In this document: piece by piece, positions 1 through 64,000 of the stretch
How the letters are laid out: each line of letters starts with the position of its first letter
Numbering within the stretch: position 1 is the stretch's first letter
From: a virus
Reading direction: 5' to 3' (one strand)
Length of the DNA: 64,000 nt
IMG/VR virus record: IMGVR_UViG_3300032360_001735
Coordinates: 1 to 64,000 of that record
Position numbers and translations under genes: made by a program
Notes under the pieces: generated by a model
The model's input: only the letters and a program-made list of their open reading frames with translations
Databases searched by the model: none
Told to the model about the DNA's origin: nothing

Positions 1-102
1 ACCCCGCAAGTGTTCGACTAATTTTTCAAAAACATACAGTTTTGCTGTTTTTTCATCACTAGAATAATTTTCTACTTTTTTGATTGTTTTCGGGTCTACC
101 AT
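1..102 (-). CDS. partial small protein, C-terminus cut by window edge
   Basis: An open frame runs from an ATG at 102 to the left edge without a stop (34 codons seen). The visible peptide starts MVDPKTIKKVENYSS and is rich in Lys and Glu. No family is recognised. It follows the next gene on the same strand by 39 nt, as expected for an operon of small phage genes. Confidence 0.55.
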   Translation of the reverse strand, partial: MVDPKTIKKVENYSSDEKTAKLYVFEKLVEHLRG

Positions 103-141
103 AAATTTAAGAGATTTTTCTCGTAAGAGAAAAAGGATAAA

Positions 142-381
142 TTACTTTTTATATTCGCCATAGACTTCCTCGTATTGCGTAATAACAATAGCATCATGGA
201 TGTTCTTCCAGCCATGACAACCTTCCCATAGAATCTTGTGGACGAGCCTGTTCTTCTCGTTTAATACCCCTTCCGATTCTGCCTTGCATAGACGCTCACG
301 CATCTTGTCGATTGTTTTCTTGTCGTATAGCTTGACCGGAGGGAGCTTGCCCTTGTTCTTACTCTGGATATTGGTGTTCAT
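142..381 (-). CDS. hypothetical protein, 79 aa
   Basis: Short charged protein with a basic N-terminus (MNTNIQSKNKGKL) and a mixed charged helix around residues 20-45. No motif is recognised. Its start overlaps the end of the upstream gene by 23 nt, which supports translation within one transcript. Function unknown. Confidence 0.6.
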   Translation of the reverse strand: MNTNIQSKNKGKLPPVKLYDKKTIDKMRERLCKAESEGVLNEKNRLVHKILWEGCHGWKNIHDAIVITQYEEVYGEYKK

Positions 382-535
382 AGAGGGTTTCTACTAGCGT
401 CTCTTTCTCGATTTCCATAGGGGGAGGTGGATTCAAGTCTCTAGCAGCATCCTCGCTAACCTTCTGCCAGTTCTTCCCGTTCAGTCTAAAGACACTCCCG
501 ACTTCAATCTCTCCAAATGTTTTGGCGTTGTGCAT
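359..535 (-). CDS. hypothetical protein, 58 aa
   Basis: Small protein starting MHNAKTFGEIEVGSVF, whose first half could form a small beta-rich domain (GEIEVGSVFRLNGKNWQKV). A longer TTG-started version exists, but a sigma-70-like promoter lies at 544-571, with its -10 box 8 nt before this ATG. The ATG at 535 is therefore preferred and the mRNA would be nearly leaderless. Function unknown. Confidence 0.6.
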   Translation of the reverse strand: MHNAKTFGEIEVGSVFRLNGKNWQKVSEDAARDLNPPPPMEIEKETLVETLYEHQYPE

Positions 536-543
536 CCTACTAT

Positions 544-571
544 ATTCTAATCCACGCAACTCGAAAGTCAA
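544..571 (-). promoter_or_regulatory. sigma-70-like promoter for the gene ending at 359
   Basis: Minus strand reads TTGACT (566-571), 16 nt, TAGAAT (544-549). The -10 box lies 8 nt before the ATG at 535. Confidence 0.6.
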
Positions 572-611
572 CAAGTTTTTTATTTTCTAATAAATTGAAA
601 TACGCAACAAA

Positions 612-653
612 AGAAGAAACGGCGGCTCCCTCAACTTGAGGAAAACCGCCGCT
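612..653 (-). terminator. Rho-independent terminator after the rIIA-like gene
   Basis: On the minus strand a GC stem (CGGCGG with CCGCCG) encloses an inner CCTCAA/TTGAGG hairpin and is followed by a T-rich tract. It sits directly downstream of the rIIA-like stop codon. Confidence 0.75.
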
Positions 654-672
654 GTGTGAAACCCGCTGCCTA

Positions 673-2952
673 CTATTCAGCGGGAGATTGGTTGCAAACG
701 TCTATCACGTTGACGTAGTTGGCAAGGGTAAGGAGGAACTCTTTCTCTCCGCATTTCCAACCGCACAAGTGCTGATAGTCTAACCAAGCAATCATCGGGT
801 ACTTACCCATCAGCTTTTTACCCAAGGCAAGCAGATTGTGGGTAGTCTTTGAAGCCTTTGGACTTTCAAAGTCTTTCGTCAGGCCGAAATCCTTCGCCAA
901 ACCGCGAACAACATCTACATTTTTCGTATCTTCTACGCAACCGTGCATAAAGGATAACGCATTTGCGAACTCGACGAAAGTGCCATCCTTGTCTGCGAGT
1001 TTCTTCTCAAGTTCGCCCCATTGCCTCTTTTCGGTAAGGAAGGTAGACAGGTGGTTTAGATTCTCCAGCTTGTCGTTCCTGCGAGTGTTTACAAACTCAA
1101 GAGCGGCAGTACGGTCAAGGAACCTTTGCGTAAGGTCTGTGGTTTCCATGTGCAGTTTCAACTGCTTTTTCATGTAATCCCAAAGGGTAGTCCATTGGCT
1201 TTTACCTTCGACCTTGTTCCTCTGTCCGACCTTGAAGGCGTAAACATTTGGAAAATCAATCCCCGCTTCTTTGCAGGAGTCCTTGAGATTCTTCATCTGT
1301 CTTGGCTCTTGGTCGTAACCTTTCAAGCCCTTGACCATGAACTTGTCGATAAGAACATACACCCCGCCAGCGTCCATGTCTGCTTCGGCAATCTTCCACC
1401 ATTGAGACTTTGCTCTGCTCCAACGGTTGTTAGATACCTCAAAGTCGTAGGTGAAGCATTTCGCAGAGTGCTTAACGTCCTTCGACGCTCCACTACCATC
1501 GGGATTTCGTACAGGAGAATACCCCTCAAACTCGCTCAACTTATGCTTTTCGAGCTTCGATAAAGGAGTCATTTCACCGTCCCAACCCGCCTTCTTCACC
1601 CATTCTTTCTTCGCTTTTGCGTTAGCAAATTGGATAATGAAGGGTTTTTTGCCTTCGTTAATAAGCAAGGGTAACACGCGCCCCATGATGCCGCGACGAT
1701 GCCCAATATCATTCTCAATAACCACTGTTCCTTTTACGCAAGTGATGTTCGTCGATTCCTCGCATCTAAACTTGCTGCTTCGGTGATTTTTATTGAAGGC
1801 GTGAAGGAACACGGTTTGGTCTGATTCTGTTTTGGGCCAAGTGGGACTAGGCACACTATAACTATCACTATCCACTGACTTGCCCTTCCAGAGCAACTTC
1901 TTTGCTAGGACGTTCCTCAATGAGTAAAGGGGGCTTGCATAGTCAAATACGCTACCAAAAAGGCATTTTGCATCGAATAAGGTTTTACATTCCTTGAAAT
2001 CGTCGCTTACGCTTTCTACAAGACCATCCTTCACCGCTTTCAAATGGCGAACCAAGTTTTTGCGTGTGTGGTCAGTGTATTGAAGTTTTTCGCGTGATGC
2101 GGAAATCTCCAAGTCACCAATCGGGACGTTCAGAATGAGGTTGTCTTTCAAAAGAGGAGCAAGCCCATCCTCATGGTTAAGATTAAGAGCATACTCGTCG
2201 AGGGGATAACCAATGTTTCCCATCACAACAATAGCCTCACCAGAGTTCCGATACCTTTCGTTGCTGGTTTCAACCCACTTCCAAGTATCACCAGAAAAGA
2301 CAACTGTTGGGTTCTGGTACTCAAACTTTTTACTGTCTGCTCCCTTTACTGTGGGTTTAACGGGGAAGTGCCGAAAAAGAGCATGAGCCTTTTCCTCAAA
2401 TTCAGTGTGGTCGTCGTTGCGTACAGGCACAATGATTTCAATGCCGTTTTCTTCGCTGGTGTTTTCCTCGCCAATTTTGGAAATTTGACCAATTTGCGAT
2501 GGGTCGATGAAGGCGTTGTAGATGCACTTCTTACCGTCGATATAGGAATTGATAACAAAGTTGTCTCCATAAGCAAAAGCCGATTTGGAGCCAAGTCCAA
2601 GTTGACCAATCATCTCATTGCTTTGACGCTTGGTGGATTCACCATAGAAAGCGTAAACGTCTTGAATTTCCAAGTCGGTAAGTGCCTTACCAAAATCGCG
2701 TACCTTGAACTCTGGCAGCAAGCGAGTGGGAAGGGACACTATGATGGGAGTATCACGCTTGTCAGCGTCAATGTGAGCATCTACGGCATTACAGGTATAT
2801 TCCCGTACAACTGCCATAATCTTGTCGGAGTATAACTGGTTCCGCAAGACATTGAAGATGTGAGCAAGGCCAGAAGCCTTGATTCCGAATTTAACGGTGT
2901 TTTGAATACCATTAGATTTTAGTGTGTTTGGGTTTCTTTCGATTTGTTTCAT
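673..2952 (-). CDS. rIIA: rIIA-like GHKL ATPase, 759 aa
   Basis: A large protein whose first 200 residues carry the GHKL (Hsp90/histidine kinase/MutL) ATP-binding fold. The N-box is REYTCNAVDAH near residue 50, a DFGKAL motif lies near residue 90, and a GQLGLGSKSAF glycine-rich lid near residue 118. This arrangement and the length match the T4 rIIA family, membrane-associated proteins linked to lysis timing and exclusion by resident prophages. The function in this phage is inferred from family only. The C-terminal 450 residues show no further motif. The gene stands alone between its own promoter (2981-3009) and a terminator. A partner rIIB is not seen in the window. Confidence 0.85.
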   Translation of the reverse strand: MKQIERNPNTLKSNGIQNTVKFGIKASGLAHIFNVLRNQLYSDKIMAVVREYTCNAVDAHIDADKRDTPIIVSLPTRLLPEFKVRDFGKALTDLEIQDVYAFYGESTKRQSNEMIGQLGLGSKSAFAYGDNFVINSYIDGKKCIYNAFIDPSQIGQISKIGEENTSEENGIEIIVPVRNDDHTEFEEKAHALFRHFPVKPTVKGADSKKFEYQNPTVVFSGDTWKWVETSNERYRNSGEAIVVMGNIGYPLDEYALNLNHEDGLAPLLKDNLILNVPIGDLEISASREKLQYTDHTRKNLVRHLKAVKDGLVESVSDDFKECKTLFDAKCLFGSVFDYASPLYSLRNVLAKKLLWKGKSVDSDSYSVPSPTWPKTESDQTVFLHAFNKNHRSSKFRCEESTNITCVKGTVVIENDIGHRRGIMGRVLPLLINEGKKPFIIQFANAKAKKEWVKKAGWDGEMTPLSKLEKHKLSEFEGYSPVRNPDGSGASKDVKHSAKCFTYDFEVSNNRWSRAKSQWWKIAEADMDAGGVYVLIDKFMVKGLKGYDQEPRQMKNLKDSCKEAGIDFPNVYAFKVGQRNKVEGKSQWTTLWDYMKKQLKLHMETTDLTQRFLDRTAALEFVNTRRNDKLENLNHLSTFLTEKRQWGELEKKLADKDGTFVEFANALSFMHGCVEDTKNVDVVRGLAKDFGLTKDFESPKASKTTHNLLALGKKLMGKYPMIAWLDYQHLCGWKCGEKEFLLTLANYVNVIDVCNQSPAE

Positions 2953-2980
2953 AGTAGGTTTTATGTTTAACTGAAATACT

Positions 2981-3009
2981 ATGATAAATCAATTCTAAAA
3001 ATGAGTCAA
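2981..3009 (-). promoter_or_regulatory. promoter of the rIIA-like gene, AGAA class
   Basis: Minus strand: TTGACT (3004-3009), 17-nt spacer containing TTTAGAA, TATCAT (2981-2986). AGAA occupies spacer positions 8-11. The leader to the ATG is about 22 nt, longer than at most promoters here, and no Shine-Dalgarno is evident. Confidence 0.8.
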
Positions 3010-3090
3010 CTACTTTTTTGCGTAATTGCAACTTTCTAATTTCTAATAAATAGAAGTGCGTGAACTACGACTATAAGGGGTAAAAGTAAA

Positions 3091-3255
3091 CTACTGTTCT
3101 CCACGGTAAGGTCTTGTGTTGTCTCTTTGGCTCTCTGCTGGTTCGCCATGCTGTTGGAACCACCTAAATCTCTCAAGGAAATTCTCCCAGCATCCCTCCT
3201 TTATTTCTGGTAGCGGTGGTGCTGACGGTGTTTTTTTTGTTTCCTTATTATCCAT
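3091..3255 (-). CDS. hypothetical proline-rich small protein, 54 aa
   Basis: Starts MDNKETKKTPSAPPLP. A longer start at 3282 exists, but the ATG at 3255 overlaps the upstream stop (ATGGATAA), typical of coupled translation here. The N-terminal third is Pro-rich, followed by an aromatic patch (ENFLERFRWFQQ). Function unknown. Confidence 0.55.
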   Translation of the reverse strand: MDNKETKKTPSAPPLPEIKEGCWENFLERFRWFQQHGEPAESQRDNTRPYRGEQ

Positions 3256-3475
3256 GTAGCATATCTCCACCTTCGGGGCCATCTATACTTGTTTCAATAA
3301 AAAAGTCCTCTATTTGAGAACCGCTAAAAATATCTCTTTCAGCCATATCCATGAAGGAGTTATACGCTGCCTTGTGCGCTTGCTCCCGTGTATGCGCTTT
3401 TACTATAAATTGCTTGCAAGCCTTATAGTTGAGTTTCACTACCCATTCTGGCTTGTCAAAGTCTGGCGTTGTCAT
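3248..3475 (-). CDS. hypothetical protein, 75 aa
   Basis: Small protein with a central repeat-like motif VKAHTREQAHKAAYNSF, reminiscent of short phage proteins in which a beta hairpin is followed by an AxxxA helix. A similar '[10 protein letters not shown]' pattern occurs in the gene at 3646-3864, so the two may be distant relatives. The overlaps with both neighbours are short. Function unknown. Confidence 0.6.
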   Translation of the reverse strand: MTTPDFDKPEWVVKLNYKACKQFIVKAHTREQAHKAAYNSFMDMAERDIFSGSQIEDFFIETSIDGPEGGDMLHG

Positions 3476-3665
3476 GTCCTTCTCTCTCTCTTACTATTAG
3501 CTCGTTGATTCTAAAAACATGATAGCGTTCACGAATCTTATTACAAATTTTTTTTGCTAACAAAGTCTGTGAAAACTCTGACGCGAGGTTTATTTGGGCA
3601 TCCTCAAACCCCGATAGTATTTCTTTAACCTCTTTTTCTAGTGAATTACTCGCTTTTATTGTCAT
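3456..3665 (-). CDS. hypothetical protein, 69 aa
   Basis: Predicted mostly helical, starting [19 protein letters not shown]. It overlaps the next gene by 20 nt at each end. No recognisable family. Confidence 0.55.
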   Translation of the reverse strand: MTIKASNSLEKEVKEILSGFEDAQINLASEFSQTLLAKKICNKIRERYHVFRINELIVREREGHDNARL

Positions 3666-3864
3666 ATTTGGCGTTTATTTGTTCAATTTTATTAAAGCCC
3701 CACTCGTAAGCCTGTTCTGGTGTGGGGAAGCTATTACACTCCTCTGTTATCCAAGAGACTTTGCCTTTTTTGTAAACGGACACTACCCAACACTCATTCT
3801 TGGCGCGAGCCAATGGAGAACATGAAATCCAGTATTTATCCTTTAAGTCGAAAAGCTCTCTCAT
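3646..3864 (-). CDS. hypothetical protein, 72 aa
   Basis: Small protein with a beta-rich first half ([20 protein letters not shown]) and a [12 protein letters not shown] helix, the same layout as the 75-aa protein at 3248-3475. It starts 4 nt inside the guaC 3' end. Function unknown. Confidence 0.6.
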
Positions 3865-5021
3865 GTATTCTTTCCGTAAATCTCATTCGACTGCTGCGTC
3901 ACTCTCACAAAAGTAGCACACTTGGGCATATCCTTTAGCCTTCTGGCTCCTATGTAGGTACAAGCAGACCGTAAGCCGCCGAGGATGCTCTCTAGCGTGT
4001 TTTTGACAACCCCCCTGTGCTTGACCCTGACTGTTTTGCCCTCCGCGCTCCTATATTTGGCTACACCGCCGTTGTGCTTCTCCATAGCGTCCTTGGAACT
4101 CATGCCGTAAAAAGTCTTATATTTTGTGCCGTCTATTTCTTCTTCTTGTCCTTCGCACTCCGTATGTCCAGCCAGCATACCACCAAGCATAACAAAATCA
4201 GCACCACCACCAAAAGCCTTGGCAATATCTCCAGCATTGGTGCAACCGCCATCAGCCATAATATACCCCCCAACGCCATGAGCGGCATCGGCACACTCGA
4301 CCACCGCGCTAAATTGGGGATAACCCACACCAGTCTGAATACGAGTAGTGCAAACAGAACCGCTTCCAATACCGACTTTGACAATATCTGCTCCACTTAA
4401 TATAATCTCCTCTGTCATTTCGCCAGTAACAACATTCCCAGCAATAATAATAAGTGCTGGATGTTCCTCCCTGACTCGTTTAATAAAATCGCAAAACCTC
4501 GCCGTGTACCCATTTGCCGCATCAATGCAAACAAACCTAGTGTGATAGAAATTCCAAGTAATGTTCTGGAGGTAATCTAAATCATCCGTTTTTTTGGGGT
4601 CGTACTTAATCCCAATAGAGGGGCAAATGTGGTCGTAAATTCTGCTCTGCCAATCCTTCGCTCCTCGTTCATATTTCCAACTTCCTTCGTTAGCTTCTCT
4701 CTGCTCTTTATTTTTCCAAACTCCATAACCGTTCAGTTTATGCGCCCATCTATCTCCATCGTTATGCTTGCTGATGCAAGTCAGCATATTGTATTGAGCG
4801 AGTTTTTTAGCCATCTCGAAAGTACCAACCGTATCCATATTTGAAGCCACAATCGGTACACCTTTCCAACTATAACCCTTTGGGTCTGCTCCTTCTCCAC
4901 CAGCATGAGGAAAATTGAACTCACGCACTAAATCGACATCCTTACGGGACTCTAATGTAGAACGCTTTGGGCGCATAAGAACGTCCTTGTAGTCTAACTT
5001 TGTGTCGTTTTCTATCCTCAT
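3861..5021 (-). CDS. guaC: GMP reductase (IMPDH/GMPR family), 386 aa
   Basis: Catalyses NADPH-dependent conversion of GMP to IMP. The N-terminus ([18 protein letters not shown]), [27 protein letters not shown] with catalytic Cys224, [18 protein letters not shown] and the C-terminal [11 protein letters not shown] match bacterial GuaC closely. It lacks the CBS domains of IMP dehydrogenase. It is about 40 residues longer than E. coli GuaC, the extra being an insertion near residues 88-125 rich in Trp, Lys and Glu. In a phage it would rebalance purine pools during replication, alongside nrdA/nrdB and dCMP deaminase. Its untranslated leader contains a GC hairpin (5082-5098). Confidence 0.93.
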
Positions 5022-5081
5022 TTAATAAAAATTAAAAAATAGTTCGCGGTGTTAATGAAGGGATAGAAGTAATCATCCTGT

Positions 5082-5098
5082 GCGTGATTCTCTCACGC
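5082..5098 (-). promoter_or_regulatory. hairpin in the guaC upstream region
   Basis: A perfect 6-bp stem GCGTGA/TCACGC with a 5-nt loop lies in the roughly 95-nt gap between the collagen-like gene and guaC. It has no T-run and could be a processing site, an attenuator element or incidental. Confidence 0.3.
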
Positions 5099-5117
5099 CT
5101 CTATTCCGCAAACATAA

Positions 5118-5624
5118 TTAGCTTAAATACTCGTCTATCTCGCTTCTTCCTATTTTGCGTACTTTCGCATCCATTGGAATGTAAAACACTACATCGTGAT
5201 GTCTCATTTTGAAAAGGAAGTCGTCGTATTCATCCATAAATCTAGCAACCATGCCTATTCCCTCGACCTTGTAAAGCCTACCCCTTACCATATCCTCTGG
5301 TAATACCACTTGACCAGCGTAAGCCTCCTGCTCACCTTTCCAGCCCTGTGTGCCTTTCGGCCCTATCGGCCCTATCGGCCCAACCAGTGCCGTTGGCGAA
5401 TCAAACTGCTCTGAAAAAGCCTTTTCCATTTCTTTCATGCTTTGTTTAATGCTCTTGCCAACCCATCCTTTATTATCGCCGCCGCCAACATATTTGCCAG
5501 TTGTTACGTCACATCCTGCATCATCTACAATCTTCAGCACTTGAGTTGGGCCATAGCCTGTATCTTGTAGGTAAAATACGGTAAACTCACTACCATCCTT
5601 GGCTAACATTTTCGATTTTTTCAT
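5118..5624 (-). CDS. collagen-like repeat protein, 168 aa
   Basis: Residues about 82-98 form five consecutive Gly-X-Y triplets (GPIGPIGPKGTQGWKGE), a short collagen-like segment that could nucleate a trimer. It is flanked by an N-terminal part with a helix (KQSMKEMEKAFSEQF) and a C-terminal globular part beginning after residue 105. Collagen triplets are common in phage fibre and surface proteins, but this gene is in a metabolic region, so a structural role is only a possibility. Function unknown. Confidence 0.7.
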   Translation of the reverse strand: MKKSKMLAKDGSEFTVFYLQDTGYGPTQVLKIVDDAGCDVTTGKYVGGGDNKGWVGKSIKQSMKEMEKAFSEQFDSPTALVGPIGPIGPKGTQGWKGEQEAYAGQVVLPEDMVRGRLYKVEGIGMVARFMDEYDDFLFKMRHHDVVFYIPMDAKVRKIGRSEIDEYLS

Positions 5625-5629
5625 AATTA

Positions 5630-5836
5630 TTAAATAATACTAAACAGCTTTAACAGAATAACAATCTGGAGGGTCACGGTGAGCAACGCAAGGCAAGTCC
5701 TCGCTAATTCCATAATGTGATTATATTTGTCCAGCTTTCTTTCGAGGCGATACATCGACTCTGGTATTTTTTCTTCTTCCATTGGGTTAATTTCGGCCCT
5801 TCGCAGCATAGTTGCTTCTTCGCGTGATATTGGCAT
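5630..5836 (-). CDS. small membrane protein, 68 aa
   Basis: The C-terminal 25 residues (LARTCLALLTVTLQIVILLK) form one hydrophobic segment after a charged coiled region. The ATG at 5836 overlaps the upstream stop as TAATG, so it is preferred over a longer start at 5893. This would be a C-tail-anchored inner membrane protein. Function unknown. Confidence 0.6.
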   Translation of the reverse strand: MPISREEATMLRRAEINPMEEEKIPESMYRLERKLDKYNHIMELARTCLALLTVTLQIVILLKLFSII

Positions 5837-6225
5837 TATTCCATCCCCATTGCTTCTTTTACTTCGGTGACTACGTTGTGTACGTCGAGCCAAGTCAAGC
5901 CTTCTTCTAAATCTCCATTTGAATCCATAGCGGTATTCTTTTTACCCTGCCACTCACCTCCAAAGTTTATTCGGCAAGTGGGAGCGAAATCGTAACTATA
6001 TGAATTATTCCAACCAGTTCTGGTCTGCTTCTGACCGCGAATGTGAACTGTGACATGAGGATACTTCTCTCTCACTTTTCTCATTCTAACGGTTGCCGTT
6101 TCAAACGGAAAGTTGTCGGTTTGTGTGCGGGGTATAACATCTTCTTCTTCGATTTTACCTTGAGCTACTAGGCCCAACGCTCTGCTGTTTCTTTCCCACT
6201 TAACTTCCATTTTCTTTTTATTCAT
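5836..6225 (-). CDS. hypothetical protein, 129 aa
   Basis: First gene of a transcript whose promoter's -10 box ends 10 nt before the ATG. The protein has a basic start (MNKKKMEVKWERNSR) and a beta-rich middle (VTVHIRGQKQTRTGW). No family recognised. Confidence 0.65.
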   Translation of the reverse strand: MNKKKMEVKWERNSRALGLVAQGKIEEEDVIPRTQTDNFPFETATVRMRKVREKYPHVTVHIRGQKQTRTGWNNSYSYDFAPTCRINFGGEWQGKKNTAMDSNGDLEEGLTWLDVHNVVTEVKEAMGME

Positions 6226-6235
6226 TACAATAACG

Positions 6236-6264
6236 AGCTTAAACGGATTCTAAAGTTGAGTCAA
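6236..6264 (-). promoter_or_regulatory. promoter for the gene at 5836-6225, AGAA class
   Basis: Minus strand: TTGACT (6259-6264), 17-nt spacer with CTTTAGAATC, TAAGCT (6236-6241). AGAA is at spacer positions 8-11. The predicted leader is only 3-4 nt. The -35 box overlaps the 3' end of the sigma gene. Confidence 0.75.
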
Positions 6265-7082
6265 TCCTTTTTTCGGTTGCGATACATGAACTGTAATTTG
6301 CGGAGTGCTGCGTCCTCAACTTGCCGTATCCTCTCACGGGTTATGCCAAAGTGGTCGCCTATTTTCTCAAGAGTCTCTTTGTCCAAGCCCTGTAAGCCAA
6401 AACGATGGCGAATAATATATTCTTCCCTTTCTGGAAGGCACGAAAGCATTTCTGATAAGACTTCAGCTTCCTCCTTCCGTTCTAATTGAAGCGATGGGCT
6501 AAAAGACTCTATATCGCACACCATTTCAATGAAAGGCAGCATCCCTTTTCCTTCGCCAGCCTCTACCGACGAGTCGAGTCTGAAAATTGGGGCAGTTATT
6601 TCAAATAATTTTTCGACCTTGGCTACTGTCATGCCGAACTCTTTGGCTATCAGTTCGTTGCTTGGCACATCATCATGTTCTGCGATATATCGCCCCATGA
6701 ACTTACGAATGTTCAAATATCTCTGCTTTAGGTAAACGGGGAGTCTAATTAGGCTGCTCTTATTGTTTAAGGCTCGTAGTATCTTTTGCCTAATCCAAAA
6801 AGAAGCATAAGTTGAGAATTTTGCGCCCCTATTCGGGTCAAATTTTTCAGCAGCAACCATGAGTCCCATATTCCCCTCGTTTACCAAATCCTCGACTTCT
6901 ACTCCAAGATTGGCGTAGTCTTTCGCCATTTTTATGACAAGGCGAATGTTTGATTCAATGAGCCGACATTTTGCGTCATCCTTCTCTTGCTCTGTTCCAT
7001 TAAGGAGGGCTTGACCCAACCGCTCCGCTTCACTTTGGTCGAGCATCGGGGGGAGGTTATTGAAGTCGCATTTGTCATTCAT
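6261..7082 (-). CDS. sigma-70 family RNA polymerase sigma factor, 273 aa
   Basis: Contains region 2 (NIRLVIKMAKDYAN, then VEDLVNEGNMGLMVAAEKFD and FSTYASFWIRQKI), region 3 and region 4 with the helix-turn-helix TLEKIGDHFGITRERIRQVE. It lacks region 1.1, so it resembles group 2/3 sigma factors of the RpoD/RpoS type. It would redirect host RNA polymerase to phage promoters. The ATG at 7082 is preferred over an upstream TTG because a GGAG lies 13 nt before it and it overlaps nothing else. The conserved AGAA element found in many promoters here is a candidate for recognition by this factor (inference). Confidence 0.93.
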   Translation of the reverse strand: MNDKCDFNNLPPMLDQSEAERLGQALLNGTEQEKDDAKCRLIESNIRLVIKMAKDYANLGVEVEDLVNEGNMGLMVAAEKFDPNRGAKFSTYASFWIRQKILRALNNKSSLIRLPVYLKQRYLNIRKFMGRYIAEHDDVPSNELIAKEFGMTVAKVEKLFEITAPIFRLDSSVEAGEGKGMLPFIEMVCDIESFSPSLQLERKEEAEVLSEMLSCLPEREEYIIRHRFGLQGLDKETLEKIGDHFGITRERIRQVEDAALRKLQFMYRNRKKD

Positions 7083-7083
7083 C

Positions 7084-7257
7084 TTATAGTTCTCCAACCA
7101 TATTTTTTACTTGCTTCTTGAACTCACGCAATTTCTTGGCTTGCTTCTCAAATTTGTATTTTTGGTAGTAGTTCGCCATGCGGTCACACTCACTCAAAAG
7201 ACCATCTTTCGTCCTTTTGTCTAGGTACTGCTTGCGTTCCTGTTTTTTATTTTGCAT
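7084..7257 (-). CDS. small basic protein, 57 aa
   Basis: An ATG at 7257 opens a 58-codon frame ending 1 nt before the sigma start. The product begins MQNKKQERKQYLDKRTKDG and is very rich in Lys, Arg and Gln, predicted to be one long helix. Being between a tRNA and the sigma gene on the same strand, it may be a sigma accessory or nucleic-acid-binding peptide, but nothing proves this. Confidence 0.6.
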   Translation of the reverse strand: MQNKKQERKQYLDKRTKDGLLSECDRMANYYQKYKFEKQAKKLREFKKQVKNMVGEL

Positions 7258-7274
7258 TTTTTATTAAAATTTAA

Positions 7275-7351
7275 TGGTGGGCCTTGAGGGACTTGAACCC
7301 CCAACCTAGAGATTATGAGTCCCTTGCTCTAACCAGTTGAGCTAAAGGCCC
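7275..7351 (-). tRNA. tRNA with CAU anticodon (Ile2-like, or Met)
   Basis: A 77-nt cloverleaf with 7-bp acceptor GGGCCTT/AAGGCCC, anticodon loop CTCATAA, T-loop TTCAAGT and encoded CCA. The sequence around the anticodon is closest to bacterial tRNA-Ile with a lysidine-modified CAU, which reads AUA, though elongator tRNA-Met cannot be excluded. The upstream gene's stop codon TAG is formed by tRNA positions 8-10. Confidence 0.93.
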
Positions 7352-7539
7352 AAATTCGCTAGTTTCACCTCGACTTCTTCTAGTGTTTCTTTTACGTCGA
7401 TATACTGGTCGCCAAAGTGAACCTCGACATAAGCATCTCCGTAGGCACTTTGAGTTTCTTTAGCAAAATTTACATTGTCCCAATTCACCGTGACTTCTTT
7501 ATTGCTGCCGTTATTGGCTGTTAGTGTTATATTTTTCAT
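7342..7539 (-). CDS. hypothetical protein, 65 aa, ends inside tRNA
   Basis: Beta-rich small protein (KNITLTANNGSNKEVTV) with a C-terminal helix. Its last three codons and stop lie in the 5' end of the downstream tRNA gene, so maturation of the tRNA by RNase P would cut the mRNA before its stop codon. It overlaps the upstream gene by 4 nt (ATGA). Function unknown. Confidence 0.65.
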   Translation of the reverse strand: MKNITLTANNGSNKEVTVNWDNVNFAKETQSAYGDAYVEVHFGDQYIDVKETLEEVEVKLANLGL

Positions 7540-7787
7540 TCTAGTGATTTAACTGTTCCATCTTCGCCAATAATCAATCCACGATGTCGTTCTATCTCTG
7601 TAACATCAATAATGTGGTCTTCAGCTTTCCTATTCCTGTTGTATTGGTCTACGAGTTCTTGCTCGTCCCGCTTTTGCCATTCTTCTTCAATAAAGCTAAT
7701 GATGTCGCTACGTCTATAAATAGCCCTATCATTTACAGCGTCCTTTAACCGTATGTAAACTTCTTCTAGTATTTCCTTGTCAGTCAT
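7536..7787 (-). CDS. hypothetical protein, 83 aa
   Basis: Highly charged, helical N-terminus (MTDKEILEEVYIRLKDAV) and an IIGEDGTVKSLE tail. Follows a terminator-like hairpin and lacks an obvious promoter. Function unknown. Confidence 0.6.
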   Translation of the reverse strand: MTDKEILEEVYIRLKDAVNDRAIYRRSDIISFIEEEWQKRDEQELVDQYNRNRKAEDHIIDVTEIERHRGLIIGEDGTVKSLE

Positions 7788-7795
7788 GGCTTAAA

Positions 7796-7832
7796 ATTAA
7801 AGACTTGCCGCAGCGAAAGCCACGGCAAGTTT
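7796..7832 (-). terminator. Rho-independent terminator
   Basis: Minus strand stem ACTTGCCG/CGGCAAGT (7803-7810 with 7823-7830) followed by CTTTAATTTT, directly after the 90-aa membrane protein gene. Confidence 0.65.
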
Positions 7833-7840
7833 GAGTTGCG

Positions 7841-8113
7841 TTACTTATCCAAAGTCTGTGGGATAGTCTCGTCAACAGTGAGAGGGCTGGATGGGTTGCT
7901 TCTATCGACCTGCCGCGCATTATTTACGCTTGCTTGCGGCGATGGTGCGTTCTGCATACTGTCCAGTGTCTCTGACTGCGTTTTGTTCATGCTGTATGTT
8001 AGGTAGCCCGTGAAAGCAAAGTTTAAGGCAAGCAAAATAATCGCTGCTCGCGCATAAACGGTCTTTACTGTCGTTAGGGCTGGTTCGTTACTGTTTTCTG
8101 TTTCGTTACTCAT
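7841..8113 (-). CDS. single-pass membrane protein, 90 aa
   Basis: One hydrophobic segment at residues about 22-43 (ARAAIILLALNFAFTGYLTY), preceded by a polar N-terminus and followed by a Ser/Pro/Gln-rich tail (NAPSPQASVNNARQVDRSNP) that would be outside the membrane. Monocistronic, between its own promoter and a terminator. Function unknown. Confidence 0.65.
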   Translation of the reverse strand: MSNETENSNEPALTTVKTVYARAAIILLALNFAFTGYLTYSMNKTQSETLDSMQNAPSPQASVNNARQVDRSNPSSPLTVDETIPQTLDK

Positions 8114-8122
8114 TCAAGTCCA

Positions 8123-8151
8123 ATGTTACTATCGTTCTGCGATAAAGTCAA
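8123..8151 (-). promoter_or_regulatory. promoter for the 90-aa membrane protein, AGAA class
   Basis: Minus strand: TTGACT (8146-8151), 17-nt spacer with GCAGAACG, TAACAT (8123-8128). AGAA at spacer positions 8-11. The -10 box ends 9 nt before the ATG. Confidence 0.75.
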
Positions 8152-8164
8152 TGCTTTTTCTTTG

Positions 8165-8178
8165 GTATATCGTCCACC
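8165..8178 (+). repeat. 14-bp repeat GTATATCGTCCACC, copy 1
   Basis: Perfect copy of a sequence also present at 28308, 35475 and 42310. It lies just upstream of an AGAA-class promoter and is followed by an AT-rich tract. Confidence 0.8.
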
Positions 8179-8204
8179 TATAAACCTTTTTCATTTATTA
8201 AAAA

Positions 8205-8372
8205 TTAAAAATCATCTGAATCAGAGGGTTTCGTGAAAATTCGCGCATCCTCCGAATCATCGCGACAAGCATCACACATTAGAGTCTTCCCTCTTGGCAA
8301 ATCGTGAACGTGTGTCAATTCGTGAACATGGAAACCACATTCGGGGCATTCGATTAAATCTGCAAAATACAT
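8205..8372 (-). CDS. small zinc-ribbon protein, 55 aa
   Basis: An ATG at 8372 opens a frame with two cysteine pairs, CPEC at residues 9-12 and CDAC at residues 33-36, plus several His between them (HVHELTHVHD). This is a typical four-Cys zinc ribbon. The start overlaps the upstream stop region closely (TAATCATG). Probably binds a partner protein or nucleic acid. No named family. Confidence 0.7.
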   Translation of the reverse strand: MYFADLIECPECGFHVHELTHVHDLPRGKTLMCDACRDDSEDARIFTKPSDSDDF

Positions 8373-8374
8373 GA

Positions 8375-8596
8375 TTACCACGCCCCTCCTGTACCACCGT
8401 CCTCTGGTTTAGCCCAGTATTTCTCCGTGGAAATGGTTGGGTTCTTGCCCCACCACTCCAGAAAATTCCCGACTGTACGGTAAACCCTTTCAGATACTTC
8501 ATCGAGTGCCTGTTCGTCAGTCCACCAGCCTTCATGCGTGTCGCCGTGAATGTTCTTCATCTCTTGGACAAGTGCGTCTTTAATGCGTTTTTTCAT
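8375..8596 (-). CDS. hypothetical protein, 73 aa
   Basis: Trp-rich small acidic protein (GWWTDEQALDEV, LEWWGKNP) ending in Gly/Trp. Starts right after a small lipoprotein gene and ends 3 nt before the zinc-ribbon gene. Function unknown. Confidence 0.6.
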   Translation of the reverse strand: MKKRIKDALVQEMKNIHGDTHEGWWTDEQALDEVSERVYRTVGNFLEWWGKNPTISTEKYWAKPEDGGTGGAW

Positions 8597-8791
8597 TTAA
8601 CATTCCTCCTTGCACTCGTAGTCTTTCTTCGTGACGCTCTTGTACGCTATGTTTCCAAGCGGCTCACTAAAGAGAAGGTTGTCGAGTTTTAGCGGCGGTA
8701 ACGGCTTAAACTCCTGTCTTGGTTCATTGTCGCATTGAGGGCATTTGCAGCCCACAAGCCACACCGATAGTATGATAATAATATATTTCAT
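8597..8791 (-). CDS. small lipoprotein, 64 aa
   Basis: MKYIIIILSVWLVGC is a type II signal peptide with lipobox LVGC, giving a mature 50-residue lipoprotein that starts CKCPQCDN and includes a Pro-rich stretch (KPLPPLKL). Small Pro-containing lipoproteins next to small membrane proteins are typical of phage outer-membrane spanins, but no overlapping Rz-type gene is present, so that role is speculative. Confidence 0.65.
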   Translation of the reverse strand: MKYIIIILSVWLVGCKCPQCDNEPRQEFKPLPPLKLDNLLFSEPLGNIAYKSVTKKDYECKEEC

Positions 8792-8799
8792 TTACTGTT

Positions 8800-9003
8800 C
8801 TAACTGTGTCTATCTAAAAGTTTTTTTAATTTCCCCGCTTCTTCTGTTAAGTCCATTGTGTCTCCATCTTCTTTCTCAATCAAAGATAAAATAAGTAAAT
8901 CATTCGGACTCAAACTGCCTGACCCTTGACCAAGCATCTTAAATCCCAAGTTGCTTTTGAGTCGCTTCTTTGCCCAATCATCTAGTTTGATTTTAACAAT
9001 CAT
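8800..9003 (-). CDS. hypothetical protein, 67 aa
   Basis: Starts MIVKIKLDDWAKKRL. The ATG at 9003 forms TAATG with the preceding stop. Ends with a helical EEAGKLKKLLDRH tail. Function unknown. Confidence 0.6.
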   Translation of the reverse strand: MIVKIKLDDWAKKRLKSNLGFKMLGQGSGSLSPNDLLILSLIEKEDGDTMDLTEEAGKLKKLLDRHS

Positions 9004-9167
9004 TAAATGTCCCATTCGTCCAACGCTTCGGTTAACACTTGCTCCATAGTTTTACCATGCTCGTTTGCCTCCGCTGCTGCGTTTAACGCACTCCACATAA
9101 CCTCCGCTTCAAGTTCGTATTCTTTTGCTGCGTCAAGGGTTTTGCGTACCAGTTCTAAATTACTCAT
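9003..9167 (-). CDS. hypothetical acidic protein, 54 aa
   Basis: A 55-codon frame linking two neighbours: its ATG overlaps the ligase stop (ATGAGTAA) and its TAA forms TAATG with the next gene. The product is an acidic, Ala/Glu-rich helical peptide (LDAAKEYELEAEVMWSAL). Function unknown; the linkage suggests it is co-produced with ligase. Confidence 0.65.
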   Translation of the reverse strand: MSNLELVRKTLDAAKEYELEAEVMWSALNAAAEANEHGKTMEQVLTEALDEWDI

Positions 9168-10341
9168 AGTCTCTAATTGCAATTACATAGGGGAAGCGAG
9201 GCACACCGTCAGGTGTGAGGTTAAAAAACTTAACCGTTGCTTCCACTCCTATTAAATCATCTGCATTATCTAGCAAATCTGCCAGATATTCAAACGAGCC
9301 TTTCACGTTGGAGTGAAATCCCTTGCCATGTTCATTTTCAAACTTGAAGTGTTTGATTGTTCCTGCACGGTTGCCCTTACCTTCTTCATACCCAAGGATA
9401 GTGTATTCTTTGTCCATGAACTCTTTGCGCTTGAGCAAAGTGGGTGAGCGTTTGTTCTCGTAAGGCCCGTCAATGCGTACCATTTGCCCCTCGTATCCCG
9501 CCTCCATGTAATCTTCGTAGCAACGGTCTAGTTGCTCTCTACCGTGGATTTCAGTAGTCTCTACTATCACAAGATGGTCAGTTTCATCCAACCCCAAGTT
9601 GGCGTACTGTGCGTCCAACACGGAAGTTCTGTCGGAAAACAAATCCTTTTCTGTATAGCATCCACCTTTGCGGAATGGGTTGTCCTTACCTATTACTGGC
9701 GCATCATAAATCCAATACTGAATCATTTCCCTGCTATCATCCAAGTGTTCTTGGGTAAGGTTCTGCTTGCGAACAAGGTGAATAATTTTGTTGAAATCGT
9801 TTTTGTAGTCATGGTTATATAACTCACCGTCAAGAACAGCATTAGGATACTTTTCAAACAAAGGTTCTAACGCTTCATGGATGTGGGGTACGGCGGTAAT
9901 CTCTTTGCCAGTACGGGTAAACAACCCCTCGCGCATGGCAATACAACGTATGCCGTCCAGCTTGGGTTGAGAGAATACGGCAGCACCCACTCCCGATTCA
10001 TCAATTTCACCCATTACCTCCTTCTCGCGGAGCTTGTTCTTGAAATCCTGTGCGAGCATCGGTTCGTAGAACCTCTTTTTGTCAATGTTCTCCACGTTCA
10101 AATGGTATCCGCTTTCCAGCTTTTTGTCATGCTTGGCTATGGCTTCTTTAATTGCCTGTTCGTCGCCAGTAGTCGCATTTGCGCGGCCAACATTTTTTGG
10201 CTTACAGGTTGTCCACTTGTTCTGAATCTTTTTACCATCCTGCTGACCAGAGATGGTGCGATATTTGTCACCATCGGTGATAATCTGCCAAGTTTGTGTT
10301 TTGCCTATCGTGGTTTTTTTATATAGTGTCGGTAGTTTCAT
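9160..10341 (-). CDS. ATP-dependent DNA ligase, 393 aa
   Basis: Seals nicks in duplex DNA using ATP. Nucleotidyltransferase motifs are clear: KLDG with Lys127 as the AMP acceptor, AVLDGELY (motif III), EGQMVR (motif IV) and LLKRK (motif V), followed by an OB-like domain. The first 80 residues form an extra N-terminal domain with a TWQIITDGDKYRT pattern like WGR-type nucleic-acid-binding modules, as in some other phage ligases. Acts in phage replication and recombination. Confidence 0.93.
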   Translation of the reverse strand: MKLPTLYKKTTIGKTQTWQIITDGDKYRTISGQQDGKKIQNKWTTCKPKNVGRANATTGDEQAIKEAIAKHDKKLESGYHLNVENIDKKRFYEPMLAQDFKNKLREKEVMGEIDESGVGAAVFSQPKLDGIRCIAMREGLFTRTGKEITAVPHIHEALEPLFEKYPNAVLDGELYNHDYKNDFNKIIHLVRKQNLTQEHLDDSREMIQYWIYDAPVIGKDNPFRKGGCYTEKDLFSDRTSVLDAQYANLGLDETDHLVIVETTEIHGREQLDRCYEDYMEAGYEGQMVRIDGPYENKRSPTLLKRKEFMDKEYTILGYEEGKGNRAGTIKHFKFENEHGKGFHSNVKGSFEYLADLLDNADDLIGVEATVKFFNLTPDGVPRFPYVIAIRDYE

Positions 10342-10344
10342 AAA

Positions 10345-10557
10345 TTAGTCCATGTGGTTGTCTCTGTGGGGGTATTTCCTCATTTCTTCCGTCAAACTTT
10401 CGTGTGTCGGTAGCTTCCCCGCTATTTCGGGACGGTGCGTTTCAATCATATCTATGATGTCTTGGCAACGGTCAAAGTATTGGTCTATGGTATAAGGATG
10501 GTCGGTTGCATCGGGGCATCTATCGTAGATTGCTTTAATCAGTTCGTAATTTCTCAT
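10345..10557 (-). CDS. hypothetical protein, 70 aa
   Basis: Mixed charged protein (MRNYELIKAIYDRC) without recognised motif. Ends 3 nt before the ligase start, so it is in the ligase operon. Confidence 0.6.
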   Translation of the reverse strand: MRNYELIKAIYDRCPDATDHPYTIDQYFDRCQDIIDMIETHRPEIAGKLPTHESLTEEMRKYPHRDNHMD

Positions 10558-10753
10558 TCTTTTCCTCCAATGTTTTGGTTAATCTGTCAACTTTTTCCTT
10601 GTTGCTCTGCCCTATCAAATAAAGCTGCCTGTTATATATCCTCTGCGAGTCTTCGACCAGCTTTTCCAAGTCTTTGTATTCCGAGTATGTGTAGAGCATC
10701 ATTAGTGCAAACGCTATTACCGTACTCCAGTAATATATCCTGCCTTTGCTCAT
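10535..10753 (-). CDS. membrane-anchored coiled-coil protein, 72 aa
   Basis: A hydrophobic segment at residues about 7-23 (YYWSTVIAFALMMLYTY) is followed by a charged heptad-like helix (LEKLVEDSQ, KVDRLTKTLEEKNEKL). This is the layout of inner-membrane spanin subunits and similar phage membrane proteins. The ATG at 10753 follows the upstream stop by 1 nt and is chosen over a longer frame. Spanin function is only a guess. Confidence 0.6.
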   Translation of the reverse strand: MSKGRIYYWSTVIAFALMMLYTYSEYKDLEKLVEDSQRIYNRQLYLIGQSNKEKVDRLTKTLEEKNEKLRTD

Positions 10754-10754
10754 T

Positions 10755-10946
10755 CTAGTATCTTTCCTCCATGTAATCATCTTCGGTATAATTTCCTGTA
10801 TCTTCAAATTGAGTTAGGAGAAACTCTACCTCTTTAATAGCTTCCATCTCCACATCTTCGCATTCGGGCAAATGCTCCTGCCCCTCCATAGCTCGCAGTT
10901 CTCTCGCCATATTCAATACTATTTCTAACGCTTGTCCTGTTATCAT
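10755..10946 (-). CDS. hypothetical acidic protein, 63 aa
   Basis: Glu-rich helical protein (LEIVLNMARELRAMEGQEH). Closely packed with neighbours. Function unknown. Confidence 0.6.
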   Translation of the reverse strand: MITGQALEIVLNMARELRAMEGQEHLPECEDVEMEAIKEVEFLLTQFEDTGNYTEDDYMEERY

Positions 10947-10947
10947 T

Positions 10948-11133
10948 TTATTTTTTTATAAAATCAAACTCCATAATCAAAGACAATTCACTTACAGGAA
11001 CAGTAAACCAATGCCTATTCGTTTCGTTAACGGTTACTATAACCGCTTTGTCTGCCGAGCCAACGGGGTATCGAACAAACCGATACTCTCTCTTTCTCCA
11101 CATCACGGGGTCATTTGCTTTTAGTTCTTCCAT
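10948..11133 (-). CDS. hypothetical protein, 61 aa
   Basis: Beta-rich small protein (DPVMWRKREYRFVRYPVG, AVIVTVNETNRHWFTVP). GGAGGATAAA directly before the ATG at 11133 is a strong Shine-Dalgarno and decides this start over one 12 nt upstream. The SD overlaps the end of the previous gene. Confidence 0.65.
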   Translation of the reverse strand: MEELKANDPVMWRKREYRFVRYPVGSADKAVIVTVNETNRHWFTVPVSELSLIMEFDFIKK

Positions 11134-11134
11134 T

Positions 11135-11344
11135 TTATCCTCCAATTCCGTAGTCGCATCCTGTCGGTGCTTTTTTTGGCCCTAATTCATAAGGCTTCGC
11201 GTCTAGTATCGTGCCATTCATTGAGTGGGTTCGTGCTTCGTAGCCTTTTACTGCTGCGTTTTTGTTTTGGAATTTACCTCTGGTGAGTTCCCAACGCTCA
11301 ACGCCATCGTGGGCGTACTTAATTTTTATCCAGTATTGTTTCAT
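11135..11344 (-). CDS. hypothetical protein, 69 aa
   Basis: Starts MKQYWIKIKYAHDG after a GGAGGATTAA ribosome-binding site. The pattern (beta strand, ELTRGKFQNKNAAVKGYEAR helix) resembles other small phage proteins. Function unknown. Confidence 0.65.
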   Translation of the reverse strand: MKQYWIKIKYAHDGVERWELTRGKFQNKNAAVKGYEARTHSMNGTILDAKPYELGPKKAPTGCDYGIGG

Positions 11345-11497
11345 TTAATCCTCCAATTTCTTAAAGTTGTTTACTACGATTTCACAAAGCTCATCCAACA
11401 TTTCATCGCGGGGTACTATGCTCGCGCAACAGGTATCATAATCCAAATAACTCCTAATATCCTCTTGAATTTGTTCTCTTACTTCTTCTTTGGTCAT
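11345..11497 (-). CDS. hypothetical acidic protein, 50 aa
   Basis: A 51-codon frame from the ATG at 11497. The helical product (MTKEEVREQIQEDIRSYL) has Cys-Cys near residue 23. Its last codons contain the GGAGGA that serves as SD for the next gene, which argues that both are translated. Function unknown. Confidence 0.6.
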   Translation of the reverse strand: MTKEEVREQIQEDIRSYLDYDTCCASIVPRDEMLDELCEIVVNNFKKLED

Positions 11498-11505
11498 TTT
11501 TTAAT

Positions 11506-11622
11506 TTAATTTTTAATATACCAATCTAAATAAGCCTCCCAGCCCAACCCTATTGCTGTCACAACAATAGCACAAACAATTAAGGTTCCGACAATAAACA
11601 TAGTTCCGTCTGGTTCTCTCAT
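11506..11622 (-). CDS. single-pass membrane peptide, 38 aa
   Basis: Starts MREPDGTMF and then has one hydrophobic span (IVGTLIVCAIVVTAIGLGW). The ATG follows the upstream stop by 3 nt and a GGAGGATTAA precedes it. Function unknown. Confidence 0.6.
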   Translation of the reverse strand: MREPDGTMFIVGTLIVCAIVVTAIGLGWEAYLDWYIKN

Positions 11623-11625
11623 AAT

Positions 11626-12375
11626 TTAATCCTCCAATACATAGCTCCAGTAGCGGCTATCTGTTTGTTCTTGTTTTCTGTCCCACAAGATTGCACGGGC
11701 AATCGTTGACGGCACATTCCACATAGCGCACATACCCAGCCAGTAGTCTTCAATTTCCTTATAGCGACGAGCATCTTTAGTCTGACTTAAACCATAGGCT
11801 TGAAACAAATGGGTATCCATACAGGTTACTTTCGCTTCGTTGGGATAAATCATTTCAAGACCAAACGACACTTTGGCAACCCCAAGTCCAAGTATGTTTT
11901 TCACAAGTCTGTCGCGGAATGTTTGCCAGTTGCCTCCTTGGTACTTATACCAATCGGGGTCACTCCAAAATTTGTGGGCGAACTGCGAGACAAATCTTGT
12001 ACGATTTTTATGCAAGCCTACTCGACTCTCAACGAGTAGTCGTTCAAGCTCATCATCGCGGTTCACCCATTTAGTCCAATCCTTAACGGCTTCGTAGCCT
12101 CTCACGTTGGATTCCCAACTGGTATGGACGGACATAAATGCAAAAAGCCAACGCTGGAACACCTCCGTGTCGTTCTTGGGTTTTATGCTTTCCCAGTAAG
12201 TCTTATACCGTTCAACTTCCTCCGCATCGAATGAGTTGAACAGGGCATCAACCTTGGCGAAATCTACGTCATTGCGAATCTTTGTGGGTTTCCAATCGTT
12301 GTCCCACAAGGAGAATTGGTGCTGACCCGTTTTTTTGACTTGCGGGGTTCCTATAAAGTCGAGTTGTGCTTGCAT
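11626..12375 (-). CDS. HhH-GPD-like DNA glycosylase/lyase candidate, 249 aa
   Basis: Residues about 165-200 read ILGLGVAKVSFGLEMIYP and then CMDTHLFQAYGL. This fits a helix-hairpin-helix followed by the catalytic Asp (MDTH) of the HhH-GPD base-excision glycosylase superfamily; the Lys in GVAK would be at the lyase position. The rest is helical, as expected. The substrate is unknown. It could protect modified phage DNA or act on the host. First gene of a transcript with an AGAA-class promoter and no leader. It ends 3 nt before a small membrane peptide gene. Confidence 0.55.
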   Translation of the reverse strand: MQAQLDFIGTPQVKKTGQHQFSLWDNDWKPTKIRNDVDFAKVDALFNSFDAEEVERYKTYWESIKPKNDTEVFQRWLFAFMSVHTSWESNVRGYEAVKDWTKWVNRDDELERLLVESRVGLHKNRTRFVSQFAHKFWSDPDWYKYQGGNWQTFRDRLVKNILGLGVAKVSFGLEMIYPNEAKVTCMDTHLFQAYGLSQTKDARRYKEIEDYWLGMCAMWNVPSTIARAILWDRKQEQTDSRYWSYVLED

Positions 12376-12381
12376 ACTCCT

Positions 12382-12410
12382 ATATTAAAGGAGTTCTAAA
12401 CTTCAGTCAA
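12382..12410 (-). promoter_or_regulatory. promoter for the HhH-like gene, AGAA class
   Basis: Minus strand: TTGACT (12405-12410), 17-nt spacer with GTTTAGAAC, TAATAT (12382-12387). AGAA at spacer positions 8-11. Only 6 nt separate the -10 box from the ATG, so the mRNA should be leaderless. Confidence 0.8.
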
Positions 12411-12855
12411 GCATTATTTTGCGTAATTCTATTTTATAATAATTAAAAATCTCCCTAGCTTGAACATCTCTTTCGTATTCTTCGGAATAAACCACAAGTG
12501 GAATCCCATAGGCTGCTATCATTGTCGCGCAATAGGAGCAGGGTAATAATGTAACAGCAATAAGTTTAGCTTCCCCCTTCTTGAACAGCGACATACAGTT
12601 AGCCTCGGCATGAATCATATATTTGCGTCTGTTATCTCTGTCAGACCAAAAATCTTCGGTTGGCTCCGCACCTGACGCTAGACCATTGTAACCAAGACCG
12701 AGAACCATGTTCTCTTTATTTAGGGCGCAAGCTCCGACCTTCATGTACGGGTCTTGGCTGCGTAACGAGGCGGCTTTAGCTATGGTTAGAGCGTATTCTT
12801 CCCAAGATAATCTAGTGTGTGGGGATTGAGTTGAGTTCTCTTTCATACAATACAT
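12403..12855 (-). CDS. dCMP/cytidine deaminase family protein, 150 aa
   Basis: Zinc-dependent deaminase with HAEAN (His82, Glu84) and PCSYC (Cys106, Cys109), most like deoxycytidylate deaminase, which makes dUMP for thymidylate synthesis. The GYNGLASGAEP loop and the length fit the phage dCMP deaminase group. The start (MYCMKEN or MKEN) overlaps the upstream nuclease-like gene by up to 44 nt. With nrdA/nrdB and the dNMP kinase-like gene it forms a dNTP supply set. Confidence 0.88.
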   Translation of the reverse strand: MYCMKENSTQSPHTRLSWEEYALTIAKAASLRSQDPYMKVGACALNKENMVLGLGYNGLASGAEPTEDFWSDRDNRRKYMIHAEANCMSLFKKGEAKLIAVTLLPCSYCATMIAAYGIPLVVYSEEYERDVQAREIFNYYKIELRKIMLD

Positions 12856-13357
12856 AGTTTAGGGGATATTGAGAACCGTAGCGTTTTTTTCTTGCTTTAA
12901 CTATGTTTTCTTTTGTCTCCCAGCCAAAAAGATGCACTTCTTTTGGCTTTTTTTTGTCATAGCAAACACCCAAATAAACGTCCACGTTTTTCATCTTCTC
13001 AAGGTCTTTCTTCATTTCGCATGGAACTTTCAGATGTGGGTCTTTCATAACCATCCCGCTCCCGTGGTCGATGAATGATTTTACGTCAACTTTACCACCC
13101 AACGCATCTATTACCATGTCGTAGCCATCATCGCCATGCTTATCGAAAATCCTTTCGTCTATTTGGACTCCGAAATACTTGGCTACGGCTATTTCTGCTA
13201 TTAGCCCTGCTGCGTGTGACGCTTCCGAACTGCCAGCTTTGTCAGAAAGATGCGCGTGTCTGCCGCGCCCAAAGTATTTTTCTTTCTCGTTTCGTTTTTT
13301 TGCTATCTCTTTAGCTTTATTTATGTCTTCATCTGTGAGAGTTACTATTTGTCTCAT
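12812..13357 (-). CDS. PD-(D/E)XK nuclease-like protein, 181 aa
   Basis: Residues 50-95 contain AAGLIAEIAVAKYFG, then GDDGYDMVI and KVDVKSF. This is the E...D...(D)xK arrangement of the PD-(D/E)XK nuclease fold. The N-terminal 40 residues are charged. It lies between phosphomannomutase and dCMP deaminase and overlaps both. Likely a small endonuclease or a DNA-repair or host-DNA-degrading enzyme; the target is not predictable. Confidence 0.6.
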   Translation of the reverse strand: MRQIVTLTDEDINKAKEIAKKRNEKEKYFGRGRHAHLSDKAGSSEASHAAGLIAEIAVAKYFGVQIDERIFDKHGDDGYDMVIDALGGKVDVKSFIDHGSGMVMKDPHLKVPCEMKKDLEKMKNVDVYLGVCYDKKKPKEVHLFGWETKENIVKARKKRYGSQYPLNYVLYERELNSIPTH

Positions 13358-14090
13358 GCGATTCTAGCCCTTCTAATATGGTTAATGTTTGGCTTGGCCC
13401 TGTCACTGGGAAAATCTCCCCATCGCCACAAAGCGCAATATCTTTGGCAATGTCGTAATCGTTTCCACCCTCTTGGGTTTTGTCTCCAAAAAACATCATC
13501 CTACCCCCTATATTAGCACGAATATATTTGCTTGCAAGTGATTTGTTTTTTCCTTTCGGCTGTATGTCCATACTTATTTGCCCGCCTATCAGAATCTCTA
13601 TATTTGGGTACTCGCCGCTCAAATGGGCCGCTATTTTTTTTCTCTCACCATGCTCCTTATCCCACTCAAAGTAGGCTTTCCTTTCTTCCATATTTGAATC
13701 CCTACCCGCTACGGAAAAATTTACCATCCCCGTTCTCTGTTCTAAATAGTTATTTTTCTTAACGGGATATGGAGAACCCATTTGAAAGTTGCATAAATCT
13801 GAAATAAGCTCGATAGGCGGCTTCCACTCGTTTCGGTAAATCAATTCCCTCTTACCGTTGATGACCCAAAACTCATTAGCCATGCTGCAAAAAATACCCT
13901 CTAGCCTTTTGAGTATGCTATTTGGTATTTGGTGTTCTACCTTTTCAATTCCACTACCAGCAACTATATAGACATCCTTTTCATCCATCCAAGAAAGAAA
14001 CGCCCACGCATTACTTGAATCCATACGCTGTTGCGGGAGAGTCAGCGTCCCGTCCACATCGAATAAATAACTTATATTTTCTTCGCCCAT
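13329..14090 (-). CDS. phosphomannomutase, eukaryotic (HAD) type, 253 aa
   Basis: HAD-superfamily enzyme with LFDVDGTLT (nucleophile Asp), the cap-region AGRDSNMEERKAYFEWDK pattern, ISMDIQPKGKNKS, and FFGDKTQEGGNDYDIA near the C-terminus, as in eukaryotic PMM1/PMM2 at the same length. It should interconvert mannose-6-P and mannose-1-P, feeding GDP-mannose and hence GDP-fucose. It pairs logically with GDP-fucose synthase (61.2 kb) and the fucosyltransferase-like genes. Mannose-1-P guanylyltransferase and GDP-mannose dehydratase are not in the window. Confidence 0.85.
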   Translation of the reverse strand: MGEENISYLFDVDGTLTLPQQRMDSSNAWAFLSWMDEKDVYIVAGSGIEKVEHQIPNSILKRLEGIFCSMANEFWVINGKRELIYRNEWKPPIELISDLCNFQMGSPYPVKKNNYLEQRTGMVNFSVAGRDSNMEERKAYFEWDKEHGERKKIAAHLSGEYPNIEILIGGQISMDIQPKGKNKSLASKYIRANIGGRMMFFGDKTQEGGNDYDIAKDIALCGDGEIFPVTGPSQTLTILEGLESHETNSNSHR

Positions 14091-14431
14091 CCTCCAGCAA
14101 CCATCATCTCGTTTATTATTTTACCTTCGTACTTGTCTGACCGAAAGTAGTACCCAGTGATGTGCAACTCTCCTATACATCTCCCATATTTGCCAACCCC
14201 ATGAGAAATGAGCAAAAATTCATCCTTGTTCGCGGCGATTGCGTCTTCAAGTATCTTTTTAGCTATAAACCCTTTTTTCTTTTCTTCTTTATTTCTGGTG
14301 CGAATTTCGGGAGTATCTATGCCAGCGAGCCTAATGCGTTTTTTAACCCAAATATCGAACCCAAGGTCAACCATAGCATCAACGGTATCACCGTCGATTA
14401 CTCTTACCAGATTGCATTTATATTTGTACAT
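14072..14431 (-). CDS. staphylococcal nuclease-like (SNase) protein, 119 aa
   Basis: Starts with the beta-barrel of thermonucleases: VIDGDTVDAMVDLGF, then IRLAGIDTPEIRTRN, with the catalytic Arg in RLAGID and Asp/Glu metal ligands present. The later GKYGRCIGELHI matches the family's second arginine region. No signal peptide, so probably intracellular. Overlaps the phosphomannomutase start by 19 nt. Confidence 0.85.
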   Translation of the reverse strand: MYKYKCNLVRVIDGDTVDAMVDLGFDIWVKKRIRLAGIDTPEIRTRNKEEKKKGFIAKKILEDAIAANKDEFLLISHGVGKYGRCIGELHITGYYFRSDKYEGKIINEMMVAGGWAKKI

Positions 14432-14659
14432 TTAATTTATCCACTTAATATAGCCATAGACGTTCATCATCACCAAGACAAAGGACATTAACGCTGTGGG
14501 CCACGCCCTTTTCTCCACGCAATATAGTCCAACCAAGACGTTCCCGACAATCCACACGAGCCAACAATACTCGCTCATATTTGCGTTGAGGTAATATCCA
14601 TACAATACCAAAAATGCGCCCAACCAGCCCAGAGCGTGATGTTCGTATAGTTGTTTCAT
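14432..14659 (-). CDS. small three-span membrane protein, 75 aa
   Basis: Three hydrophobic segments (LGWLGAFLVLYGYYL, CWLVWIVGNVLVGLYC, TALMSFVLVMMNVYGYIKW). The GWLGA...YYLN...N..G..W pattern resembles CBU_0592/YgjV-type small membrane proteins. No transport substrate can be inferred. Confidence 0.6.
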   Translation of the reverse strand: MKQLYEHHALGWLGAFLVLYGYYLNANMSEYCWLVWIVGNVLVGLYCVEKRAWPTALMSFVLVMMNVYGYIKWIN

Positions 14660-15210
14660 GCAAGCCTCCTGCTTTCGTAACTAGCGGGGTAAAGCTCCTT
14701 CTCTAAAGAATAACACGATTCTAACAAATCGTGGTCAACGCCTAAAAGGATTCTTATTTCTGCTAGTTCATGGTCGTAAAACTGCTTGAAGGCCACTTTC
14801 GATAAATCTACTTCGCATTTATTTCCAGCAGCAACGGCCAAGTTGAAAACAAACCTCTCCTCCTCTCCAAACTTATACCCCTTCGGGTACAGATATTTGG
14901 AGCAGAACATAAAGAGATTCTTGCGGAGTCTAAACATTTTTTTCGTGCTGCCCATTGTATATCCTATTACAAACGCCTCATCTTTTACTAATAATCCTCG
15001 CCCCAAAAGAACGTGTATGCAATCATGAGTAAATAAGTCTACGTTACCAGCAAAAAGCCCCACATCATAACGAGGGTTTTCCACTAATTGAATAACAAAC
15101 GGAACTTCCTCCTGACGGAGCTTAAAGTTTTCCATCTCATTCAGACTCTCCTTGAGCGTCATTTTCTCACAACGCTCTATTTGGGGATGCCATCTTTCGG
15201 AATCCGTCAT
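14656..15210 (-). CDS. Coq4-like metal-binding motif protein, 184 aa
   Basis: Residues 60-80 read FTHDCIHVLLGRGLLVKDEAF, which fits the HDxxH...E metal site of the Coq4 family of ubiquinone biosynthesis proteins and of related phage proteins. The rest is helical. The ATG at 15210 overlaps the upstream TGA (ATGA). Whether it binds zinc or a lipid is unknown; the family name is based on this motif alone. Confidence 0.5.
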   Translation of the reverse strand: MTDSERWHPQIERCEKMTLKESLNEMENFKLRQEEVPFVIQLVENPRYDVGLFAGNVDLFTHDCIHVLLGRGLLVKDEAFVIGYTMGSTKKMFRLRKNLFMFCSKYLYPKGYKFGEEERFVFNLAVAAGNKCEVDLSKVAFKQFYDHELAEIRILLGVDHDLLESCYSLEKELYPASYESRRLA

Positions 15211-15734
15211 GCACACTCTATTTTACTCCAATCTGTTAATCCCTCACCCGTTTTACGATTAAATCCGTCTTGCTCCCACGTTACGGTTCTACCCGTGTCT
15301 CCATTGAACCAGTAATGAGCTACTTTTATTTCCACTTCTCTTTCTGGGTCTTTTCTGCTGACAAAATAAATATCATAAATAGAATCTACAAGATTAATGT
15401 CTTCTTTAGTCCTAACGTGACAATCAACAAAATCTGTGGCATCATCAAATTCGGCAAAATGTAGTTTGCCTCCGTCCATCCAACCAGCATAAGGCCATCC
15501 TTTATCCTCTTCAAAAGTCATGTATTCCCTCTGGTAAGCGAAGCTGCCTTTAATGTTCTGGCTAAATGTCCACTCGCCCTGCTGCCTCTCATAACAATAA
15601 ACTCTGTAATCCCAACGCTTCCACATGGACTCTTTCTCTGGCCCCTTCTCGTCGTCCTCATATTTGCAGGTAATTGCGATGGCGGGTATGACCGCTGCGG
15701 GTATTGACGCTTTAATGAACTCTCTCCTATTCAT
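15207..15734 (-). CDS. Tat-exported protein, 175 aa
   Basis: MNRREFIKASIPAAVIPAIA is a twin-arginine signal peptide (RREFIK followed by a hydrophobic stretch), so the folded protein should be exported across the inner membrane. The mature part has many aromatic residues (WKRWDYRVYCYERQQGEW) and no recognised domain. Its own promoter lies at 15740-15767. A phage-encoded Tat substrate is unusual. Confidence 0.7.
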   Translation of the reverse strand: MNRREFIKASIPAAVIPAIAITCKYEDDEKGPEKESMWKRWDYRVYCYERQQGEWTFSQNIKGSFAYQREYMTFEEDKGWPYAGWMDGGKLHFAEFDDATDFVDCHVRTKEDINLVDSIYDIYFVSRKDPEREVEIKVAHYWFNGDTGRTVTWEQDGFNRKTGEGLTDWSKIECA

Positions 15735-15739
15735 AATCT

Positions 15740-15767
15740 ATTATAGACTGTTATTTTTGAAAATCAA
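15740..15767 (-). promoter_or_regulatory. sigma-70-like promoter for the Tat-protein gene
   Basis: Minus strand: TTGATT (15762-15767), 16 nt, TATAAT (15740-15745). The -10 box is 5 nt before the ATG. No AGAA element. Confidence 0.65.
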
Positions 15768-16444
15768 GACGTATGAGCGCACAAAATAAACATATCTAAG
15801 TGTCCCTGTTGGGCTGTATTTGCCACCACTGGGCTTCCCCAGTGCCATAGCTTTTTATCGTCTATCATTACCATTTCGCCATCATCAAGCTCATATCTTA
15901 GAAATGGCTCGTTTTCATGCGTGTTGAGTGGCCCACCTTGGTCAACTTCATATCTATTTTGGTAAAGATGCACCGCCCCGCCACTGATGTTGTCTCTGCT
16001 TATTGAAATCATGCCTATTCGGTCAAAGCCGTCTTGATGAACTCCTTCTGGTGCAAGCTTGGATTCTCCGTTTAGGGTAACGCAACGCATCTGGTGAACG
16101 TCAATTTTCTGTCCGTCTATCATGTTATTTGCGTTTTTGAAGATGAGGCAAATCTCCTTAAACCCGTCGCTTTGCAAGACTTCTTCTTCGATATTTTCGA
16201 ATACGCGCTTCATTCCCCCTTGGTGCTTATTGTAGTCTTCGCTTTGCGTGAAGTCTTTAATGGGAAGATGCTCTATTTCCGCTTCCTCCTTTGCGTTCCA
16301 AAAGCTGGTGCGAAGCTCTATCACGGAATAACGCCTGAGTCTGAACTTACCGTCCTTGTGGTCTGTTTCTGGAAGCCTGTCGAATGAGTCTTGTAGCTCT
16401 GTCACGGCAGAGTTGCTTATCCTTGTTAGTTCTAGTGTTTTCAT
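15764..16444 (-). CDS. 2OG-Fe(II) dioxygenase family protein, 226 aa
   Basis: Residues 130-165 read PEGVHQDGFDRIGM and then DNISGGAVHLYQ, followed by MVMIDDKKLWHWGSPV near 195-210. This is the HxD...H core of the 2OG-Fe dioxygenase family (PF10014) that includes free amino-acid hydroxylases. It would use 2-oxoglutarate and oxygen; the substrate is unknown. Its ATG overlaps the stop of a small membrane peptide gene. A second iron-dependent hydroxylase is at 25.2 kb. Confidence 0.75.
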   Translation of the reverse strand: MKTLELTRISNSAVTELQDSFDRLPETDHKDGKFRLRRYSVIELRTSFWNAKEEAEIEHLPIKDFTQSEDYNKHQGGMKRVFENIEEEVLQSDGFKEICLIFKNANNMIDGQKIDVHQMRCVTLNGESKLAPEGVHQDGFDRIGMISISRDNISGGAVHLYQNRYEVDQGGPLNTHENEPFLRYELDDGEMVMIDDKKLWHWGSPVVANTAQQGHLDMFILCAHTS

Positions 16445-16566
16445 TTTTTGTCCTTTCTAAAGAGCGAAAATATAATGTGATAAATAGCGTAAAAGAAGTA
16501 ACCAACACTATAAACCGCTAAAAGAAATAAATCTTTACAATACTCTAACCCCTTTTTTTGTTCCAT
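16441..16566 (-). CDS. small membrane peptide, 41 aa
   Basis: A 42-codon frame from the ATG at 16566 with one hydrophobic segment (LFLLAVYSVGYFFYAIYHIIF) and a basic tail. It overlaps the 3' end of the proline dehydrogenase-like gene and shares ATGA with the dioxygenase gene, so it is probably translated. Confidence 0.55.
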   Translation of the reverse strand: MEQKKGLEYCKDLFLLAVYSVGYFFYAIYHIIFSLFRKDKK

Positions 16567-17378
16567 TTAATACTTTCCTTTATTATATTATAGGAAACAA
16601 ACTTAAGGTTTTTCCATTCTTTTAATCTCCTCACGACGTAGGGTAGCCAATGTTCGCCAAATGGTATATAAATTCTAACTCTGTACCCTTTATTTTTTAA
16701 GTCTCTTTGCAAGTCTCGCCTGATGCCGTAAAGAAATTCATAATCGTATACGTATTCGGATGATATAATTTTATTTAATAGTTTTTCGTCATGCGTGGCA
16801 ATCGTTGGTTTATTTGCCCCTCTGAGCGCCAAATGTGTTGCTAGGCTGGCGAATCGTGCTTGAACGGTTGCTGCGTCGAGGTCGCCCTTGTACGCCCCTT
16901 TAACCAGCCTGACCGAAACATTATTGTCTATTAAGTGGTCAATATCTTCCTCGCTTCTATTTAGGTTAGCCTGTATGGCTACCCCTACATTACCATATTT
17001 TTTATTTAAGGAAATTGCAAGGTTTCTGGTTAGCTCAGTCACGTTGGTGTCTTCCATGTCTAGGCGTATCGTATGCCCGTTCTCTTTGGCTCTCAATGCT
17101 ATCCTCATTACGTAGCGCCAAGAAATATAAGGGTTTATGAGCATCCCTAGTTGAGTGGGCTTGATGGAAATGTCTATATTTCTGCCGTTATAATATTTAA
17201 TTATTTTAAGATACTGCTTGAAAGCTGACTTACAATCACGGATGGTCTTGCTGTGTTCTCCGACGTAATCAACGGACACCTCGTATCCGTCATCTAATAG
17301 CTTATTTATGGAGTTTTTCGCGGAATTAAGATCATAACCCGCTATGAATCGTTTGACTAGTGGAAATAAAAGTTTCAA
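16545..17378 (-). CDS. proline dehydrogenase homologue (PutA/ProDH), 277 aa
   Basis: FAD-dependent TIM-barrel enzyme that oxidises proline to pyrroline-5-carboxylate. Family blocks are present in order: FIAGYDLNSA, DYVGEHSKT, ISIKPTQLGM, IRLDMEDTNV, VAIQANLNRSEED, VRLVKGAYKGD, FLYGIRRDLQ and VRIYIPFGEHWLPYVVRRL. Length fits the catalytic barrel without the DNA-binding or dehydrogenase domains of PutA. The start is a TTG at 17378, just after TATAATATGAG; a downstream start is possible. An aldehyde dehydrogenase at 62 kb could in principle complete the pathway, but it is not linked. Confidence 0.82.
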   Translation of the reverse strand: MKLLFPLVKRFIAGYDLNSAKNSINKLLDDGYEVSVDYVGEHSKTIRDCKSAFKQYLKIIKYYNGRNIDISIKPTQLGMLINPYISWRYVMRIALRAKENGHTIRLDMEDTNVTELTRNLAISLNKKYGNVGVAIQANLNRSEEDIDHLIDNNVSVRLVKGAYKGDLDAATVQARFASLATHLALRGANKPTIATHDEKLLNKIISSEYVYDYEFLYGIRRDLQRDLKNKGYRVRIYIPFGEHWLPYVVRRLKEWKNLKFVSYNIIKESIKWNKKRG

Positions 17379-17389
17379 CTCATATTATA

Positions 17390-17596
17390 TTAGTTGTTTC
17401 TCCTGCTGTTATACATTTCTATTTCCTTAACGCCCTCTTTAGCGAAGGTCTGGCAATGCCTTGCAAATTCGCTGCCCATACCTACGTGTTTTGACCCTAG
17501 ATATGTATATAATACTATTGCAAGGTCGTTGTATTCTGCTAGTTTAGCCTTGTCGGCCAATAGTTTTATCGTTTCTTCAAATTCTTTATCGGTCAT
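17390..17596 (-). CDS. hypothetical protein, 68 aa
   Basis: Helical protein (MTDKEFEETIKLLADKAKL), start chosen because ATGA overlaps the upstream stop. Function unknown. Confidence 0.6.
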   Translation of the reverse strand: MTDKEFEETIKLLADKAKLAEYNDLAIVLYTYLGSKHVGMGSEFARHCQTFAKEGVKEIEMYNSRRNN

Positions 17597-17838
17597 TGCT
17601 CGTCGCATTGGTGTTTGTAGGGAAAAGGCTTCCTTTCTCGAACACAAGAATCTAATTCTTTTCGCATTTGCTCGCACCTTTCCCACGCTTCTTCTTCTCG
17701 TATAGTTTTATAATCTCTAGAGTCGCATTTACCCCAACAGAGTACTTGCCAGCAGAGTTTTAGCCTGTTTCTCCAGCTTAATTTATCTTTACCGCTCAAT
17801 TTATACTCCCCCGCATTCACTCGTTGTGTCGTGCTCAT
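17593..17838 (-). CDS. hypothetical basic protein, 81 aa
   Basis: Starts MSTTQRVNAGEYKL and contains a Cys/Trp-rich middle (LKLCWQVLCWGKCDSRDY). The ATG at 17838 overlaps the upstream small gene, so it is preferred over one at 17895. Function unknown. Confidence 0.55.
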   Translation of the reverse strand: MSTTQRVNAGEYKLSGKDKLSWRNRLKLCWQVLCWGKCDSRDYKTIREEEAWERCEQMRKELDSCVRERKPFPYKHQCDEQ

Positions 17839-17914
17839 CCCACCATTTCTTCTCATAGGAGCTATATTCCGCCTCCTTAACTTCTTCGCTCTCAATTTCT
17901 ATTGTTATTTTCAT
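17801..17914 (-). CDS. hypothetical acidic peptide, 37 aa
   Basis: A frame from the ATG at 17914 (MKITIEIESEEVKEAEYSS) that fills the gap between two genes and carries AGGAG close to its middle. It overlaps the next gene by 38 nt. Real translation is plausible but unproven. Confidence 0.4.
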   Translation of the reverse strand: MKITIEIESEEVKEAEYSSYEKKWWDEHDTTSECGGV

Positions 17915-17918
17915 GAGC

Positions 17919-18464
17919 CTATCTGAGTTCCTCTTTTAAAAGCCTCCACCTGTCACTATCTATTTTTTTACTGCCATCATCTATCCTCTTGACCATCTCC
18001 ACGACTTCTTCTACCGAGTCGTAAATGTAGTGATGGGGCATCATACCCATCATCCACAGCGGGGTTGCGTGTTTACCTCCCTCCATGGAAATAAAGATCG
18101 GCTTTTTCATTCTTACCGCTGTAACAATTTCCTCTGCACTCCCCCAGCTTGCTACTTCTGGCAAAAGGTGAGCAATAATGAAATCACTTCTGTCTACGAG
18201 ATTTAAATCATAGCTACGAACTAGCTTCATTCTTTCGGCCACGTCATTGAAGTAACCGTGTTTTTGGCAATGATCTAACGAAAGGCGAGTGTCCTCGTCT
18301 TCCTTTACGTCTTTGACGAAGGGCTTCTCGTATGGGTTAAACACCCTAATTCCAAGAGGGGTAAGTTCTTCTGTAACTTGTGTCCGCCAATCGCGCCCAC
18401 TGGCATATTGCATATGCCCTACTAGGTAGGTTCGGGTTTTGTTAAGTAAGTTTTTCTGCTTCAT
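17919..18464 (-). CDS. nucleoside 2-deoxyribosyltransferase-like protein, 181 aa
   Basis: Has TYLVGHMQYASGRDWR near the N-terminus (substrate loop), DRSDFIIAHLLPEVASWGSAEE in the middle (catalytic Glu region) and KPIFISMEGG. This is the Rossmann-like layout of nucleoside deoxyribosyltransferases and related DUF4406 proteins. It may cleave or exchange deoxynucleosides for base salvage. Its 5' end overlaps the bS21 gene by 23 nt. Confidence 0.7.
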   Translation of the reverse strand: MKQKNLLNKTRTYLVGHMQYASGRDWRTQVTEELTPLGIRVFNPYEKPFVKDVKEDEDTRLSLDHCQKHGYFNDVAERMKLVRSYDLNLVDRSDFIIAHLLPEVASWGSAEEIVTAVRMKKPIFISMEGGKHATPLWMMGMMPHHYIYDSVEEVVEMVKRIDDGSKKIDSDRWRLLKEELR

Positions 18465-18687
18465 GTTTAGAAGGCCTATAGGTCCCGTCCTCGTAAGCTT
18501 CTCTTCGGGACTGCATCTTAGCTGCGTATTTGGAGTTCCGAGCTTTTCGGTATTTTTTTCTGCTAGGCTTCTCGTAATACTTTTTCTCTCGGATGATCTT
18601 AATTATACCTTCCCTGCTCACTTTTTTCTTCAAGCGTCTTAGCGCTCTCTCAACTGGCTCGCCTTTTTTAACTTTGATTTCCACCAT
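18442..18687 (-). CDS. rpsU: ribosomal protein bS21 homologue, 81 aa
   Basis: The sequence VKKGEPVERALRRLKKKV, then REGIIKIIREKKYYEKPS and RKKYRKARNSK, matches bS21, a small-subunit protein near the mRNA-anti-SD helix that helps initiation. It is slightly longer than bacterial bS21 at the C-terminus. Phage bS21 genes are thought to enter host ribosomes and bias them to phage mRNAs. That is interesting here because many transcripts appear leaderless. Confidence 0.9.
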   Translation of the reverse strand: MVEIKVKKGEPVERALRRLKKKVSREGIIKIIREKKYYEKPSRKKYRKARNSKYAAKMQSRREAYEDGTYRPSKHEAEKLT

Positions 18688-18841
18688 ATTTTTTTTTAAT
18701 TTTTTTAACGACTTCTCTGTTTACGTCTCTTATAACCCATTTAGAATTATCGATAAACTCTTTGTCGAACTCGGGATTGCGGCCATGATAATGACGATCT
18801 AAAGAGACCAGTATATCTCGGATTTCCGCATAAGTAAGCAT
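18668..18841 (-). CDS. hypothetical protein, 57 aa
   Basis: A 58-codon frame (MLTYAEIRDILVSLDRHYHG) upstream of and overlapping the bS21 gene by 20 nt. It ends in a Lys-rich helix (EVVKKIKKKYGGNQS). Function unknown. Confidence 0.55.
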   Translation of the reverse strand: MLTYAEIRDILVSLDRHYHGRNPEFDKEFIDNSKWVIRDVNREVVKKIKKKYGGNQS

Positions 18842-18855
18842 TGTTGAATTTTACA

Positions 18856-19446
18856 CTATCTTTCATCATAAGGGCGACTGGTTTTTTCGCTTGTATTGCG
18901 CTGCACAAAGGAGCGTAGTTTTTCTGCTATGTCTTTTTCTGAGGTAAGTTTGACCCATTTGGCGTTAAATAGCAACTGCTTGCTACTCATTTTTAGGTAT
19001 AAGTCTGTTGGTATAGTGCTAGTTTTAAGCCTAAGACAATTGAACCCCTTCCATGTAAATCCGTCCAAAACGTCCCGAAGCTTTTCGGATGCTTCGTGGC
19101 ATTTTCTTATTTCCGTTAGCTTCTTGGATGCTCCCCTCGAGTTATCACGACGATGGATTTTTCTCTTTTTTACCTCTTCAAGACCATCCTTGAGGTCTTT
19201 AGACTTTAGGCGCACAAATTTGACGTCTCCGTCTTTTTTTGAAATCGGATAAAAAAAGGCACCATTCTCATCGATGTGTATGTGGGGGACCGAGGAGAGT
19301 TTCTTTAGTATATCGACGCTGGCCCTTTTAGCCTTCTTTTTCTTGTTATACCAATAAGCAGCCTTTTTGGCTACTTCTACGAAATTATTAGCGACAACAA
19401 CCTTAACGGGTTTGCCGCTGTACACTATTTCATATAGCTCTGACAC
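18856..19446 (-). CDS. hypothetical basic protein, 196 aa
   Basis: Lys/Arg-rich protein, possibly nucleic-acid binding (AYWYNKKKKAKRASVDIL, KKRKIHRRDNSRGASKKL). No recognised domain. It heads the transcript that leads to bS21 and has its own leaderless AGAA-class promoter. Confidence 0.65.
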   Translation of the reverse strand: MSELYEIVYSGKPVKVVVANNFVEVAKKAAYWYNKKKKAKRASVDILKKLSSVPHIHIDENGAFFYPISKKDGDVKFVRLKSKDLKDGLEEVKKRKIHRRDNSRGASKKLTEIRKCHEASEKLRDVLDGFTWKGFNCLRLKTSTIPTDLYLKMSSKQLLFNAKWVKLTSEKDIAEKLRSFVQRNTSEKTSRPYDER

Positions 19447-19452
19447 TATCTA

Positions 19453-19481
19453 ATAGTAGGTCATTTCTAAGAAAAGGTCAA
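19453..19481 (-). promoter_or_regulatory. promoter for the 196-aa basic protein, AGAA class
   Basis: Minus strand: TTGACC (19476-19481), 17-nt spacer with CTTAGAAAT, TACTAT (19453-19458). AGAA at spacer positions 8-11; -10 box 6 nt from the ATG. Confidence 0.78.
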
Positions 19482-19485
19482 GAGA

Positions 19486-19674
19486 TCATTTAGAGTTCTT
19501 TAATGTATTGAAGCCTTTGCGAGCAATACTGTTTATTTCAATGGCTTTTTCCCAAGTCTCGTTTTTTTCATTTCTATTTTTATTTATTAATAAAAGAGAC
19601 TCCTTGCCTATTCTTTCGAAAAACTGCATGGCTTCATCTACATTACTATCGTGGCTTTGTCCACAGCATGACAT
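19486..19674 (-). CDS. hypothetical protein, 62 aa
   Basis: Starts MSCCGQSHDSNVDEAM, then a charged helix. The Cys-Cys at the N-terminus may bind metal. Function unknown. Confidence 0.55.
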   Translation of the reverse strand: MSCCGQSHDSNVDEAMQFFERIGKESLLLINKNRNEKNETWEKAIEINSIARKGFNTLKNSK

Positions 19675-19710
19675 GCATATATTTACACGCTTTGAGGCTC
19701 AATTCTGCCA

Positions 19711-20670
19711 TTATAGGAGTATCGTGGTCGATTCAGAATTAATCCTCTGACGGGCAAAATAATTAAATTGACTTTTATTGCATATAATCCGCTTGCCCTC
19801 GCACATCAATTCCATGTCTAACAGAGCATCACAAATGAGAGTCCAAGGGTTAGTGTTAATGGGGGTAAGTACTGGGTAAGAGTGGGTCGTTGCGTTATGC
19901 CCCGGTCCACAACCATAGGGCAACCAACATCGATCTGAGTGGAATACCCTGTCTCCAAAGAGTTCCTGACACTTATTGACGAACCTAACGTCATCTGAAC
20001 AGACAAAGAAGTCGCTGTCATGTTTTCTCATCTCTTCAAGGAAAAGATTCTCAGCTATGGTCATGCGGGCACGGGAAGCCGAGACATTAAACTCGTTTGC
20101 GGGTACTTCAAGCTCTCCGTTGCCGAGTCTGGCGTGAACGACGGTGCTATTTTTAACGCGAGGTAATAGTAATTCGAATTGCGCTCTATCTCTCACTTTT
20201 ATGGGTAATTCAGAATAATTGGGTACTGCCCCCTCAACGGCGGATTCCCGTCGCTCTAAAAGATATTTCCATACATTGATAAGTCCTTCGTTGGGGTATC
20301 CATATTTGACCGGCCCAGCACGGCCACCAGAAAGCCAGTTTATAATCTCGCGTTGAAGCGGCCACCAGTCTCCCCACTCAAGAACCCGCAGCCATGGTTT
20401 ATTTTGGTGTTGTCGTATTGAGTCTAGTTCTTTTGAGTTATATATTACCCTAGGGTGAAACTCTAATAACCGACTGGCCTCCTCGTCGCTGTAGTATTCG
20501 CTGCTGGGAAAGCCTGTTTCGTTGTGAACCCCCTTAAAAAATGGGAATGTGCGTAAATCACACAGAACAGACAAATCAAACCTATCGGCGAATATCAAAA
20601 GGCTGGCTAGCCCTTCCAATTGTCCGCCTAGACCATCTCCTCTTTTTCTGCTTGTATATTTTATGTCCAT
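19711..20670 (-). CDS. NodZ-like fucosyltransferase candidate, 319 aa
   Basis: N-terminal GDGLGGQLEGLASLLIFADRF resembles the donor-binding start of GT23/GT11-like enzymes, and VVHARLGNGE near residue 175 matches the HxRxGNGE-type loop of NodZ-like fucosyltransferases. SDDVRFV near residue 225 also fits. With GDP-fucose synthase in the same genome, transfer of fucose is plausible. It lies downstream of the ECF sigma pair. Acceptor unknown. Confidence 0.55.
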   Translation of the reverse strand: MDIKYTSRKRGDGLGGQLEGLASLLIFADRFDLSVLCDLRTFPFFKGVHNETGFPSSEYYSDEEASRLLEFHPRVIYNSKELDSIRQHQNKPWLRVLEWGDWWPLQREIINWLSGGRAGPVKYGYPNEGLINVWKYLLERRESAVEGAVPNYSELPIKVRDRAQFELLLPRVKNSTVVHARLGNGELEVPANEFNVSASRARMTIAENLFLEEMRKHDSDFFVCSDDVRFVNKCQELFGDRVFHSDRCWLPYGCGPGHNATTHSYPVLTPINTNPWTLICDALLDMELMCEGKRIICNKSQFNYFARQRINSESTTILL

Positions 20671-21240
20671 TCAAGGAAGACGGTTTTCAATCTTTGAAAC
20701 GATCCGTAGGAAAAAGCCCAAAGCTCTAGCGGAAAGCACTAGGAAAAATCTTATTACGAAACTGACATACCATAGCGGCTTATACCACCACTTCTTTTTG
20801 GTGGCGACTTCTTCGCTTAACATTTTTCGTGTTCGCTCTTGGAATTTTACTCGGTCTGTGTTTTTGTTTTTTTCCCATTCAAGGAGTTCGATTTCTTTTA
20901 AATCTCCCTTCCAGAATAGAGTTTTGAATGACATAACGAAATCGTATTTGTCCTCCAAATGTACCCCGTGGAAGATTAGTTCTCCTGTGTACTCTTTTTT
21001 TTCTATGCCTACGGAAAAGGTCTCCAAGGAATCTTCTTCCACTTTGAAGTCCATCTTCTCTTCGTAGATCTGGCCGTCTGATTCAATCGAGAAGGTGCTA
21101 AAAAGATTCTCGGAAAGGCTCTGGTTCTCGGTGAACTGGAACATCGTTTCCCCCCAGTTGGGGGGATTTTTCATTTCTTCCGCTAATTCTTCCGGTATCG
21201 GCAATGGGTACTCGACCTTGACTTGGTTTAAGTTAAACAT
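20671..21240 (-). CDS. membrane-associated protein downstream of ECF sigma, 189 aa
   Basis: The first 130 residues are soluble and charged; residues about 145-180 form a hydrophobic/basic stretch (PLWYVSFVIRFFLVLSARAL). Its ATG overlaps the sigma stop by 8 nt, the arrangement usual for an ECF sigma and its membrane anti-sigma. No zinc-binding anti-sigma motif is seen, so the role is only inferred from position. Confidence 0.55.
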   Translation of the reverse strand: MFNLNQVKVEYPLPIPEELAEEMKNPPNWGETMFQFTENQSLSENLFSTFSIESDGQIYEEKMDFKVEEDSLETFSVGIEKKEYTGELIFHGVHLEDKYDFVMSFKTLFWKGDLKEIELLEWEKNKNTDRVKFQERTRKMLSEEVATKKKWWYKPLWYVSFVIRFFLVLSARALGFFLRIVSKIENRLP

Positions 21241-21838
21241 CCCAGTCTGCCCTTTGAAGCTCCTTCCTTAAATAGTAAACCCTTGACATAACTGTCCCAA
21301 GTGGGACATTAGCCTCTCGGGAAGCCTCCTCATAAGTCATTCCTCTTAGCAAAACTAGATCGGCTATTTGCTGTTTCTCCTTAGACAGGGAGTTCATTAT
21401 TTTATTAAATTTTTTAGACTTGAATGAGAACCCATCTTTTTCCTCTAAGTTTTTAGCTGGCGTTTCTATTTCTGGGCGAATTTTAGCTAAGAGAAGTTCC
21501 TCTCCTGACTCGCCGCTGTTGTGGCTGAATGCGCAAGCGTCCTCGAAGAAGACTTCTCTTTTGCTCTTTCTTGCGTAGTCGTAGAACGCATTGAAGGCTA
21601 TTCTGATAATCCAAGTCAACAGTTTGCTTTTATTTTGAAAAAGGCCAATTTTTTTCCAAACTTTTATCCAAGTTATTTGGGTTATCTCTTCGGCGAGAAG
21701 ATAATTACCGCATTTCGACAATACAAAAGACCTTACCCTGTCATTGTATTTCTCGTGGACAAAATCGAAAGCCTTAGAGTCTCCTTTTTTAAGGAGGTTG
21801 CAAAGCTTTTCTTCGCTTAGCGATTGATAATCAATCAT
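21233..21838 (-). CDS. ECF-family RNA polymerase sigma factor, 201 aa
   Basis: Region 2 (DFVHEKYNDRVRSFVLSKCG, then EEITQITWIKVWKK and LTWIIRIAFNAFYDYARK) and region 4 (LSKEKQQIADLVLLRGMTY, EEASREANVPLGTVMSRVYY) are joined by a linker of about 70 residues. Sigma domains 1 and 3 are absent, as in ECF factors. Transcribed from a leaderless promoter. A phage-encoded ECF sigma is rare. Its overlapping membrane-protein partner suggests envelope-responsive control. Confidence 0.9.
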   Translation of the reverse strand: MIDYQSLSEEKLCNLLKKGDSKAFDFVHEKYNDRVRSFVLSKCGNYLLAEEITQITWIKVWKKIGLFQNKSKLLTWIIRIAFNAFYDYARKSKREVFFEDACAFSHNSGESGEELLLAKIRPEIETPAKNLEEKDGFSFKSKKFNKIMNSLSKEKQQIADLVLLRGMTYEEASREANVPLGTVMSRVYYLRKELQRADWDV

Positions 21839-21843
21839 ATAGA

Positions 21844-21872
21844 AAGCTAAGCTTTTTTCTAGGGGAAGTCAA
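21844..21872 (-). promoter_or_regulatory. promoter for the ECF sigma operon
   Basis: Minus strand: TTGACT (21867-21872), 17-nt spacer with CCCTAGAAAA, TAGCTT (21844-21849). The AGAA element is shifted by one base. The -10 box is 5 nt before the ATG. Confidence 0.72.
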
Positions 21873-21882
21873 GAGGTATTGA

Positions 21883-22242
21883 TTATTTACCTTTATATGT
21901 TCTTTTTCCGGAACGCTCAATTTTTCTCCAAGAGCATTCTTGATAAAGGAATCTGCTAAGAGCATTCGCGAATGTCGTCACTGATCTTTCGGTCTTGTCC
22001 CAAAAAAATGCGTGGGCAAATTCGTGTATGCAGGTGTTTAGCTCTGACTGTTTTGTTAAATAGGGGTTAATGTATATGCGGGGTCTTTTGTCGTCTGGAG
22101 CGTAACACACGCCGTCTGCTTCATCGTAATGTTTGCCGTGAGGCTTCTTAAATAGAACAACATACTCTACGCCTTTAGAGTTCTTAAAGGTGAAGAGGTC
22201 GTCGTCTTTTTTCTTTGCTTTCTTTTTCTTTTTTGCTGCCAT
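21883..22242 (-). CDS. HExxH metallopeptidase-like protein, 119 aa
   Basis: A Lys-rich N-terminus (MAAKKKKKAKKKDDD) precedes a domain with TCIHEFAHAFFWDKTE near residues 75-90. HEFAH is the zinc site of small metallopeptidases such as SprT- or ImmA-like proteins. Target unknown. Confidence 0.65.
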   Translation of the reverse strand: MAAKKKKKAKKKDDDLFTFKNSKGVEYVVLFKKPHGKHYDEADGVCYAPDDKRPRIYINPYLTKQSELNTCIHEFAHAFFWDKTERSVTTFANALSRFLYQECSWRKIERSGKRTYKGK

Positions 22243-22247
22243 ACGTA

Positions 22248-22670
22248 TTATTTAAAATGGGGGTTTTTTCTGCGTTTTTGTATTCTTTTCTGCTGTTTGG
22301 CATACTGTTCAAGTTGTTTCCTTTGCTCTTCGTCATGGACATGAACATTCGGGAGCCAAGTTTTAAGGACATCGCAAACCTTAATAAGCCAGTCGATGCA
22401 CTCTTGGGCTTCTTGCTTGTCGTGGTCTAGCATCACCTCGTCTGGCACACGGGTTTTGGAAAGGAAGGATTTAAAGTGCTCTAAGGTTTGGGCTTGATAG
22501 TAATCGGGTTGGACACTATTTTTTTTGCAAAGACACAGTTTGTAGTTGAGGGACTGACCTTTCTTTTTCCGTTGTCTCTCCCTCCAACCATGCTGTCGCA
22601 CCATCATAACCATCTCGTCATTTGAGATGTCTAGCTCTATTCGCCTTGGGTTTTTTTTCCTTTTTTGCAT
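22248..22670 (-). CDS. hypothetical basic protein, 140 aa
   Basis: Starts MQKRKKNPRRIELDIS and ends with a very basic, Gln-rich helix (QYAKQQKRIQKRRKNP); both ends share the RKKNP motif. The ATG at 22670 overlaps the upstream gene by 34 nt. Two Cys (KLCLCKK) near residue 47. Function unknown. Confidence 0.55.
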   Translation of the reverse strand: MQKRKKNPRRIELDISNDEMVMMVRQHGWRERQRKKKGQSLNYKLCLCKKNSVQPDYYQAQTLEHFKSFLSKTRVPDEVMLDHDKQEAQECIDWLIKVCDVLKTWLPNVHVHDEEQRKQLEQYAKQQKRIQKRRKNPHFK

Positions 22671-22924
22671 TCTTTCATCCTTTTCGTAAAATATTCTGCG
22701 AGCTTTTTGTCGAACTCTCTTATTTGAGCCGCTTCGAAGTATCCTTTGTTTTCTAGATACTCCAGTTTTCTTTCTAGATTCTCTAGCTTTTTTATGTCTC
22801 CCTCGTTGTCGTCTAGTTGCCAAGCCTCGTTCATCGCTTTTTCAGATTGGGCTTGCCACCAATTCATAGACTCATTTAATACATCGACCTGTTTAGCTAG
22901 TTCGTCAAGTTCTTTATTGCTCAT
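22637..22924 (-). CDS. coiled-coil protein, 95 aa
   Basis: Almost entirely charged helix with heptad character (LDELAKQVDVLNESMNWW, KKLENLERKLEYLENKG). Function unknown. Confidence 0.6.
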   Translation of the reverse strand: MSNKELDELAKQVDVLNESMNWWQAQSEKAMNEAWQLDDNEGDIKKLENLERKLEYLENKGYFEAAQIREFDKKLAEYFTKRMKECKKGKKTQGE

Positions 22925-23232
22925 AGTAAAAAATCAGAATTATTCTCGTCGTCGAGCCTGTTAGTAACTGTAATTACGAATTTCTTATTCGCGTCTTTTA
23001 TCTCTACGTGGAAATCTTCATGTCCTATCTCTATCGACTTTTTTTTTAAAAACTTATAAAAACAATCATGGCAAATAAAGCGGGTTTTGTCATTCATGAT
23101 TATGTTAAAGTAGACGAGCTTTTGAGCTTTGTAAAGAATATCGTAATCCCTCTTTGAGTAAGAGAGATCACATCTTTCGCATGACGCTTCACCCTTAATC
23201 TTGTAAGGGCGAATAACTGTAAGCTGAACCAT
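22921..23232 (-). CDS. small zinc-finger-like protein, 103 aa
   Basis: Contains CERC at residues about 18-21 and CHDC about 57-60, a treble-clef or ribbon-like zinc site, then a beta-rich C-terminus. The ATG at 23232 (MVQLTVIRPYKIKG) is chosen because it lies just after the upstream gene's stop. Function unknown. Confidence 0.6.
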   Translation of the reverse strand: MVQLTVIRPYKIKGEASCERCDLSYSKRDYDILYKAQKLVYFNIIMNDKTRFICHDCFYKFLKKKSIEIGHEDFHVEIKDANKKFVITVTNRLDDENNSDFLL

Positions 23233-23236
23233 GTCA

Positions 23237-23380
23237 TTATTTACACCCGTCAACATCATCATTATTGTAATAATAGTCAAAAATTTCTTTTGAGTCTACC
23301 TCTGGCTCTCTGCCTAAATATATTGCTACCAAAAAAGAGCCAATAAAGCAAAGCACTACTTCAAAAATCGGAGCTTCCAT
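23237..23380 (-). CDS. small membrane peptide, 47 aa
   Basis: A 48-codon frame with one hydrophobic segment (FEVVLCFIGSFLVAIYL) near the N-terminus and an acidic tail with YYYNNDD. Function unknown. Confidence 0.55.
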   Translation of the reverse strand: MEAPIFEVVLCFIGSFLVAIYLGREPEVDSKEIFDYYYNNDDVDGCK

Positions 23381-23383
23381 CGT

Positions 23384-23545
23384 CTATCTTTCTTCTATGA
23401 TAAGCTTTTCACCCTCAGGCTGTATTTTTTTTCTATGTGCTTCTGCCATAGCCTTGCCTTCCTCTGTAAACGGGAAGGCTCCGTAGATGTAGCTATTCTT
23501 ATCAAGAATTACGTAGCATTTTTCTTTATTTTTTATTTTCGGCAT
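23384..23545 (-). CDS. hypothetical protein, 53 aa
   Basis: A 54-codon frame (MPKIKNKEKCYVILDKNS) overlapping the upstream gene by 20 nt. The second half (FTEEGKAMAEAHRKKI) is helical. Function unknown. Confidence 0.55.
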   Translation of the reverse strand: MPKIKNKEKCYVILDKNSYIYGAFPFTEEGKAMAEAHRKKIQPEGEKLIIEER

Positions 23546-23729
23546 TTTTATGATTTTCTAAAAGTTCCTTAGTCAGTTTAAGGTGGTGAGTGATCCACCC
23601 GTCTCCGTCAGCAAGGGGATTCATCCAGTCTGCGCGCCGCTGCTCAAACCTGTCATCGATCTCGCTCTTTTCGATAACTTGCTCAAGCAGAATCAGGGCT
23701 TGTTCAAAATCTGATCTTTGGGCACTCAT
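23526..23729 (-). CDS. hypothetical protein, 67 aa
   Basis: Helical acidic protein (MSAQRSDFEQALILLEQVI) heading a run of five tiny genes. Its promoter is of the AGAA class with a leader of about 8 nt. Confidence 0.6.
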   Translation of the reverse strand: MSAQRSDFEQALILLEQVIEKSEIDDRFEQRRADWMNPLADGDGWITHHLKLTKELLENHKNAENKK

Positions 23730-23743
23730 GCACTCTAATCAAT

Positions 23744-23772
23744 ATAATAGCGGAATTCTAACGTAAAGTCCA
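23744..23772 (-). promoter_or_regulatory. promoter for the 23.5-kb small-gene operon, AGAA class
   Basis: Minus strand: TGGACT (23767-23772), 17-nt spacer with GTTAGAATTC, TATTAT (23744-23749). AGAA at spacer positions 8-11. Confidence 0.75.
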
Positions 23773-23781
23773 GAACTTTTG

Positions 23782-24102
23782 TTACTTTAGTCGCTCTGGG
23801 AGGTCTTCAAATGGGGTTGGCAGAAAAATAGTCCCCCTAAGCTCGCGTTCTGGGTCAACCATCTGCTCCATTGAGAACCCCTCAGATTCCGCCCACATCC
23901 ATTTTCTGACATCTATGATGAAGCTTTCCAGCTTAGCTTTACCCCCTTTCGGCCCACATAGACCAATGGCTGCAACCTTTTCGTTTTTCCTGTTCACGAG
24001 TAAAATTAGACTTTTTTCACATTCGACAATCTCAATTTCGAATCCCAAAACTCTACAGTAAGTTCTGCATAGCTTGGCCTTGGCTTTCAGTAGGTGATTC
24101 AC
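23782..24102 (-). CDS. hypothetical protein, 106 aa
   Basis: A mixed alpha/beta small protein (KLCRTYCRVLGFEIEIVE, then KVAAIGLCGPKGGKAKL). No family recognised. It sits divergent from the plus-strand signal peptidase gene. Confidence 0.55.
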   Translation of the reverse strand: MNHLLKAKAKLCRTYCRVLGFEIEIVECEKSLILLVNRKNEKVAAIGLCGPKGGKAKLESFIIDVRKWMWAESEGFSMEQMVDPERELRGTIFLPTPFEDLPERLK

Positions 24103-24130
24103 GCAATTAATTACACAATCATTTATTTCT

Positions 24131-24159
24131 TATGAAAATAAAGAGAACTACGCTATAAT
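24131..24159 (+). promoter_or_regulatory. promoter for the signal peptidase gene, AGAA class
   Basis: TATAAT at 24154-24159 lies 7 nt before the ATG. AGAA at 24144-24147 is exactly 6 nt upstream of the -10 box, as in other AGAA promoters. The -35 (TATGAA) is poor. Confidence 0.65.
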
Positions 24160-24166
24160 AAGAAGA

Positions 24167-24718
24167 ATGAAACATATTCCGAAATGCCTAAGGCACCCTC
24201 TCTGGTTGTTAGCTATTATTTTGTTCGTTTGGTACCTGTCCTTTGGCTATAAATATGGATTTATTTACAATCACGGTGTTAGCATGCAGCCCACCATCGA
24301 GGATGGGGAGTGGATTATAATGCAGAAAAGATCCACCATGGAGAAAAAGTGGACGCCAGACAGATATGACGTTGTTATCATTAATGATGTGAGCGCGGGA
24401 GACAGGCTCTCTAAAAGAATTATAGGCTTACCCGGAGACACTATAGAAGTCAATGAGGGGGTCATATATTTGAATGGAAGAGAATTAGAAGACCCATTTG
24501 GAAAAGGAAAAATACTGGTCTATCTCGTAGACGACAACGATAAAAACTTAATATACTGGAATGGGCCAGAAGCGGGTGCGCCAGTCGTGCAAATGATAAG
24601 CCACACAAAAGAAAAAATTAAAGAAGGGTATGTATGGGTTATTGGGGACAATAGATCAGAATCTTGGTACGGTATGTTACCAATAAAAGATATAAAAGGG
24701 CTAGCGGTGATCTTTTGA
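24167..24718 (+). CDS. lepB: type I signal peptidase, 183 aa
   Basis: Membrane-anchored serine protease that removes signal peptides. The N-terminal span (PLWLLAIILFVWYLSF) is followed by GVSMQPT with the catalytic Ser39, KRIIGLPGD with the general-base Lys83, and GDNRSESWYG (box E) near the C-terminus. The length fits compact SipS-type enzymes. The gene is one of two on the plus strand in an otherwise minus-strand arm. Substrates may be the phage's own exported proteins, such as the serine protease at 26 kb. Confidence 0.92.
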   Translation: MKHIPKCLRHPLWLLAIILFVWYLSFGYKYGFIYNHGVSMQPTIEDGEWIIMQKRSTMEKKWTPDRYDVVIINDVSAGDRLSKRIIGLPGDTIEVNEGVIYLNGRELEDPFGKGKILVYLVDDNDKNLIYWNGPEAGAPVVQMISHTKEKIKEGYVWVIGDNRSESWYGMLPIKDIKGLAVIF

Positions 24719-24721
24719 AAA

Positions 24722-24934
24722 ATGGATATAGATAAACTAATCTTGAACGGAATATCCGTAGAAGTGCATCATGACAAAACCGGTAGCTGGAAAAAAGATA
24801 AAATTTACATATACGACTGTACTGAAGAGCTCCCCGAGGAGGAGGCACAACGCATGGTGGATTATCTATACCAAGAAGGGTTCATAATGGACAGGAGGAC
24901 GGAGATGACAATAGTCAGAGGTGGACTCTATTAA
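24722..24934 (+). CDS. hypothetical protein, 70 aa
   Basis: Follows the signal peptidase by 3 nt. A beta-rich start (LILNGISVEVHHDKTGSWKK) with an acidic helix (EELPEEEAQRMVDYLYQ). Its 3' end overlaps the convergent gene by 4 nt. Function unknown. Confidence 0.6.
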   Translation: MDIDKLILNGISVEVHHDKTGSWKKDKIYIYDCTEELPEEEAQRMVDYLYQEGFIMDRRTEMTIVRGGLY

Positions 24935-25179
24935 TCCTCCCAGACCCAGCCGCCCCTGCCGCCATCAAAAATTTTTCTTCTAACTTTTGGCTTCGGCTCT
25001 TCTTCTGGGGTTTCTCCCTTGTCTCCCTTGTCTCCCTTGTCGTGACAGTCGCACTTACATTTATCGAAATTACACAGGCCGACCTTGCAGACCCAATGTT
25101 TCAGTCTCCTCCATAAATTACCATGCTCTGGATCCTTTTTGACAAATTTACCAACTCCCGAACTCCATGTGCTACTCAT
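24931..25179 (-). CDS. Cys-rich protein with short collagen-like stretch, 82 aa
   Basis: Contains CKVGLCNFDKCKCDCH around residues 31-46, then KGDKGDKGE, three Gly-X-Y-type triplets, and an acidic/basic tail. Could bind metal through the Cys cluster. Function unknown. Confidence 0.55.
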   Translation of the reverse strand: MSSTWSSGVGKFVKKDPEHGNLWRRLKHWVCKVGLCNFDKCKCDCHDKGDKGDKGETPEEEPKPKVRRKIFDGGRGGWVWED

Positions 25180-25187
25180 AACATAAA

Positions 25188-25748
25188 TTACACAGAACTC
25201 GTAAAAGCATCCTCGTAAAAATCAAATATCATGACCACTCTGTCTTTGTCCGTGTTATTCTGCGCTTCGTGCTCAATTGTATCATCAAATATGAGGATCT
25301 CTCCTTCCCTCCAAGTCTTCGTTTCTCCACCGACCCTTAGCCAGCAATCCTTTTCGGGAATTATGACTCCGTCCTGAGTGGGCCTTGGTACAGATAGAGC
25401 TAAATGAGATCGTATGATTCGATTATCGGCAATATAGCCAGTATGAGGATATATATGTGCGCCAGCCCTAAGCCAACTAAACCCAACTCCATGAAGGTGG
25501 CTCTGATCTATTTTACTGAGCAATGAGGTGGTCTTGGGGTAATCCGAGGGGGAGTTGAAGAGAAATCTACCGTCTGCGTAAAGAACGCGAACCATCCATT
25601 TTCCATTGTGAATTACCTCTGGAGCGTCTTTGGTGACCGCCCAAGGGTGGAACTTTCTGCTTCCAAACTCATTAAATTCCTTGAGCGCCGTAGGGAAGAT
25701 TTTAGTAATTAAATCAGCGTGCTTTAATTTTTTAGTATTTATAAACAT
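25188..25748 (-). CDS. aspartyl/asparaginyl beta-hydroxylase-like dioxygenase, 186 aa
   Basis: Residues about 92-176 carry FSWLRAGAHIYPHTGYIADN, RSHLALSVP, CWLRVGGETKTWREGE and FDDTIEHEAQNNT, the pattern of the Asp/Asn beta-hydroxylase family (PF05118), including the two iron-ligating His. The start at 25748 (MFINTKKLKH) removes an unlikely upstream extension. It would hydroxylate a protein or peptide side chain, or act on a lipid or secondary metabolite as in related enzymes. The second Fe(II) dioxygenase of the window. Confidence 0.78.
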   Translation of the reverse strand: MFINTKKLKHADLITKIFPTALKEFNEFGSRKFHPWAVTKDAPEVIHNGKWMVRVLYADGRFLFNSPSDYPKTTSLLSKIDQSHLHGVGFSWLRAGAHIYPHTGYIADNRIIRSHLALSVPRPTQDGVIIPEKDCWLRVGGETKTWREGEILIFDDTIEHEAQNNTDKDRVVMIFDFYEDAFTSSV

Positions 25749-25857
25749 AAAAGGGAAGACGCAACGCGCACCCGCAAGCACGCGTTACGTCGTTACTCCA
25801 CCTTGGTCATCCCCTTGGCACCCCATAATCTTCTTTAAAAGACTAGGTGTGGAAATA

Positions 25858-26010
25858 TTATTTTTTGCACACGCAATCGCAATCGACAACTGAGCAACTG
25901 TCGGATGAACAACAGCCCGCATCGCAGGAACAGTCCGGACATCCGGAATTTCCCCAGTTACAGCCGATTACAAAAGCGCCAGCAAACAAAATCACTACTA
26001 ATTTCTTCAT
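25858..26010 (-). CDS. cysteine-rich lipoprotein, 50 aa
   Basis: MKKLVVILFAGAFVIGC is a lipoprotein signal with lipobox VIGC. The mature 34 residues contain ten Cys (17, 24, 27, 29, 33, 34, 39, 44, 46, 48) spaced as in metal-binding peptides. The ATG shares ATGA with the stop of the secreted protease gene, so the two are translationally coupled. A surface-exposed metal-binding or disulfide-knotted peptide is possible. Confidence 0.7.
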   Translation of the reverse strand: MKKLVVILFAGAFVIGCNWGNSGCPDCSCDAGCCSSDSCSVVDCDCVCKK

Positions 26011-26945
26011 TTTCTATTGTCTTCTATGATTAATACTCTAGGATGAATTACACGCAACATAAACGGAAACATCTTTTTAGTTGCTTCCTTTTCTTCGTCT
26101 TTAGCCTCTTCCTTTTGTTTGGGCGTGTTTTCAACGGGCATTTTCATCAAGTCCTCCTCGCTTGGCATTGCAACCCCAGCGTCTAGCGCCCACATAATAT
26201 TATGTTTTTCGCAATATTCGACCATCCTGCGAACAGGTACTATAAGGTTAAACCCTTCTCCCGCTCCACGGACCAACATTCCTACGTATCTGGCGTCATT
26301 TTTTAAATACACCCCGCCGCCGCTAGAACCCGGAAAAGCGGTGCAGGTTGTTTGGTCAAAAATACGCTTGTTCAATTGTTTTAAAATTCTACCGTGCTGA
26401 GAGTAGATCCCGTCTGTCATGCTGTTCGCTCCCATTTGGCCCAGCAGGGAGCCAACATGCAGGAGGTCTGTCCCGAGTGGCGGGATTTTTTTATCAAGAT
26501 AAAATGTCACGCTGCCGGTTACAAAATTGTATTTACGCACACGAAGGAGAGCCAAATCGTGTCCATCTTCGCTTTCTGAGTATTTTAACACCTCTGCGTC
26601 CATTTGAAGACGACCAACTGTTCTGCCGTTTTGTCGAATTTCCTTGATAATCAAGGGGTCTTTAAATTCTACCAACGTCTTCGGGGAGCCATTAACTAAA
26701 ACTTTTCTTTCAGAGCGAAGATTGTCTATAACGTGAGCCGCGGTCCAAACAAAATTCACCAAATTTCCCTTTGTGTCTTTTCGGGTAAATATAACTCCAG
26801 AGCCTTCTCCAGCCGACCAAGGGCCTTCTGATCTAATTGTAACAGACACATTTTGAAGGTGTTCCGCTGTTGATTGCTTCTTTTCTGCCGCAAGCGAGGA
26901 GATCGCGAGGGAGAAACCGAGGATAAGGGTTCCAAGTGCTTTCAT
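26007..26945 (-). CDS. secreted trypsin-like serine protease, 312 aa
   Basis: A Sec signal peptide (MKALGTLILGFSLAISSLAA) precedes a chymotrypsin-fold domain with TAAHV (His71), GHDLALL (Asp130) and FPGSSGGG (Ser208), the catalytic triad in correct order as in HtrA-like proteases. No PDZ domain is visible. The Lys/Glu-rich C-terminal part (KQKEEAKDEEKEATKK) is followed by a hydrophobic end. It would act in the periplasm or outside the cell. It lies near signal peptidase and upstream of the Cys-rich lipoprotein. Confidence 0.85.
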   Translation of the reverse strand: MKALGTLILGFSLAISSLAAEKKQSTAEHLQNVSVTIRSEGPWSAGEGSGVIFTRKDTKGNLVNFVWTAAHVIDNLRSERKVLVNGSPKTLVEFKDPLIIKEIRQNGRTVGRLQMDAEVLKYSESEDGHDLALLRVRKYNFVTGSVTFYLDKKIPPLGTDLLHVGSLLGQMGANSMTDGIYSQHGRILKQLNKRIFDQTTCTAFPGSSGGGVYLKNDARYVGMLVRGAGEGFNLIVPVRRMVEYCEKHNIMWALDAGVAMPSEEDLMKMPVENTPKQKEEAKDEEKEATKKMFPFMLRVIHPRVLIIEDNRK

Positions 26946-26957
26946 AAATGCCTAATT

Positions 26958-26986
26958 ATAGTAAATCTCAAGAAAGGCTTTGTCTA
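26958..26986 (-). promoter_or_regulatory. promoter for the secreted protease
   Basis: Minus strand: TAGACA (26981-26986), 17 nt, TACTAT (26958-26963), 12 nt before the ATG. Overlaps the end of the FkbM-like gene. No AGAA element at the usual position. Confidence 0.5.
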
Positions 26987-27661
26987 AAGTTTTTTATTTA
27001 GCCCTTCTTTCCTTCCGTATAAATCGTTAACGGGGGAAATTTTTTCTAAAAATTCATATTCATGGTTGGAGAAGAATTCAGACAACAGTTCCTTGTGTTG
27101 TGCTGTTTCAATTAATATGTGCAGTGGGCGATTTATGGTAAGGTCAAGTCCTTCCAAGACGTATGGCTCATACCCTTCAACATCCAAACTTAAGAAGTGT
27201 ACGTCTGAGCCTCTGATATTATGTTTTTTTAAAAGCTTAGATAAGGTTGTGCAGGGAACCTCTATGGGTTCCTGTTCTTTCGTGCTCCATCTATCATCAA
27301 ATTTAAAATCGGGTGACTCCGGCATGCAATCATCAAAACCATCATCGACTATTCTACCGCAAAGACTATCTCCGTGGTCATCATACTGGAAAAAGCCTTT
27401 AATAGTGTCTCTTGGGTAGGAGGGCGAAACTAAGGCGCAGTGTTCCACTATTGAATTTGGCCTTCTCCTTACGCAGTCTTTATATTTGTAAATGTTGGGC
27501 TCTACAAGCAGCCCACTCCAGCCACCAACGGTTTCGTAAAGGTACGTGTTGCTCTGTTCTATTCCGTCATTCGCGCCAGCCTCTACAAAAAACCCATTGC
27601 TTATACCCTCCAAATGCGGGAGCATTTTTAGGTCGTCGCCGTGGTTAGAAAACGATCTCAC
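26984..27661 (-). CDS. FkbM-family methyltransferase, 225 aa
   Basis: SAM-binding motif FFVEAGANDGIEQSNT near residue 24, followed by LVEPN, and the late FLSLDVEGYEPYVLEGL typical of FkbM O-methyltransferases that act on sugars. Probably methylates a glycan hydroxyl. Downstream of the nucleotidyltransferase-like gene and overlapping it by 4 nt. A second FkbM-type gene lies at 48.2 kb. Confidence 0.82.
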   Translation of the reverse strand: MRSFSNHGDDLKMLPHLEGISNGFFVEAGANDGIEQSNTYLYETVGGWSGLLVEPNIYKYKDCVRRRPNSIVEHCALVSPSYPRDTIKGFFQYDDHGDSLCGRIVDDGFDDCMPESPDFKFDDRWSTKEQEPIEVPCTTLSKLLKKHNIRGSDVHFLSLDVEGYEPYVLEGLDLTINRPLHILIETAQHKELLSEFFSNHEYEFLEKISPVNDLYGRKEGLNKKL

Positions 27662-28092
27662 TGCTCTATTCTTTCGTTTATTTCAGAAGACGACCTTATT
27701 TTCTCCCCAAGTCCGTCTATCATTTTAATGTTATATTTTTTTGCGACCTTCGCCTCTGGTATCTCTTCTACCCCTCTATCTCCCCCGTTAGCAAATGCTA
27801 TTTCACAATCAGGATAGGACAACCTCAGGCTCTTAGCAAGCACTCCGAGAGACGAGCACACCGTTATATTGTCGTCTACGCTTAAGAACGGTAAATCTAC
27901 ATATTTTATAGCTTTAACTATTTTTAGCCTGTCTTGCTCATTTAGGAACGCTCTGCCCTTCTTGATTTTTGCCTGTGTGTCGTTATTAACTATAACAACT
28001 AATTTGTCCCCAAGAGCTTTTGCAAGTTGAATCATTTCCAAATGACCGACGTGAATAGGGTCAAAATACCCGCTGACTATTACAATTTTCAT
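27658..28092 (-). CDS. cytidylyltransferase-like (HIGH motif) nucleotidyltransferase, 144 aa
   Basis: GYFDPIHVGHLEMI carries the HxGH nucleotide-binding motif near the N-terminus. LVVIVNND, FANGGDRG and the C-terminal KIRSSSEINE motif match the RfaE/TagD-type nucleotidyltransferase superfamily. It would transfer an NMP to a sugar phosphate or similar. The base is not predictable from sequence. A second member is at 59.0 kb. Confidence 0.75.
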   Translation of the reverse strand: MKIVIVSGYFDPIHVGHLEMIQLAKALGDKLVVIVNNDTQAKIKKGRAFLNEQDRLKIVKAIKYVDLPFLSVDDNITVCSSLGVLAKSLRLSYPDCEIAFANGGDRGVEEIPEAKVAKKYNIKMIDGLGEKIRSSSEINERIEQ

Positions 28093-28099
28093 AAGCCTT

Positions 28100-28300
28100 T
28101 TATCTCCAAATGTTTTTGTCTTCTTTTCTTTTTCTTCTCATGTAGTCGCGCTTTTGTTTCCTGCGCTTTGCTTTGTCTCTAGAGTCGTATTTGTCTTTAG
28201 CCTTCTTCGCTGCCTTTTTGCCCTTTTCGGTTTCTAGATATTTTTTCTGCGACTCATATATGTCGTCCACCAATTTTTTTCTTCTTCTTTTTCTTTTCAT
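28100..28300 (-). CDS. highly basic small protein, 66 aa
   Basis: About half of the residues are Lys or Arg (MKRKRRRKKLVDDIYESQKK), predicted helical. Likely nucleic-acid binding. Its 5' end contains a near copy of the 14-bp repeat, encoding LVDDIY. The region just upstream also contains a perfect copy. Confidence 0.6.
   Translation of the reverse strand: MKRKRRRKKLVDDIYESQKKYLETEKGKKAAKKAKDKYDSRDKAKRRKQKRDYMRRKRKEDKNIWR
28258..28271 (+). repeat. degenerate copy of the 14-bp repeat
   Basis: ATATGTCGTCCACC, matching 12 of 14 bases of GTATATCGTCCACC. It lies inside the basic protein gene, 50 bp from a perfect copy, and is followed by the same AATTTTTTT tract as copy 3. Confidence 0.5.
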
Positions 28301-28307
28301 CTCTATA

Positions 28308-28321
28308 GTATATCGTCCACC
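28308..28321 (+). repeat. 14-bp repeat GTATATCGTCCACC, copy 2
   Basis: Perfect copy between the tRNA-Arg gene and the basic protein gene. On the minus strand it is followed by TATACTATAGAG and the ATG of that gene, so it overlaps a possible leaderless promoter. Confidence 0.8.
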
Positions 28322-28350
28322 TACTATTTTTTCTACTTTTTTTTGGAGAA

Positions 28351-28427
28351 TGGTACCCTCGGAAGGACTCGAACCTTCGACCCTCTGTTTAGAAGACAGA
28401 TGCTCTATCCAACTGAGCTACGGGGGC
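28351..28427 (-). tRNA. tRNA-Arg (UCU)
   Basis: 77-nt cloverleaf with anticodon loop TTCTAAA and encoded CCA. The acceptor stem has one C-A mismatch and a terminal G-U pair, so it is slightly weak, but D, anticodon and T arms (GGTTCGAGTCC) are canonical. It would decode AGA/AGG. Confidence 0.93.
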
Positions 28428-28430
28428 AAT

Positions 28431-28504
28431 TGGAGCGGGTGGCGAGAATCGAACTCGCGTTATCAGCTTGGAAGGCTGGAGTAATACCATTATACGACAC
28501 CCGC
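28431..28504 (-). tRNA. tRNA-Gly (UCC)
   Basis: 74-nt cloverleaf with a perfect 7-bp acceptor GCGGGTG/CACCCGC, anticodon loop TTCCAAG and encoded CCA. Only 3 nt separate it from tRNA-Arg. Its 5' end holds the stop codon of the upstream methyltransferase gene (tRNA positions 13-15). Confidence 0.95.
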
Positions 28505-29395
28505 GGTTAATTCTGAGGCAGGCTTGTTGATTCCAACGATTTTCCCATGTTTGTCAGTTACTAAGCTAAGGTCAGAGGGCTCATATTTTTGCCAGCTTTT
28601 GTCCACTTCATCAGGCGAGTTTGTCCAGTTGCCCTCATCCGAACACCACATAGGCCATGGGCATGGCATCGTCTGGGTGCCCGGTCCCCAGCGGGTACTC
28701 CTGAGAGCAGGCAAAATGGACACAAAATCCAAGCGAACATGCTCATAGCTAGAAAGGTCAATATGCCACAGAGACGCATCGAAATCAATTGCAAGGCCTC
28801 TGCGCTGAGACATCCGAACAGGAATCTCTGGCTCTTCCCGGAAGACGCCCCAAAGATCGAAAAGAAGTCCTTTCTCTGAAAAGAAGTTCTCAACAGCTTC
28901 CCTGACTCCAAACAATGGGTTATTGTAATCATGGCCGGCGAAAATGCCATCCGGTTTCAGCTTCGGAAACCAAGCGTTCAGATCTTCTGTTACCGACTCA
29001 TACGAATGGTCTGCGTCCAGAAACACAAAATCCAAGGATTGATCTTCGTATAGTTTAGCGGCCTCAACAGAGGGTTTCCTTATGGGGTTGATTACATGTT
29101 TAACGCGTTTAGTATTTTTCAAGAAAAGATCGTAAAGCTTTCCTTTCTTAATCACGTCCATCTCTTTGTGGTTTGCTCCGTCTTCGCTCCCCTCCCAAGT
29201 ATCCACGCAATCAAATTTAATATTCTTTTTGCTGTTTATGATATTTACAGCCATCTGAACCGAACTGCGACCAGCCCATGACCCCACCTCTACAAAGTGC
29301 GCTCCGTCTTTATTGTATTTGACGACCTCTCTGTAAAGCTGGTTGTCGCTGGGGCAGCCCCACCATCCTTCTATTTTCTCGTAAAAATGTTTCAT
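28490..29395 (-). CDS. class I SAM-dependent methyltransferase, 301 aa
   Basis: Motif I HFVEVGSWAGRSSVQM near residue 33, then CVDTWEGSED and LDFVFLDADHSYESV, and later IFAGHDYN. This fits the Methyltransf_24-like group that often acts on sugars. The C-terminal 120 residues are a distinct Trp/Pro-rich region. The last codons and the TAA lie within tRNA-Gly. Overlaps the UDP-glucose dehydrogenase gene by 4 nt, which suggests action in the same glycan pathway. Confidence 0.78.
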   Translation of the reverse strand: MKHFYEKIEGWWGCPSDNQLYREVVKYNKDGAHFVEVGSWAGRSSVQMAVNIINSKKNIKFDCVDTWEGSEDGANHKEMDVIKKGKLYDLFLKNTKRVKHVINPIRKPSVEAAKLYEDQSLDFVFLDADHSYESVTEDLNAWFPKLKPDGIFAGHDYNNPLFGVREAVENFFSEKGLLFDLWGVFREEPEIPVRMSQRRGLAIDFDASLWHIDLSSYEHVRLDFVSILPALRSTRWGPGTQTMPCPWPMWCSDEGNWTNSPDEVDKSWQKYEPSDLSLVTDKHGKIVGINKPASELTAGVV

Positions 29396-30393
29396 TCTAC
29401 CACGGCTCTTCCTTTGTCTTCTTCCCAGTCTCTCTCTACCCTATCTACCTCTAAGTTTCTGGTGATTGCTGCATCAATTATGTAGCTTGTCATTCCTACT
29501 TCGACCATCTGAGCAAGCAGAGCTTCCATATCCTTGGGGAAACAGGTGCCTCCGAAACCCCTTTTCCCGTCTGGGCCGGGAACCATGGTGTGACTTTCGG
29601 CTACTCTGTCATCTAGACATACCAGTTCCCTCACTAGCTCATACGACACGCCTCTCTTCGTGCAGAACTCTTCTAGCTCGTTAAAAAATGAAACCTTGGT
29701 GGCTAGAAAACAGTTTTTCATATCCTTGCACATTTCCGCAGCGTCTGACGGTGCAAAATGTACTACGGGTGGGTTTAAGAGCTTCTCATTCTTGAATGCC
29801 AGCTTGAGGAGGAGTGATACTTTTTCTTTGAAGTCAAGGTTGTTGGGGTCGTATGTTCCGACCACCCAGTCTTTGCTCTGTCTAATGTCTTCAACCCAGT
29901 TTTTTTCGGTCAGAAACTCCGGCATAAAATTAACGCCGTGTTCCCTGCAGAACCCAACCGGAACCGTAGACCTAACTATGATGGGGACATCACCAACATT
30001 ATCTTTTAGTTTTTGAATGACGCTTTCTACTATGCCCGTATGGCAGCGCCCACTTTTCTCCATTGGGGTTGGGACGCTAACAAAAATAAGGTTAGCGTTT
30101 TTAAGCTCTGATATATCTGGGCAATAGATAGAGTTGCTGTCGGTGAAGTCTTCCTCCTTGACTTCTTTAACATCATGAATAAGGACTCTAACATTCTCGC
30201 ACCCAAGGAGGCTGGTGGCTTTTCCTACATATCCATAGCCGACTATGCCTATGCTCATATTTTTGGCGACAAGGTGTCTCTTTTTACTCAATATCTCTTT
30301 CTTTGCTTCTTCTAGTTTAGCGGCGCTGACCGGCGTGCCTTCTAGTTTCTCGGAAATCTCGTCTGGCGTGAGGCTCTCTTCAGTACTTTGCAT
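29392..30393 (-). CDS. ugd: UDP-glucose 6-dehydrogenase family protein, 333 aa
   Basis: NAD-binding GIVGYGYVGKATS near residue 50, VSVPTPM, STVPVGF, the Lys-bearing EMCKDMKNCFLATKVSFFNE, and the catalytic GFGGTCFPKDMEAL. It would oxidise UDP-glucose (or a related NDP-sugar) to the uronic acid. It is shorter than full-length Ugd, and the first 45 residues are an extra helical segment with EGTPVSAAK, which recurs in the protein at 45.3 kb. Transcribed from its own nearly leaderless promoter. Confidence 0.88.
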   Translation of the reverse strand: MQSTEESLTPDEISEKLEGTPVSAAKLEEAKKEILSKKRHLVAKNMSIGIVGYGYVGKATSLLGCENVRVLIHDVKEVKEEDFTDSNSIYCPDISELKNANLIFVSVPTPMEKSGRCHTGIVESVIQKLKDNVGDVPIIVRSTVPVGFCREHGVNFMPEFLTEKNWVEDIRQSKDWVVGTYDPNNLDFKEKVSLLLKLAFKNEKLLNPPVVHFAPSDAAEMCKDMKNCFLATKVSFFNELEEFCTKRGVSYELVRELVCLDDRVAESHTMVPGPDGKRGFGGTCFPKDMEALLAQMVEVGMTSYIIDAAITRNLEVDRVERDWEEDKGRAVVE

Positions 30394-30400
30394 TACATCT

Positions 30401-30430
30401 ATAATATATGATACTAGAGGGAAAAGTCAA
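30401..30430 (-). promoter_or_regulatory. promoter for the UDP-glucose dehydrogenase operon
   Basis: Minus strand: TTGACT (about 30425-30430), 18 nt, TATTAT (30401-30406). The -10 box lies 7 nt before the ATG. No AGAA element at the expected place. Confidence 0.6.
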
Positions 30431-30431
30431 A

Positions 30432-30475
30432 GAAAAAACCCGCCGCGCAAAGCCAACGAAACGCGACGGGTTTTA
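30432..30475 (-). terminator. strong Rho-independent terminator
   Basis: On the minus strand, AACCCGTCGCG pairs with CGCGGCGGGTT (one G-T) around a 14-nt loop, followed by TTTTTC. It ends the ACP operon just before the UDP-glucose dehydrogenase promoter. Confidence 0.85.
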
Positions 30476-30565
30476 TAAAGCGAACCTAGTTATTTATCAC
30501 ATACTGTTAGTGGCTCGCATTAATTATGACGGGGTAACTGGTGCTTAATTCAATCTCATTTCGCC

Positions 30566-31300
30566 CTACTCAACTTGCTTGCCTCCCTTGGGTAGTTTAA
30601 TCTTGGCCTCACCCTCCTCCTTGTCTAGCTTCTTCATCTCTTCTTCTACGTTAATCACGGCCACGGTGGCGTCGCTGTACTCGCTCATATAGTCGCCCTG
30701 ACTGTATTCATCAGTGAAAATCTTAGTCGTTTCTAGTTCCGTTTTCTTTCGCTCTTTAGCTTTTACTTTGGCTTGTTTTTCTCTCTCCTTGTCTCTCTTG
30801 GCTATATCCTCTGGGAAGAGCGTCTTGTCAAAGAGGAAGTCCCTAAGGTGACCGACGGTCTGTATCTTATTAAAGTCCATCAGCGTGTTATCTATTTCCA
30901 CTCCGTACTTGTCTTCTAGATCGAGAAGCATCTCAATGGCTTCAAGAGAGTCTAAGTCGAGGTCCTCCTTAAGTCTAGACTTTAAGGTGACTTTTACCCC
31001 TTCTTGAGCCACGTTTAGTGCGATTTCCTCCTTGAGAACCTTAGAGAAGAGTTTTTTGTCTGGACAAAGACCCATATTTACCCCGCCAACGATTTTGCTG
31101 GCCGTGGGCTTACTAACGGCCTTTTTCTTTGGCTTTGATGGATTCTTTTTGCCTTTGGTGCGGCGAGAGCCGTAAACGATTTCGTCTGGCCACGTGCTGG
31201 GGTCGGAACTGTCTACCGCTGGCTTGTGGCTAACAACATTGCGAGACACCTTGTCGCCGAGCTTAACTGGTTTTTTCTTGCTGTTCTTTTTCGGTTTCAT
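30566..31300 (-). CDS. acyl carrier protein with long charged tails, 244 aa
   Basis: Residues about 82-160 form an ACP four-helix domain with the phosphopantetheine-attachment motif LDLDSLEAIEML (Ser118) and EDKYGVEID. Unlike free ACPs (about 80 aa), it has a basic N-terminal tail of about 80 residues (KKNSKKKPVKLGDK) and a charged C-terminal tail of about 85 residues. The gene is two genes downstream of acpS in the same operon. It could carry an acyl or amino-acyl group for glycan or lipid modification, but no ketosynthase or acyltransferase is recognised. It could also be a host-ACP decoy. Confidence 0.85.
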   Translation of the reverse strand: MKPKKNSKKKPVKLGDKVSRNVVSHKPAVDSSDPSTWPDEIVYGSRRTKGKKNPSKPKKKAVSKPTASKIVGGVNMGLCPDKKLFSKVLKEEIALNVAQEGVKVTLKSRLKEDLDLDSLEAIEMLLDLEDKYGVEIDNTLMDFNKIQTVGHLRDFLFDKTLFPEDIAKRDKEREKQAKVKAKERKKTELETTKIFTDEYSQGDYMSEYSDATVAVINVEEEMKKLDKEEGEAKIKLPKGGKQVE

Positions 31301-31544
31301 TCTTCTTCTCTATTAGGGTTAGATTCAATTTGGAGCACATAATTTTATACTGTTCTATATGTTCGGGTTTAACCTGATTTGCTGCGCATGTCAATTTATG
31401 ATGTAATGCGGGTAGTTTTGTTGCGGCTATGGTATCCATGTCTATGTCTTTCATGCCTCCAAACGGAAACAAATTATTAACTACATACAAAACAATCCCT
31501 TTCTCTTCGTCTGTTAAAGTGTTTAGGACATGCCTATAAATCAT
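31263..31544 (-). CDS. hypothetical protein in ACP/AcpS operon, 93 aa
   Basis: Helical protein (LTDEEKGIVLYVVNNLFP, TKLPALHHKLTCAANQV) ending in a charged tail. It overlaps both acpS (4 nt) and the ACP gene (38 nt), so it may act with them. No family recognised. Confidence 0.6.
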   Translation of the reverse strand: MIYRHVLNTLTDEEKGIVLYVVNNLFPFGGMKDIDMDTIAATKLPALHHKLTCAANQVKPEHIEQYKIMCSKLNLTLIEKKNETEKEQQEKTS

Positions 31545-31921
31545 TCCCAGCTTTCCACGATTGTCGTCGCTGTTGCATACTCTCTAGTGTGACTCACGCT
31601 CACGTGAACGTCGCACTCTAGGTTGCAAAACGTTTCTAGTGCGTACTTGCTGAACTGAATGTAAGGCTGACCCGACTCCCTTCTCCTAAGCTCTATGTGC
31701 TTCCACTCCATCTTGGCTCCTATTCCGTGCCCAAAGCACTTAGCTGTGGCTTCCTTCGCCGCAAACCTAGCAGCAATATACTGCGCTGGGTTTTCATGAG
31801 ACAAACAGTATTCTTTTTCGTCTGCCGTCAGGATTTTATTTAAAAATCTTTCGCCCCATCTGTCAAAGAGTCGCTGAACCCTAACCACGTCAACTATATC
31901 TGTTCCTATCCCTAATATCAT
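31541..31921 (-). CDS. acpS: holo-[acyl-carrier-protein] synthase, 126 aa
   Basis: Transfers 4'-phosphopantetheine from CoA to the ACP serine. The N-terminal GIGTDIVDVVRVQRL carries the first metal-binding Asp, and the AARFAAKEATAKCFG motif carries the Glu and Lys of the active site. VSVSHTREYA near the C-terminus also fits. The length is typical. A phage acpS next to an ACP gene means the virus can activate its own carrier protein. Confidence 0.93.
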   Translation of the reverse strand: MILGIGTDIVDVVRVQRLFDRWGERFLNKILTADEKEYCLSHENPAQYIAARFAAKEATAKCFGHGIGAKMEWKHIELRRRESGQPYIQFSKYALETFCNLECDVHVSVSHTREYATATTIVESWE

Positions 31922-32196
31922 AATATTTCCACTATTAATTGACCACCCATTGTCACTTGGACGCTCTGATTATCATTTAGCTCTTTGATTAGACGCCTGT
32001 CGTCCTCATTTATTTTATGAGCTAGCGAGCCAAAATAGTCCACTAAGATTTGTGTCTTTTGTGTTCTCTCGCATTTACAGCAGTTTCTTGAGATGTCTCT
32101 AAGGCTCATGAGGGTATTAATAGCGTCGCTATCAGCAAACTTTTCCCTGTGTTGCTGAATAAAGTTAAAAAATTTTGATCCATCGATGACTACCAT
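31918..32196 (-). CDS. hypothetical protein, 92 aa
   Basis: Contains CCKCERTQK near residue 40 and looks helical before a short beta C-terminus. Overlaps acpS by 4 nt. Function unknown. Confidence 0.6.
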   Translation of the reverse strand: MVVIDGSKFFNFIQQHREKFADSDAINTLMSLRDISRNCCKCERTQKTQILVDYFGSLAHKINEDDRRLIKELNDNQSVQVTMGGQLIVEIL

Positions 32197-32197
32197 T

Positions 32198-32542
32198 CTA
32201 ATAGAGTTTTTTTATTATAAAAAATAAAGACAAACTAATCAAATTAATTACCGGAAAATACAAAAAGGAAAAATCGCCGCTTAGGGTGGCTACTGCGGAC
32301 AGCCAGACGGAAAGGCAAAGGGGGCAAGTGATAAGGCTTATCCAGAAGGAGTCACAGTATTTAACCCTCAAAAAATCCAAATAATCCACCTCGGAGCATA
32401 GAGCGTCATTCTCGTAGGCTGTAATATGAAAATGGAGAGAGAAGCCGAAGGCCTTGGCGTAATGCACAAACGCGTCAGTTTCAAACCATATTATTAGAGC
32501 TAACGCAACCCAACAAGATAAGACAATGAGCTCTACCGCCAT
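32198..32542 (-). CDS. membrane protein, 114 aa
   Basis: Hydrophobic segments near the N-terminus (IVLSCWVALALIIW), around residue 70 (DSFWISLITCPLCLSVWLSA) and at the C-terminus. The CPLCLSVW motif is common in small phage membrane proteins of unknown role. Overlaps nothing but is closely packed. Confidence 0.6.
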   Translation of the reverse strand: MAVELIVLSCWVALALIIWFETDAFVHYAKAFGFSLHFHITAYENDALCSEVDYLDFLRVKYCDSFWISLITCPLCLSVWLSAVATLSGDFSFLYFPVINLISLSLFFIIKKLY

Positions 32543-32543
32543 A

Positions 32544-32975
32544 CTATATTATTTCCCTGAGGCTCAGGTTGTCTAAAGATTTCTCTACCGTGATGGTCGC
32601 CATCTCGTCGCCCCTATCAATGCGGAAAGAATTATGCGACCCGAACAGGGCTGAGTGAGCCTTCATCGACTCGTTTTTCAAATACAAAAAGTCCGGAATC
32701 GCTAGATTGGCAAGGGTAAGTTTGACTTCTCCCCCCGAGCTCATGAGTTTAGGTAGGCAAACCACCCCACACTCTAAGAGTAAGTGCTCCGACGGATAGA
32801 CCTTGACGGTCAACCCCGGCGAAGGGAACAACATTATGCCTGTGCTCACTTCCGCTCTCTCAAGCGGCTGAATGCTCTTACCCTCATTAGCGAAGAGCTT
32901 AAACACCGGCTTGCCTGCTTCAACCTGCTCGGGGTCTTTGGTGTGAGGGTCTAGTCTGGTAAAGTTTAAAACCAT
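32544..32975 (-). CDS. dUTPase-like fold protein, probably degenerate, 143 aa
   Basis: The order KPVFKLFANEGKSIQP, then EVSTGIMLFPSPGLTVKVYPS, GEVKLTLANLA, and FRIDRGDEMATITVEK follows the dUTPase/dCTP deaminase beta barrel. The motif normally holding the catalytic Asp (GVID.DYRG) is replaced by a CLPKLMSSGGEV-type stretch, so catalysis is doubtful. It starts 5 nt after the end of tRNA-Asp. Confidence 0.5.
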   Translation of the reverse strand: MVLNFTRLDPHTKDPEQVEAGKPVFKLFANEGKSIQPLERAEVSTGIMLFPSPGLTVKVYPSEHLLLECGVVCLPKLMSSGGEVKLTLANLAIPDFLYLKNESMKAHSALFGSHNSFRIDRGDEMATITVEKSLDNLSLREII

Positions 32976-32980
32976 AAAGC

Positions 32981-33057
32981 TGGCGGGAGCGACGGGACTC
33001 GAACCCGCGACCTCTGGCGTGACAGGCCAGCGCTCTGGCCGATTGAGCTACGCCCCC
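32981..33057 (-). tRNA. tRNA-Asp (GUC)
   Basis: 77-nt cloverleaf with anticodon loop CTGTCAC, a strong anticodon stem (CTGGC/GCCAG), T arm GGGTTCGAGTCCC and encoded CCA. Only 5 nt lie between its CCA and the next gene's ATG, so 3' trimming would create a nearly leaderless mRNA. Confidence 0.95.
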
Positions 33058-33070
33058 ACCCACCTTTCTC

Positions 33071-33331
33071 TTAGCTGTTTGTCTCCTCCATATCACTGGC
33101 GGTTACCTTGTAGGTTCTCCTAGGTCTTCCAACTCCATAGGTCGATTTACCAACCTCGGTAAGCTCGCCACGATTAACGGCGGAACGCACCTTCATTCGG
33201 ATGGAGGCGTCTGTCAGGTTCTTTCCAGACGCTTCTGAAACGTCCTTAACTGTGAACACGGTAGCGTTTGTTGGCCACGTGACACGAACAGAGGGTCTTC
33301 CTCTCTTCGGTTTTTGTGTATTTTCATTCAT
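33071..33331 (-). CDS. AT-hook winged-helix-like DNA-binding protein, 86 aa
   Basis: Begins with an AT-hook-like KPKRGRPSVRV and later has GVGRPRRTYKV. Between them, TVKDVSEASGKNLTDASIRM suggests a small helix-turn-helix. It faces the start of the plus-strand arm across overlapping divergent promoters, so it may regulate the switch. Inference from motif and position only. Confidence 0.6.
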   Translation of the reverse strand: MNENTQKPKRGRPSVRVTWPTNATVFTVKDVSEASGKNLTDASIRMKVRSAVNRGELTEVGKSTYGVGRPRRTYKVTASDMEETNS

Positions 33332-33339
33332 ATCTCGTC

Positions 33340-33368
33340 AAGATAGACCAGCTACCCGACCTTTGCAA
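33340..33368 (-). promoter_or_regulatory. promoter for the AT-hook gene (leftward)
   Basis: Minus strand: TTGCAA (33363-33368), 17 nt, TATCTT (33340-33345), 8 nt before the ATG. No AGAA element. Confidence 0.55.
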
Positions 33369-33375
33369 GTTTTAT

Positions 33376-33404
33376 TTGAGAAAAAAATAAAAGGAGGGTA
33401 TGAT
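33376..33404 (+). promoter_or_regulatory. promoter for the rightward arm
   Basis: TTGAGA (33376-33381), 17 nt, TATGAT (33399-33404), 9 nt before the ATG at 33414, so the leader would be about 2 nt. It lies 8 bp from the leftward -35 box and forms a divergent promoter pair. Confidence 0.6.
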
Positions 33405-33413
33405 AGGGTAAAG

Positions 33414-33848
33414 ATGACTGTCTTAGACGCCACCTCTCATTTATTCGAATGGTTCAAAACTCATGATTCCTTCGAGGAAAAAAACGTGAAGGATGTTATT
33501 CTTATATCTGACACTCCAGAAAGAGACAAAGCAGCCTTTTTGTGTTGTTTGGACGAGCTCGTGACAAATGAGATTCTTGGAGTAACAGAAATAAAAGAAA
33601 GAAAAATTTGGGTACTCAAAAAAAGTCTAGAATCCTACGATCAAGGCGTTGATATCCCTTATCCTTTAGCTCTAGAAATAGCAAGCTGCATTGGTAGAAT
33701 GTGTACGGTTCTGGGTGACCGCTCCGATGAGGCTGACCCCAAGTCTCTTACTACTAAAGACATAATGAACCTAACATTCATATGCAAAACCCTACAAGGA
33801 CCGCCTGATAGTACGACAGATGCGCCACCCCCAGAAATTTCTCTTTGA
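33414..33848 (+). CDS. hypothetical protein, 144 aa
   Basis: Starts MTVLDATSHLFEWFK. The ATG at 33414 directly follows a -10 box and is preferred over a longer frame from 33201, which would run across the AT-hook gene. Charged alpha-helical protein with possible winged-helix features (DELVTNEILGVTEIKER). The C-terminal end is Pro-rich. Function unknown. Confidence 0.6.
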   Translation: MTVLDATSHLFEWFKTHDSFEEKNVKDVILISDTPERDKAAFLCCLDELVTNEILGVTEIKERKIWVLKKSLESYDQGVDIPYPLALEIASCIGRMCTVLGDRSDEADPKSLTTKDIMNLTFICKTLQGPPDSTTDAPPPEISL

Positions 33849-33849
33849 C

Positions 33850-34285
33850 TTTCTGATAGAAGGGCTTTACTATCTGTCAAAAGGTGCGAATCCTTTTCAG
33901 CCCGCCGAGAGCAAACGGTAGGGTTTCCCAAGGATGACCATAGCGGCACGCTGAGCCATCAGCTGATTCCAAAGGGCTGGCTCCTCTAAGCACAGAGGAT
34001 AAAGGACGGGTGGGTAATTCCCACCGCAGTAACCCGGCGTGAGCGGTTGACCACTGTAATGAGTTTTTAAGCATAGTCCCTCAACCTTTTTATAAAGGTA
34101 AGTGGTTCCAGTTTTATTACTGGTTGTGTACTGTCTTCTGAATGTCCCATCAGAGTTTTAAAACACTGGGTCCAGAGAAAGAAGAAGCATGCTACATGGA
34201 ATCCCCTACACAGGGGGTTTCATGTCTCATCCGAAAAAGAAGCAATCATGCTTTGGGTTACTAAAAGATTTGACAGGAGCGACAT
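33850..34285 (+). ncRNA. large structured RNA candidate, about 430 nt
   Basis: No gene fits this 470-nt gap. It contains nested helices: CTGTCAAA (33874-33881) can pair with TTTGACAG (34269-34276) and close almost the whole region. Inside are a hairpin with TGCGAAT loop (33879-33897), CAGCCC/GGGCTG (33898-33903 with 33974-33979), CCTCT/AGAGG, GGTGGG/CCCACC with loop TAATT (34009-34025), CCTTT/AAAGG, CCAGT/ACTGG (34108-34123), a 12-bp hairpin (34195-34224) with two G-U pairs that form only on the plus strand, and AAGCATG/CATGCTT (34185-34191 with 34247-34253). Family not identified. Confidence 0.65.
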
Positions 34286-34320
34286 AAGGTTGTAATTTTT
34301 ATTAATATATATAAGCCAAA

Positions 34321-34926
34321 ATGAAAACATTGTTTATTGGAATAAGTGGCGTGGCCGCATCAGGTAAGGATTTATTTTTCAACCTGCTGAAGAACGAGTT
34401 GGACAAAAGAGGAATCGCTGCTCATAAATATTCACTAGCGGACTCCCTCAAGGGGGAGGTTAATGAATACCTCAAGGAGCACCATCGAGTAGATATATTT
34501 AACTGCACCAGAAGAGAGAAGGATTCTGTCAGGCCGTTTTTAGTATTCCACGGAAGCATGAAGAGGGCTGCGTCTGAAGGTAGACACTGGATAGAAATTT
34601 TAGACAAAAAAATAACAAAAGAAAAATTAACAGGAGTTGTTTGTGTTACTGATATAAGGTACGATGAATTTGAAGGGGACGAAGTAGACTGGATAAAGGA
34701 AGAACTTGGAGGGGTACTTGTCCACATAAAGAGAGAAGCAGTAGAGCCAGCTAACGAGGAGGAAGAGAGACAAGACCCGTCTTTAATAAATAAAAGCAAT
34801 TATAAAATCGAATGGCCCACGTTACAAGGGTGTCAAAAGGACATAGAAAGCCAGCTAACAAAAGAATATATAATAAAATTCTCTGATTGGCTTTTAAATG
34901 AAAACACCAGACGACTTCCTAGCTAA
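34321..34926 (+). CDS. deoxynucleoside monophosphate kinase-like protein, 201 aa
   Basis: Starts with a P-loop (ISGVAASGKDLFFNLL) as in T4 gp1-like dNMP kinases, which prime dNMPs with ATP. Internal CTRREKDSVRPFLVFHG and VVCVTDIRYDEFEGD resemble the NMP-binding and LID regions. The C-terminus is helical. Works with RNR and dCMP deaminase. Follows the structured RNA by 35 nt. Confidence 0.75.
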   Translation: MKTLFIGISGVAASGKDLFFNLLKNELDKRGIAAHKYSLADSLKGEVNEYLKEHHRVDIFNCTRREKDSVRPFLVFHGSMKRAASEGRHWIEILDKKITKEKLTGVVCVTDIRYDEFEGDEVDWIKEELGGVLVHIKREAVEPANEEEERQDPSLINKSNYKIEWPTLQGCQKDIESQLTKEYIIKFSDWLLNENTRRLPS

Positions 34927-35473
34927 TGAAGTAAAAGAAAAAGACTGCGAAAATAGCTTGGTCGAACTCATAGGTAGACACTCCAATCTATGTTACAATA
35001 TATGTCAAAAATATATGCCCGTGATGCATGCATCTGGAATTTTTGTAGACGACGTGCTTGGTGATAAAGATTACATAATTTACCATTCAGCTAAAACTTT
35101 CGACCCCACTCGCAAAACTAAATTTTCAACTTGGCTAGGCAATCAGGTTAGGTATCATTGCCTTAATAAAATTAATAAAAATAAAAAATACGTAACAACA
35201 GAAGACCAAGAACTGAGCTTCCTTATAGATAAAGACGGAGAAATAGAGGACACAGCTGAACTCAGAGACTACATCTCAGATTTGCTAAGCAAAATAAAAG
35301 ACAAGCGCATTAAACAAATTTTTGAATTCAGATACTTCAGTAACGAGGAAAAAATGACTTGGACCGCCGTGGCGAAAAAAATCAACGTGAGCTCACAAAC
35401 AGCAATAAATTTGCACAACAGAGGATTATCCATCTTAAAGAAGAGGATGAAGAAGGACGCAGCTGTTTATTAA
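34898..35473 (+). CDS. sigma-like transcription factor, 191 aa
   Basis: The middle (YHSAKTFDPTRKTKFSTWLG, NQVRYHCLNKINKNKKY) is a region 2-like DNA-melting segment, and the C-terminal part (MTWTAVAKKINVSSQTAINL) is a helix-turn-helix region 4. The overall layout is that of small sigma factors such as T4 gp55, which drive late genes, though sequence identity is unknown. Overlaps the dNMP kinase gene by 29 nt. The third sigma factor in the window. Confidence 0.75.
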   Translation: MKTPDDFLANEVKEKDCENSLVELIGRHSNLCYNICQKYMPVMHASGIFVDDVLGDKDYIIYHSAKTFDPTRKTKFSTWLGNQVRYHCLNKINKNKKYVTTEDQELSFLIDKDGEIEDTAELRDYISDLLSKIKDKRIKQIFEFRYFSNEEKMTWTAVAKKINVSSQTAINLHNRGLSILKKRMKKDAAVY

Positions 35474-35474
35474 T

Positions 35475-35488
35475 GTATATCGTCCACC
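35475..35488 (+). repeat. 14-bp repeat GTATATCGTCCACC, copy 3
   Basis: Perfect copy directly after the sigma-like gene stop, followed by AATTACTTTTTTTG. A promoter begins 24 nt downstream. Confidence 0.8.
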
Positions 35489-35511
35489 AATTACTTTTTT
35501 TGAAAAATAAT

Positions 35512-35540
35512 TTGACAAGGATAAACAATAGGGCTACTAT
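35512..35540 (+). promoter_or_regulatory. sigma-70-type promoter
   Basis: TTGACA (35512-35517), 17 nt, TACTAT (35535-35540), 8 nt before the ATG at 35549. No AGAA element. Confidence 0.8.
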
Positions 35541-35548
35541 AGAAAAGT

Positions 35549-35845
35549 ATGAGTACTGAAAATAATAACCAAACCAACGACAGTGAATGGAGACAGCGCG
35601 AAATGGGCGCTCTCTGGAAGAAGACTGGCAGAAACCAGACCTTCCTTTCCGGCCAGATTAAGCTCAAGACCAGTGATGGTGCTGAGGAATTAGTTCGGAT
35701 CATTGTTTTTAATAACAAAAATAAGAAGTCCGATAACGCCCCAGACTTTGTGATCTACAAGTCTGAGGACAGGCGAGAACAGTCCTCCGAGCAGTCTGCT
35801 GCCTCGGAGACGAGTACAGTAGAGGCTGACGGAAATCTCCTGTAA
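35549..35845 (+). CDS. DUF736-like protein, 98 aa
   Basis: Pattern GALWKKTGRNQTFLSGQIKL followed by EELVRIIVFNNKNK and APDFVIYKSED. This matches short single-domain proteins (DUF736-like) found in many phages and plasmids. C-terminal Ser/Thr/Glu-rich tail. Function unknown; possibly a nucleic-acid-associated protein. Confidence 0.65.
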   Translation: MSTENNNQTNDSEWRQREMGALWKKTGRNQTFLSGQIKLKTSDGAEELVRIIVFNNKNKKSDNAPDFVIYKSEDRREQSSEQSAASETSTVEADGNLL

Positions 35846-36922
35846 ATGAGTTTTGCCGTAAACGTACCTATTAACTCCGTTTCTTTCGGGCAAACGTCAA
35901 CGGCGTTACTGAGAGAAATGAAAGAGAGGTCACTTGACCCTTCGATATTTCCTATCGGGGGGCAAGTGGATCTTTCCACCCAAGAACCTAATCAAGAATT
36001 CGACCAGTGGGTGCAAAAAAACTGTCAGAAAGCTCCTGCTTCTCACAATAGGAACGTCCCTGTATTTAAACTGTGGCACCTTAACGGCTCACTTGAGTCA
36101 TTTAGCGACAAACAAACTCTTCTTTCTTTTTACGAACTAGACGAACCTACTGCTGCCGAAACGAACATAGCAAGAAATCACACTGTTCTATTCTCTTCCG
36201 AATACACCTGCGAAGTCTTCAGAAACAGGGGCGCAGAAACTCATTACGTTCCCATGTTCTTTGACAAAAATAATTTTAAAAATACTAATAAAAAATACTT
36301 CGATGATGAAAGGGTAACCTTTAATATAGTAGGGAAAGTAGAGAAGAGGAAGCGTCACGAAAAAACAATCCGCGCATGGATTAAAAGATTCGGAAACGAC
36401 AAGAAGTATTTCCTTCAATGCGCTGTCTACAACCCGTTCTTTAAGGACGAAGACAACAACGCGATCATCAGTAACATATGTGAAGGCCAAAAGTATTTTA
36501 ACGTGAGCTTTCTTGGCTTCATGGGCAAAAATGCTATTTACAATGACTTTTTAAACTCTGCAGACATCGTTCTCGGCATGTCAGGCGGAGAAGGGTGGGG
36601 CCTTCCGGAGTTTCATTCGGTAGGGCTCGGAAAACACGCTGTAATCATGAACGCTCACTCCTACAAAGGGTGGGCTAATGAAAACAACAGCACCCTAGTC
36701 AATCCCGGCCCTAAAATGGAAGCATACGACGGAGTGTTCTTCCACAAGGGCCAAGCATTTAACCAAGGAAACATCTTTGATTACGACGAAGACGAGTTCA
36801 TCGCTGCATGTGAAGAGGCGGTTAAAAAAGTTGAAAACAATAGAGTCAACGAAGAGGGACTCAAGATACAAGAAGAGTTTACTGTTGCTAAGACCCTAGA
36901 TAGAATACTGGAGTTTGTCTAA
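35846..36922 (+). CDS. GT4-like glycosyltransferase, 358 aa
   Basis: Two Rossmann-like halves: an N-terminal acceptor domain and a C-terminal donor domain with FNIVGKVEKRKRHEKTI, then a LGMSGGEGWGLPEFHSVGLG glycine/Glu motif (EX7E-type). Retaining glycosyltransferase family 4-like. Donor and acceptor unknown. It starts immediately after the stop of the DUF736-like gene. Confidence 0.8.
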   Translation: MSFAVNVPINSVSFGQTSTALLREMKERSLDPSIFPIGGQVDLSTQEPNQEFDQWVQKNCQKAPASHNRNVPVFKLWHLNGSLESFSDKQTLLSFYELDEPTAAETNIARNHTVLFSSEYTCEVFRNRGAETHYVPMFFDKNNFKNTNKKYFDDERVTFNIVGKVEKRKRHEKTIRAWIKRFGNDKKYFLQCAVYNPFFKDEDNNAIISNICEGQKYFNVSFLGFMGKNAIYNDFLNSADIVLGMSGGEGWGLPEFHSVGLGKHAVIMNAHSYKGWANENNSTLVNPGPKMEAYDGVFFHKGQAFNQGNIFDYDEDEFIAACEEAVKKVENNRVNEEGLKIQEEFTVAKTLDRILEFV

Positions 36923-37276
36923 ATGCCTATTTACGTGTTTCAGCACCCCGAAACCAAAGAGGTTACCGAGGAGGTTCAAAGAATGAAAGACCCCCACGTC
37001 TACATAGACGAGGAAGGGGTAAAGTGGCAAAGAATATGGGCCATACCCAACGCCTCCGCAGACGTGAACATAGATGCCTTCGATCCGAATGTTTTCAATG
37101 ATAAACATAGACACAACGACAAGGCGTCTTACGGAGACATACAGGATCACGCCAAAGAATTAAGCCAAATAAGGAAAGAGAAATCAGGACTCGGGCACGA
37201 TCCAGTACAAAGAAAGTACTTCGACGACTGGAGCAAGGAGAGAAAAGGGAAGAGGCACCCCGCGGACAAGGGTTAG
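36923..37276 (+). CDS. FmdB-like small protein lacking its zinc cysteines, 117 aa
   Basis: The start MPIYVFQHPETKEVTEEV is reminiscent of the FmdB/zinc-ribbon regulatory protein start (MPIYEY...), but the Cys pairs are absent. The rest is charged and His-rich, with no other motif. In related phages such proteins are linked to structural or biosynthetic genes. Function unknown. Confidence 0.5.
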   Translation: MPIYVFQHPETKEVTEEVQRMKDPHVYIDEEGVKWQRIWAIPNASADVNIDAFDPNVFNDKHRHNDKASYGDIQDHAKELSQIRKEKSGLGHDPVQRKYFDDWSKERKGKRHPADKG

Positions 37277-37329
37277 CCTATACACTTTCTATTTTTCTTT
37301 CCCTCCTAATATCTTTCTTCACTTTAGCC

Positions 37330-37358
37330 TTTCATTTTTGTTAGAACAGATGTAATAT
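37330..37358 (+). promoter_or_regulatory. promoter for nrdA, AGAA class
   Basis: TAATAT at 37353-37358 with AGAA at 37343-37346, exactly 6 nt upstream. The -35 (TTTCAT, 37330-37335) is poor. The leader is about 15 nt and includes AAGG. Confidence 0.65.
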
Positions 37359-37379
37359 CTTACTGTCAGCAAGGCAAGA

Positions 37380-39833
37380 ATGAACTCCCCAAAGGTCACA
37401 CAAGTAAAGAAGAGAAACGGAAGACTTCAGAAGCTTAACATCAATAAAATCAACCTCTGCGCTCAGAGAGCATGCGAGGGGCTAGACGACGTCTCGGCTA
37501 GTGAAATAGTTATTGACGCCAACGTCCAGCTTTACGAAAAGATTCCGACTAAAGATATTGACAGAGCTCTCGTCATGTCTGCGAGAGCTAAGATCGAAAA
37601 AGACCCCAATTATTCCTACGTAGCAGCTAGATTGTTACTCGGAAACATTCACAAGGAGGTTTTTGGCAGCAGCGTGGACAAGGACGCATTTGACCACCAA
37701 TATAGGCTCTCTTTCATTAGAAACATTAAGCTCTTAGTCAGGGAAGAAGTTCTAGACGAGAGGCTCCTCGATTTTGACCTGAAGAAGCTGTCTTCAGCCC
37801 TAGTCCTAGAAAGAGACTATAAATTTAAGTACCTTGGCTTACAGATACTATATGACCGCTATTTTCACTCCCTAGAGGAGAGGAGACTCGAATCTCCACA
37901 ATCTTTCTGGATGCGAGTAGCGATGGGGCTAGCGATAAATGAAAAAGATAAGGAAAAAAAAGCAATCGAATTCTACAACTGCATATCTAACTTCAGACTA
38001 TGCTGCTCAACTCCGACGCTATTTAACAGTGGTAGCACTCATTCTCAGCTTTCTTCTTGCTATCTTAACACTTTCGATGATTCTATCGACGGAATCTTCG
38101 AAGGGCTCTGGCAAGAAGCAAGGAAATCCAAGTTTGCAGGAGGACTAGGTTTTGACGTCACCCCTTTCAGAGCCTCAGGCTCCTACGTTAAGGGCACAAA
38201 TGGATCGTCAAGCGGATTAATTCCGTGGTTAAAACTTTACAACGATACCCTCATCGCCGTTGATCAAGGAGGAAAACGTCCCGGTGCTGGTTGTGCCTAC
38301 CTTGAGCCTTGGCATTTAGATATCGAAGACTTTCTCGACCTGAAAAAGAACACAGGAGAGGAAAGGAGACGCTGTCACGATATGAACACGGCCAACTGGC
38401 TGCCAGATTTGTTCATTAGAAAAATACAAAAGGACGAAGACTGGTATTTGTTTAGCCCAAGCGACGCGAGAGACCTGCACGAACTGTACGGAGAGAAATT
38501 CGACAAAAGATACAACCACTACTGCAGAAAGGCAGACAAAGGAGAGATAGCCAACTTCAAAAAAATGAGAGCAAAAGACCTTTGGAAAAAGATGCTTCGC
38601 TCCCTTTATGAAACGGGCCACCCTTGGATGACATTCAAGGACCCCTCGAACTTTCGTTACTCCAACAGTCATGAAGGCATCGTTCATAGCTCTAACCTAT
38701 GTACAGAGATCTTTCTACACACGAAGCCCTCTCTATATAGCGAAGGAGAGAAAGTTGAAGTGGGAGAGACCGCTGTCTGTAATTTAAGCTCGGTAAACCT
38801 CAAGGAACACTTAGATGAGAACAACGAATTAGACTTCGAGCTCTTAGCTAACACTATATCTATACAAATGAGAATGTTAGATAATGTGATCGACTTAAAC
38901 TTCTACCCAACAAAGGAAGCGGAAAAGTCTAACCTATCCCACAGGCCCGTGGGTGCTGGAAGCATGGGGTGGGCGGATGTTTTCCACGCCTATAGCATAA
39001 ACTATTCCTCTGATGAAGCGGTTAAGTTCTCAGACGAACTGTACGAATACATATCCTTTCACTGTCTTCTTAATTCAAGCGTCATCGCTGCTGAGAAAGG
39101 CAAGTACGAAACATACGAAGGATCCAAGTGGTCCAAGGATAAGCTCCCCATAGATACATACAAAAAACTAATGGATTATATCAGTGAAGAGCCCATCTCG
39201 TTCAGCGAAAGATCCTACGTGCCCGAGTCAAACTGGGACTATCTACGGAAACACATTCAAGAGCATGGCATGAGGAACAGCAACACCATGGCTATCGCAC
39301 CCACCGCCACGATCTCCTACATACAAGGGTGCAGCCCCGGCACCGAGCCCGACTTTTCTGTCCTTTTCGTATACGAAAGCAAGAGCGGAAACCTGCTTAT
39401 CATAAACGAGTGGTTCGTCAAGCAGTGCAAGAAGCTAGGCATTTGGGACCAAAATTTCATAGAGACCGTAAAAGCTGTGGACGGCGACGTTTCTAGACTA
39501 AATGGGGAACTACCAAAGGAACTCAAGGGGTGCTACAGCACGGCCTTTGACCACGATCAGTTCAAATTAATCGACGCCGCCGCAGCGAAGCAAAAATGGA
39601 TAGACATGGGTCAGAGTTTAAATTTATTTAATAATAAAAGTTCATTAAAGTACTTGAATGATTTATATATTCATGCTAGAAATAGAGGCTTGAAGAGCAC
39701 GTATTATTTAAGAAACAAAAGCGCGAGTCAAATCGAGAAGTCCACGACTGCCTCAGTGAGAGTCGAAACCTCCGATGAAGAGTCTGCCTCTTGCAGTATT
39801 CTCAACGGCTCAGACTGTGAGAGTTGCCAATGA
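37380..39833 (+). CDS. nrdA: ribonucleoside-diphosphate reductase large subunit, 817 aa
   Basis: Class I RNR alpha subunit that reduces NDPs to dNDPs. It has an N-terminal ATP-cone (VKKRNGRLQKLNINKINL), RLCCSTPTLFNSG with the first active-site Cys, NLCTEIFL and AVCNLSSVNL, and the radical-transfer tyrosine pair in STYYLRNKSAS. The C-terminal SDCESCQ end carries the Cys pair that relays electrons from thioredoxin or glutaredoxin. Full length with no intein. Followed by two small genes and nrdB. Confidence 0.95.
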   Translation: MNSPKVTQVKKRNGRLQKLNINKINLCAQRACEGLDDVSASEIVIDANVQLYEKIPTKDIDRALVMSARAKIEKDPNYSYVAARLLLGNIHKEVFGSSVDKDAFDHQYRLSFIRNIKLLVREEVLDERLLDFDLKKLSSALVLERDYKFKYLGLQILYDRYFHSLEERRLESPQSFWMRVAMGLAINEKDKEKKAIEFYNCISNFRLCCSTPTLFNSGSTHSQLSSCYLNTFDDSIDGIFEGLWQEARKSKFAGGLGFDVTPFRASGSYVKGTNGSSSGLIPWLKLYNDTLIAVDQGGKRPGAGCAYLEPWHLDIEDFLDLKKNTGEERRRCHDMNTANWLPDLFIRKIQKDEDWYLFSPSDARDLHELYGEKFDKRYNHYCRKADKGEIANFKKMRAKDLWKKMLRSLYETGHPWMTFKDPSNFRYSNSHEGIVHSSNLCTEIFLHTKPSLYSEGEKVEVGETAVCNLSSVNLKEHLDENNELDFELLANTISIQMRMLDNVIDLNFYPTKEAEKSNLSHRPVGAGSMGWADVFHAYSINYSSDEAVKFSDELYEYISFHCLLNSSVIAAEKGKYETYEGSKWSKDKLPIDTYKKLMDYISEEPISFSERSYVPESNWDYLRKHIQEHGMRNSNTMAIAPTATISYIQGCSPGTEPDFSVLFVYESKSGNLLIINEWFVKQCKKLGIWDQNFIETVKAVDGDVSRLNGELPKELKGCYSTAFDHDQFKLIDAAAAKQKWIDMGQSLNLFNNKSSLKYLNDLYIHARNRGLKSTYYLRNKSASQIEKSTTASVRVETSDEESASCSILNGSDCESCQ

Positions 39834-40009
39834 AAACCGTAAAAGAAAAAATCCTAAAAGCCATGTACAGAAGCGTAGATAGACAGAACCTCCACATTGC
39901 CCTTGGCAATCATCAGAGCGCGGAAGCAGAGAAGTGGCTTCAGGTAAATTTGAGACATAATTTCAATGAAGTAACAAAAAAGGAGATAGATGTCGATCAT
40001 GGAATTTGA
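39830..40009 (+). CDS. hypothetical protein in nrd operon, 59 aa
   Basis: Starts MKTVKEKILKAMYRSVDRQN at the ATGA overlap with the nrdA stop. Helical, slightly basic. It is not a glutaredoxin (no CxxC). Function unknown. Confidence 0.6.
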   Translation: MKTVKEKILKAMYRSVDRQNLHIALGNHQSAEAEKWLQVNLRHNFNEVTKKEIDVDHGI

Positions 40010-40586
40010 TTACGAAAAATACAAGGACGACCCAAGGATTTTAGATAGGTTTGCTTCTTGGTACATAAGACTAGCGAAAGACGGAACTCTTCCTCTTAGG
40101 ACAGTTTACGAAAACGGTACTTTTTTTATTGGGGGAGAGAGAGACCCCTTTCGTGGCATCGGCGGAATAGTGCTATACCGTCAAGAAAATTTACAAGTTC
40201 AGCTGTTCGTTGTGCCTCCCCATTGTGTGCTCCCAGAGCATACACACCCGAATGTAGACAGTTACGAAAGCTATCTTGGTGGACCCCTTTTCTTTGAAAA
40301 AGAGGGAAAGCCAGTAATACCAAGGGATAAAATTTTTAAACTGGAGAACGAGGCCAGTACTATTTTCCCCCAAGTTTGTTTCCATGCCGTAAAAGTCCCC
40401 TCCTTCACGGCTCATGGCGCAACAACCGGCAAATCCTCCTGCTCGTTTCTTTCTATACAACATTGGAAAAACGGCATAGAACCAACATCTGTTGAGAGGG
40501 ACTGGAACGCTGATGAACCAGCGTTTCCAGAACACGAAATAACATCCAACGTAGCTCTAGACGAAAAGGAAAACGATGGCAAGTAG
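39990..40586 (+). CDS. cupin-like protein in nrd operon, 198 aa
   Basis: Residues about 75-95 read VPPHCVLPEHTHPNVDSYES, a cupin-like His-rich metal site in a beta barrel; IFPQVCFHAVKVPSFTAHG supplies the later His. Lies between nrdA and nrdB, overlapping nrdB by 11 nt. It may serve redox or metal handling for the reductase, but this is inference from position. Confidence 0.6.
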   Translation: MSIMEFDYEKYKDDPRILDRFASWYIRLAKDGTLPLRTVYENGTFFIGGERDPFRGIGGIVLYRQENLQVQLFVVPPHCVLPEHTHPNVDSYESYLGGPLFFEKEGKPVIPRDKIFKLENEASTIFPQVCFHAVKVPSFTAHGATTGKSSCSFLSIQHWKNGIEPTSVERDWNADEPAFPEHEITSNVALDEKENDGK

Positions 40587-41595
40587 CACTAAAACTGGAC
40601 TTCTCTTGGGCGAAGAGGTGGCTAGCGTCAACCAAATCCTGCCTCACAAACACAAGTTTGCGTGGGACTTGTTCCTCAAAGGCACAGCCAACAACTGGTC
40701 TCCAGCGGAGGTCAACATGAGCGACGACGTAGATCAATGGAAAAGCGGCGCACTCACTAACGACGAAAAACTCTTAGTCAAGCGATGCTTGGGCTTCTTT
40801 GCTGGCTCCGAATCTCTAGTAGCCAACAACCTCCTACTTACTGTTAATCGATGGATAACAGACGCAGAATGCAGGCAGTATATTTTAAGGCAAGCCTACG
40901 AAGAGTCCTTGCATAACTGGACAGTCGTCACATGCTGCGACAGCTTTAGCCTTAGGGTAGCTGAAGTTTACGAAGCGTATCTAAACATACCGTCCATAAA
41001 GGCTAAGGATGATTTTCTAATGGAGATCACCACAGACGTTAACCGTCCAGACTTTTCCACAAAAACAGTAGAGGGCAAGAGGGAGTTCCTCAGGAATCTT
41101 ATTACCTACTACATCGTCTGCGAGGGTACGTTCTTCTTTAGTGGGTTCGCCATGCTTCTTGCTCTAGGTAGACAGAACAAGCTGCCGGGGCTGTCTGACC
41201 AAATTCGCTATACGCTCCGTGATGAGAGCCTACACATCCAATTTGGAACATATTTAATTAACACCATAAAAGAACAGTACCCTACGGTATGGACTAAAAA
41301 GTTTGAAGCAGAGACGGTTGAACACGTCAAAAAAGCCATCGAACTCGAAGTGAGATACGTACATGACGTATTACCCCGCGGTATACTGGGGCTTAACGCG
41401 GATATGTTTGTTGAATACATGGAATACATCGGAAACAGACGACTCGAAGGCATAGGTATTGATTACCGTTTCGAGGGAGACAACAACCCATTCCCTTGGC
41501 TGTCCGAAGTAGTAGACACACAAGCAATGACCAACTTCTTCGAGAGGAAAGTCAAAGATTATCAAAGCTCCGGCTCTCTCGTAGATGACTTCTAA
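40576..41595 (+). CDS. nrdB: ribonucleotide reductase small subunit, tyrosine-less type, 339 aa
   Basis: Di-metal carboxylate protein with ligands Glu79 (FFAGSESLV), Glu110 and His113 (YEESLHNW), Glu183 (CEGTFFF), Glu217 and His220 (RDESLHIQ). In E. coli the radical Tyr lies four residues after the His of ExxH; here that position is Val117. Together with FFAGSESLV, which resembles Chlamydia-type R2c, this suggests a class Ic/Id-like subunit whose oxidant is the metal centre. C-terminal tail (SSGSLVDDF) fits binding to nrdA. Confidence 0.93.
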   Translation: MASSTKTGLLLGEEVASVNQILPHKHKFAWDLFLKGTANNWSPAEVNMSDDVDQWKSGALTNDEKLLVKRCLGFFAGSESLVANNLLLTVNRWITDAECRQYILRQAYEESLHNWTVVTCCDSFSLRVAEVYEAYLNIPSIKAKDDFLMEITTDVNRPDFSTKTVEGKREFLRNLITYYIVCEGTFFFSGFAMLLALGRQNKLPGLSDQIRYTLRDESLHIQFGTYLINTIKEQYPTVWTKKFEAETVEHVKKAIELEVRYVHDVLPRGILGLNADMFVEYMEYIGNRRLEGIGIDYRFEGDNNPFPWLSEVVDTQAMTNFFERKVKDYQSSGSLVDDF

Positions 41596-41612
41596 TTTTT
41601 AGAAACAAATAA

Positions 41613-41807
41613 ATGAAAGCACTAGTAACAGTAGCGATAGGGATGCTCATTGTAGCATCAGGTTGTTCGAGTACAGTAACCCTTGGCCCGAAGGCTAACG
41701 AGAACGAGGTTCTCGGAGCCACGGCTGGCACAGGCGGCGCGAGTTTAACTCTCCCGCTGGTCAGGGGGGAGGTGACTCCCACGACGACCACGAAGACCAA
41801 AAAGTAA
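41613..41807 (+). CDS. small lipoprotein, 64 aa
   Basis: MKALVTVAIGMLIVASGC has a lipobox ASGC. The mature part is Thr/Gly-rich (TVTLGPKANENEVLGATAG). Follows nrdB by 17 nt and precedes a terminator. Function unknown. Confidence 0.7.
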   Translation: MKALVTVAIGMLIVASGCSSTVTLGPKANENEVLGATAGTGGASLTLPLVRGEVTPTTTTKTKK

Positions 41808-41825
41808 CAATAAAGTTACTCCACA

Positions 41826-41858
41826 CCCCCGTCTTTTTTTGAGGCGGGGCTTTTTTTT
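41826..41858 (+). terminator. Rho-independent terminator after nrd operon
   Basis: Plus-strand stem CCCCGTC/GGCGGGG (with one wobble) around a T-rich loop, followed by a run of eight T. Confidence 0.85.
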
Positions 41859-41872
41859 GTGTAAATATAGGT

Positions 41873-42157
41873 ATGGACTATCAAATTCTCGTCAATATAG
41901 CGGTTGGAGTGGTTACCCTCATGGGCGGTTGGGTTTTTAAGATGATGATGGGAGCCGTAAATGAAATTAAAGCGGAGCACCATGACTTAATGGTCAAGCA
42001 TCACGAAGACATAGACAAACTAAGAGAAAAGCATAATGCCCTAGCCCTTTCCCTCCCCAAAGAATACGTGAGTAAGGAAGACTTCAAGATGTTCTCAGAG
42101 AGAATGAACGACAGGTTTGACCGCCTCGAAGAAAAAATAGACGCCCTCAAAGGCTAA
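41873..42157 (+). CDS. membrane-anchored coiled-coil protein, 94 aa
   Basis: An N-terminal hydrophobic span (ILVNIAVGVVTLMGGWVF) then a long charged helix (EIKAEHHDLMVKHHEDID) with a C-terminal heptad stretch (MNDRFDRLEEKIDALKG). Layout like XhlA/holin-associated or spanin-type phage proteins. Next to another small membrane peptide. Confidence 0.6.
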   Translation: MDYQILVNIAVGVVTLMGGWVFKMMMGAVNEIKAEHHDLMVKHHEDIDKLREKHNALALSLPKEYVSKEDFKMFSERMNDRFDRLEEKIDALKG

Positions 42158-42161
42158 ACTC

Positions 42162-42263
42162 ATGTTCTGGAAGGTCATAAAACGATGTGTTCTTGGCGGG
42201 TTTTTAGCGTTTGGCTTCGGAATCTTTCTAGCGTGGGTATTAACGACGTTAGTTAACAGATAA
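42162..42263 (+). CDS. small membrane peptide, 33 aa
   Basis: A 34-codon frame with one hydrophobic segment (CVLGGFLAFGFGIFLAWVL) starting 4 nt after the upstream stop. Could be a holin-like or accessory peptide. Confidence 0.5.
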   Translation: MFWKVIKRCVLGGFLAFGFGIFLAWVLTTLVNR

Positions 42264-42271
42264 AAATGCAC

Positions 42272-42295
42272 AAAAAAACGAGCCCGAAGGCTCGT
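42272..42295 (-). terminator. Rho-independent terminator for minus-strand island
   Basis: Minus strand: ACGAGCC-TTCG-GGCTCGT followed by seven T. A stable UUCG tetraloop. It ends the DUF2061 gene transcript; the plus-strand version lacks a T-run. Confidence 0.85.
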
Positions 42296-42309
42296 TAGGG
42301 TTGTTAGAC

Positions 42310-42323
42310 GTATATCGTCCACC
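42310..42323 (+). repeat. 14-bp repeat GTATATCGTCCACC, copy 4
   Basis: Perfect copy between the UUCG terminator and the end of the convergent DUF2061 gene. Confidence 0.8.
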
Positions 42324-42333
42324 ACCTATTATT

Positions 42334-42573
42334 TTATTGCTTTTTTCCCCATTTGACTCTATTCCAGCATCTTTCGTGCACATAATAGATAAAGACTTTG
42401 GTAAGCACCTCTACCGCAGCTATTGTTCCGGCTATCATAGGCTCTCCCGTAACAAAATACGAAACAACAAACGTATCTGCGCTAGCTGTTATTCTCCAAG
42501 TTGAAGCCTTAAGTAAAGACCTTTTGCCTGAATCTGGCCCCTCTTCGTCTGGTAATTTTAATCTGAATTTCAC
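42334..42573 (-). CDS. DUF2061 membrane protein, 79 aa
   Basis: WRITASADTFVVSYFVTGEP, then EVLTKVFIYYVHERCWNRVK matches the DUF2061 family of small membrane proteins. A GTG start at 42573 overlaps the upstream stop (GTGA) and is preferred over a 19-codon longer frame. Role in a phage unknown. Confidence 0.75.
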   Translation of the reverse strand: MKFRLKLPDEEGPDSGKRSLLKASTWRITASADTFVVSYFVTGEPMIAGTIAAVEVLTKVFIYYVHERCWNRVKWGKKQ

Positions 42574-42905
42574 CGTGTACCCCCTTTTATCTGTGTTATG
42601 TTTTGGACTAAGGTGAGGGTGTTCTCCCACCTTATTCCCTTTGTTACTATCGTATTCGAGTAATTGAAATCCGTATCCAGTCTTAGTCCTTCTTCTTGGT
42701 TTTCTCCTATAAAATCATCAACAAAATCGAATAGCCCCCTCTCTTTTAAATTTTTCCAATAAAAATCTATTGCTTTTTTCTCTGCTTCTAGTAATATACT
42801 ATAATGAAGCTGTGTCTTCGCAACTAATGTCAAGTACCGAAAGTAAAGCCCCTCAGAGAGGGGTTCAATAGACAACGGTGACACGATTATTAGGTTCGAA
42901 TTCAC
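42570..42905 (-). CDS. hypothetical protein, 111 aa
   Basis: Begins at a GTG (42905), starting MNSNLIIVSPLSIEPLS. Helical with no motif. Together with the DUF2061 gene it forms the only minus-strand island in the right arm. Function unknown. Confidence 0.5.
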   Translation of the reverse strand: MNSNLIIVSPLSIEPLSEGLYFRYLTLVAKTQLHYSILLEAEKKAIDFYWKNLKERGLFDFVDDFIGENQEEGLRLDTDFNYSNTIVTKGIRWENTLTLVQNITQIKGGTR

Positions 42906-42928
42906 AGGTATAATTACACCATATTGTT

Positions 42929-42956
42929 TTGATTTTTTTGCGAAATTACATATTAT
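42929..42956 (+). promoter_or_regulatory. promoter of the glycan operon
   Basis: TTGATT (42929-42934), 16 nt, TATTAT (42951-42956), 5 nt before the ATG at 42962. Drives the long plus-strand operon. Leaderless. No AGAA element. Confidence 0.65.
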
Positions 42957-42961
42957 AAGGT

Positions 42962-43723
42962 ATGAAGCCTAAAGTTTCTCTATATACGTCCTTATTTAAG
43001 GGGGCAAAGCACCTTAAGGGGTTCCTAGAAGACGTCGAAAGACAGACCATCTTTAAGGAGTGCGAGCTAGTTATAATCAACGCGAATTCCCCAGAAAGAG
43101 AAGAGGAAGAGGCTATTCTTAAGCCTTACCTCCACAAACACAGAGGTCACGGCAACGGCCTCATCAAATACTCGGTTCTCGATAGCGACCCCGGAGTTTA
43201 CGCTGTTTGGAACCTATGCGTCAAGGAATGCTCCTCAGACCTCGTCTCAAATGCGAATGTGGACGACAGGAAGCACCCACAACACCTAGAAATGCATTAT
43301 CAAGGGCTGAAGGACAACCCTGACGTAGATTTGGCGTATGCTGAGGTAGCTGTCACCTACAAGGCCAACGAGACCATGGAAAAAAACAGCGCCGTGCTGG
43401 TCCAGAACTTTCCGGAGTATTCGTTTATAAATTTAATAAAATATAACATGCCACACAACAATCCGGTATGGAGAAAATCCATTCACGAAAAACACGGATA
43501 CTTTAGGGAGGATATGATTTCCGCAGCAGACTTCGACATGTGGCTAAGAGCAGCGTCAAGCGGAAGTAAATTTAAAAAGGTAAGTGGGGTGCTTAGCTTA
43601 TATTATAAGAACCCAGAGGGCGTTTCAACCAAGGGCGACACCTTGGACGAAGCAATAGCTGAGGTCAATAAACTAAGAGAAGAATACTCGCACAAGGTAG
43701 ACTACAGAGAGTTAACGTTATGA
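42962..43723 (+). CDS. GT2-like glycosyltransferase, 253 aa
   Basis: Starts MKPKVSLYTSLFKGAKHLKG and has the GT-A fold: ELVIINANSPE, VDDRKHPQH near residue 100 as the DxD-like site, and YRED/FDMWLRA in the acceptor half. First gene of the glycan operon. Probably transfers a sugar in the assembly of a phage-encoded glycan. Confidence 0.8.
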   Translation: MKPKVSLYTSLFKGAKHLKGFLEDVERQTIFKECELVIINANSPEREEEEAILKPYLHKHRGHGNGLIKYSVLDSDPGVYAVWNLCVKECSSDLVSNANVDDRKHPQHLEMHYQGLKDNPDVDLAYAEVAVTYKANETMEKNSAVLVQNFPEYSFINLIKYNMPHNNPVWRKSIHEKHGYFREDMISAADFDMWLRAASSGSKFKKVSGVLSLYYKNPEGVSTKGDTLDEAIAEVNKLREEYSHKVDYRELTL

Positions 43724-44559
43724 TAATCCCAGTTTGCACAGTAGTTACGGAAAATTGTTACAATGAATTCTTGTTGTTCAAAACATCGATAGAAGCATTT
43801 CACGACTGCGAATGGTTCGTCTCGTGTGACCCGTGGGTCAAGGAACAGCTTGAGGAAGGCGAAAGACTCCACGCTCATTGCTTGATAGAGTCCGACAACT
43901 GCGACCACGTAATAAACGACGAGGAGCAAAACAAGAATTTCACTAAGTTGATCTTGACCAAATTCGACATATGCAACGAAGGGTTAAAGCATCACCCATT
44001 TGTGCTGCTCATTGATGATGATATGATTTTTACAAACCCCATCGACGAGGTAATACTAGAGCTACTCAAGAATAAAGTAGTCGATGCCTGCGTCACGCCC
44101 CACATGACAGACGGATACGGTGACGAAAAAGTAACTGGGTACTTTAATTGTGGTATGGTTTTTATATCCAACCCACTGTTCGTCGAACATTGGGCAACCT
44201 TAACAGCTAACCACGAGCAGCTTGGTCTATATTACGAACAAAAACCCTTGGAGCTAGTCCTTAAGTCTTTCGTTACGGTTAACCTACCCCTCAACTACAA
44301 CATCGGATGGTGGAGATTCCTTACTCCGCAAACCCAAAAGAGGCTTGAGCTCTTTAATATAAAAGACCAGAGTTTATACTTCGGCAGGAGACCGGCGATT
44401 AATTTTCACGTACACACGCTTAAAGATCTAAAATACCAGAACCAAGGACAGTTCCTTAAGGATCTTTTGTTCGACTCGCTCCCTCAGTGTTTCAACCCAG
44501 CTTACAGAAAAATAATAGAAAAATACGAGGAACTTAATAATGAAAATATACAAAGCTAG
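43720..44559 (+). CDS. GT8/GT77-like glycosyltransferase, 279 aa
   Basis: N-terminal IPVCTVVTENCYNEF, DxD-type FVLLIDDDMIFTNPI near residue 95, and YFNCGMVFISNPL near 140, followed by the late FHVHTL. This is a GT-A nucleotide-diphospho-sugar transferase. Overlaps both neighbours. Confidence 0.72.
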   Translation: MIIPVCTVVTENCYNEFLLFKTSIEAFHDCEWFVSCDPWVKEQLEEGERLHAHCLIESDNCDHVINDEEQNKNFTKLILTKFDICNEGLKHHPFVLLIDDDMIFTNPIDEVILELLKNKVVDACVTPHMTDGYGDEKVTGYFNCGMVFISNPLFVEHWATLTANHEQLGLYYEQKPLELVLKSFVTVNLPLNYNIGWWRFLTPQTQKRLELFNIKDQSLYFGRRPAINFHVHTLKDLKYQNQGQFLKDLLFDSLPQCFNPAYRKIIEKYEELNNENIQS

Positions 44560-45361
44560 AACGGCTTGGACGGACTCCTTCCCCGAACTGCTATCCATGT
44601 GGGAAGAGAAAGGGTGGGTCGAGGTGATACAGACGGAAAACAAATGCACTTGGGTAGAAAACGAAGGAGATATACTGCTCTATGAGCACGACACCCTTGG
44701 TCAGCTTCCGATGGACTGGAACTATGGTCTTTTTGCCACTTCAGTTCATCACGGGCACAAAAGCAGCCCATGGATACTCTGGCCTAGGCACCCAAGAAAT
44801 CTAGAACAACTACTCGATGAAGAAGGAATACTTAATCATAACCAGAAGGACATAGAGTCTATTTTCCTAGGTAAAGTGGAGAACCCGGTTCAGAAAGAAA
44901 GAAGAACCGCCTACGACTGGAGTAGATGTGTCGAAGAATTCTCAATGCCTGTTGAACTCGGTATATCTGGGAACTATAAACTGCCAAACATGGAATATCT
45001 GAAGAGGATAAGAAGGGCCAAGTTTGGCTTGTGTCTTCCCGGCTATGGTTCCAAGTGTCAAAGAGAGGTGGAGCTTATGGGGGTAGGAACAGTGCCTATC
45101 ATAACCAAAGGGGTTGATACTACATATTTCCGATCTCTCATAGAAGGGGTGCACTATCTTTACGCGGAAAGCCCAGATCACGTTAATGAAATAATAGATA
45201 GCTGCTCCGTCCAAAAATGGAAACAGATGCAAGCTAATTGCGTGGACTGGTACATGCATAGCGCTTCGCGAGAAGGGTCACTTGAAACGACTCAACTAAT
45301 AATCATGAGATACCTAAACGAAAGCGGTAGGAGCTCAGAAATAGCCTTTGATGATGAATAA
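44540..45361 (+). CDS. GT47/exostosin-like glycosyltransferase candidate, 273 aa
   Basis: The C-terminal half has RRAKFGLCLPGYGSKCQREV, then GTVPIITKGVD and LIEGVHYLYAE. A GLCxPGxG...RxxE...G..P pattern occurs in exostosin-like (GT47) and similar B-fold enzymes. N-terminal half is unrecognised. Confidence 0.6.
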   Translation: MKIYKARTAWTDSFPELLSMWEEKGWVEVIQTENKCTWVENEGDILLYEHDTLGQLPMDWNYGLFATSVHHGHKSSPWILWPRHPRNLEQLLDEEGILNHNQKDIESIFLGKVENPVQKERRTAYDWSRCVEEFSMPVELGISGNYKLPNMEYLKRIRRAKFGLCLPGYGSKCQREVELMGVGTVPIITKGVDTTYFRSLIEGVHYLYAESPDHVNEIIDSCSVQKWKQMQANCVDWYMHSASREGSLETTQLIIMRYLNESGRSSEIAFDDE

Positions 45362-46265
45362 GATTAAACCACGGCACAAGAGTCCAGCGGAAGAGTATAA
45401 AAATAAATGCCTAAGCTCCGAAGATCTAAACAGCAAGCTTAGAACCCTTGTCCTCGAAGGCACCCCCGTTAGCGCCGCCAAGATGGGCATGGTCGAAGCG
45501 CTGTCCGTTTACCACTATCTACTCCGCAAAGAAAAAGGACACAAGACTGAATATCTTGGCATAGGGCAGCTTATGTTCGTTAACGCTGGGATTTTCCCAC
45601 CAACAGTTGAGTCGTTTGATAAGTTCAACGAGACCTACCTCTCCTACTTCTCTGATTTGGATTTATTTGGAATGTGGATATGGGGACCAGAACCCTGTGG
45701 CGAATACGAAAAGTTAGTGTACGACGAATACACAACCGACGCGTCCCTGTGCCTTGGCGGTGATTGGATGCCCTTCTTCCGTGAAAAGCCTTGGACAGCA
45801 GAGCTAAAAGATAAAAGAGTGCTTGTTATAAGCCCGTTTGCGGGCACCATAACCGAACAATATGAAAAGCGCGAAAAAATTTGGGACAGCAACCCAGACG
45901 TGCTACCATCCTTTGATCTTAAAACTATAAAATGTCCACTCTCAGCGGGGATAAGTGATTCACCATTCACAGACTGGACAGAAGGCCTTCACGCCATGGA
46001 AGACATAATGGATAAAACAGACTTCGATGTATGCTTTGTCGGTGCGGGAGCATGGGGACTGCCTCTAGCTGTTCACGCCAGAAGACTAGGCAAAATAGGA
46101 ATCCATGGGGGAGGAGACACTCAACTCTTGTTCGGCATAAAAGGGAAAAGATGGGACGACAACCCAAACATAAGCGACAAGCTATACAACGAGCACTGGG
46201 TTAGGCCATCCCAAAATGAAACCCCAACAAACAGAAGGTTTATTGAAGATGGATGCTACTGGTAA
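45348..46265 (+). CDS. GT-D/DUF1792-like protein, 305 aa
   Basis: RVLVISPFAGTITEQYEKRE, then FVGAGAWGLPLAVHARRLG and GGGDTQLLFGIKGKRWDD resemble the donor domain of GT-D-type (DUF1792-like) glycosyltransferases. The N-terminus has KLRTLVLEGTPVSAAKMG, sharing nine identical residues (EGTPVSAAK) with the UDP-glucose dehydrogenase at 29.4 kb. Otherwise the two are unrelated. Confidence 0.6.
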   Translation: MMMNKIKPRHKSPAEEYKNKCLSSEDLNSKLRTLVLEGTPVSAAKMGMVEALSVYHYLLRKEKGHKTEYLGIGQLMFVNAGIFPPTVESFDKFNETYLSYFSDLDLFGMWIWGPEPCGEYEKLVYDEYTTDASLCLGGDWMPFFREKPWTAELKDKRVLVISPFAGTITEQYEKREKIWDSNPDVLPSFDLKTIKCPLSAGISDSPFTDWTEGLHAMEDIMDKTDFDVCFVGAGAWGLPLAVHARRLGKIGIHGGGDTQLLFGIKGKRWDDNPNISDKLYNEHWVRPSQNETPTNRRFIEDGCYW

Positions 46266-46569
46266 AACGCTAGAAAAAAAAGTGAAAGGGCTAGAAAAAC
46301 TACGAGCAAAGCTGGAGAGAGAACAGAAAAAAGAGCTCACAGAAAAAGAACAGTTTTACAAAGGCCAAGTAGACGTACTATCAAAACTCCAAGTTGGACC
46401 AGAAGAACAAGCTAAAGTGCAAGAACAAATGAACGACATAAGAGCTAAACAAGTAGAAGAGCATAACAATATAATAAGGAACAGCGAAATTAAAATAAGC
46501 TCTGTTTACGCTCAAATAAATTTACTAACTGAGTTCATCGCCGAGGGATATAAACTAGAGAAAAAATGA
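46249..46569 (+). CDS. coiled-coil protein, 106 aa
   Basis: Nearly all helical and charged (LEKKVKGLEKLRAKLERE). The ATG at 46249 overlaps the previous gene by 17 nt. May oligomerise or bridge the glycosyltransferases. Function unknown. Confidence 0.55.
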   Translation: MDATGKTLEKKVKGLEKLRAKLEREQKKELTEKEQFYKGQVDVLSKLQVGPEEQAKVQEQMNDIRAKQVEEHNNIIRNSEIKISSVYAQINLLTEFIAEGYKLEKK

Positions 46570-47345
46570 AAAAAATATTTTTAGTAATAGCAGACTATAA
46601 AGACGAAAAGCAAGACCTTTTCGAGAACAAGATCTCTCCAATAAACGAAGCGTACTGCCTTAAGCACGGGTTCGAGTACATGTTCGTAAAAGAGGACACT
46701 CCGCCCATGATAAGAGATAACCCTACTTGGTGGAAGTTTACCATACTTCAGGAACTCTTGGATAAAAAGCAGCTAAATGACGGCGACGTTTTCACTCATC
46801 TAGACGCGGACATGGTCATAGTCGACGACAGCATGTCGTACCAGACCAGCAAGTCTTTTTCCTACTCGATAGACAATGGTAACAGCCACTGCATGGGCAA
46901 CTACACAATGACCATAAACGACTGGTCAAGGAAGCTCATAAAAAACGTACTGAAAGACGAACAACTTAAAAAAATGCACAACGATCCAGAGTGGAGGTCT
47001 TATTGGGCTACTGGCGGAGGAGTTATGAGAGAGCAGGGCGTCTGGTATACCCTAGCTGGAATTCAACCGCATAGCTGGGTTCCCTTCCCCGATCTGCCTA
47101 ACTCCGGATTCCATTCGAAAACTACCCCCGAACCAGTCTACTCCCTAGAAGAACTCGAAGAACACGTGGAAATCAGAGGCCCAGAATGGAACTGCACGCT
47201 TCTTTCTGAAGAAGCTGACGACCATATCAGTCAATCCTTACAAAAATATAACATAGTCAGAAGTAAAAAAGAAGATATAATAATTAGGCATTTTGCTGGT
47301 GGTCAACGATGGAGAGAAGAATATCTTAATTTGCATGAAAGATAA
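46566..47345 (+). CDS. GT34-like glycosyltransferase, 259 aa
   Basis: FTHLDADMVIVDDSMSYQT near residue 78 (DxD), then YWATGGGVMREQGVWY, WNCTLLSEEADD and IIRHFAGGQRW at the end. This pattern resembles the MNN10/GMA12 group of alpha-galactosyl/mannosyl transferases. Overlaps the next gene. Confidence 0.65.
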   Translation: MKKIFLVIADYKDEKQDLFENKISPINEAYCLKHGFEYMFVKEDTPPMIRDNPTWWKFTILQELLDKKQLNDGDVFTHLDADMVIVDDSMSYQTSKSFSYSIDNGNSHCMGNYTMTINDWSRKLIKNVLKDEQLKKMHNDPEWRSYWATGGGVMREQGVWYTLAGIQPHSWVPFPDLPNSGFHSKTTPEPVYSLEELEEHVEIRGPEWNCTLLSEEADDHISQSLQKYNIVRSKKEDIIIRHFAGGQRWREEYLNLHER

Positions 47346-48249
47346 ACTAAGAATAAATTTTGTAGACTTCTGGCCCAACCTCGAGAAGCGTGATAATTAT
47401 TTTTATCACTTGCTCTCTACTGAGTTCGACGTGGTTATAGACGAAGAAGAACCTGAAATTCTTTTCCATTCTGTCGACTACCTTAACGAACAGAACCACA
47501 AAAAGTACGACAACGGAAGAACGGTAAAAGTTTTTTATACCGGCGAGAACCAAAGGCCCGACTTCGACGAAACCCATTTCGCCTTCTCATTTGATTATTC
47601 TGATGACTCAAGGAACTATAGGCTACCGCTATGGATGCTACATTTAAATTGGTTTGATGTTCCACACAACGAGGACAGAGACCAATCCTACCTGCATTCC
47701 TTGGACGATTTTCTAGATAAAAAAATAGACATAGACAAGATAAGAGAAACAAAAAAAGAATTTTGCACATTCATATCCTCTGTCGCCAAAGGTCGCCGAG
47801 TTGATTTTGTACCAAAACTACACAACAAATACAAGCCTATAGCATGCGCCGGAGGCTTGTTTAATAATGTACGCGGTAAACTTAATGGACGAGGAGACCA
47901 AAGGTGGAAAATAGAATTTTTAAATTTATTTAAATTCAACATAAGCTTCGAGCACACAAGACAGCCCGGTTATGTTACAGAAAAAATAATTCACCCCATG
48001 TTTGCCAACACTATACCTATTTATTGGGGGAGTAGACGGGTAGAGGAGGAATTTAACCCGAAGAGCTTTATTAATGGAAATAAATACCACAATGATGAAG
48101 AACTTATTGACGTCATAGCAAAGATAGACAGCGACGAAGATCTATATATATCAATGCTAAACGAACCTTGGTTCAACAACAATGAAATACCAGAGTACGC
48201 AAAGCCAGAAAACGTCATGAAATTTTTTAAAGAAAAGGTGTTAGCGTAA
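47335..48249 (+). CDS. GT10-like alpha-fucosyltransferase, 304 aa
   Basis: FNISFEHTRQPGYVTEKIIH followed by FANTIPIYWGS is the conserved donor-binding block of GT10 alpha-1,3/4-fucosyltransferases, with the rest fitting in order. The ATG at 47335 is chosen because it overlaps the previous stop. The GDP-fucose donor would be made by the fcl product at 61.2 kb. Confidence 0.82.
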   Translation: MKDKLRINFVDFWPNLEKRDNYFYHLLSTEFDVVIDEEEPEILFHSVDYLNEQNHKKYDNGRTVKVFYTGENQRPDFDETHFAFSFDYSDDSRNYRLPLWMLHLNWFDVPHNEDRDQSYLHSLDDFLDKKIDIDKIRETKKEFCTFISSVAKGRRVDFVPKLHNKYKPIACAGGLFNNVRGKLNGRGDQRWKIEFLNLFKFNISFEHTRQPGYVTEKIIHPMFANTIPIYWGSRRVEEEFNPKSFINGNKYHNDEELIDVIAKIDSDEDLYISMLNEPWFNNNEIPEYAKPENVMKFFKEKVLA

Positions 48250-49004
48250 TGAGGCTGCCAAGTTTAAATATTTTTGAAAAATACGCCCATATAGACCCCG
48301 GAGGGCCAAGCCTTCCAAGGCCTCAGCCTTCTGACTGGGCATTTAATTTCTTCGGGGAGCAAGAGTCCTTGTTCTTTGTCGAAGTCGGAGCTTACGACGG
48401 GGTAGGGTGCAGCAACTGCCTGCTCTTCGAGGAGGCGTACAACTGGGACGGCATCTGCATAGAACCGCACCCCGAATCGTTCAGGCAGCTTGAAATAAAC
48501 AGGCCCAGACCAAAAAAATATAACTTAGGGTTAAGCTCTACCGGTGGAACTTTAGAATTTTGGCAAGTCAATGGTTCCGCGGCGTCCCTTAGTGGATTTA
48601 AGGATTTTTTTGATGACGATCACGAATCCAGAATATATGAGGAAATAGAGAAACACGGTGGCGATGTTGAAAAAAAAGAAATAGAATCTGTAAGACTTGA
48701 AGATCTTTTAAAAGAAAACAACATTAAAAGAATAAATTACCTTAGTATTGACGCAGAAGGCGCAGACTTTGATATTCTAGAGAGTATTAACTTTGATGAG
48801 GTAGCGATTGATTTTATTAGCTGCGAGAGGAGCGACTCTCCAGAGCAAATTTATAAAGTTGCGCAGTTTCTAGCGTCGAAAGGGTTCCTGCCTGCGGGGT
48901 GGTGTTGCGCCGACATATTTTACTGGAAGCCGTTGCAACAGCATCAGGATCATAAGAAGAGGCGGAAGGGAGGTAGGTTGCGTCATGAAGCTCAATGTAG
49001 ATAA
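48249..49004 (+). CDS. FkbM-family methyltransferase, 251 aa
   Basis: FFVEVGAYDGVGCSNCLLFE near residue 42, then CIEPHPESF and INYLSIDAEGADFDILESI near 168 match the FkbM O-methyltransferase family. Similar to the enzyme at 27.0 kb. The C-terminal 20 residues are basic (HQDHKKRRKGGRLRH). Starts one base before the previous gene's last nucleotide. Confidence 0.82.
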   Translation: MRLPSLNIFEKYAHIDPGGPSLPRPQPSDWAFNFFGEQESLFFVEVGAYDGVGCSNCLLFEEAYNWDGICIEPHPESFRQLEINRPRPKKYNLGLSSTGGTLEFWQVNGSAASLSGFKDFFDDDHESRIYEEIEKHGGDVEKKEIESVRLEDLLKENNIKRINYLSIDAEGADFDILESINFDEVAIDFISCERSDSPEQIYKVAQFLASKGFLPAGWCCADIFYWKPLQQHQDHKKRRKGGRLRHEAQCR

Positions 49005-49698
49005 AATATTTTGCTGCCACCACCCCTCTGAATTTCTCAAGAGTAGGAAGGAAAAGTTAGTAAACTTTTTTAAAGAAAACGACATAGACGTCGAGTGGGT
49101 TGAAGGATTCCCTCCGGAAGAAGCCGAAAACTACGATTACAGCGGGTTAGTACACAGGACAATGACTAGAGGACCTATGGACTGCAGAACCGACGAGGCA
49201 AAAGCTAAAGATCTTTCTCGCAAGGGCGTATCTCTCATATTAAAGCATAATTATTGCTACGAGCAACAAATTAAAAACAATTACAAAAACATATTGATAC
49301 TAGAAGACGATGTAGATCTTTTCTCCGGCTTTTCCGAACAATATTTCAATAAATGCATGCGAGAATTCGAGGCCGCCGGTTTAGAAATGCTATACTTAGG
49401 CTCATGCTGCGAGATGAAGCACCCAGAAGCCAGACCAGACAAGTATGTTTACTACGATCACTACACGAAACCACTTCCATCTAGATGCACCCACTGTTAC
49501 GTAGTCAGCACAGAAGGAGCCCGCAAAACACTGAAGCACTCATTCGGTATGTTCGACTCCGTAGACTGGCAATTGAACTGGATAATAGAAAAAGAAAAAA
49601 TAAAAAATAGCTGGGCAGAACCCAGCGTAAGGCAGCTAAACCTTGGCTCATCTCTTAATTCAGAGGGAGATCCAGAAAACCTACAGGTAGATGAATAA
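48985..49698 (+). CDS. GT25-like glycosyltransferase, 237 aa
   Basis: Starts MKLNVDKIFCCHHPSEF, then DVEWVEGFPPEE; KNILILEDDVDLFSGF supplies the DxD-like motif and RCTHCYVVSTEGARKTL fits the family's middle. GT25 enzymes act in LPS and capsule synthesis. A gggaggt stretch lies 11 nt upstream of the ATG. Confidence 0.8.
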   Translation: MKLNVDKIFCCHHPSEFLKSRKEKLVNFFKENDIDVEWVEGFPPEEAENYDYSGLVHRTMTRGPMDCRTDEAKAKDLSRKGVSLILKHNYCYEQQIKNNYKNILILEDDVDLFSGFSEQYFNKCMREFEAAGLEMLYLGSCCEMKHPEARPDKYVYYDHYTKPLPSRCTHCYVVSTEGARKTLKHSFGMFDSVDWQLNWIIEKEKIKNSWAEPSVRQLNLGSSLNSEGDPENLQVDE

Positions 49699-50809
49699 GC
49701 CCAAAACCAAGGTAGCGTTTGTTAAGTTCGCCGGCATGGCTTCCGGAGGGGTCGAAAAATATCTTCAGACCATTGCCTGCATGCTGCCTAAAGACGAGTT
49801 TGAAGTAGATTATTTTTACACAAACGCCGCTCCTTTCATCAATTCCGATTTCGTACACCCAGACAATGATCCAGAAAGACTCAAGCTGGTAGACTCCCAC
49901 GGCGTCAGGACCATTAAGGTCCACGTGGATGCAAAGTTCGGCGACCCAGAGCCTTACGAATGGGTAAACACAGATTTTTGGGAGCTATTTGACGAGTCTA
50001 AGTACGACGCAGTAACAACCGCGGGAGCGGGATGCCTAGAGTATCCATATAATTTAATCAACAAAACTAAAATAATAGCAACCATCCATGGCTTTCATGG
50101 CTATGACAGACCCAATATTCACAAGGCTATTCTTTTGTGCGATTGGCAAGCGGGTGAATGGGCAAAAAACGGCGGAGATATAAGCAAAGCCGTTACTATA
50201 CCCGGCTTAATAGAAGCTCCCCCGAAGAAAGAAAGCACAATCAGAGAAGTTATGAGTATACCGCGGGACGCCTTTGTATACGGGTTCCATCAAGGGAACA
50301 GGGAGGAGATATTCTCGCCAGCGTCCTTACAAGCATACGACCTAATCAAAAATCCCAATAACTACTTTGTTATGATGGGCGGAGCAAACAAGCATAGGGA
50401 GCTAGGCAAGCAACTCAACTGCCCTAATATAAAATTTATAAACTTTTCAAGCTCGACAGAAGATATCCATAATTTTTTAGGAGGCATAGACGTCTTCGCT
50501 CACGCCAGAGCAGATGGAGAAGTGTGCTCTGGGGCTATAATAGAAGCCCTGTACCATGGTAAACCTGTCATATCCCACCCAGCATTGAACATGGGGCACG
50601 CCGAACAGGTAGACGGATGCGGAAAACTGGTTTACACCTTAGAGGAATACGCAAAAGAGATGCTCAAACTAGAAAGAGATAAAGATCATTACAATAACAT
50701 GTCGAAAAATGCACTTGAAAAATATCGAAAAAAATACGACTATAACGTGATAAAAAGAAAAATATTAGATGTGTATCTCGAATTAAGACACCTAAACGAA
50801 AGCGAATAG
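49691..50809 (+). CDS. GT4-like glycosyltransferase, 372 aa
   Basis: FAGMASGGVEKYLQTIACML at the N-terminus and FGFHQGNRE/FAHARADGEVCSGAIIEALYHGKPVIS-type motifs in the C-terminal half mark a GT-B retaining enzyme. Donor unknown. Overlaps the next gene's spacer by none; 3 nt precede gmhA. Confidence 0.8.
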   Translation: MNKPKTKVAFVKFAGMASGGVEKYLQTIACMLPKDEFEVDYFYTNAAPFINSDFVHPDNDPERLKLVDSHGVRTIKVHVDAKFGDPEPYEWVNTDFWELFDESKYDAVTTAGAGCLEYPYNLINKTKIIATIHGFHGYDRPNIHKAILLCDWQAGEWAKNGGDISKAVTIPGLIEAPPKKESTIREVMSIPRDAFVYGFHQGNREEIFSPASLQAYDLIKNPNNYFVMMGGANKHRELGKQLNCPNIKFINFSSSTEDIHNFLGGIDVFAHARADGEVCSGAIIEALYHGKPVISHPALNMGHAEQVDGCGKLVYTLEEYAKEMLKLERDKDHYNNMSKNALEKYRKKYDYNVIKRKILDVYLELRHLNESE

Positions 50810-50812
50810 AAT

Positions 50813-51391
50813 ATGAACGAAATAAAAAACGATGTAAAAAGGTATCTTGGGGAGGTTTCTACCATATGTAGCTCTATAGACCAAGAAGACATAACGAACT
50901 TCTGCGGAGGCATAAAAAATATCAAAGAAAATGGGGGGCGTTTATTTATCATGGGTGTCGGCGGTAGCGCCGCGAACTCTTCCCACGCAGTAAATGATTT
51001 CCGAAAAATTCTAGGTCTGGAAACGTACTGCCCCTTCGACAACGTTTCCGAGCTAACAGCGAGAATAAACGACGACGGCTGGGACACATCCGTATCAAAC
51101 TGGCTTAAAGTCTCTAGGATAAACGAGAAAGACGGGGTGATGGTCTACTCTGTTAGCGGGGGAGGAGAGAACACATCTCAAAATCTAGTTAAAGCCATGC
51201 TTGCAGCGAAAGAAGTTGGCGCGAAAGTGTTCTCCATTACTGGAAGGACCGACGGGGAAGCCAACAAGTTGGCGGATTACCCCGTGGTTGTACCAAACGT
51301 TTCAGAGGAGAGAGTAACCCCCCATACCGAAGAATGGCAAGGCGTAGTATGGCACCTAGTAGTTAACGTATTAAAGGATAATTTAAAATGA
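50813..51391 (+). CDS. gmhA: SIS-domain sedoheptulose-7-phosphate isomerase-like protein, 192 aa
   Basis: SIS fold with FIMGVGGSAANSSHAVNDF near residue 42 and VYSVSGGGENTSQNLV near 110, and the C-terminal EERVTPHTEEWQGVVWHLVV. Matches GmhA-like phosphoheptose isomerases, which convert sedoheptulose-7-P to D-glycero-D-manno-heptose-7-P. The transaldolase gene follows and overlaps, which fits a supply route for sedoheptulose-7-P. Confidence 0.8.
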   Translation: MNEIKNDVKRYLGEVSTICSSIDQEDITNFCGGIKNIKENGGRLFIMGVGGSAANSSHAVNDFRKILGLETYCPFDNVSELTARINDDGWDTSVSNWLKVSRINEKDGVMVYSVSGGGENTSQNLVKAMLAAKEVGAKVFSITGRTDGEANKLADYPVVVPNVSEERVTPHTEEWQGVVWHLVVNVLKDNLK

Positions 51392-52095
51392 ATGTAAAAC
51401 TTTTTGCAGATGGGGCAGTCATTTCAGAGATGGTCGACTGTTACAACAATGGATCAGTGCAGGGGTTCACGACTAACCCCACCTTAATGCGTCAAGCGGG
51501 TATTGAAGACTACGAAAGCTTCGCTAAAGAAGCGTTAGAAAAAATTCCTGATGCACCCATTTCATTCGAAGTGTTCTCTGATGATTTTCCAGATATGCAC
51601 AGACAAGCTCTTAAGCTTCACAACATGGGAAAAAATGTTTACGTCAAAATACCAATCACGAACACAAAGAGCGAGAGCAGCCTCCCATTAATAAAAAGCC
51701 TTGTCGATGAGGGAGTCAAGGTAAACACTACTGCTATCATGACAGTGTATCAAGTTAGGGACCTATGCGAGGTGCTCTCACCAGACGTACCCAGCGTCGT
51801 TTCTGTATTTGCTGGCAGAATTGCCGATTCCCTTCGTGACCCAGACCCCATAATGAGAATGTGTAAGCTAGAATTGAGTTATTACCGCTTGAAACATTCA
51901 GCAGAACTGCTATGGGCAAGCTGCAGGGAGGTTTACAATATAAAACAAGCAGACGATTGCGGGTGCGAAATCATTACGGTGTCGCCTTCTATTCTAAAAA
52001 AATTAAAACTGAAAGGCAAGGACCTAGAGGAGTACTCTCTAGAAACAGTACAAATGTTTTACGATGACGCTTCTCAGGCCGGATACAAACTATGA
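51388..52095 (+). CDS. transaldolase, 235 aa
   Basis: Short TalC/fructose-6-P aldolase-like form with FTTNPTLMRQAG, KNVYVKIPITNT (Schiff-base Lys87), VNTTAIMTVYQ and SVFAGRIAD. It could produce sedoheptulose-7-P from host sugar phosphates. Cyanophages also carry talC for carbon redirection, but here the position between gmhA and an hddA-like kinase argues for heptose synthesis. Confidence 0.85.
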   Translation: MNVKLFADGAVISEMVDCYNNGSVQGFTTNPTLMRQAGIEDYESFAKEALEKIPDAPISFEVFSDDFPDMHRQALKLHNMGKNVYVKIPITNTKSESSLPLIKSLVDEGVKVNTTAIMTVYQVRDLCEVLSPDVPSVVSVFAGRIADSLRDPDPIMRMCKLELSYYRLKHSAELLWASCREVYNIKQADDCGCEIITVSPSILKKLKLKGKDLEEYSLETVQMFYDDASQAGYKL

Positions 52096-53072
52096 TTATA
52101 ACCCGGGCTCCATTCAGAATAACCCTTGGCGGCGGAGGCACAGACCTCCCCTCGTTCTACGAGAAGAACGAAGGTTTTGTATTGACCATGGCGATAGACA
52201 AACACATCTACGTCACATTTAAAAAAAATATCCTAGAGCCCAAAATAAGGCTTCAATATTTGAAGACTGAATTCGTAGACACCCCAAGGGAACTAGAACA
52301 TGAACGAGCAAGAGAAGCCCTCCTCTTGCACGAGGTTACAAGAGGCGCGGAGATAAGCAGCATAGCAGACCTGCCGTCTCGGGCAGGACTGGGGTCTTCC
52401 GGTAGTTACTTAGTGGCCCTACTCACCGCGTTAAGATGCCATAAGAAGCTGTCTCCCGAACCGAAGATCATAGCTGAAGAAGCCTGCCGTATAGAAATCG
52501 ACATACTCAAGGAGCCAGTAGGAAAACAAGATCAATATATAGCTGCTTTTGGCGGGGTGAAAAGCTTATATATAAACCGTCATGGAAAAGTCGAAGTAGA
52601 AGATTTGAACTTATCACAGAGCAGCATGCAGGACCTCTTATCCTCTGTTCATATTTACTACACCGGCGTGTTACGGTCTGCATCAGAGATCTTAAAGGAG
52701 CAGTCTTCCCTGCAAAACAACGCAGAAGAGAACCTAAAACAAATAAAAGACATAGGCTACGAAGTAAAAGAGAGCTTGCTCAGTGCAAACTTCGACAACT
52801 TTGGCTTACTCATGAACAAACACTGGCAATTAAAAAAACAATTATCAAAAAAAATTAGCCTTTCCTCGATGGATAAGCTTTATGATATAGTTAAAGAAAG
52901 ATTCGGCGTCCTTGGCGGGAAAATAATCGGCGCTGGAGGGGGAGGCTTTATTATGCTGTATGCCCCCAAGAATCGCGCAGAGCTTGAATCTTTTATGAAT
53001 GAAAACGGATATCCAAGAGTGAGTTATAACATAGATTACTCTGGATGCCAAACAATAGCGAACTTTGGATAA
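52092..53072 (+). CDS. GHMP kinase, heptose-7-P kinase-like, 326 aa
   Basis: TRAPFRITLGGGGTDLPSFY at the N-terminus, LPSRAGLGSSGSYLVALL (ATP-binding motif) near residue 95 and GKIIGAGGGGFIMLYAP near the C-terminus match HddA-type D-glycero-D-manno-heptose-7-phosphate kinases. With gmhA and a phosphatase it would make heptose-1-P for activation to an NDP-heptose. Confidence 0.82.
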   Translation: MIITRAPFRITLGGGGTDLPSFYEKNEGFVLTMAIDKHIYVTFKKNILEPKIRLQYLKTEFVDTPRELEHERAREALLLHEVTRGAEISSIADLPSRAGLGSSGSYLVALLTALRCHKKLSPEPKIIAEEACRIEIDILKEPVGKQDQYIAAFGGVKSLYINRHGKVEVEDLNLSQSSMQDLLSSVHIYYTGVLRSASEILKEQSSLQNNAEENLKQIKDIGYEVKESLLSANFDNFGLLMNKHWQLKKQLSKKISLSSMDKLYDIVKERFGVLGGKIIGAGGGGFIMLYAPKNRAELESFMNENGYPRVSYNIDYSGCQTIANFG

Positions 53073-53078
53073 AATAAA

Positions 53079-53780
53079 ATGGACAACTTAGAACTTGAAA
53101 ATAAAATGGACGAATTGCAAGTTGCAATTAAAAACGATGGTAAACGAATAGGGGTATGGGACAATCACGAGACTTACCACAAGGCGTGCACGTCAGAAGT
53201 CTCCGTAGATGGACTATGGCTAGAATTTGGCGTTTACCGCGGGAGAACTATTACAACCATAGCGAAAGAAACCTCCAGCATGGTGTATGGATTTGATAGT
53301 TTCGAGGGTTTGCCAGAAAAATGGGATCACGACAACCCAAAGGGGGTATACGGATTAAACGGATCAATTCCACTCGCTGCAATTACCGGAGAGAACGACG
53401 ATAACCCGGGTATGTATGACCCACGCCCCACGATAACCACGGAGCCTTGGCAAGACAACATTGTCTTAATAAAGGGGTGGTTCGAGGAAACGCTCCCCTT
53501 CTTCCTCAAAGAACACAAAGAAAAAGCAGCCTTCGTACACATAGATAGCGACGTGTATAGCTCCGCACAAACAGTACTTTCCCTTCTAAAGGAAGGGGAC
53601 CGCTTCCAAGACGGAACGATACTTTTATTCGACGAGATAATCGATTACCCGACCTATAGGGAGCACGAAATAAAAGCGTTTGCTGAATTTTTACTAGAAA
53701 CTAATTACAAATACGAATGCCTATATCACCAAAGCTTGGGAGATTATAGCCAAGCGTGTTTTAAAATTTTAAAAAGATAA
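53079..53780 (+). CDS. TylF-like (MacroCin) O-methyltransferase, 233 aa
   Basis: WLEFGVYRGRTITTIAKET (SAM motif), VYGFDSFEGLPEKWD and FVHIDSDVYSSAQTVL with ILLFDEIIDYPTYREHE match the TylF family of SAM- and metal-dependent sugar O-methyltransferases. Target presumably one of the operon's sugars. Confidence 0.85.
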   Translation: MDNLELENKMDELQVAIKNDGKRIGVWDNHETYHKACTSEVSVDGLWLEFGVYRGRTITTIAKETSSMVYGFDSFEGLPEKWDHDNPKGVYGLNGSIPLAAITGENDDNPGMYDPRPTITTEPWQDNIVLIKGWFEETLPFFLKEHKEKAAFVHIDSDVYSSAQTVLSLLKEGDRFQDGTILLFDEIIDYPTYREHEIKAFAEFLLETNYKYECLYHQSLGDYSQACFKILKR

Positions 53781-53784
53781 GAAT

Positions 53785-54540
53785 ATGGAAAGAGAACAAG
53801 GGTCGAGAACGAAATACAAGGAAGCAAACGAGGACTGCGTCCACGATGGTCACCTTGGCGGTTGCGCTATGAATGGAGACGGCGCTGGGTATTGCCCAAG
53901 AACATGGTCGCACTTAATAAAAAAATACAACATTAAGTCCATGGTAGACGTGGGTTGTGGGGCAGGATTTTCCGCAGATTATTTCAAGGACCTAGGGGTA
54001 GAAGTATTGGGGGTGGAAGGATGCAAGGAGGCCGTAGAAAGATCATTGCTTCCAAAAGAAAACGTGGTCCTCCATGATTACGAAAATGATGGCCCATACG
54101 TACCGGATAGAGACTTTGACTTTTGTTGGTCAAACGAGTTCGTGGAACACGTAGAGGGGGACTGCGCTCAAAACTTCCTAGCAACATTCGAAAAGTGTAG
54201 GATGGTTGCCATGACATTCGCCGGCCCCGGCCAAGGCGGACACCACCACGTAAACGAACAGCCAATTGATTACTGGCTAGACCGCCTCTCTGAAATTGGC
54301 TTTACCTACGACGAAGAAGAGACCAAAGAGTGCAAGGAATTCGCCAAGTTAGACATGATCAAATATTGTCCGTATAGCGGCAACCACTTTGTTGCTAGAG
54401 GTCTCCTCTTTCACAGGAGCAGAGACCCGCTTCCCAAAAATGAATCATATTCTTACGCAATGCCAGACGTCCCCCCTTTGAAACCGCACTGGGATAACTG
54501 GGTTTTTTATAAGAAAGGAGGTAGGTTTGAGAACGACTAA
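53785..54540 (+). CDS. class I SAM methyltransferase, 251 aa
   Basis: MVDVGCGAGFSADYFKDLGV near residue 53 is motif I, FCWSNEFVEHVEG the post-II motif. The rest is aromatic and acidic (GHHHVNEQPIDYWLDRLSE). Substrate unknown, likely a sugar. Confidence 0.75.
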   Translation: MEREQGSRTKYKEANEDCVHDGHLGGCAMNGDGAGYCPRTWSHLIKKYNIKSMVDVGCGAGFSADYFKDLGVEVLGVEGCKEAVERSLLPKENVVLHDYENDGPYVPDRDFDFCWSNEFVEHVEGDCAQNFLATFEKCRMVAMTFAGPGQGGHHHVNEQPIDYWLDRLSEIGFTYDEEETKECKEFAKLDMIKYCPYSGNHFVARGLLFHRSRDPLPKNESYSYAMPDVPPLKPHWDNWVFYKKGGRFEND

Positions 54541-55441
54541 ATCTAATATCAAAATAGCGATGTTTTGGGAGTTCTACGAGGACGACCCTACATACTGGAG
54601 TAGCACCAGCGGCATCAACCACCACCTTAAAAAAATGGTCGACACGGTTGATAACTATCACATCCCCAAAGAAGATAAGTCCTTAGGTTTTAAGGAGTTC
54701 TTGGAGCGAGGCAAACAGTACGACGCCTGTATACTATGGAACGCCGGGAGCCTAAGAGAAGGCACCCCATACTGGAGAAAAGATGTCCTTAAAGATTGCC
54801 TGTTAGTTTTGGAAGCCGGTGACGAGCCCCAAGCCTACCAACAACACGTTGAACTCAGTAATCAATCAGACTTGGTTTTAACCACCGACCTAAGATGTGT
54901 TTGGGCGTACAAACAACGAGGCATTAACGCCCACTGGTTCAACTCTTGGTGCAACGAACAAATTTTTTACCCAAGTAAACCAGACGACCCAGAACCGGAC
55001 CTAGGCGTTATAACAACCATGTATGGTGACCGCAAATTCGAGTCAGAAATATCATCTGCCCTAGGAGACAAGTATCTAAAAAAGAACGGTCTTGAAGGTG
55101 ATGAAAACGGGGAATTTTTTCGTAGAGGTAAGATGATCTTCCAACAAGCAAGATGGGGAGAAATTACTAGAAGAATTTTCGAAGGTATGGGCTGCCGCAA
55201 ATTAGTATTCACTGACTACCTCCATCCAGACACGGGTATATATGGATTATTTCAGCAAAGAGAAGATATAATCTATTACGGCGACGCTAATGAGTGCATT
55301 CAATTGATGAATTACTTCCTAGAACACGACGAAGAAAGAGAAGAAATCGCGAACAATGGATATGAAAAAATACTCAAATATCATTCTTCAGAGAAGAGAG
55401 CTCAAGAGTTGCTCGACCTCATAGAGAAATTAATTAAATGA
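54527..55441 (+). CDS. CgeB-like glycosyltransferase, 304 aa
   Basis: IAMFWEFYEDDPTYWSS at the N-terminus; the C-terminal half (ITRRIFEGMGCRKLVFTDYL, DIIYYGDANE) matches the CgeB/Glyco_trans_1_2 group. An AGGAGGT at about 54514-54520 lies 6-7 nt before the TTG at 54527 and supports that unusual start, though an ATG follows at 54560. Confidence 0.7.
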   Translation: MRTTKSNIKIAMFWEFYEDDPTYWSSTSGINHHLKKMVDTVDNYHIPKEDKSLGFKEFLERGKQYDACILWNAGSLREGTPYWRKDVLKDCLLVLEAGDEPQAYQQHVELSNQSDLVLTTDLRCVWAYKQRGINAHWFNSWCNEQIFYPSKPDDPEPDLGVITTMYGDRKFESEISSALGDKYLKKNGLEGDENGEFFRRGKMIFQQARWGEITRRIFEGMGCRKLVFTDYLHPDTGIYGLFQQREDIIYYGDANECIQLMNYFLEHDEEREEIANNGYEKILKYHSSEKRAQELLDLIEKLIK

Positions 55442-56379
55442 TTGTATCCAAATGCCCAATGAGAATATCTTTAGCCGGTGGCTCCACTGACCTAGAAGAG
55501 TACGTAAGCTCTAACGGTTACGGCAGCGTCATAAGTTTTCCGTGCACTCTATATTCTTATATCAGCATCTTCCACGACAAAAATGGGTATAATAATTTTT
55601 TTAATAAATATATAATAAACTATACATTAAGAGAGCAGGTCGACGACGTATGCGAAATAAAAAATGACGTGGCCAGAGAGGTGCTTAACTACTTTAAGTG
55701 TGGACCGCTAGCTATGACCTTTCACGCGGATGTATTTTCAGAAGGGTCTGGGTTAGCCTCCTCTTCTGCTTATTTGATAGCCTGCATCAAGGCGGTCTCG
55801 GTGCGCAAGGGTGTTACCCTTTCCGAGATTGACATATGCAACCTAGCCTTAGAAATAGAAAAAAAATTCAACCCACTTACTGGCTATCAAGATATATATG
55901 GCTGCGGCCTCAGCGACCTAAAAAGAATGCACTTTTATGAAGAGGGGAGGGTAAAAGTTCAGTATCTCAAAAAGAATATGTTTACTTTTTTTGATATGTA
56001 TCTTGTATATACAGGCGTAAAAAGGAAATCCACCAAGCTACTTCAAAGTTTAGACTTGAAAAAAATTGATAAGATACTACCATTAGTAGACGAGATGGAG
56101 AAAAGCATAAACAACTACGACGCCCAAGGTTTTCTTGATATAATCAAAGAAGGATGGGCGAAGAAGAAGGAAACCTCCCCAATGATAACACAAAACGTCA
56201 TCATATCCGACATAGACGACACCTTAAGGAGAGACAAGAGCGTCCTAGCCCACCGGCTATGCGGCGCAGGCAACGGCGGATACTTCTTGGTATTTAAAAA
56301 GAGAGACTCCCCAAACGAATTAAAAAATTGTCTTAAAATTGAAATGTCAGAAGAATCAATCACATGCCAAACAGTATAA
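55438..56379 (+). CDS. GHMP-family sugar kinase, second copy, 313 aa
   Basis: Begins KCPMRISLAGGSTDLEEYVS like HddA-type and similar kinases, then VFSEGSGLASSSAYLIACI (ATP loop) and RLCGAGNGGYFLVF at the end. A second GHMP sugar-1- or 7-P kinase, suggesting at least two activated sugars. Overlaps the preceding gene by 4 nt. Confidence 0.78.
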   Translation: MIVSKCPMRISLAGGSTDLEEYVSSNGYGSVISFPCTLYSYISIFHDKNGYNNFFNKYIINYTLREQVDDVCEIKNDVAREVLNYFKCGPLAMTFHADVFSEGSGLASSSAYLIACIKAVSVRKGVTLSEIDICNLALEIEKKFNPLTGYQDIYGCGLSDLKRMHFYEEGRVKVQYLKKNMFTFFDMYLVYTGVKRKSTKLLQSLDLKKIDKILPLVDEMEKSINNYDAQGFLDIIKEGWAKKKETSPMITQNVIISDIDDTLRRDKSVLAHRLCGAGNGGYFLVFKKRDSPNELKNCLKIEMSEESITCQTV

Positions 56380-56381
56380 AA

Positions 56382-59000
56382 ATGAACAAAAATAAAATAG
56401 TTATAACAGGCGGCTTGGGATACATAGGGGTCGAATTGTGCAAACTTTATTCCGGCGAGGCTTGGCGCAAAGACATCGTCGTTACAGACAATAAGTTCGC
56501 TTCTGAAAGAGTAAAACAACTAAGAGACTGGGGCATAAAGTTTGTTCAGGCCGACATCTTAGACAAGGACGCAATGTCAGACATCCTAGAGGATGCAGAT
56601 GTGGTGATTCACTTGGCAGGCGTCACAGACGTAGCCTATACCAAGACGGATGGAGATTCCGAGAAGGACGCTAGGATAACCGAGGTTGCAGTGAGCGGAA
56701 CTCGTAATATAATAAAGCTCACAAAAGAAGATTGCAAAATAGTGTTCCCGTCCACTCATGTTGTTTATGAAGGGTTCAGTGAAACAAAATTAGACATAAA
56801 AGAAGACGAAGACCCCACGCCAATTTTGACCTATTCCAACGGTAAAGTCAGATCAGAGAAAGACCTCGCGGAGTCTAACAAAAATTATGTTGTCCTGAGA
56901 CTAGCTACCGTCTGTGGTTATTCTTCTGATACAATGAGAATGAACATCATGCCAAATCTATTCTCAAAGATAGCCTCGCAAAACGGAAGCATCAAATTAT
57001 TTTCCGGAGGCGTCCAGCTTAAGAGCTTGGTTCCGTTGATCGATGTTGCTAGGTGTTTCAAATTCATGGCTGAAAACGAGTCCATCAGCAGGGAGATCTT
57101 CCACTGCTCCAAGGACTCCATGACGGTCAAGGACGTAGCAATGATTTGTAAAGAGTTTAATCCAGATTTAGACATAACAGAAACAGACGACGAAATCCCC
57201 AACCTTGGCTATACCATTTCCAACGAAAAGCTTTTGTCGACAGGGTTTGAATTCCTCTACGATGTAAAAGACTGCATTAAGGAGATGATAGAAAACTGGT
57301 CAGAAAAAGAAACAAGACCAGAGTTAGAATATACAGTGCAAGGAGGAAACGAGTACGTTGACGACAGAGGCAGGATAAACAACTACGAGCTAACCGAACC
57401 CATTAACCTCATAGGGTGGATAGAATCTACAGCTGGTTCAATTAGGGCAAACCATTACCACCCGATACAGGAGCAAAAATGCCTCCTTATATCAGGGCAG
57501 TACATAAGCGTAGTCAAAGACCTCACAGTTCCAAACGCCCCAATCATCACCAAAGTGATAAACCCCGGAGACATCGCGATAATCAAACCAAACGTAGCGC
57601 ACACAATGGTTTTTACTGACGACTCCCTCTTCTTGAACCTCGTCAGAGGAGAGAGAGACCATGAGAATTATGGTATCACACACACGATACCCTATGAGCT
57701 CGTTAGCAGAGAGTTCGCTGATAGACTTATAGAGAGCTACGCGTCAGAATGCAGAAGCTGCGGGAATACGAGCCTAGAGAGGGTAGTTTCCTTAGGGGAG
57801 TCTCCTCTTGCGAATAACCTACTCGATTCAGCAGATCAAGAATCAGACACCTACCCCCTTGAAGTTGACTATTGCCCAAGCTGTCACAACTGCCAGCTGA
57901 GTTCAATCGTCCCTCCGGGAAAAATGTTTGACAATTACCTGTATGTATCTTCTACTTCCAAAAAATTTAGGGAACACTTCGAGAAGGTTGCGTTGGATTA
58001 TATAGAAAGATTCAGGCTGGGACACAACTCAACCGTTGTAGATATCGGAAGCAATGACGGCATCGCTCTAAAACCCTATCTGGAACACGAATACGACATC
58101 AGCGTGATTGGTGTTGAACCGGCAAAGAATGTAGCTGCAATAGCAAACGAGAAGGGCATCAAAACAATCAACTCTTATTTTGATTCAGATACAGTAGAGG
58201 AAATCGGTCCGGGTACAGCAAGCCTAGTAACCGCCTCAAACGTGTTCGCTCATTCCGATAAACTGAAAGAGATAACGCGTGACGCCTTTTCTCTACTTAG
58301 GTTCGACGGAACTTTCATCGTGGAGGTCCAATACTTGCTAGACACCATGAGAGACCTCACCTTTGACAATATTTACCACGAGCATGTCAATTACTGGTCT
58401 GTTACCTCTATCAAAAACTTTTTTGAAAACTTAGGTTATCAGGTTACCCGCGTAGAACGCATAGAGACTCACGGAGGCTCCATAAGAGTATACGTAGGTC
58501 GTACAGATTTGCCGGGGGCCTGCCAAGGTTTCCCCCTAGGAATGACAAGAATGGACAGGGATACCGTCACGGAGTTCTTGAGGGAGGAAGGAGAAGTAGG
58601 ACTCTTAGAACACAGGTCTTATTTAGCGTTTGGAAAAAGCATTGAAAAAATAAAAACAAACGCCAGAAACAATATGGACGCCCTAAAGCTCATCTATAAA
58701 AAAATCGCGGCCTACGGATCACCCGCTAAGGCAACAACGTCGCTCAACTATTTTGGAATTAACAATAACGATATTGAATACACCATTGAAGACAACGACT
58801 TAAAACACGACAAGTTGATTCCCGGAGCGAACATTCCCATTAAAAGCAAGGAGTACTGTAATGAAAATCTTCCCGACCTCATAATCGTGTTGGCTTGGAA
58901 TTTCTTTGACGTTATTGTAGAAAACAATCAAGAACTGGTAGACAAGGGGGTAAAGTTCATCAACATAAAAGAGCTACAGAAACCGGAGATGCTAATATGA
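56382..59000 (+). CDS. three-domain epimerase/cupin/C-methyltransferase fusion, 872 aa
   Basis: Residues 1-310 are an NAD-dependent epimerase/dehydratase (VITGGLGYIGVELCK, VVIHLAGVTD). Residues about 320-440 are a cupin of the sugar 3,4-ketoisomerase or epimerase type (AGSIRANHYHPIQEQKCLLI, GDIAIIKPNVAHTMVF). Residues about 455-872 are a C-methyltransferase of the NovU/TylCIII type with zinc Cys pairs (CRSCGN, CPSCHNCQL), SAM motif VVDIGSNDGIALKPYLEHE and YHEHVNYWSV. Three steps of deoxysugar formation are thus fused. The ATG at 56382 follows the previous stop by 2 nt. Confidence 0.85.
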   Translation: MNKNKIVITGGLGYIGVELCKLYSGEAWRKDIVVTDNKFASERVKQLRDWGIKFVQADILDKDAMSDILEDADVVIHLAGVTDVAYTKTDGDSEKDARITEVAVSGTRNIIKLTKEDCKIVFPSTHVVYEGFSETKLDIKEDEDPTPILTYSNGKVRSEKDLAESNKNYVVLRLATVCGYSSDTMRMNIMPNLFSKIASQNGSIKLFSGGVQLKSLVPLIDVARCFKFMAENESISREIFHCSKDSMTVKDVAMICKEFNPDLDITETDDEIPNLGYTISNEKLLSTGFEFLYDVKDCIKEMIENWSEKETRPELEYTVQGGNEYVDDRGRINNYELTEPINLIGWIESTAGSIRANHYHPIQEQKCLLISGQYISVVKDLTVPNAPIITKVINPGDIAIIKPNVAHTMVFTDDSLFLNLVRGERDHENYGITHTIPYELVSREFADRLIESYASECRSCGNTSLERVVSLGESPLANNLLDSADQESDTYPLEVDYCPSCHNCQLSSIVPPGKMFDNYLYVSSTSKKFREHFEKVALDYIERFRLGHNSTVVDIGSNDGIALKPYLEHEYDISVIGVEPAKNVAAIANEKGIKTINSYFDSDTVEEIGPGTASLVTASNVFAHSDKLKEITRDAFSLLRFDGTFIVEVQYLLDTMRDLTFDNIYHEHVNYWSVTSIKNFFENLGYQVTRVERIETHGGSIRVYVGRTDLPGACQGFPLGMTRMDRDTVTEFLREEGEVGLLEHRSYLAFGKSIEKIKTNARNNMDALKLIYKKIAAYGSPAKATTSLNYFGINNNDIEYTIEDNDLKHDKLIPGANIPIKSKEYCNENLPDLIIVLAWNFFDVIVENNQELVDKGVKFINIKELQKPEMLI

Positions 59001-59479
59001 ACAGGTATGAAAAGCTAAAAGAAAACGGGATGAAATTAGGCTTTGTCTGTAGCTGTTGGGACCTGATGCACGCAGGGCACTGTCTTTTCATTAAAGATGG
59101 AAAAAGTCAATGCGACTACCTTATAGCTGGATTACAGACGGACCCAAGCGTAGATAGACCAGAAAAGAACAAACCGATACTAAGCCTTGAAGAAAGAAAA
59201 ATAATCCTAGAATCTAACAGGCACATCGACGAAATCGTGATGTACGAAACCGAAAAAGACCTCGCCATGGCTCTGGAGAAAATAAGACCAGACGTGAGAA
59301 TCCTCGGTAGCGACTATTACGTTATCGACAATGGTGGACCAGCCTACTTTACAGGATCAGGCACAGAGAAAGAAGTATACTACCACGACAGAAGCAAGCA
59401 TGGCTGGTCTACTAGTGAGATTAGACACAGAATATTTAAAGCAGAGCTAAACAAAGGCAACGGAATAAGCGTTTCGTGA
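58997..59479 (+). CDS. TagD/HldE-like nucleotidyltransferase, 160 aa
   Basis: VCSCWDLMHAGHCLFIKDGK has the HxGH motif of cytidylyltransferase-like enzymes, with ILGSDYYVI and GWSTSEIRHRIF later in the protein. It could activate heptose-1-P or another sugar/polyol phosphate with CTP, ATP or GTP. The base cannot be told from sequence. The same superfamily as the enzyme at 27.7 kb. Confidence 0.78.
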   Translation: MNRYEKLKENGMKLGFVCSCWDLMHAGHCLFIKDGKSQCDYLIAGLQTDPSVDRPEKNKPILSLEERKIILESNRHIDEIVMYETEKDLAMALEKIRPDVRILGSDYYVIDNGGPAYFTGSGTEKEVYYHDRSKHGWSTSEIRHRIFKAELNKGNGISVS

Positions 59480-60324
59480 AAATAGCCATCATATCTGAAG
59501 ATGATTTTGGATTTTCAAAGGGGCTCAAAAGAACCAATCACGATGTAAGCCTATACGGCTGCTCCTCGATCAACGATCTCTGCCGTGACGTGAGCGGCGG
59601 ATACAGACCGGACTGTATCTTCCTAATGGAAGACGGCAGAGTCCCCCCGGCGTTCTGGAACAAGAGCAACATCGAATCTCATTTTAACTTTTCCCCCACT
59701 TTAGTCTACTTTACAAGGGAATGTCTCGAACCCACAGATAGTGACCTTAAAAAAATAGAATCCAGCGACTTGGTACTGACTCAAAACATGCATTTAATAT
59801 CAGACCTAGCCTTTAACAACGTAAATGTATTTAGATTCCCCTACTGGGCGGACACAAGCGTGTTCTTTTCCACCGATTCCCCAAAGAGATACGACTGCGT
59901 TAGCTCCACAAGCAACCTAGAGGTAGCAAACAAGTTTGAATCAGCCCTCTCCTCTAAAGGACTCAGTTTTTTGAATAAGCCAATCTGTGATCCTGATTTC
60001 CTAAACAGCGGCAAAGTTTTCTTGAACTTCGAGGAAAAAGTAGTAGTTCCTCGAGCTTTTTTCGAGGCTTCCGCGTGTGGATTACCCATTTTATCGTCTC
60101 ACTTAAATGAATGCTCCGTGATAGAATCTCTCCTCGAGGAAGAAAGAGAGATTCTTTATTTTTCTTCTCTTGACGAATGCGTCAGTAGGGCATATCTTTA
60201 TGCTAGAGATGGCAGAGAAAGAAGCGTTGTGGCTAGAAAAAGTTTTTATTTAATTGAAAAATATCATACAATAGAGAAGAGGATACGAAAATTTATAAAA
60301 GAAATTAAGATTTTAAGATTATGA
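59476..60324 (+). CDS. CgeB-like glycosyltransferase, 282 aa
   Basis: Begins with a GTG overlapping the previous stop. C-terminal VVPRAFFEASACGLPILSSH is the donor-binding pattern of CgeB/Glyco_trans_1_2 proteins. The N-terminal half is variable. Overlaps the next gene by 4 nt. Confidence 0.68.
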   Translation: MKIAIISEDDFGFSKGLKRTNHDVSLYGCSSINDLCRDVSGGYRPDCIFLMEDGRVPPAFWNKSNIESHFNFSPTLVYFTRECLEPTDSDLKKIESSDLVLTQNMHLISDLAFNNVNVFRFPYWADTSVFFSTDSPKRYDCVSSTSNLEVANKFESALSSKGLSFLNKPICDPDFLNSGKVFLNFEEKVVVPRAFFEASACGLPILSSHLNECSVIESLLEEEREILYFSSLDECVSRAYLYARDGRERSVVARKSFYLIEKYHTIEKRIRKFIKEIKILRL

Positions 60325-61244
60325 AAACACTAGTAACTGGAGGAGCGGGCTTCATAGGAAGCAACCTTGTCGATCATTTAGTCTCAGAGGGCCACGAAGT
60401 AATTGTCCTTGACGACGAATCATCAGAGTCTAATGAGGAATTCTTTTGGAGAGATGGCGCGAAAAGAGTTCCTCTAGATATCTGTGACGCTGACGGTCTG
60501 GACGCACTCTTTTCCAGAGAGAAAGAAGTGCATGGTCAAGCAATAGACTGGGTTTTCCATCTTGCTGCCGAATCCAGAATCCAACCTACGCTTGAACGCC
60601 CACAAAGAGCCTGCGAGGTCAACTTTGTCGGAACCTGCAATGTTCTCCAAGCGGCCAGACTTCATGGTACAAAACGAGTAATTTATTCATCGACCTCCTC
60701 GGGTTATGGGTTAAAAAACGAACCCCCGCTAGTGGAGACGATGAGTAGGGAATGCCTCAACCCGTACTCTGTAACCAAAGTGGCGGCAGAAGACTTGTGC
60801 AAAATGTACTATTCTCTGTGGGGACTCGAAACAGTTATCCTAAGATACTTTAATGTCTACGGTGAGCGCCAACCCATTGCGGGTCAATACGCCCCGGTCA
60901 TTGGTATATTCCTTAGACAAAAAGCCGCTGGCGAAGCAATGACTATCGTTGGCGACGGAGAACAAAGAAGAGACTTCACTCACGTTAAGGACGTTGTTTC
61001 TGCAAACTATCTATCAGCAACCACAACTGACAAGAAAGCTCTTGGCGAAGTGTTCAACGTAGGGACGGGTACCAATCATAGCGTCCTTCAGGTTTCTGAA
61101 CTAATCGGCGGTGATCATTCTTTTATACCAAAAAGACCCGGTGAGGCGGATACCACCCTAGCAGACATAAGCAAGATAAGAGACATCCTAGGCTGGGAGC
61201 CCACAGTAAAACTTGAAGACTGGATAAAAGAAAACAATGTATAG
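60321..61244 (+). CDS. NAD-dependent UDP-sugar 4-epimerase-like protein, 307 aa
   Basis: Rossmann start TLVTGGAGFIGSNLVDHL, VFHLAAESRIQPT, STSSGYG, the NPYSVTKVAAE YxxxK catalytic motif and DFTHVKDVV. Typical extended SDR of the GalE/WbpP or NDP-sugar dehydratase group. Could epimerise UDP-glucose/GlcNAc or take part in heptose or deoxysugar synthesis. Confidence 0.85.
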   Translation: MKTLVTGGAGFIGSNLVDHLVSEGHEVIVLDDESSESNEEFFWRDGAKRVPLDICDADGLDALFSREKEVHGQAIDWVFHLAAESRIQPTLERPQRACEVNFVGTCNVLQAARLHGTKRVIYSSTSSGYGLKNEPPLVETMSRECLNPYSVTKVAAEDLCKMYYSLWGLETVILRYFNVYGERQPIAGQYAPVIGIFLRQKAAGEAMTIVGDGEQRRDFTHVKDVVSANYLSATTTDKKALGEVFNVGTGTNHSVLQVSELIGGDHSFIPKRPGEADTTLADISKIRDILGWEPTVKLEDWIKENNV

Positions 61245-62214
61245 CAATTACATAACACCAGAAGTCGGCGTAAATAAAATCTTCATAGCTGGTCATCAAG
61301 GCATGGTTGGTTCCGCGATTGCCAAAAAACTAGGAGAAGGATACATCCACGCTAAAAAACGAGTCCTTGACTTACAAAGACAAGACAAAGTAGAAGCCTT
61401 CTTCGCTGAATATCGCCCAGAAATCGTTATCTTGGCGGCGGCAAAGGTCGGTGGAATTCACGCAAACAACACGTACAGGGCGGAGTTCATGTACAATAAT
61501 TTACAAATCCAAAACAACATAATCCACTCCTCTTGGTTATTCGGAGTCAAAAAATTAATATTCCTAGGCAGTTCTTGCATCTATCCCAAATTTGCAGAAC
61601 AGCCCATTAAGGAAGAGTACCTGCTTTCCTCGCCTCTTGAGTACACAAACGAACCTTATTCTGTAGCCAAGATTGCTGGAATCAAAATGTGTGAAAGTTA
61701 CCACAAGCAATACGGTTGCAACTTCATTGCCGTAATGCCATGTAATCTGTATGGACCCAACGACAATTTTCACAATGAAGACTCTCATGTTCTCCCGGCG
61801 CTAATTAGGAGATTTCACGAAGCTAAACAAAATAACGAGCCCCACGTTGAGGTTTGGGGCACGGGGAAAGCTCAGAGAGAATTCATGCACGTCGACGACC
61901 TAGCTGATGCTGTTCTCTTTACTCTCCGAAAGATAGACGCAGAGCATATCTACAAACAAAACATTTCCCATTTAAACATAGGCACTGGTCAAGAAATATC
62001 CATAGCAGAACTCGCGAAAAAAATCGCACATACAGTTGGTTACGAAGGAGAGATAAGGCACCAGCTTGACAAACCCGACGGGACATTACGCAAGCTATTA
62101 GACGTTTCCAGACTTGAGCAGTTCGGATGGAAACATAAAATAAGCTTAGAAAATGGACTTAGCGACACCTATAACTGGTATGGCGAACAGGACGCAGCAA
62201 ATTTGAGGTTATGA
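61237..62214 (+). CDS. fcl: GDP-L-fucose synthase, 325 aa
   Basis: IFIAGHQGMVGSAIAKKLG, ILAAAKVGGIHANNTY, FLGSSCIYPKFAEQPIKEEY and EPYSVAKIAGIKMCESYHKQ match GDP-4-keto-6-deoxymannose epimerase/reductase (Fcl/WcaG) along nearly the whole length. It would make GDP-fucose, or a 6-deoxy-heptose analogue if its partner dehydratase acts on GDP-heptose. The matching GDP-mannose dehydratase is not in the window. Confidence 0.92.
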   Translation: MYSNYITPEVGVNKIFIAGHQGMVGSAIAKKLGEGYIHAKKRVLDLQRQDKVEAFFAEYRPEIVILAAAKVGGIHANNTYRAEFMYNNLQIQNNIIHSSWLFGVKKLIFLGSSCIYPKFAEQPIKEEYLLSSPLEYTNEPYSVAKIAGIKMCESYHKQYGCNFIAVMPCNLYGPNDNFHNEDSHVLPALIRRFHEAKQNNEPHVEVWGTGKAQREFMHVDDLADAVLFTLRKIDAEHIYKQNISHLNIGTGQEISIAELAKKIAHTVGYEGEIRHQLDKPDGTLRKLLDVSRLEQFGWKHKISLENGLSDTYNWYGEQDAANLRL

Positions 62215-63761
62215 ATCACCACTTTATGCAATTCGAAGGCAGAAATTATATCAATGGAGTATGGAAAGCTACCGCCGACATGTACTCCAAGATTAACCCA
62301 TCCACAGGAAAGGCCCAAGGAGCGTTCCCGTCAAGTGGACCAAGCGACGTCGGCACCGCCGTGCTGGCTGCTCGGAAAGCGTTCAAAAGCTGGAAAAAAG
62401 TAAGCCGCTTTGTCCGTTCAGACTACATGAACAAGGTCGCTCAACTTATTGAAAGAGACAAAGAGAAACTGGCTGCGGTTATCTCCCTAGAGACAGGTAA
62501 AAACTACAACGAAAGCGTCGCTGAAGTTAACGAAGCTCTCCACATGGCTCAGTTTGCTTTCGGTTCTGGCCGCTACTCACATGGAGAGGCCGTTTCTTCT
62601 GAGATTGCCGACAAGGATTCCTACATGCTTCGGAAACCAAAGGGTGTAATAGCAATTATAACACCATTCAATTTTCCTTTGGCGATTGGAATGTTCTGGA
62701 ACGCCGCCCCCGCCCTTGTAGAAGGAAACACAATAGTAATTAAACCAAGTGAAGATGCTCCAATGTCCACCCAAATGGCTGTCAAGATTTACGAGGAAGC
62801 TGGCATTCCTCGCGGAGTCATTAATCTGGTGCATGGTGACGGGCTCGTTGGTAATCTTTTGGCTCATGCTGATATCGACCATATTTGCTTTACTGGTTCT
62901 GCCGAGGTTGGGCAGTCTATTAGAAAAGTAGCCGCCGAGAGTTGGCACAAAACCACCTCATGCGAAATGGGCAGCAAGTCTGCCTGTATTATTTTTGACG
63001 ACGTAGAGATGGACCTAGCTGTAGAGTCCGCGGTTGCTAGCGCATTTAAACTCTCTGGCCAACGGTGCGTTTCCTCTAGTAGGATGATAGTCCAAAGAAG
63101 CGCCTATGACGAGTTCGCTAAGAGATTCGCTGAAGAAGCTTCTAAATTAAAAACAGGCAATCCATTTAAAAAGGTTTTTTCATCAAGCGGAGACCCGGGG
63201 TGCGTAGGCTGGGAAGACTATGTTCCCGACGAAAGCGTTTATTATGGTCCGATCATCAACAAGCAAGGATTTGAAAAAATAAAAAAATATAACAACATGG
63301 TCTTGAATGACCCGCTGGCAGAAGTTCTGTTGGACCCTGTTTATGAGGACATAAATGATAGAGCTTTCTTTTCTAGCCCAATGGTTTACAAGGTCGAATG
63401 GAGAGGGGTAGACGCTCCATACCTTAGGAACGAAGTCTTTGGCCCCCACGTCGCAGTTATCCCCTTTGATACTTTAGAAGATGCGATCCGTATTTATAAC
63501 GATACTGAGTACGGCCTTGCGGTTGGCGTTCTTACGAATGATTTCCGCAAAGCACGAGTACTCCGAGACGAATGCGACGCGGGGATGATTTATTGGAATG
63601 GTGGGTCTATCGCTGCTGAATCTCACCTTGCTTTTGGCGGAGTTAAGAAGTCCGGAAACGGGTTCCCAAGCGCGGCCAGAACATTCAGGGCTGTAACCCA
63701 CGAGATCAGTTGGACAGTTAACCATGCAGATAGATTAACCTTTCCACAAGGAATGAAATAA
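62211..63761 (+). CDS. NAD(P)-dependent aldehyde dehydrogenase, 516 aa
   Basis: Full-length ALDH-superfamily enzyme with ITPFNFPLAIGMFWNAAPAL, IVIKPSEDAPMSTQ, the catalytic CEMGSKSACIIFDD Glu and SGQRCVSSSRMI Cys. Substrate not predictable. It lies in the glycan operon and may act on a sugar aldehyde; alternatively it may complement the proline dehydrogenase homologue at 16.5 kb. Confidence 0.88.
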   Translation: MNHHFMQFEGRNYINGVWKATADMYSKINPSTGKAQGAFPSSGPSDVGTAVLAARKAFKSWKKVSRFVRSDYMNKVAQLIERDKEKLAAVISLETGKNYNESVAEVNEALHMAQFAFGSGRYSHGEAVSSEIADKDSYMLRKPKGVIAIITPFNFPLAIGMFWNAAPALVEGNTIVIKPSEDAPMSTQMAVKIYEEAGIPRGVINLVHGDGLVGNLLAHADIDHICFTGSAEVGQSIRKVAAESWHKTTSCEMGSKSACIIFDDVEMDLAVESAVASAFKLSGQRCVSSSRMIVQRSAYDEFAKRFAEEASKLKTGNPFKKVFSSSGDPGCVGWEDYVPDESVYYGPIINKQGFEKIKKYNNMVLNDPLAEVLLDPVYEDINDRAFFSSPMVYKVEWRGVDAPYLRNEVFGPHVAVIPFDTLEDAIRIYNDTEYGLAVGVLTNDFRKARVLRDECDAGMIYWNGGSIAAESHLAFGGVKKSGNGFPSAARTFRAVTHEISWTVNHADRLTFPQGMK

Positions 63762-63764
63762 ATT

Positions 63765-64000
63765 ATGAGCAGTGAACACCCAGAAGCAGCCATGTACAAT
63801 GAGCTAGCAAAGAATATGGAATTCCACGAGTCCAGCAGGCTAGCGTCTGAAGGAGAGGAGAGAGTGGCGTTGATTGACATTGACGAAACAATTTGCTTTT
63901 ACTCAGGTAAACGCAGGTATGACCTAGCGGAACCCCACAACGAGAACATTGCAAAAATAAATAAACTATACGACGATGGCTGGCACATTGTTTATTGGAC
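63765..64000 (+). CDS. HAD-superfamily phosphatase, N-terminal fragment
   Basis: Open to the right edge. After about 35 helical residues, RVALIDIDETICFYSGKRR supplies the DxD motif I of HAD phosphatases, and INKLYDDGWHIVYW follows. A phosphatase at this spot could supply the GmhB-type step on heptose-1,7-bisphosphate, but the residues that would decide this lie beyond the window. Confidence 0.7.
   Translation, partial: MSSEHPEAAMYNELAKNMEFHESSRLASEGEERVALIDIDETICFYSGKRRYDLAEPHNENIAKINKLYDDGWHIVYW

Follow-up and report, generated by a model that had tools for sequence, protein, structure and literature searches.

What would a phage do with an acyl carrier protein (ACP) encoded beside its own holo-ACP synthase (AcpS), and where would the acyl group on such a carrier go? 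This question is raised by a locus on the minus strand of a 64,000-nucleotide stretch of viral DNA (hereafter the window), which represents positions 1 to 64,000 of the IMG/VR virus contig IMGVR_UViG_3300032360_001735, 70,410 bases in length. The record belongs to a phage, a virus of bacteria; it carries phage genes for rIIA, sigma factors, bS21, DNA ligase and ribonucleotide reductase, as well as tRNAs, four of which are located within the window.

ACPs have been described in phages before, with a function called unclear (PMC5463345). In Erwinia Eneladusvirus jumbo phages an ACP has been detected by mass spectrometry (PMC7760394), and Roseobacter prophages (roseophage) carry the gene set fabG-acpP-fabF (PMC8224337). 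A 2010 report credits two cyanophages of Prochlorococcus from the ocean, P-HM1 and P-HM2, with both an ACP (T4-GC457) and an ACPS (T4-GC500) (PMC3037559), and no reports of phage AcpS beyond these two were found in the open-access literature.

Organization of the Locus

Three open reading frames (ORFs) were described in the initial annotation, in the order of AcpS, a gene without a recognized family that overlaps both neighbors, and ACP, and the positions and the order were both verified. The AcpS-type holo-ACP synthase of 126 aa (31541..31921, minus strand) is followed by the middle ORF of 93 aa (31263..31544, minus strand), which shares 4 nt with the AcpS gene and 38 nt with the ACP gene and has no match in Pfam or PHROG. 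The ACP itself (30566..31300, minus strand) is a protein of 244 aa composed of a basic N-terminal tail, an ACP core and a charged C-terminal tail.

On the upstream side, a 92-aa protein with a CCKC motif (31918..32196, minus strand) overlaps the start of AcpS by 4 nt, preceded by a 114-aa hydrophobic protein (32198..32542, minus strand), which is probably a membrane protein judging from its hydrophobic stretches on inspection. The former has a weak match to PHROG 22439, a family without an assigned function, the latter has no Pfam or PHROG family match, and neither gene has a match in reference phages. On the downstream side, an intrinsic terminator with a 14-pair stem and a subsequent T run (30435..30474, minus strand) was identified by folding (-24.7 kcal/mol, z -2.9, with none of 200 shuffles equally stable) and, in a shorter form, by a pattern scan. 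A UDP-glucose-dehydrogenase-like gene, assigned by Pfam, lies past this terminator. Since a strong terminator stands just after the ACP gene, AcpS, the middle ORF and ACP likely form a single operon, apart from the downstream sugar genes.

The Holo-ACP Synthase

The reading of the first gene as a complete holo-ACP synthase is borne out by its Pfam, NCBIfam and PDB matches and by its intact catalytic residues. The protein reaches 70.2 bits against Pfam ACPS (cut-off 25, E 1.8e-19) and 114.4 bits against NCBIfam TIGR00516 (curated cut-off 59.8), the latter match covering aa 1-124 of 126, and it is matched to AcpS structures in the PDB with E of about 1e-21 (1.9e-21 for 1f7l). The residues assigned as catalytic in AcpS, namely D8, E57, K61 and the SxSH motif, are all present; D8, E57 and K61 line up with those of 1f7l and are invariant among eight aligned phage AcpS proteins, and the family signature, consisting of Asp, Glu and Lys in the GIGxDI and FAxKEAxxK motifs, is likewise found. 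The dN/dS of AcpS between the window and its close relative L003 (see below) is 0.061.

In family, length and catalytic residues, the phage enzyme is the same as bacterial AcpS (TIGR00516; Bacillus subtilis 1f7l and the AcpS-ACP complex 1f80). It differs in being phage-borne and in adjoining an ACP, whereas the bacterial acpS loci examined are without an adjacent ACP. In a tree of AcpS, the three phages of the window clade cluster together (100/99) near Kapaibacteria/Ignavibacteria, with the deeper forks remaining open.

The Acyl Carrier Protein and Its Tails

The phosphopantetheine site noted in the initial annotation is confirmed, with the serine of the DLDSLE motif being residue 118. The ACP core domain comprises aa 78-160 (30821..31069, minus strand), as delimited by alignment with PDB ACPs, which align with approximately aa 78-155 of the window protein; this core resembles the ACPs of type II fatty-acid synthesis (FAS). 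The protein scores 26.5 bits against Pfam PP-binding (cut-off 20.8) as a single ACP domain and matches PHROG 5934, "acyl carrier protein", at 9.7e-9, and the D-S-L residues are invariant in the ACP alignment. Against the housekeeping AcpP equivalog TIGR00517, by contrast, it attains 36.3 bits, with 70.45 being required. By this curated cut-off, the window ACP is not a housekeeping AcpP at the sequence level, and its 244 aa with tails differ from the approximately 75-80 aa of AcpP. Recognition of other ACPs by AcpS involves acidic residues of helix II, and E120, E123, E129 and D130 in helix II of the window ACP, following Ser118, match these by position.

A model of the core was built from an alignment of nine sequences; its confidence is low (pLDDT 47), and it contains helices in the ACP order, with the serine as the first residue of the longest helix. 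In Foldseek searches with this low-confidence model, the top matches were all ACPs (probability up to 1.00, best E 4.5e-3, TM about 0.4-0.5), led by the ACP of the AcpS-bound complex 1f80, and ACPs were also the best named structural matches among viral models. The full-length protein folded from its single sequence was uninformative (pLDDT 49.7). Structural prediction thus gave no sign of the failed ACP fold that the initial annotation had named as grounds for rejection; the model is consistent with the fold, and is by itself not proof of it.

The tails had been described as basic and acidic, which holds for the N-terminal tail (21 K/R versus 5 D/E in 77 aa), but the C-terminal tail (84 aa, residues 161-244) is of mixed charge, with 19 K/R and 21 D/E, and is not simply acidic. 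Between the window and L003, dN/dS is 0.305 for the N-terminal tail, 0.11 for the C-terminal tail and 0.011 for the core, the last value being approximate since the synonymous distance of the core is near saturation. The extreme constraint on the core and the laxity of the N-terminal tail indicate that the tails are ornaments of the lineage. They were considered as an essential or core feature of the protein, and this was ruled out by the lax N-terminal tail and by a tail-less orthologue in a second relative; to judge from these comparisons, they would be appendages specific to the lineage, serving docking or solubility and dispensable for catalysis.

Conservation in Related Viral Contigs

All three genes are found in the viral contig IMGVR_UViG_3300031800_000537 (L003), with AcpS 89% and ACP 75% identical to the window proteins. 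The middle ORF is 87% identical in L003, with a dN/dS of 0.22. A more distant contig, IMGVR_UViG_3300027627_000440 (L004), encodes an AcpS of 60% identity. There, a plain ACP of 78 aa directly overlaps AcpS in the place of the middle ORF, which is absent, followed by an ORF that resembles an HNH endonuclease on inspection and then by an ACP of 97 aa (L004:9209-9502), the orthologue of the window ACP without either tail, so that one AcpS is accompanied by two downstream ACPs. The 92-aa and 114-aa genes precede AcpS in all three contigs; the 92-aa protein is 83% (L003) and 31% (L004) identical, and the 114-aa protein 94% and 37%, respectively.

Conservation of the middle ORF in related phages, which had been proposed as a check, therefore holds in part: the ORF is kept in the close relative L003, and a second ACP is present instead in L004. 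Its exchange for that ACP implies that the module does not need it as a third component. The possibility that the middle ORF is a degenerate ACP was rejected, since it gave no local alignment to the plain ACP that occupies this position in L004. From these sequence comparisons, the conserved core of the locus is AcpS plus ACP, with the middle ORF and both tails as variable parts. The linkage of the two core genes holds from 89% down to 60% AcpS identity. A scan of viral contigs with an ACP profile returned only L003 and L004, the relatives already found.

As a control, 80 bacterial AcpS loci were taken from genome assemblies with flanks of at most 3 kb on either side, and an ACP-like ORF was detected with the phage-ACP profile in none of them; Rhodobacteraceae are heavily represented in the set and the profile is derived from phage ACPs, so this is a clear contrast and not a universal rule. 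Taken with the synteny in two other viral contigs, this result indicates that the linkage is more than chance, and it suggests that the phage arrangement is not a gene order inherited from such bacteria.

Comparison with Known Phage Carrier Proteins

Like the window phage, P-HM1 encodes an ACP with charged extensions together with its own phosphopantetheinyl transferase, and no ketosynthase was found in either record. The P-HM1 ACP (158 aa, with a charged C-terminal tail) has only the DSL region in common with the window ACP, as a 29-residue BLASTP match. The P-HM1 transferase (152 aa) is Sfp-like by inspection only, is not significantly similar to the window AcpS and is encoded 22 kb away from its ACP, whereas the window pair shares one operon. 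The AcpS-ACP pairing thus has a precedent in P-HM1 and P-HM2, and the window locus is set apart by a true AcpS-type enzyme in the operon of its carrier.

Stand-alone phage ACPs (PHROG 5934 and 4154; Erythrobacter phage R6L, Vibrio phage R16F and Eneladusvirus) are, like the window protein, small ACP-domain proteins; in the portions of the sources available, no phage AcpS is mentioned alongside them, and long tails are a feature of the window protein. The ACP of Roseobacter prophages is accompanied by FAS enzymes, whereas that of the window is accompanied by AcpS, with no FAS enzyme found.

AcpS in Other Phages

Further AcpS-bearing phage lineages were collected by an alignment-based scan after the removal of probable host genes at prophage edges. 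The IMG/VR matches L023-L029 and L044 were excluded because they probably represent prophage edges, with a host pdxJ-acpS context seen by inspection where the flank sufficed. Microcystis phage MaAM05 was not accepted as a precedent, as its record contains secDF, smc and scpAB genes and may be misassigned bacterial DNA, and the same may be true of unannotated "Listeria" and "Staphylococcus" phage contigs with an AcpS match, which were excluded likewise.

In the contigs L010-L012, an AMP-binding ligase, an ACP and AcpS are arranged in a row, possibly forming an amino-acyl or acyl loading module. In L042/L043, an ACP is located 3-5 kb from AcpS, with a ketosynthase next in L043, and in L045/L052, AcpS lies 4.3 kb from an ACP that is followed by a ketosynthase. 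The direct succession of ACP and beta-ketoacyl synthase (L052 6343-7760 and L043 9455-10884) was observed in two AcpS-bearing contigs that look unrelated. L039/G022 carry AcpS and, elsewhere on the record, an ACP preceded by a fatty-acid desaturase, and in L051, whose record also bears AcpS, a desaturase adjoins the ACP. The 142-kb record G003 (IMGVR_UViG_3300010885_039075), which groups with the L039 lineage by AcpS and neighboring genes, combines AcpS with five fatty-acid-desaturase matches; no ACP was found in it by Pfam, even at an E of 1, and this record may be incomplete. On the short contigs L037, L038 and L040, which are T4-like by inspection, AcpS is present and no ACP was seen. Overall, an ACP occurs in at least one record for five of the six AcpS phage lineages, with the window lineage counted, a figure that refers to lineages and not to acquisitions.

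Acyl Enzymes and Sugar Genes of the Record

The initial annotation recognized no fatty-acid or polyketide enzyme near the locus, and this statement extends to the whole 70.4-kb record, in which none was found. Ketosynthase, AMP-ligase, fatty-acid desaturase and GNAT were not found in this record or in those of L003 and L004, all of which are fragments; for other acyl-transfer families, coverage was by Pfam scans and extended to the larger ORFs of the window.

Genes for sugar metabolism are abundant. Many glycosyltransferases are encoded in the window, together with a fucosyltransferase, a phosphomannomutase, a fucose-synthase-like epimerase and heptose-pathway-like enzymes, and most of this set recurs in the L003 record. 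The L004 record carries NeuB, an aminotransferase, a ThDP enzyme and a DHQ-synthase-like enzyme. A very large sugar cluster extends over 42962-63761, with several glycosyltransferases, a FucT-like fucosyltransferase, a GDP-fucose-synthase-like epimerase, a GmhA-like isomerase, an HddA-like kinase, an RfaE-domain-II-like nucleotidyltransferase and a C-methyltransferase fused to an epimerase.

Several other genes of the record were also observed. A proline dehydrogenase (16545-17378, minus strand; Pfam 5.8e-28) and a large aldehyde dehydrogenase (62211-63761, plus strand) are both encoded; the latter falls below every equivalog cut-off, which leaves proline catabolism by the phage as only a possibility. 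A phage signal peptidase (24167-24718, plus strand; Pfam Peptidase_S26 3.5e-24) is conserved in L003. An aspartyl/asparaginyl beta-hydroxylase and a 2OG-Fe dioxygenase are located at 25188-25781 and 15764-16444 on the minus strand, and asparaginyl beta-hydroxylases are also present in P-HM1 and P-HM2 (PMC3037559). In L013, which represents record bases 60000-70410, adjacent TolQ/ExbB-like and TolR-like genes were recognized by inspection at 4417-5702, the TolR-like gene having no Pfam match.

Proposed Function of the Module

With some confidence, the locus can be regarded as a self-contained, self-sufficient holo-ACP module. Its first step is the firmest: the phage AcpS very probably transfers 4'-phosphopantetheine from CoA onto Ser118 of the ACP that shares its operon, a step deduced from two intact families, intact residues and linked genes. 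Holo-ACP would then be produced on the own schedule of the phage, independently of host AcpS, which may not accept so divergent a carrier. Because the operon supplies AcpS as well, a need of the phage for the holo form is suggested, which speaks for use of the phosphopantetheine arm. The acyl group could be loaded by an enzyme of the host, or by one that the phage encodes beyond the sequenced fragment.

The carrier might then hand its acyl group to a product under construction by the phage, and a surface or virion glycan is tentatively put forward as the candidate. In all three records, the module is accompanied by large clusters of sugar-nucleotide and glycosyltransferase genes, which makes a glycan the best local candidate, and delivery to surface sugars is plausible. 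Against this, the operon is cut off from the sugar genes by its terminator, and since the sugar genes adjoining the ACP are not the same in L003 as in L004, the link could also be a coincidence in a sugar-rich phage. That the dedicated holo-carrier acylates host-surface or virion glycans made by the phage nucleotide-sugar and glycosyltransferase genes is, in this specific form, a rather doubtful proposal. Delivery to a glycan in general stands as the first guess, ahead of lipid remodelling and then of a protein-binding or virion role.

Under the lipid reading, which is unlikely, holo-ACP would enter host fatty-acid synthesis and shift its flux or chain type, yielding membrane lipids suited to phage production or cold; the phage ACP would be used by host enzymes, with no phage acyl enzyme required. 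It is favored by the ketosynthase (L043, L052) or desaturase (L051) that accompanies the ACP in other AcpS phages, by the fabG-acpP-fabF genes of roseophage prophages (PMC8224337) and by the similarity of the core to type II FAS ACPs, but the ACP is far under the AcpP equivalog cut-off, no ketosynthase or desaturase was found in the three related records, and host AcpS would normally be enough for an AcpP-like carrier.

It is improbable that the ACP is instead a protein-binding or virion component, in which the tails would dock and the phosphopantetheine arm would be structural, by analogy with host ACP partnerships of the IscS type or with MukB. Such a role would accord with the mass-spectrometric detection of an ACP in Eneladusvirus (PMC7760394), with the position of the P-HM1 ACP and its charged C-terminal tail between baseplate-hub and fibre genes, and with the lack of any acyl enzyme found in the window record; no recognized structural genes are located near the operon in the fragment, however, and the tail-less L004 orthologue indicates that the tails are dispensable.

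Action of the phage AcpS mainly on host carriers, altering the pool of holo- and apo-ACP with the adjacent ACP as a secondary or competing substrate, is very improbable. Promiscuity is known for some phosphopantetheinyl transferases, and G003 has AcpS without an ACP match by Pfam, yet that record may be incomplete, and in the window clade AcpS always occurs with an ACP and once with two. The view of the two genes as a non-functional passenger of recent acquisition, for which nothing speaks but the rarity of AcpS in reference phages, can practically be dismissed, being contradicted by purifying selection on AcpS and the ACP core, by the intact catalytic residues and by the retained synteny.

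Implications

Phage ACPs have long been listed as auxiliary genes, and the compact two-gene unit described here makes the question of their function testable. AcpS is found in several phage lineages with differing ACP partners, including ketosynthase, AMP-ligase and desaturase, and from these differences, carrier-protein chemistry appears to be put to more than one use by phages.

Follow-up and report, generated by a model that had tools for sequence, protein, structure and literature searches.

The 64,000-nt stretch analysed here (the window) belongs to a record of an uncultured virus of bacteria that is 70,410 bases long. Its genes run leftward up to approximately 33.3 kb and rightward from position 33,413 on, and according to translations and family assignment they encode a ribonucleotide reductase (NrdA and NrdB, names that follow from the sequence and from annotated NrdB matches), a sigma-factor-like protein, a dNMP kinase, RIIA and an ATP-dependent DNA ligase. 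The gap between a gene of the P0010 family (F0, 33414-33848) and the dNMP-kinase gene, which starts at 34321, contains no conserved gene. The longest frame on its minus strand (86 codons, 33900-34157) is open in just one of 34 homologues and the longest frame on its plus strand in six, so coding on either strand was rejected and the earlier statement that the gap is free of genes was borne out. A tRNA-Asp gene at 32981-33057 lies on the strand opposite to the RNA described below; the other tRNAs of the window are far off, and most of the corresponding loci that were scanned have no tRNA.

By sequence comparison, this phage group is only remotely related to phages in culture. A terminase from one of the sister records is about 25% identical at best to cultured-phage terminases, and the best match of NrdB among 50,697 phage records, 45.8% identical, is inside a record that resembles a bacterial chromosome. 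Record CAKLQH020000007.1 (L109), which is listed as an Acinetobacter phage, contains chromosomal genes, the nuo operon among them, and looks like a bacterial chromosome. When species genomes were searched with NrdB, a single contig was found (L127), filed under a Woesebacteria genome; its NrdB is 71% identical to that of the window and groups with phage NrdBs. This contig is either a phage contig that was binned there by chance or a hint to the host.

Loci for comparison were gathered from IMG/VR by a scan for NrdB, which yielded 80 loci, and with two RNA patterns, which added further contigs. Using nhmmer, the RNA of the gap, here called type I, was found in 38 different records, one of them the window, and as one truncated copy (L094). 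The 38 records have a mean pairwise identity of 55% and form 33 clusters at 95% and 23 at 75% identity. Alignments A1 and A2 contain 34 rows, the near-duplicates L063, L067, L088 and L092 being left out, and in these homologues the conserved stretch is 340-431 nt long. Six of 12 full records searched with the core model R1 have the type I RNA, in one copy each. Short chance matches or nothing resulted when type I and the two further types described below were compared by blastn with cultured phages and when a single type I RNA was compared with plasmids. A pattern for hairpin P2 (Table 1) had no match in 84,980 species genomes; this was a strict pattern, its narrower form matching just 18 of the 38 known cases. 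No description of the type I RNA was found in the open-licence literature that was searched.

Table 1 Positions of the type I RNA and its parts in the window, and of type II and type III RNAs in sister phages
Feature	Position	Strand	Basis and remarks
-35 box TTGACT	33845..33850	+	putative own sigma-70-like promoter of the RNA; 17-nt spacing to TACTAT
-10 box TACTAT	33868..33873	+	promoter scan; probable transcription start near 33880
Type I structured noncoding RNA	33880..34256	+	nhmmer homologues, covariation, G-U bias; ends probable
P1 hairpin AAAAGG-TGCGAAT-CCTTTT	33879..33897	+	73.3% of cells paired; double changes in 4/6 pairs
P2 hairpin, bulged	33899..33925	+	conserved GAGAG-type loop; 94.7% of cells paired; double changes in 4/9 pairs
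P5 hairpin GCTG-AGCCAT-CAGC (window form)	33950..33963	+	by-eye alignment with sub-groups
P6 hairpin TCCTCT/AGAGGA	33982..33999	+	minimum-energy fold, alignments; variable in homologues
PA long-range pairing	34004-34007/34076-34079	+	97.8% of cells paired; double changes in 3/4 pairs
P7 hairpin	34009..34025	+	99.0% of cells paired; double changes in 6/6 pairs
P9, 7-bp helix enclosing pseudoknot	34049-34055/34101-34107	+	99.2% of cells paired; double changes in 6/7 pairs
pkC pseudoknot	34060-34063/34080-34083	+	97.0-97.8% of cells paired; double changes in 2/4 pairs
Small hairpin	34084-34086/34097-34099	+	70.6% paired
H-type pseudoknot, helix 1	34137-34141/34150-34154	+	87.7% of cells paired; double changes in 4/5 pairs
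H-type pseudoknot, helix 2	34146-34149/34167-34170	+	82.2% of cells paired; double changes in 3/4 pairs
P14 C/G-rich 3' hairpin, terminator-like	34198-34206/34213-34221	+	helix 11; 74.2% paired
Promoter-like TTGACA-17-TAATTT before downstream gene	34270..34298	+	read from sequence; absent from promoter-scan list
Type II RNA, ~400-440 nt	L068:2249-2689	+	same slot; own covariation
Type III RNA-like stretch	L081:4636-5030	-	slot before dNMP kinase; also L071, L082

The gap holds a real, conserved and structured RNA on the plus strand. Its clearest parts are P7, P9, PA and pkC, of which PA crosses P9 and pkC crosses PA, so that the core is pseudoknotted. Across the homologues PA occurs in the pair forms GG/CC, AG/CU and AA/UU, and invariant stretches are present around 34056-34067 and 34073-34082. 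For the 24 core pairs, 93.4% of the pairings in the 34 rows are standard, against 73.8% after shuffling and 38-48% after sliding, and 184 doubly changed cells were counted, against 61.8 in shuffled and 15-42 in slid controls. For the whole RNA, with 62 pairs in 11 helices and the pseudoknots included, the corresponding values are 87.5% standard pairs against 73.8% (shuffled) and 39-52% (slid), with 338 cells changed on both sides where the two controls have 115.5 and 56-91. Since the tested structure was drawn from the same alignments, the percentage paired favours it, and the counts of double changes are the safer measure. The low pairing in the weaker helices (P1, the small hairpin and the 3' hairpin) is in part due to misalignment.

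Folding energy is of little help here. The plus-strand fold has a z score of -2.5 against dinucleotide shuffles, with 1 of 100 shuffles as good, and that of the reverse strand is also -2.5, with 2 of 100 as good; since both strands fold equally well, energy alone decides nothing about an RNA. The strand follows instead from the pairs themselves, as G-U cells far exceed A-C cells both over all pairs (216 vs 48) and in the core (66 vs 6), which assigns the fold to the plus strand. Under a tree-based null for covariation, 14 pairs reached E ≤ 0.5, with P7 pairs among the top ones; three of the 14 are same-letter combinations that do not form base pairs, for which misalignment or relatedness is suspected, and the case therefore rests on the shuffled and slid counts and on the strand test. 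The helix scan also listed many weak U-rich pairings, which were taken as chance. The preliminary description had proposed a large structured noncoding RNA at this place and had named a lack of covariation in homologues as evidence against it; with covariation present in the 34 rows and the strand test in agreement, that proposal is upheld.

Upstream of the RNA, the pattern TTGAC, 16-18 nt, TANNNT is found in 21 of the 34 homologues, TTGAC alone in ten and neither in three. The full promoter pattern is thus absent from 13 of them, and the -10 box of the window is not strong. The promoter scan gave three promoter-like sites, and shuffles have nearly as many (mean 2.1), so that the recurrence of the pattern among the homologues carries more weight than the scan. 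The 5' end of the type I RNA was set by the promoter, with position 33879 of P1 falling at the probable transcription start, and the 3' end by the end of conservation; if the 3' hairpin acts as the terminator, the latter could already lie near 34225. No clear terminator was recognized, as conservation runs approximately 30 nt beyond this terminator-like hairpin. For this reason, and with the dNMP kinase gene directly downstream in 14 of the 38 records, transcription may read through into the arm.

Several details given earlier for this region can now be corrected. The proposed boundaries, 33850-34285, do enclose the RNA but extend too far on either side, taking in both promoter regions. A 12-bp hairpin, here P14, proved real; in the window it has further pairs beyond those listed in Table 1. 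Most rows retain the inner C/G pairs, whereas the outer pairs align poorly. An 8-bp helix suggested to join both ends (33874-33881 with 34269-34276) is not conserved: end-to-end pairing in the 34 homologues averages no longer than in shuffles (5.29 vs 5.22) and reaches 9 only in the window and L048. In this helix, the nucleotides that directly follow the -10 box would pair with TTTGACAG, a segment that includes TTGACA, the -35 box of the next promoter-like sequence; the helix was rejected. The T-loop-like TGCGAAT loop was found only in the window (L001) and L002, i.e. in 2 of 34 rows, and neither ARAGORN nor Rfam detected a tmRNA in the window. A reading as a T-loop or tRNA-like element or as a permuted tmRNA was accordingly dropped; tmRNA is a large RNA with pseudoknots too, but is marked by a tRNA-like domain with a T-arm and by a tag reading frame, and in type I the T-loop is not conserved.

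That the RNA could be placed in no named family was likewise confirmed, since a cmscan of 33840-34325 against Rfam at E ≤ 10 gave leuA-Halobacteria as its single match (16.8 bits, not above chance) and the type I homologues also matched no family, GOLLD and ROOL included. Membership of GOLLD was rejected because its Rfam model gave no match even at E 10 and because of the length of 340-431 nt, and membership of ROOL because its model matched neither the window nor the homologues. Two homologues reached 18.9-19.5 bits with STnc100, far from the gathering score of 47; the alignment leaves out 126 model positions between its two ends, and what is matched is mostly the C/G-rich 3' hairpin. Membership of STnc100 was rejected as well. 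Motifs resembling a cobalamin riboswitch and a group I intron had been noticed by eye and found no support in Rfam.

The manA, wcaG and PhotoRC-II motifs are smaller than the type I RNA, which matches none of them and differs in not being tied to one gene. They are described as structured RNAs mainly from marine phages and metagenomes, where manA and wcaG of cyanophages are connected with exopolysaccharide and metabolic genes and PhotoRC-II with psbA (PMC2864571). In kind, type I is comparable to GOLLD, being a large, ornate and pseudoknotted phage RNA, and to ROOL, as a phage RNA with several pseudoknots. In the account of PMC12286853, GOLLD has an Rfam entry, one studied representative comes from a marine sample, and many GOLLDs are longer than 800 nt and located near tRNA islands, while ROOL is presented as an RNA of phages and prophages that contains several pseudoknots and for which no protein partner is known, the one studied being 659 nt long; the functions of both are given there as still open. 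Type I is approximately 375 nt long. RNA-only, cage-like assembly is a feature of GOLLD and ROOL.

Sister phages that do not have type I carry another conserved stretch in the same slot between F0 and the dNMP kinase gene. This type II was found at 20 NrdB loci and in five further records (among them, besides L068, L004, L005, L014, L019, L027, L029, L032, L034, L036, L041, L045, L047, L052, L054, L056 and L064). Its alignment A3 comprises 17 of 23 rows, from which L115 and L116 were left out as duplicates and L014, L017, L047 and L052 as too divergent. Over 31 pairs, which form covarying helices of its own, 96.1% of the pairings are standard, against 87.1% in shuffled and 34-47% in slid controls, and both sides are changed in 50 cells, where these controls have 10.8 and 4-10. 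A third type is represented by three records with two distinct sequences; it lies on the same strand as the dNMP kinase gene, is preceded by a promoter-like TTGACA-17-TAGGCT and folds with a z score of -3.4. Neither type II nor type III matched Rfam above chance. Types II and III show no detectable sequence relationship to type I. At E ≤ 1, no type II locus is recovered with the core model R1, and the type I profile reached only E 2.7 or worse on slot sequences; types I and II may yet have a remote common origin. The two did not turn up in one and the same record: R1 also found no type I in four full records of type II or type III carriers (G006, G007, G008 and G011), and the best type II match in six full type I records was 38 nt long (E 0.001).

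Counted by record, type I is present at 32 of the 80 NrdB loci, type II at 20 and type III at three, and at 23 the slot is not covered or not settled. In L018 and L021, which have identical NrdBs, just 138 nt separate F0 and the dNMP kinase gene; types I and II were not found there, and type I was also absent from the full record of L018. Carriers of types I and II are intermingled on the NrdB tree, whose support is modest, and this suggests repeated replacement of the RNAs in the slot, a pattern to which recombination of NrdB could also give rise.

The position of type I itself is not fixed either. In most records it follows F0, and in seven of 38 (L031, L048, L049, L055, L060, L093 and L095) it is located before F1, in six of these directly after F9, which is dUTPase-like. 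This second site represents a relocation of the RNA gene inside one phage group. The next frame downstream in the 38 records is dNMP kinase in 14, F1 in seven, F20 in six, a convergent gene in six and another gene in five. From our own reading of the sequences, we take F9 to be a dUTPase and F5 a deaminase, and F20, F27 and F38 to be glycosyltransferase-like.

Taken together, these data are best explained by type I being an independent, trans-acting large phage RNA that is kin in kind to GOLLD and ROOL and belongs to neither family, a reading to which we give a probability of roughly 0.6. The RNA would have a sigma-70-like promoter of its own, from which the host RNA polymerase would produce it, probably early in infection, as a discrete molecule of about 345-375 nt. 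Action in trans as a folded RNA is the best-supported part of this reading; the RNA would work either by itself or at the core of an assembly made of RNA and protein or of RNA only. What it does there can be guessed from the analogy with GOLLD and ROOL, which would point most readily to takeover or protection of the host's RNA or translation machinery. Few classes of large structured RNA are known from phages, and type I would be a further class, which is short enough for structure work in vitro and combines strong covariation with a simple genomic setting.

The preserved fold of type I and its replacement by two other RNAs in sister phages hint at an important task, and types II and III, as the occupants of its slot there, may share this task. 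A more far-reaching proposal, which is tentative and clearly less probable than a trans-acting role of type I as such, is that the three types are alternative occupants of the slot with the same essential job, i.e. a system of non-orthologous RNA replacement, and that they perhaps form self-assembling particles or act as type-specific determinants of immunity or incompatibility. If three unrelated RNAs truly interchange at one site, the features they share would indicate their function, and comparing them could reveal what is beyond the reach of any single family.

The foremost competing explanation is that the RNA is linked to a replication origin, where it would prime or regulate replication in the manner of plasmid RNAII or serve as a replication or incompatibility determinant, and repeated replacement would suit incompatibility types. 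The cumulative GC skew of the window has its minimum and turn at 32-34 kb, where the two arms diverge, and in both neighbourhoods the RNA is within a few genes of this point. The 144-residue product of the adjacent F0 gene is predicted to be winged-helix-like (pLDDT 86), and one of 25 members of its family weakly matches a replication-initiation family (E 0.0035); compared with the PDB, the predicted fold gave weak matches only, none at E ≤ 0.001. However, GC skew tracks the strand switch of the genes and is by itself no mark of an origin, and Rfam gave no match to a known primer RNA. A role at an origin is rather unlikely.

A cis-acting 5' leader, be it a riboswitch, an attenuator or a stabilising structure, could control the arm's genes, above all dNMP kinase and the genes of nucleotide metabolism that follow it. 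Such a role would agree with the direct position before dNMP kinase in the 14 records mentioned, with the co-directional gene that follows in most others, and with the lack of a clean terminator between RNA and gene in the window. On the other hand, the next gene belongs to several unrelated families and is convergent in six records, the RNA occurs in two neighbourhoods, and in the window a promoter-like sequence separates it from the downstream gene. The RNA is therefore not the leader of one gene; a riboswitch or leader of this kind was rejected, no constant co-directional downstream gene being found, and a cis-acting role in general appears somewhat less probable still than one at an origin.

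The compact multi-pseudoknot core with its invariant stretches would also fit a ribozyme or an RNA involved in RNA processing, but this is quite improbable, as Rfam gave no match to ribozyme, RNase P, tmRNA or intron families and the RNA is placed between genes and not inside one. That the gap holds no functional RNA at all, and merely a repeat structure at the DNA level, the remnant of a gene or a fold arising by chance, is hardly tenable even though the plus strand folds no better than the minus strand, given the covariation with an excess of G-U over A-C and the conservation in 38 records at 55% mean identity with no conserved frame.

Some further observations concern the sister phages. In the type II RNA of L068 (2249-2689) the sequence GGATAAGCAGTCA is present twice, and a CTTATCC stretch could pair with either copy, which may possibly constitute a switch. 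Genes for tmRNA were found in L014 (1603-2019), L032 (17496-17922), L054 (15326-15755), L056 (15138-15567), L064 (15645-16074), L068 (15907-16336) and L007 (11023-11435), and that of L014 shares its gap with the type II RNA. Similar tag peptides were obtained wherever ARAGORN read them, i.e. in all of these except L068, which was found by Rfam, and such a phage tmRNA tag might help to find the host.
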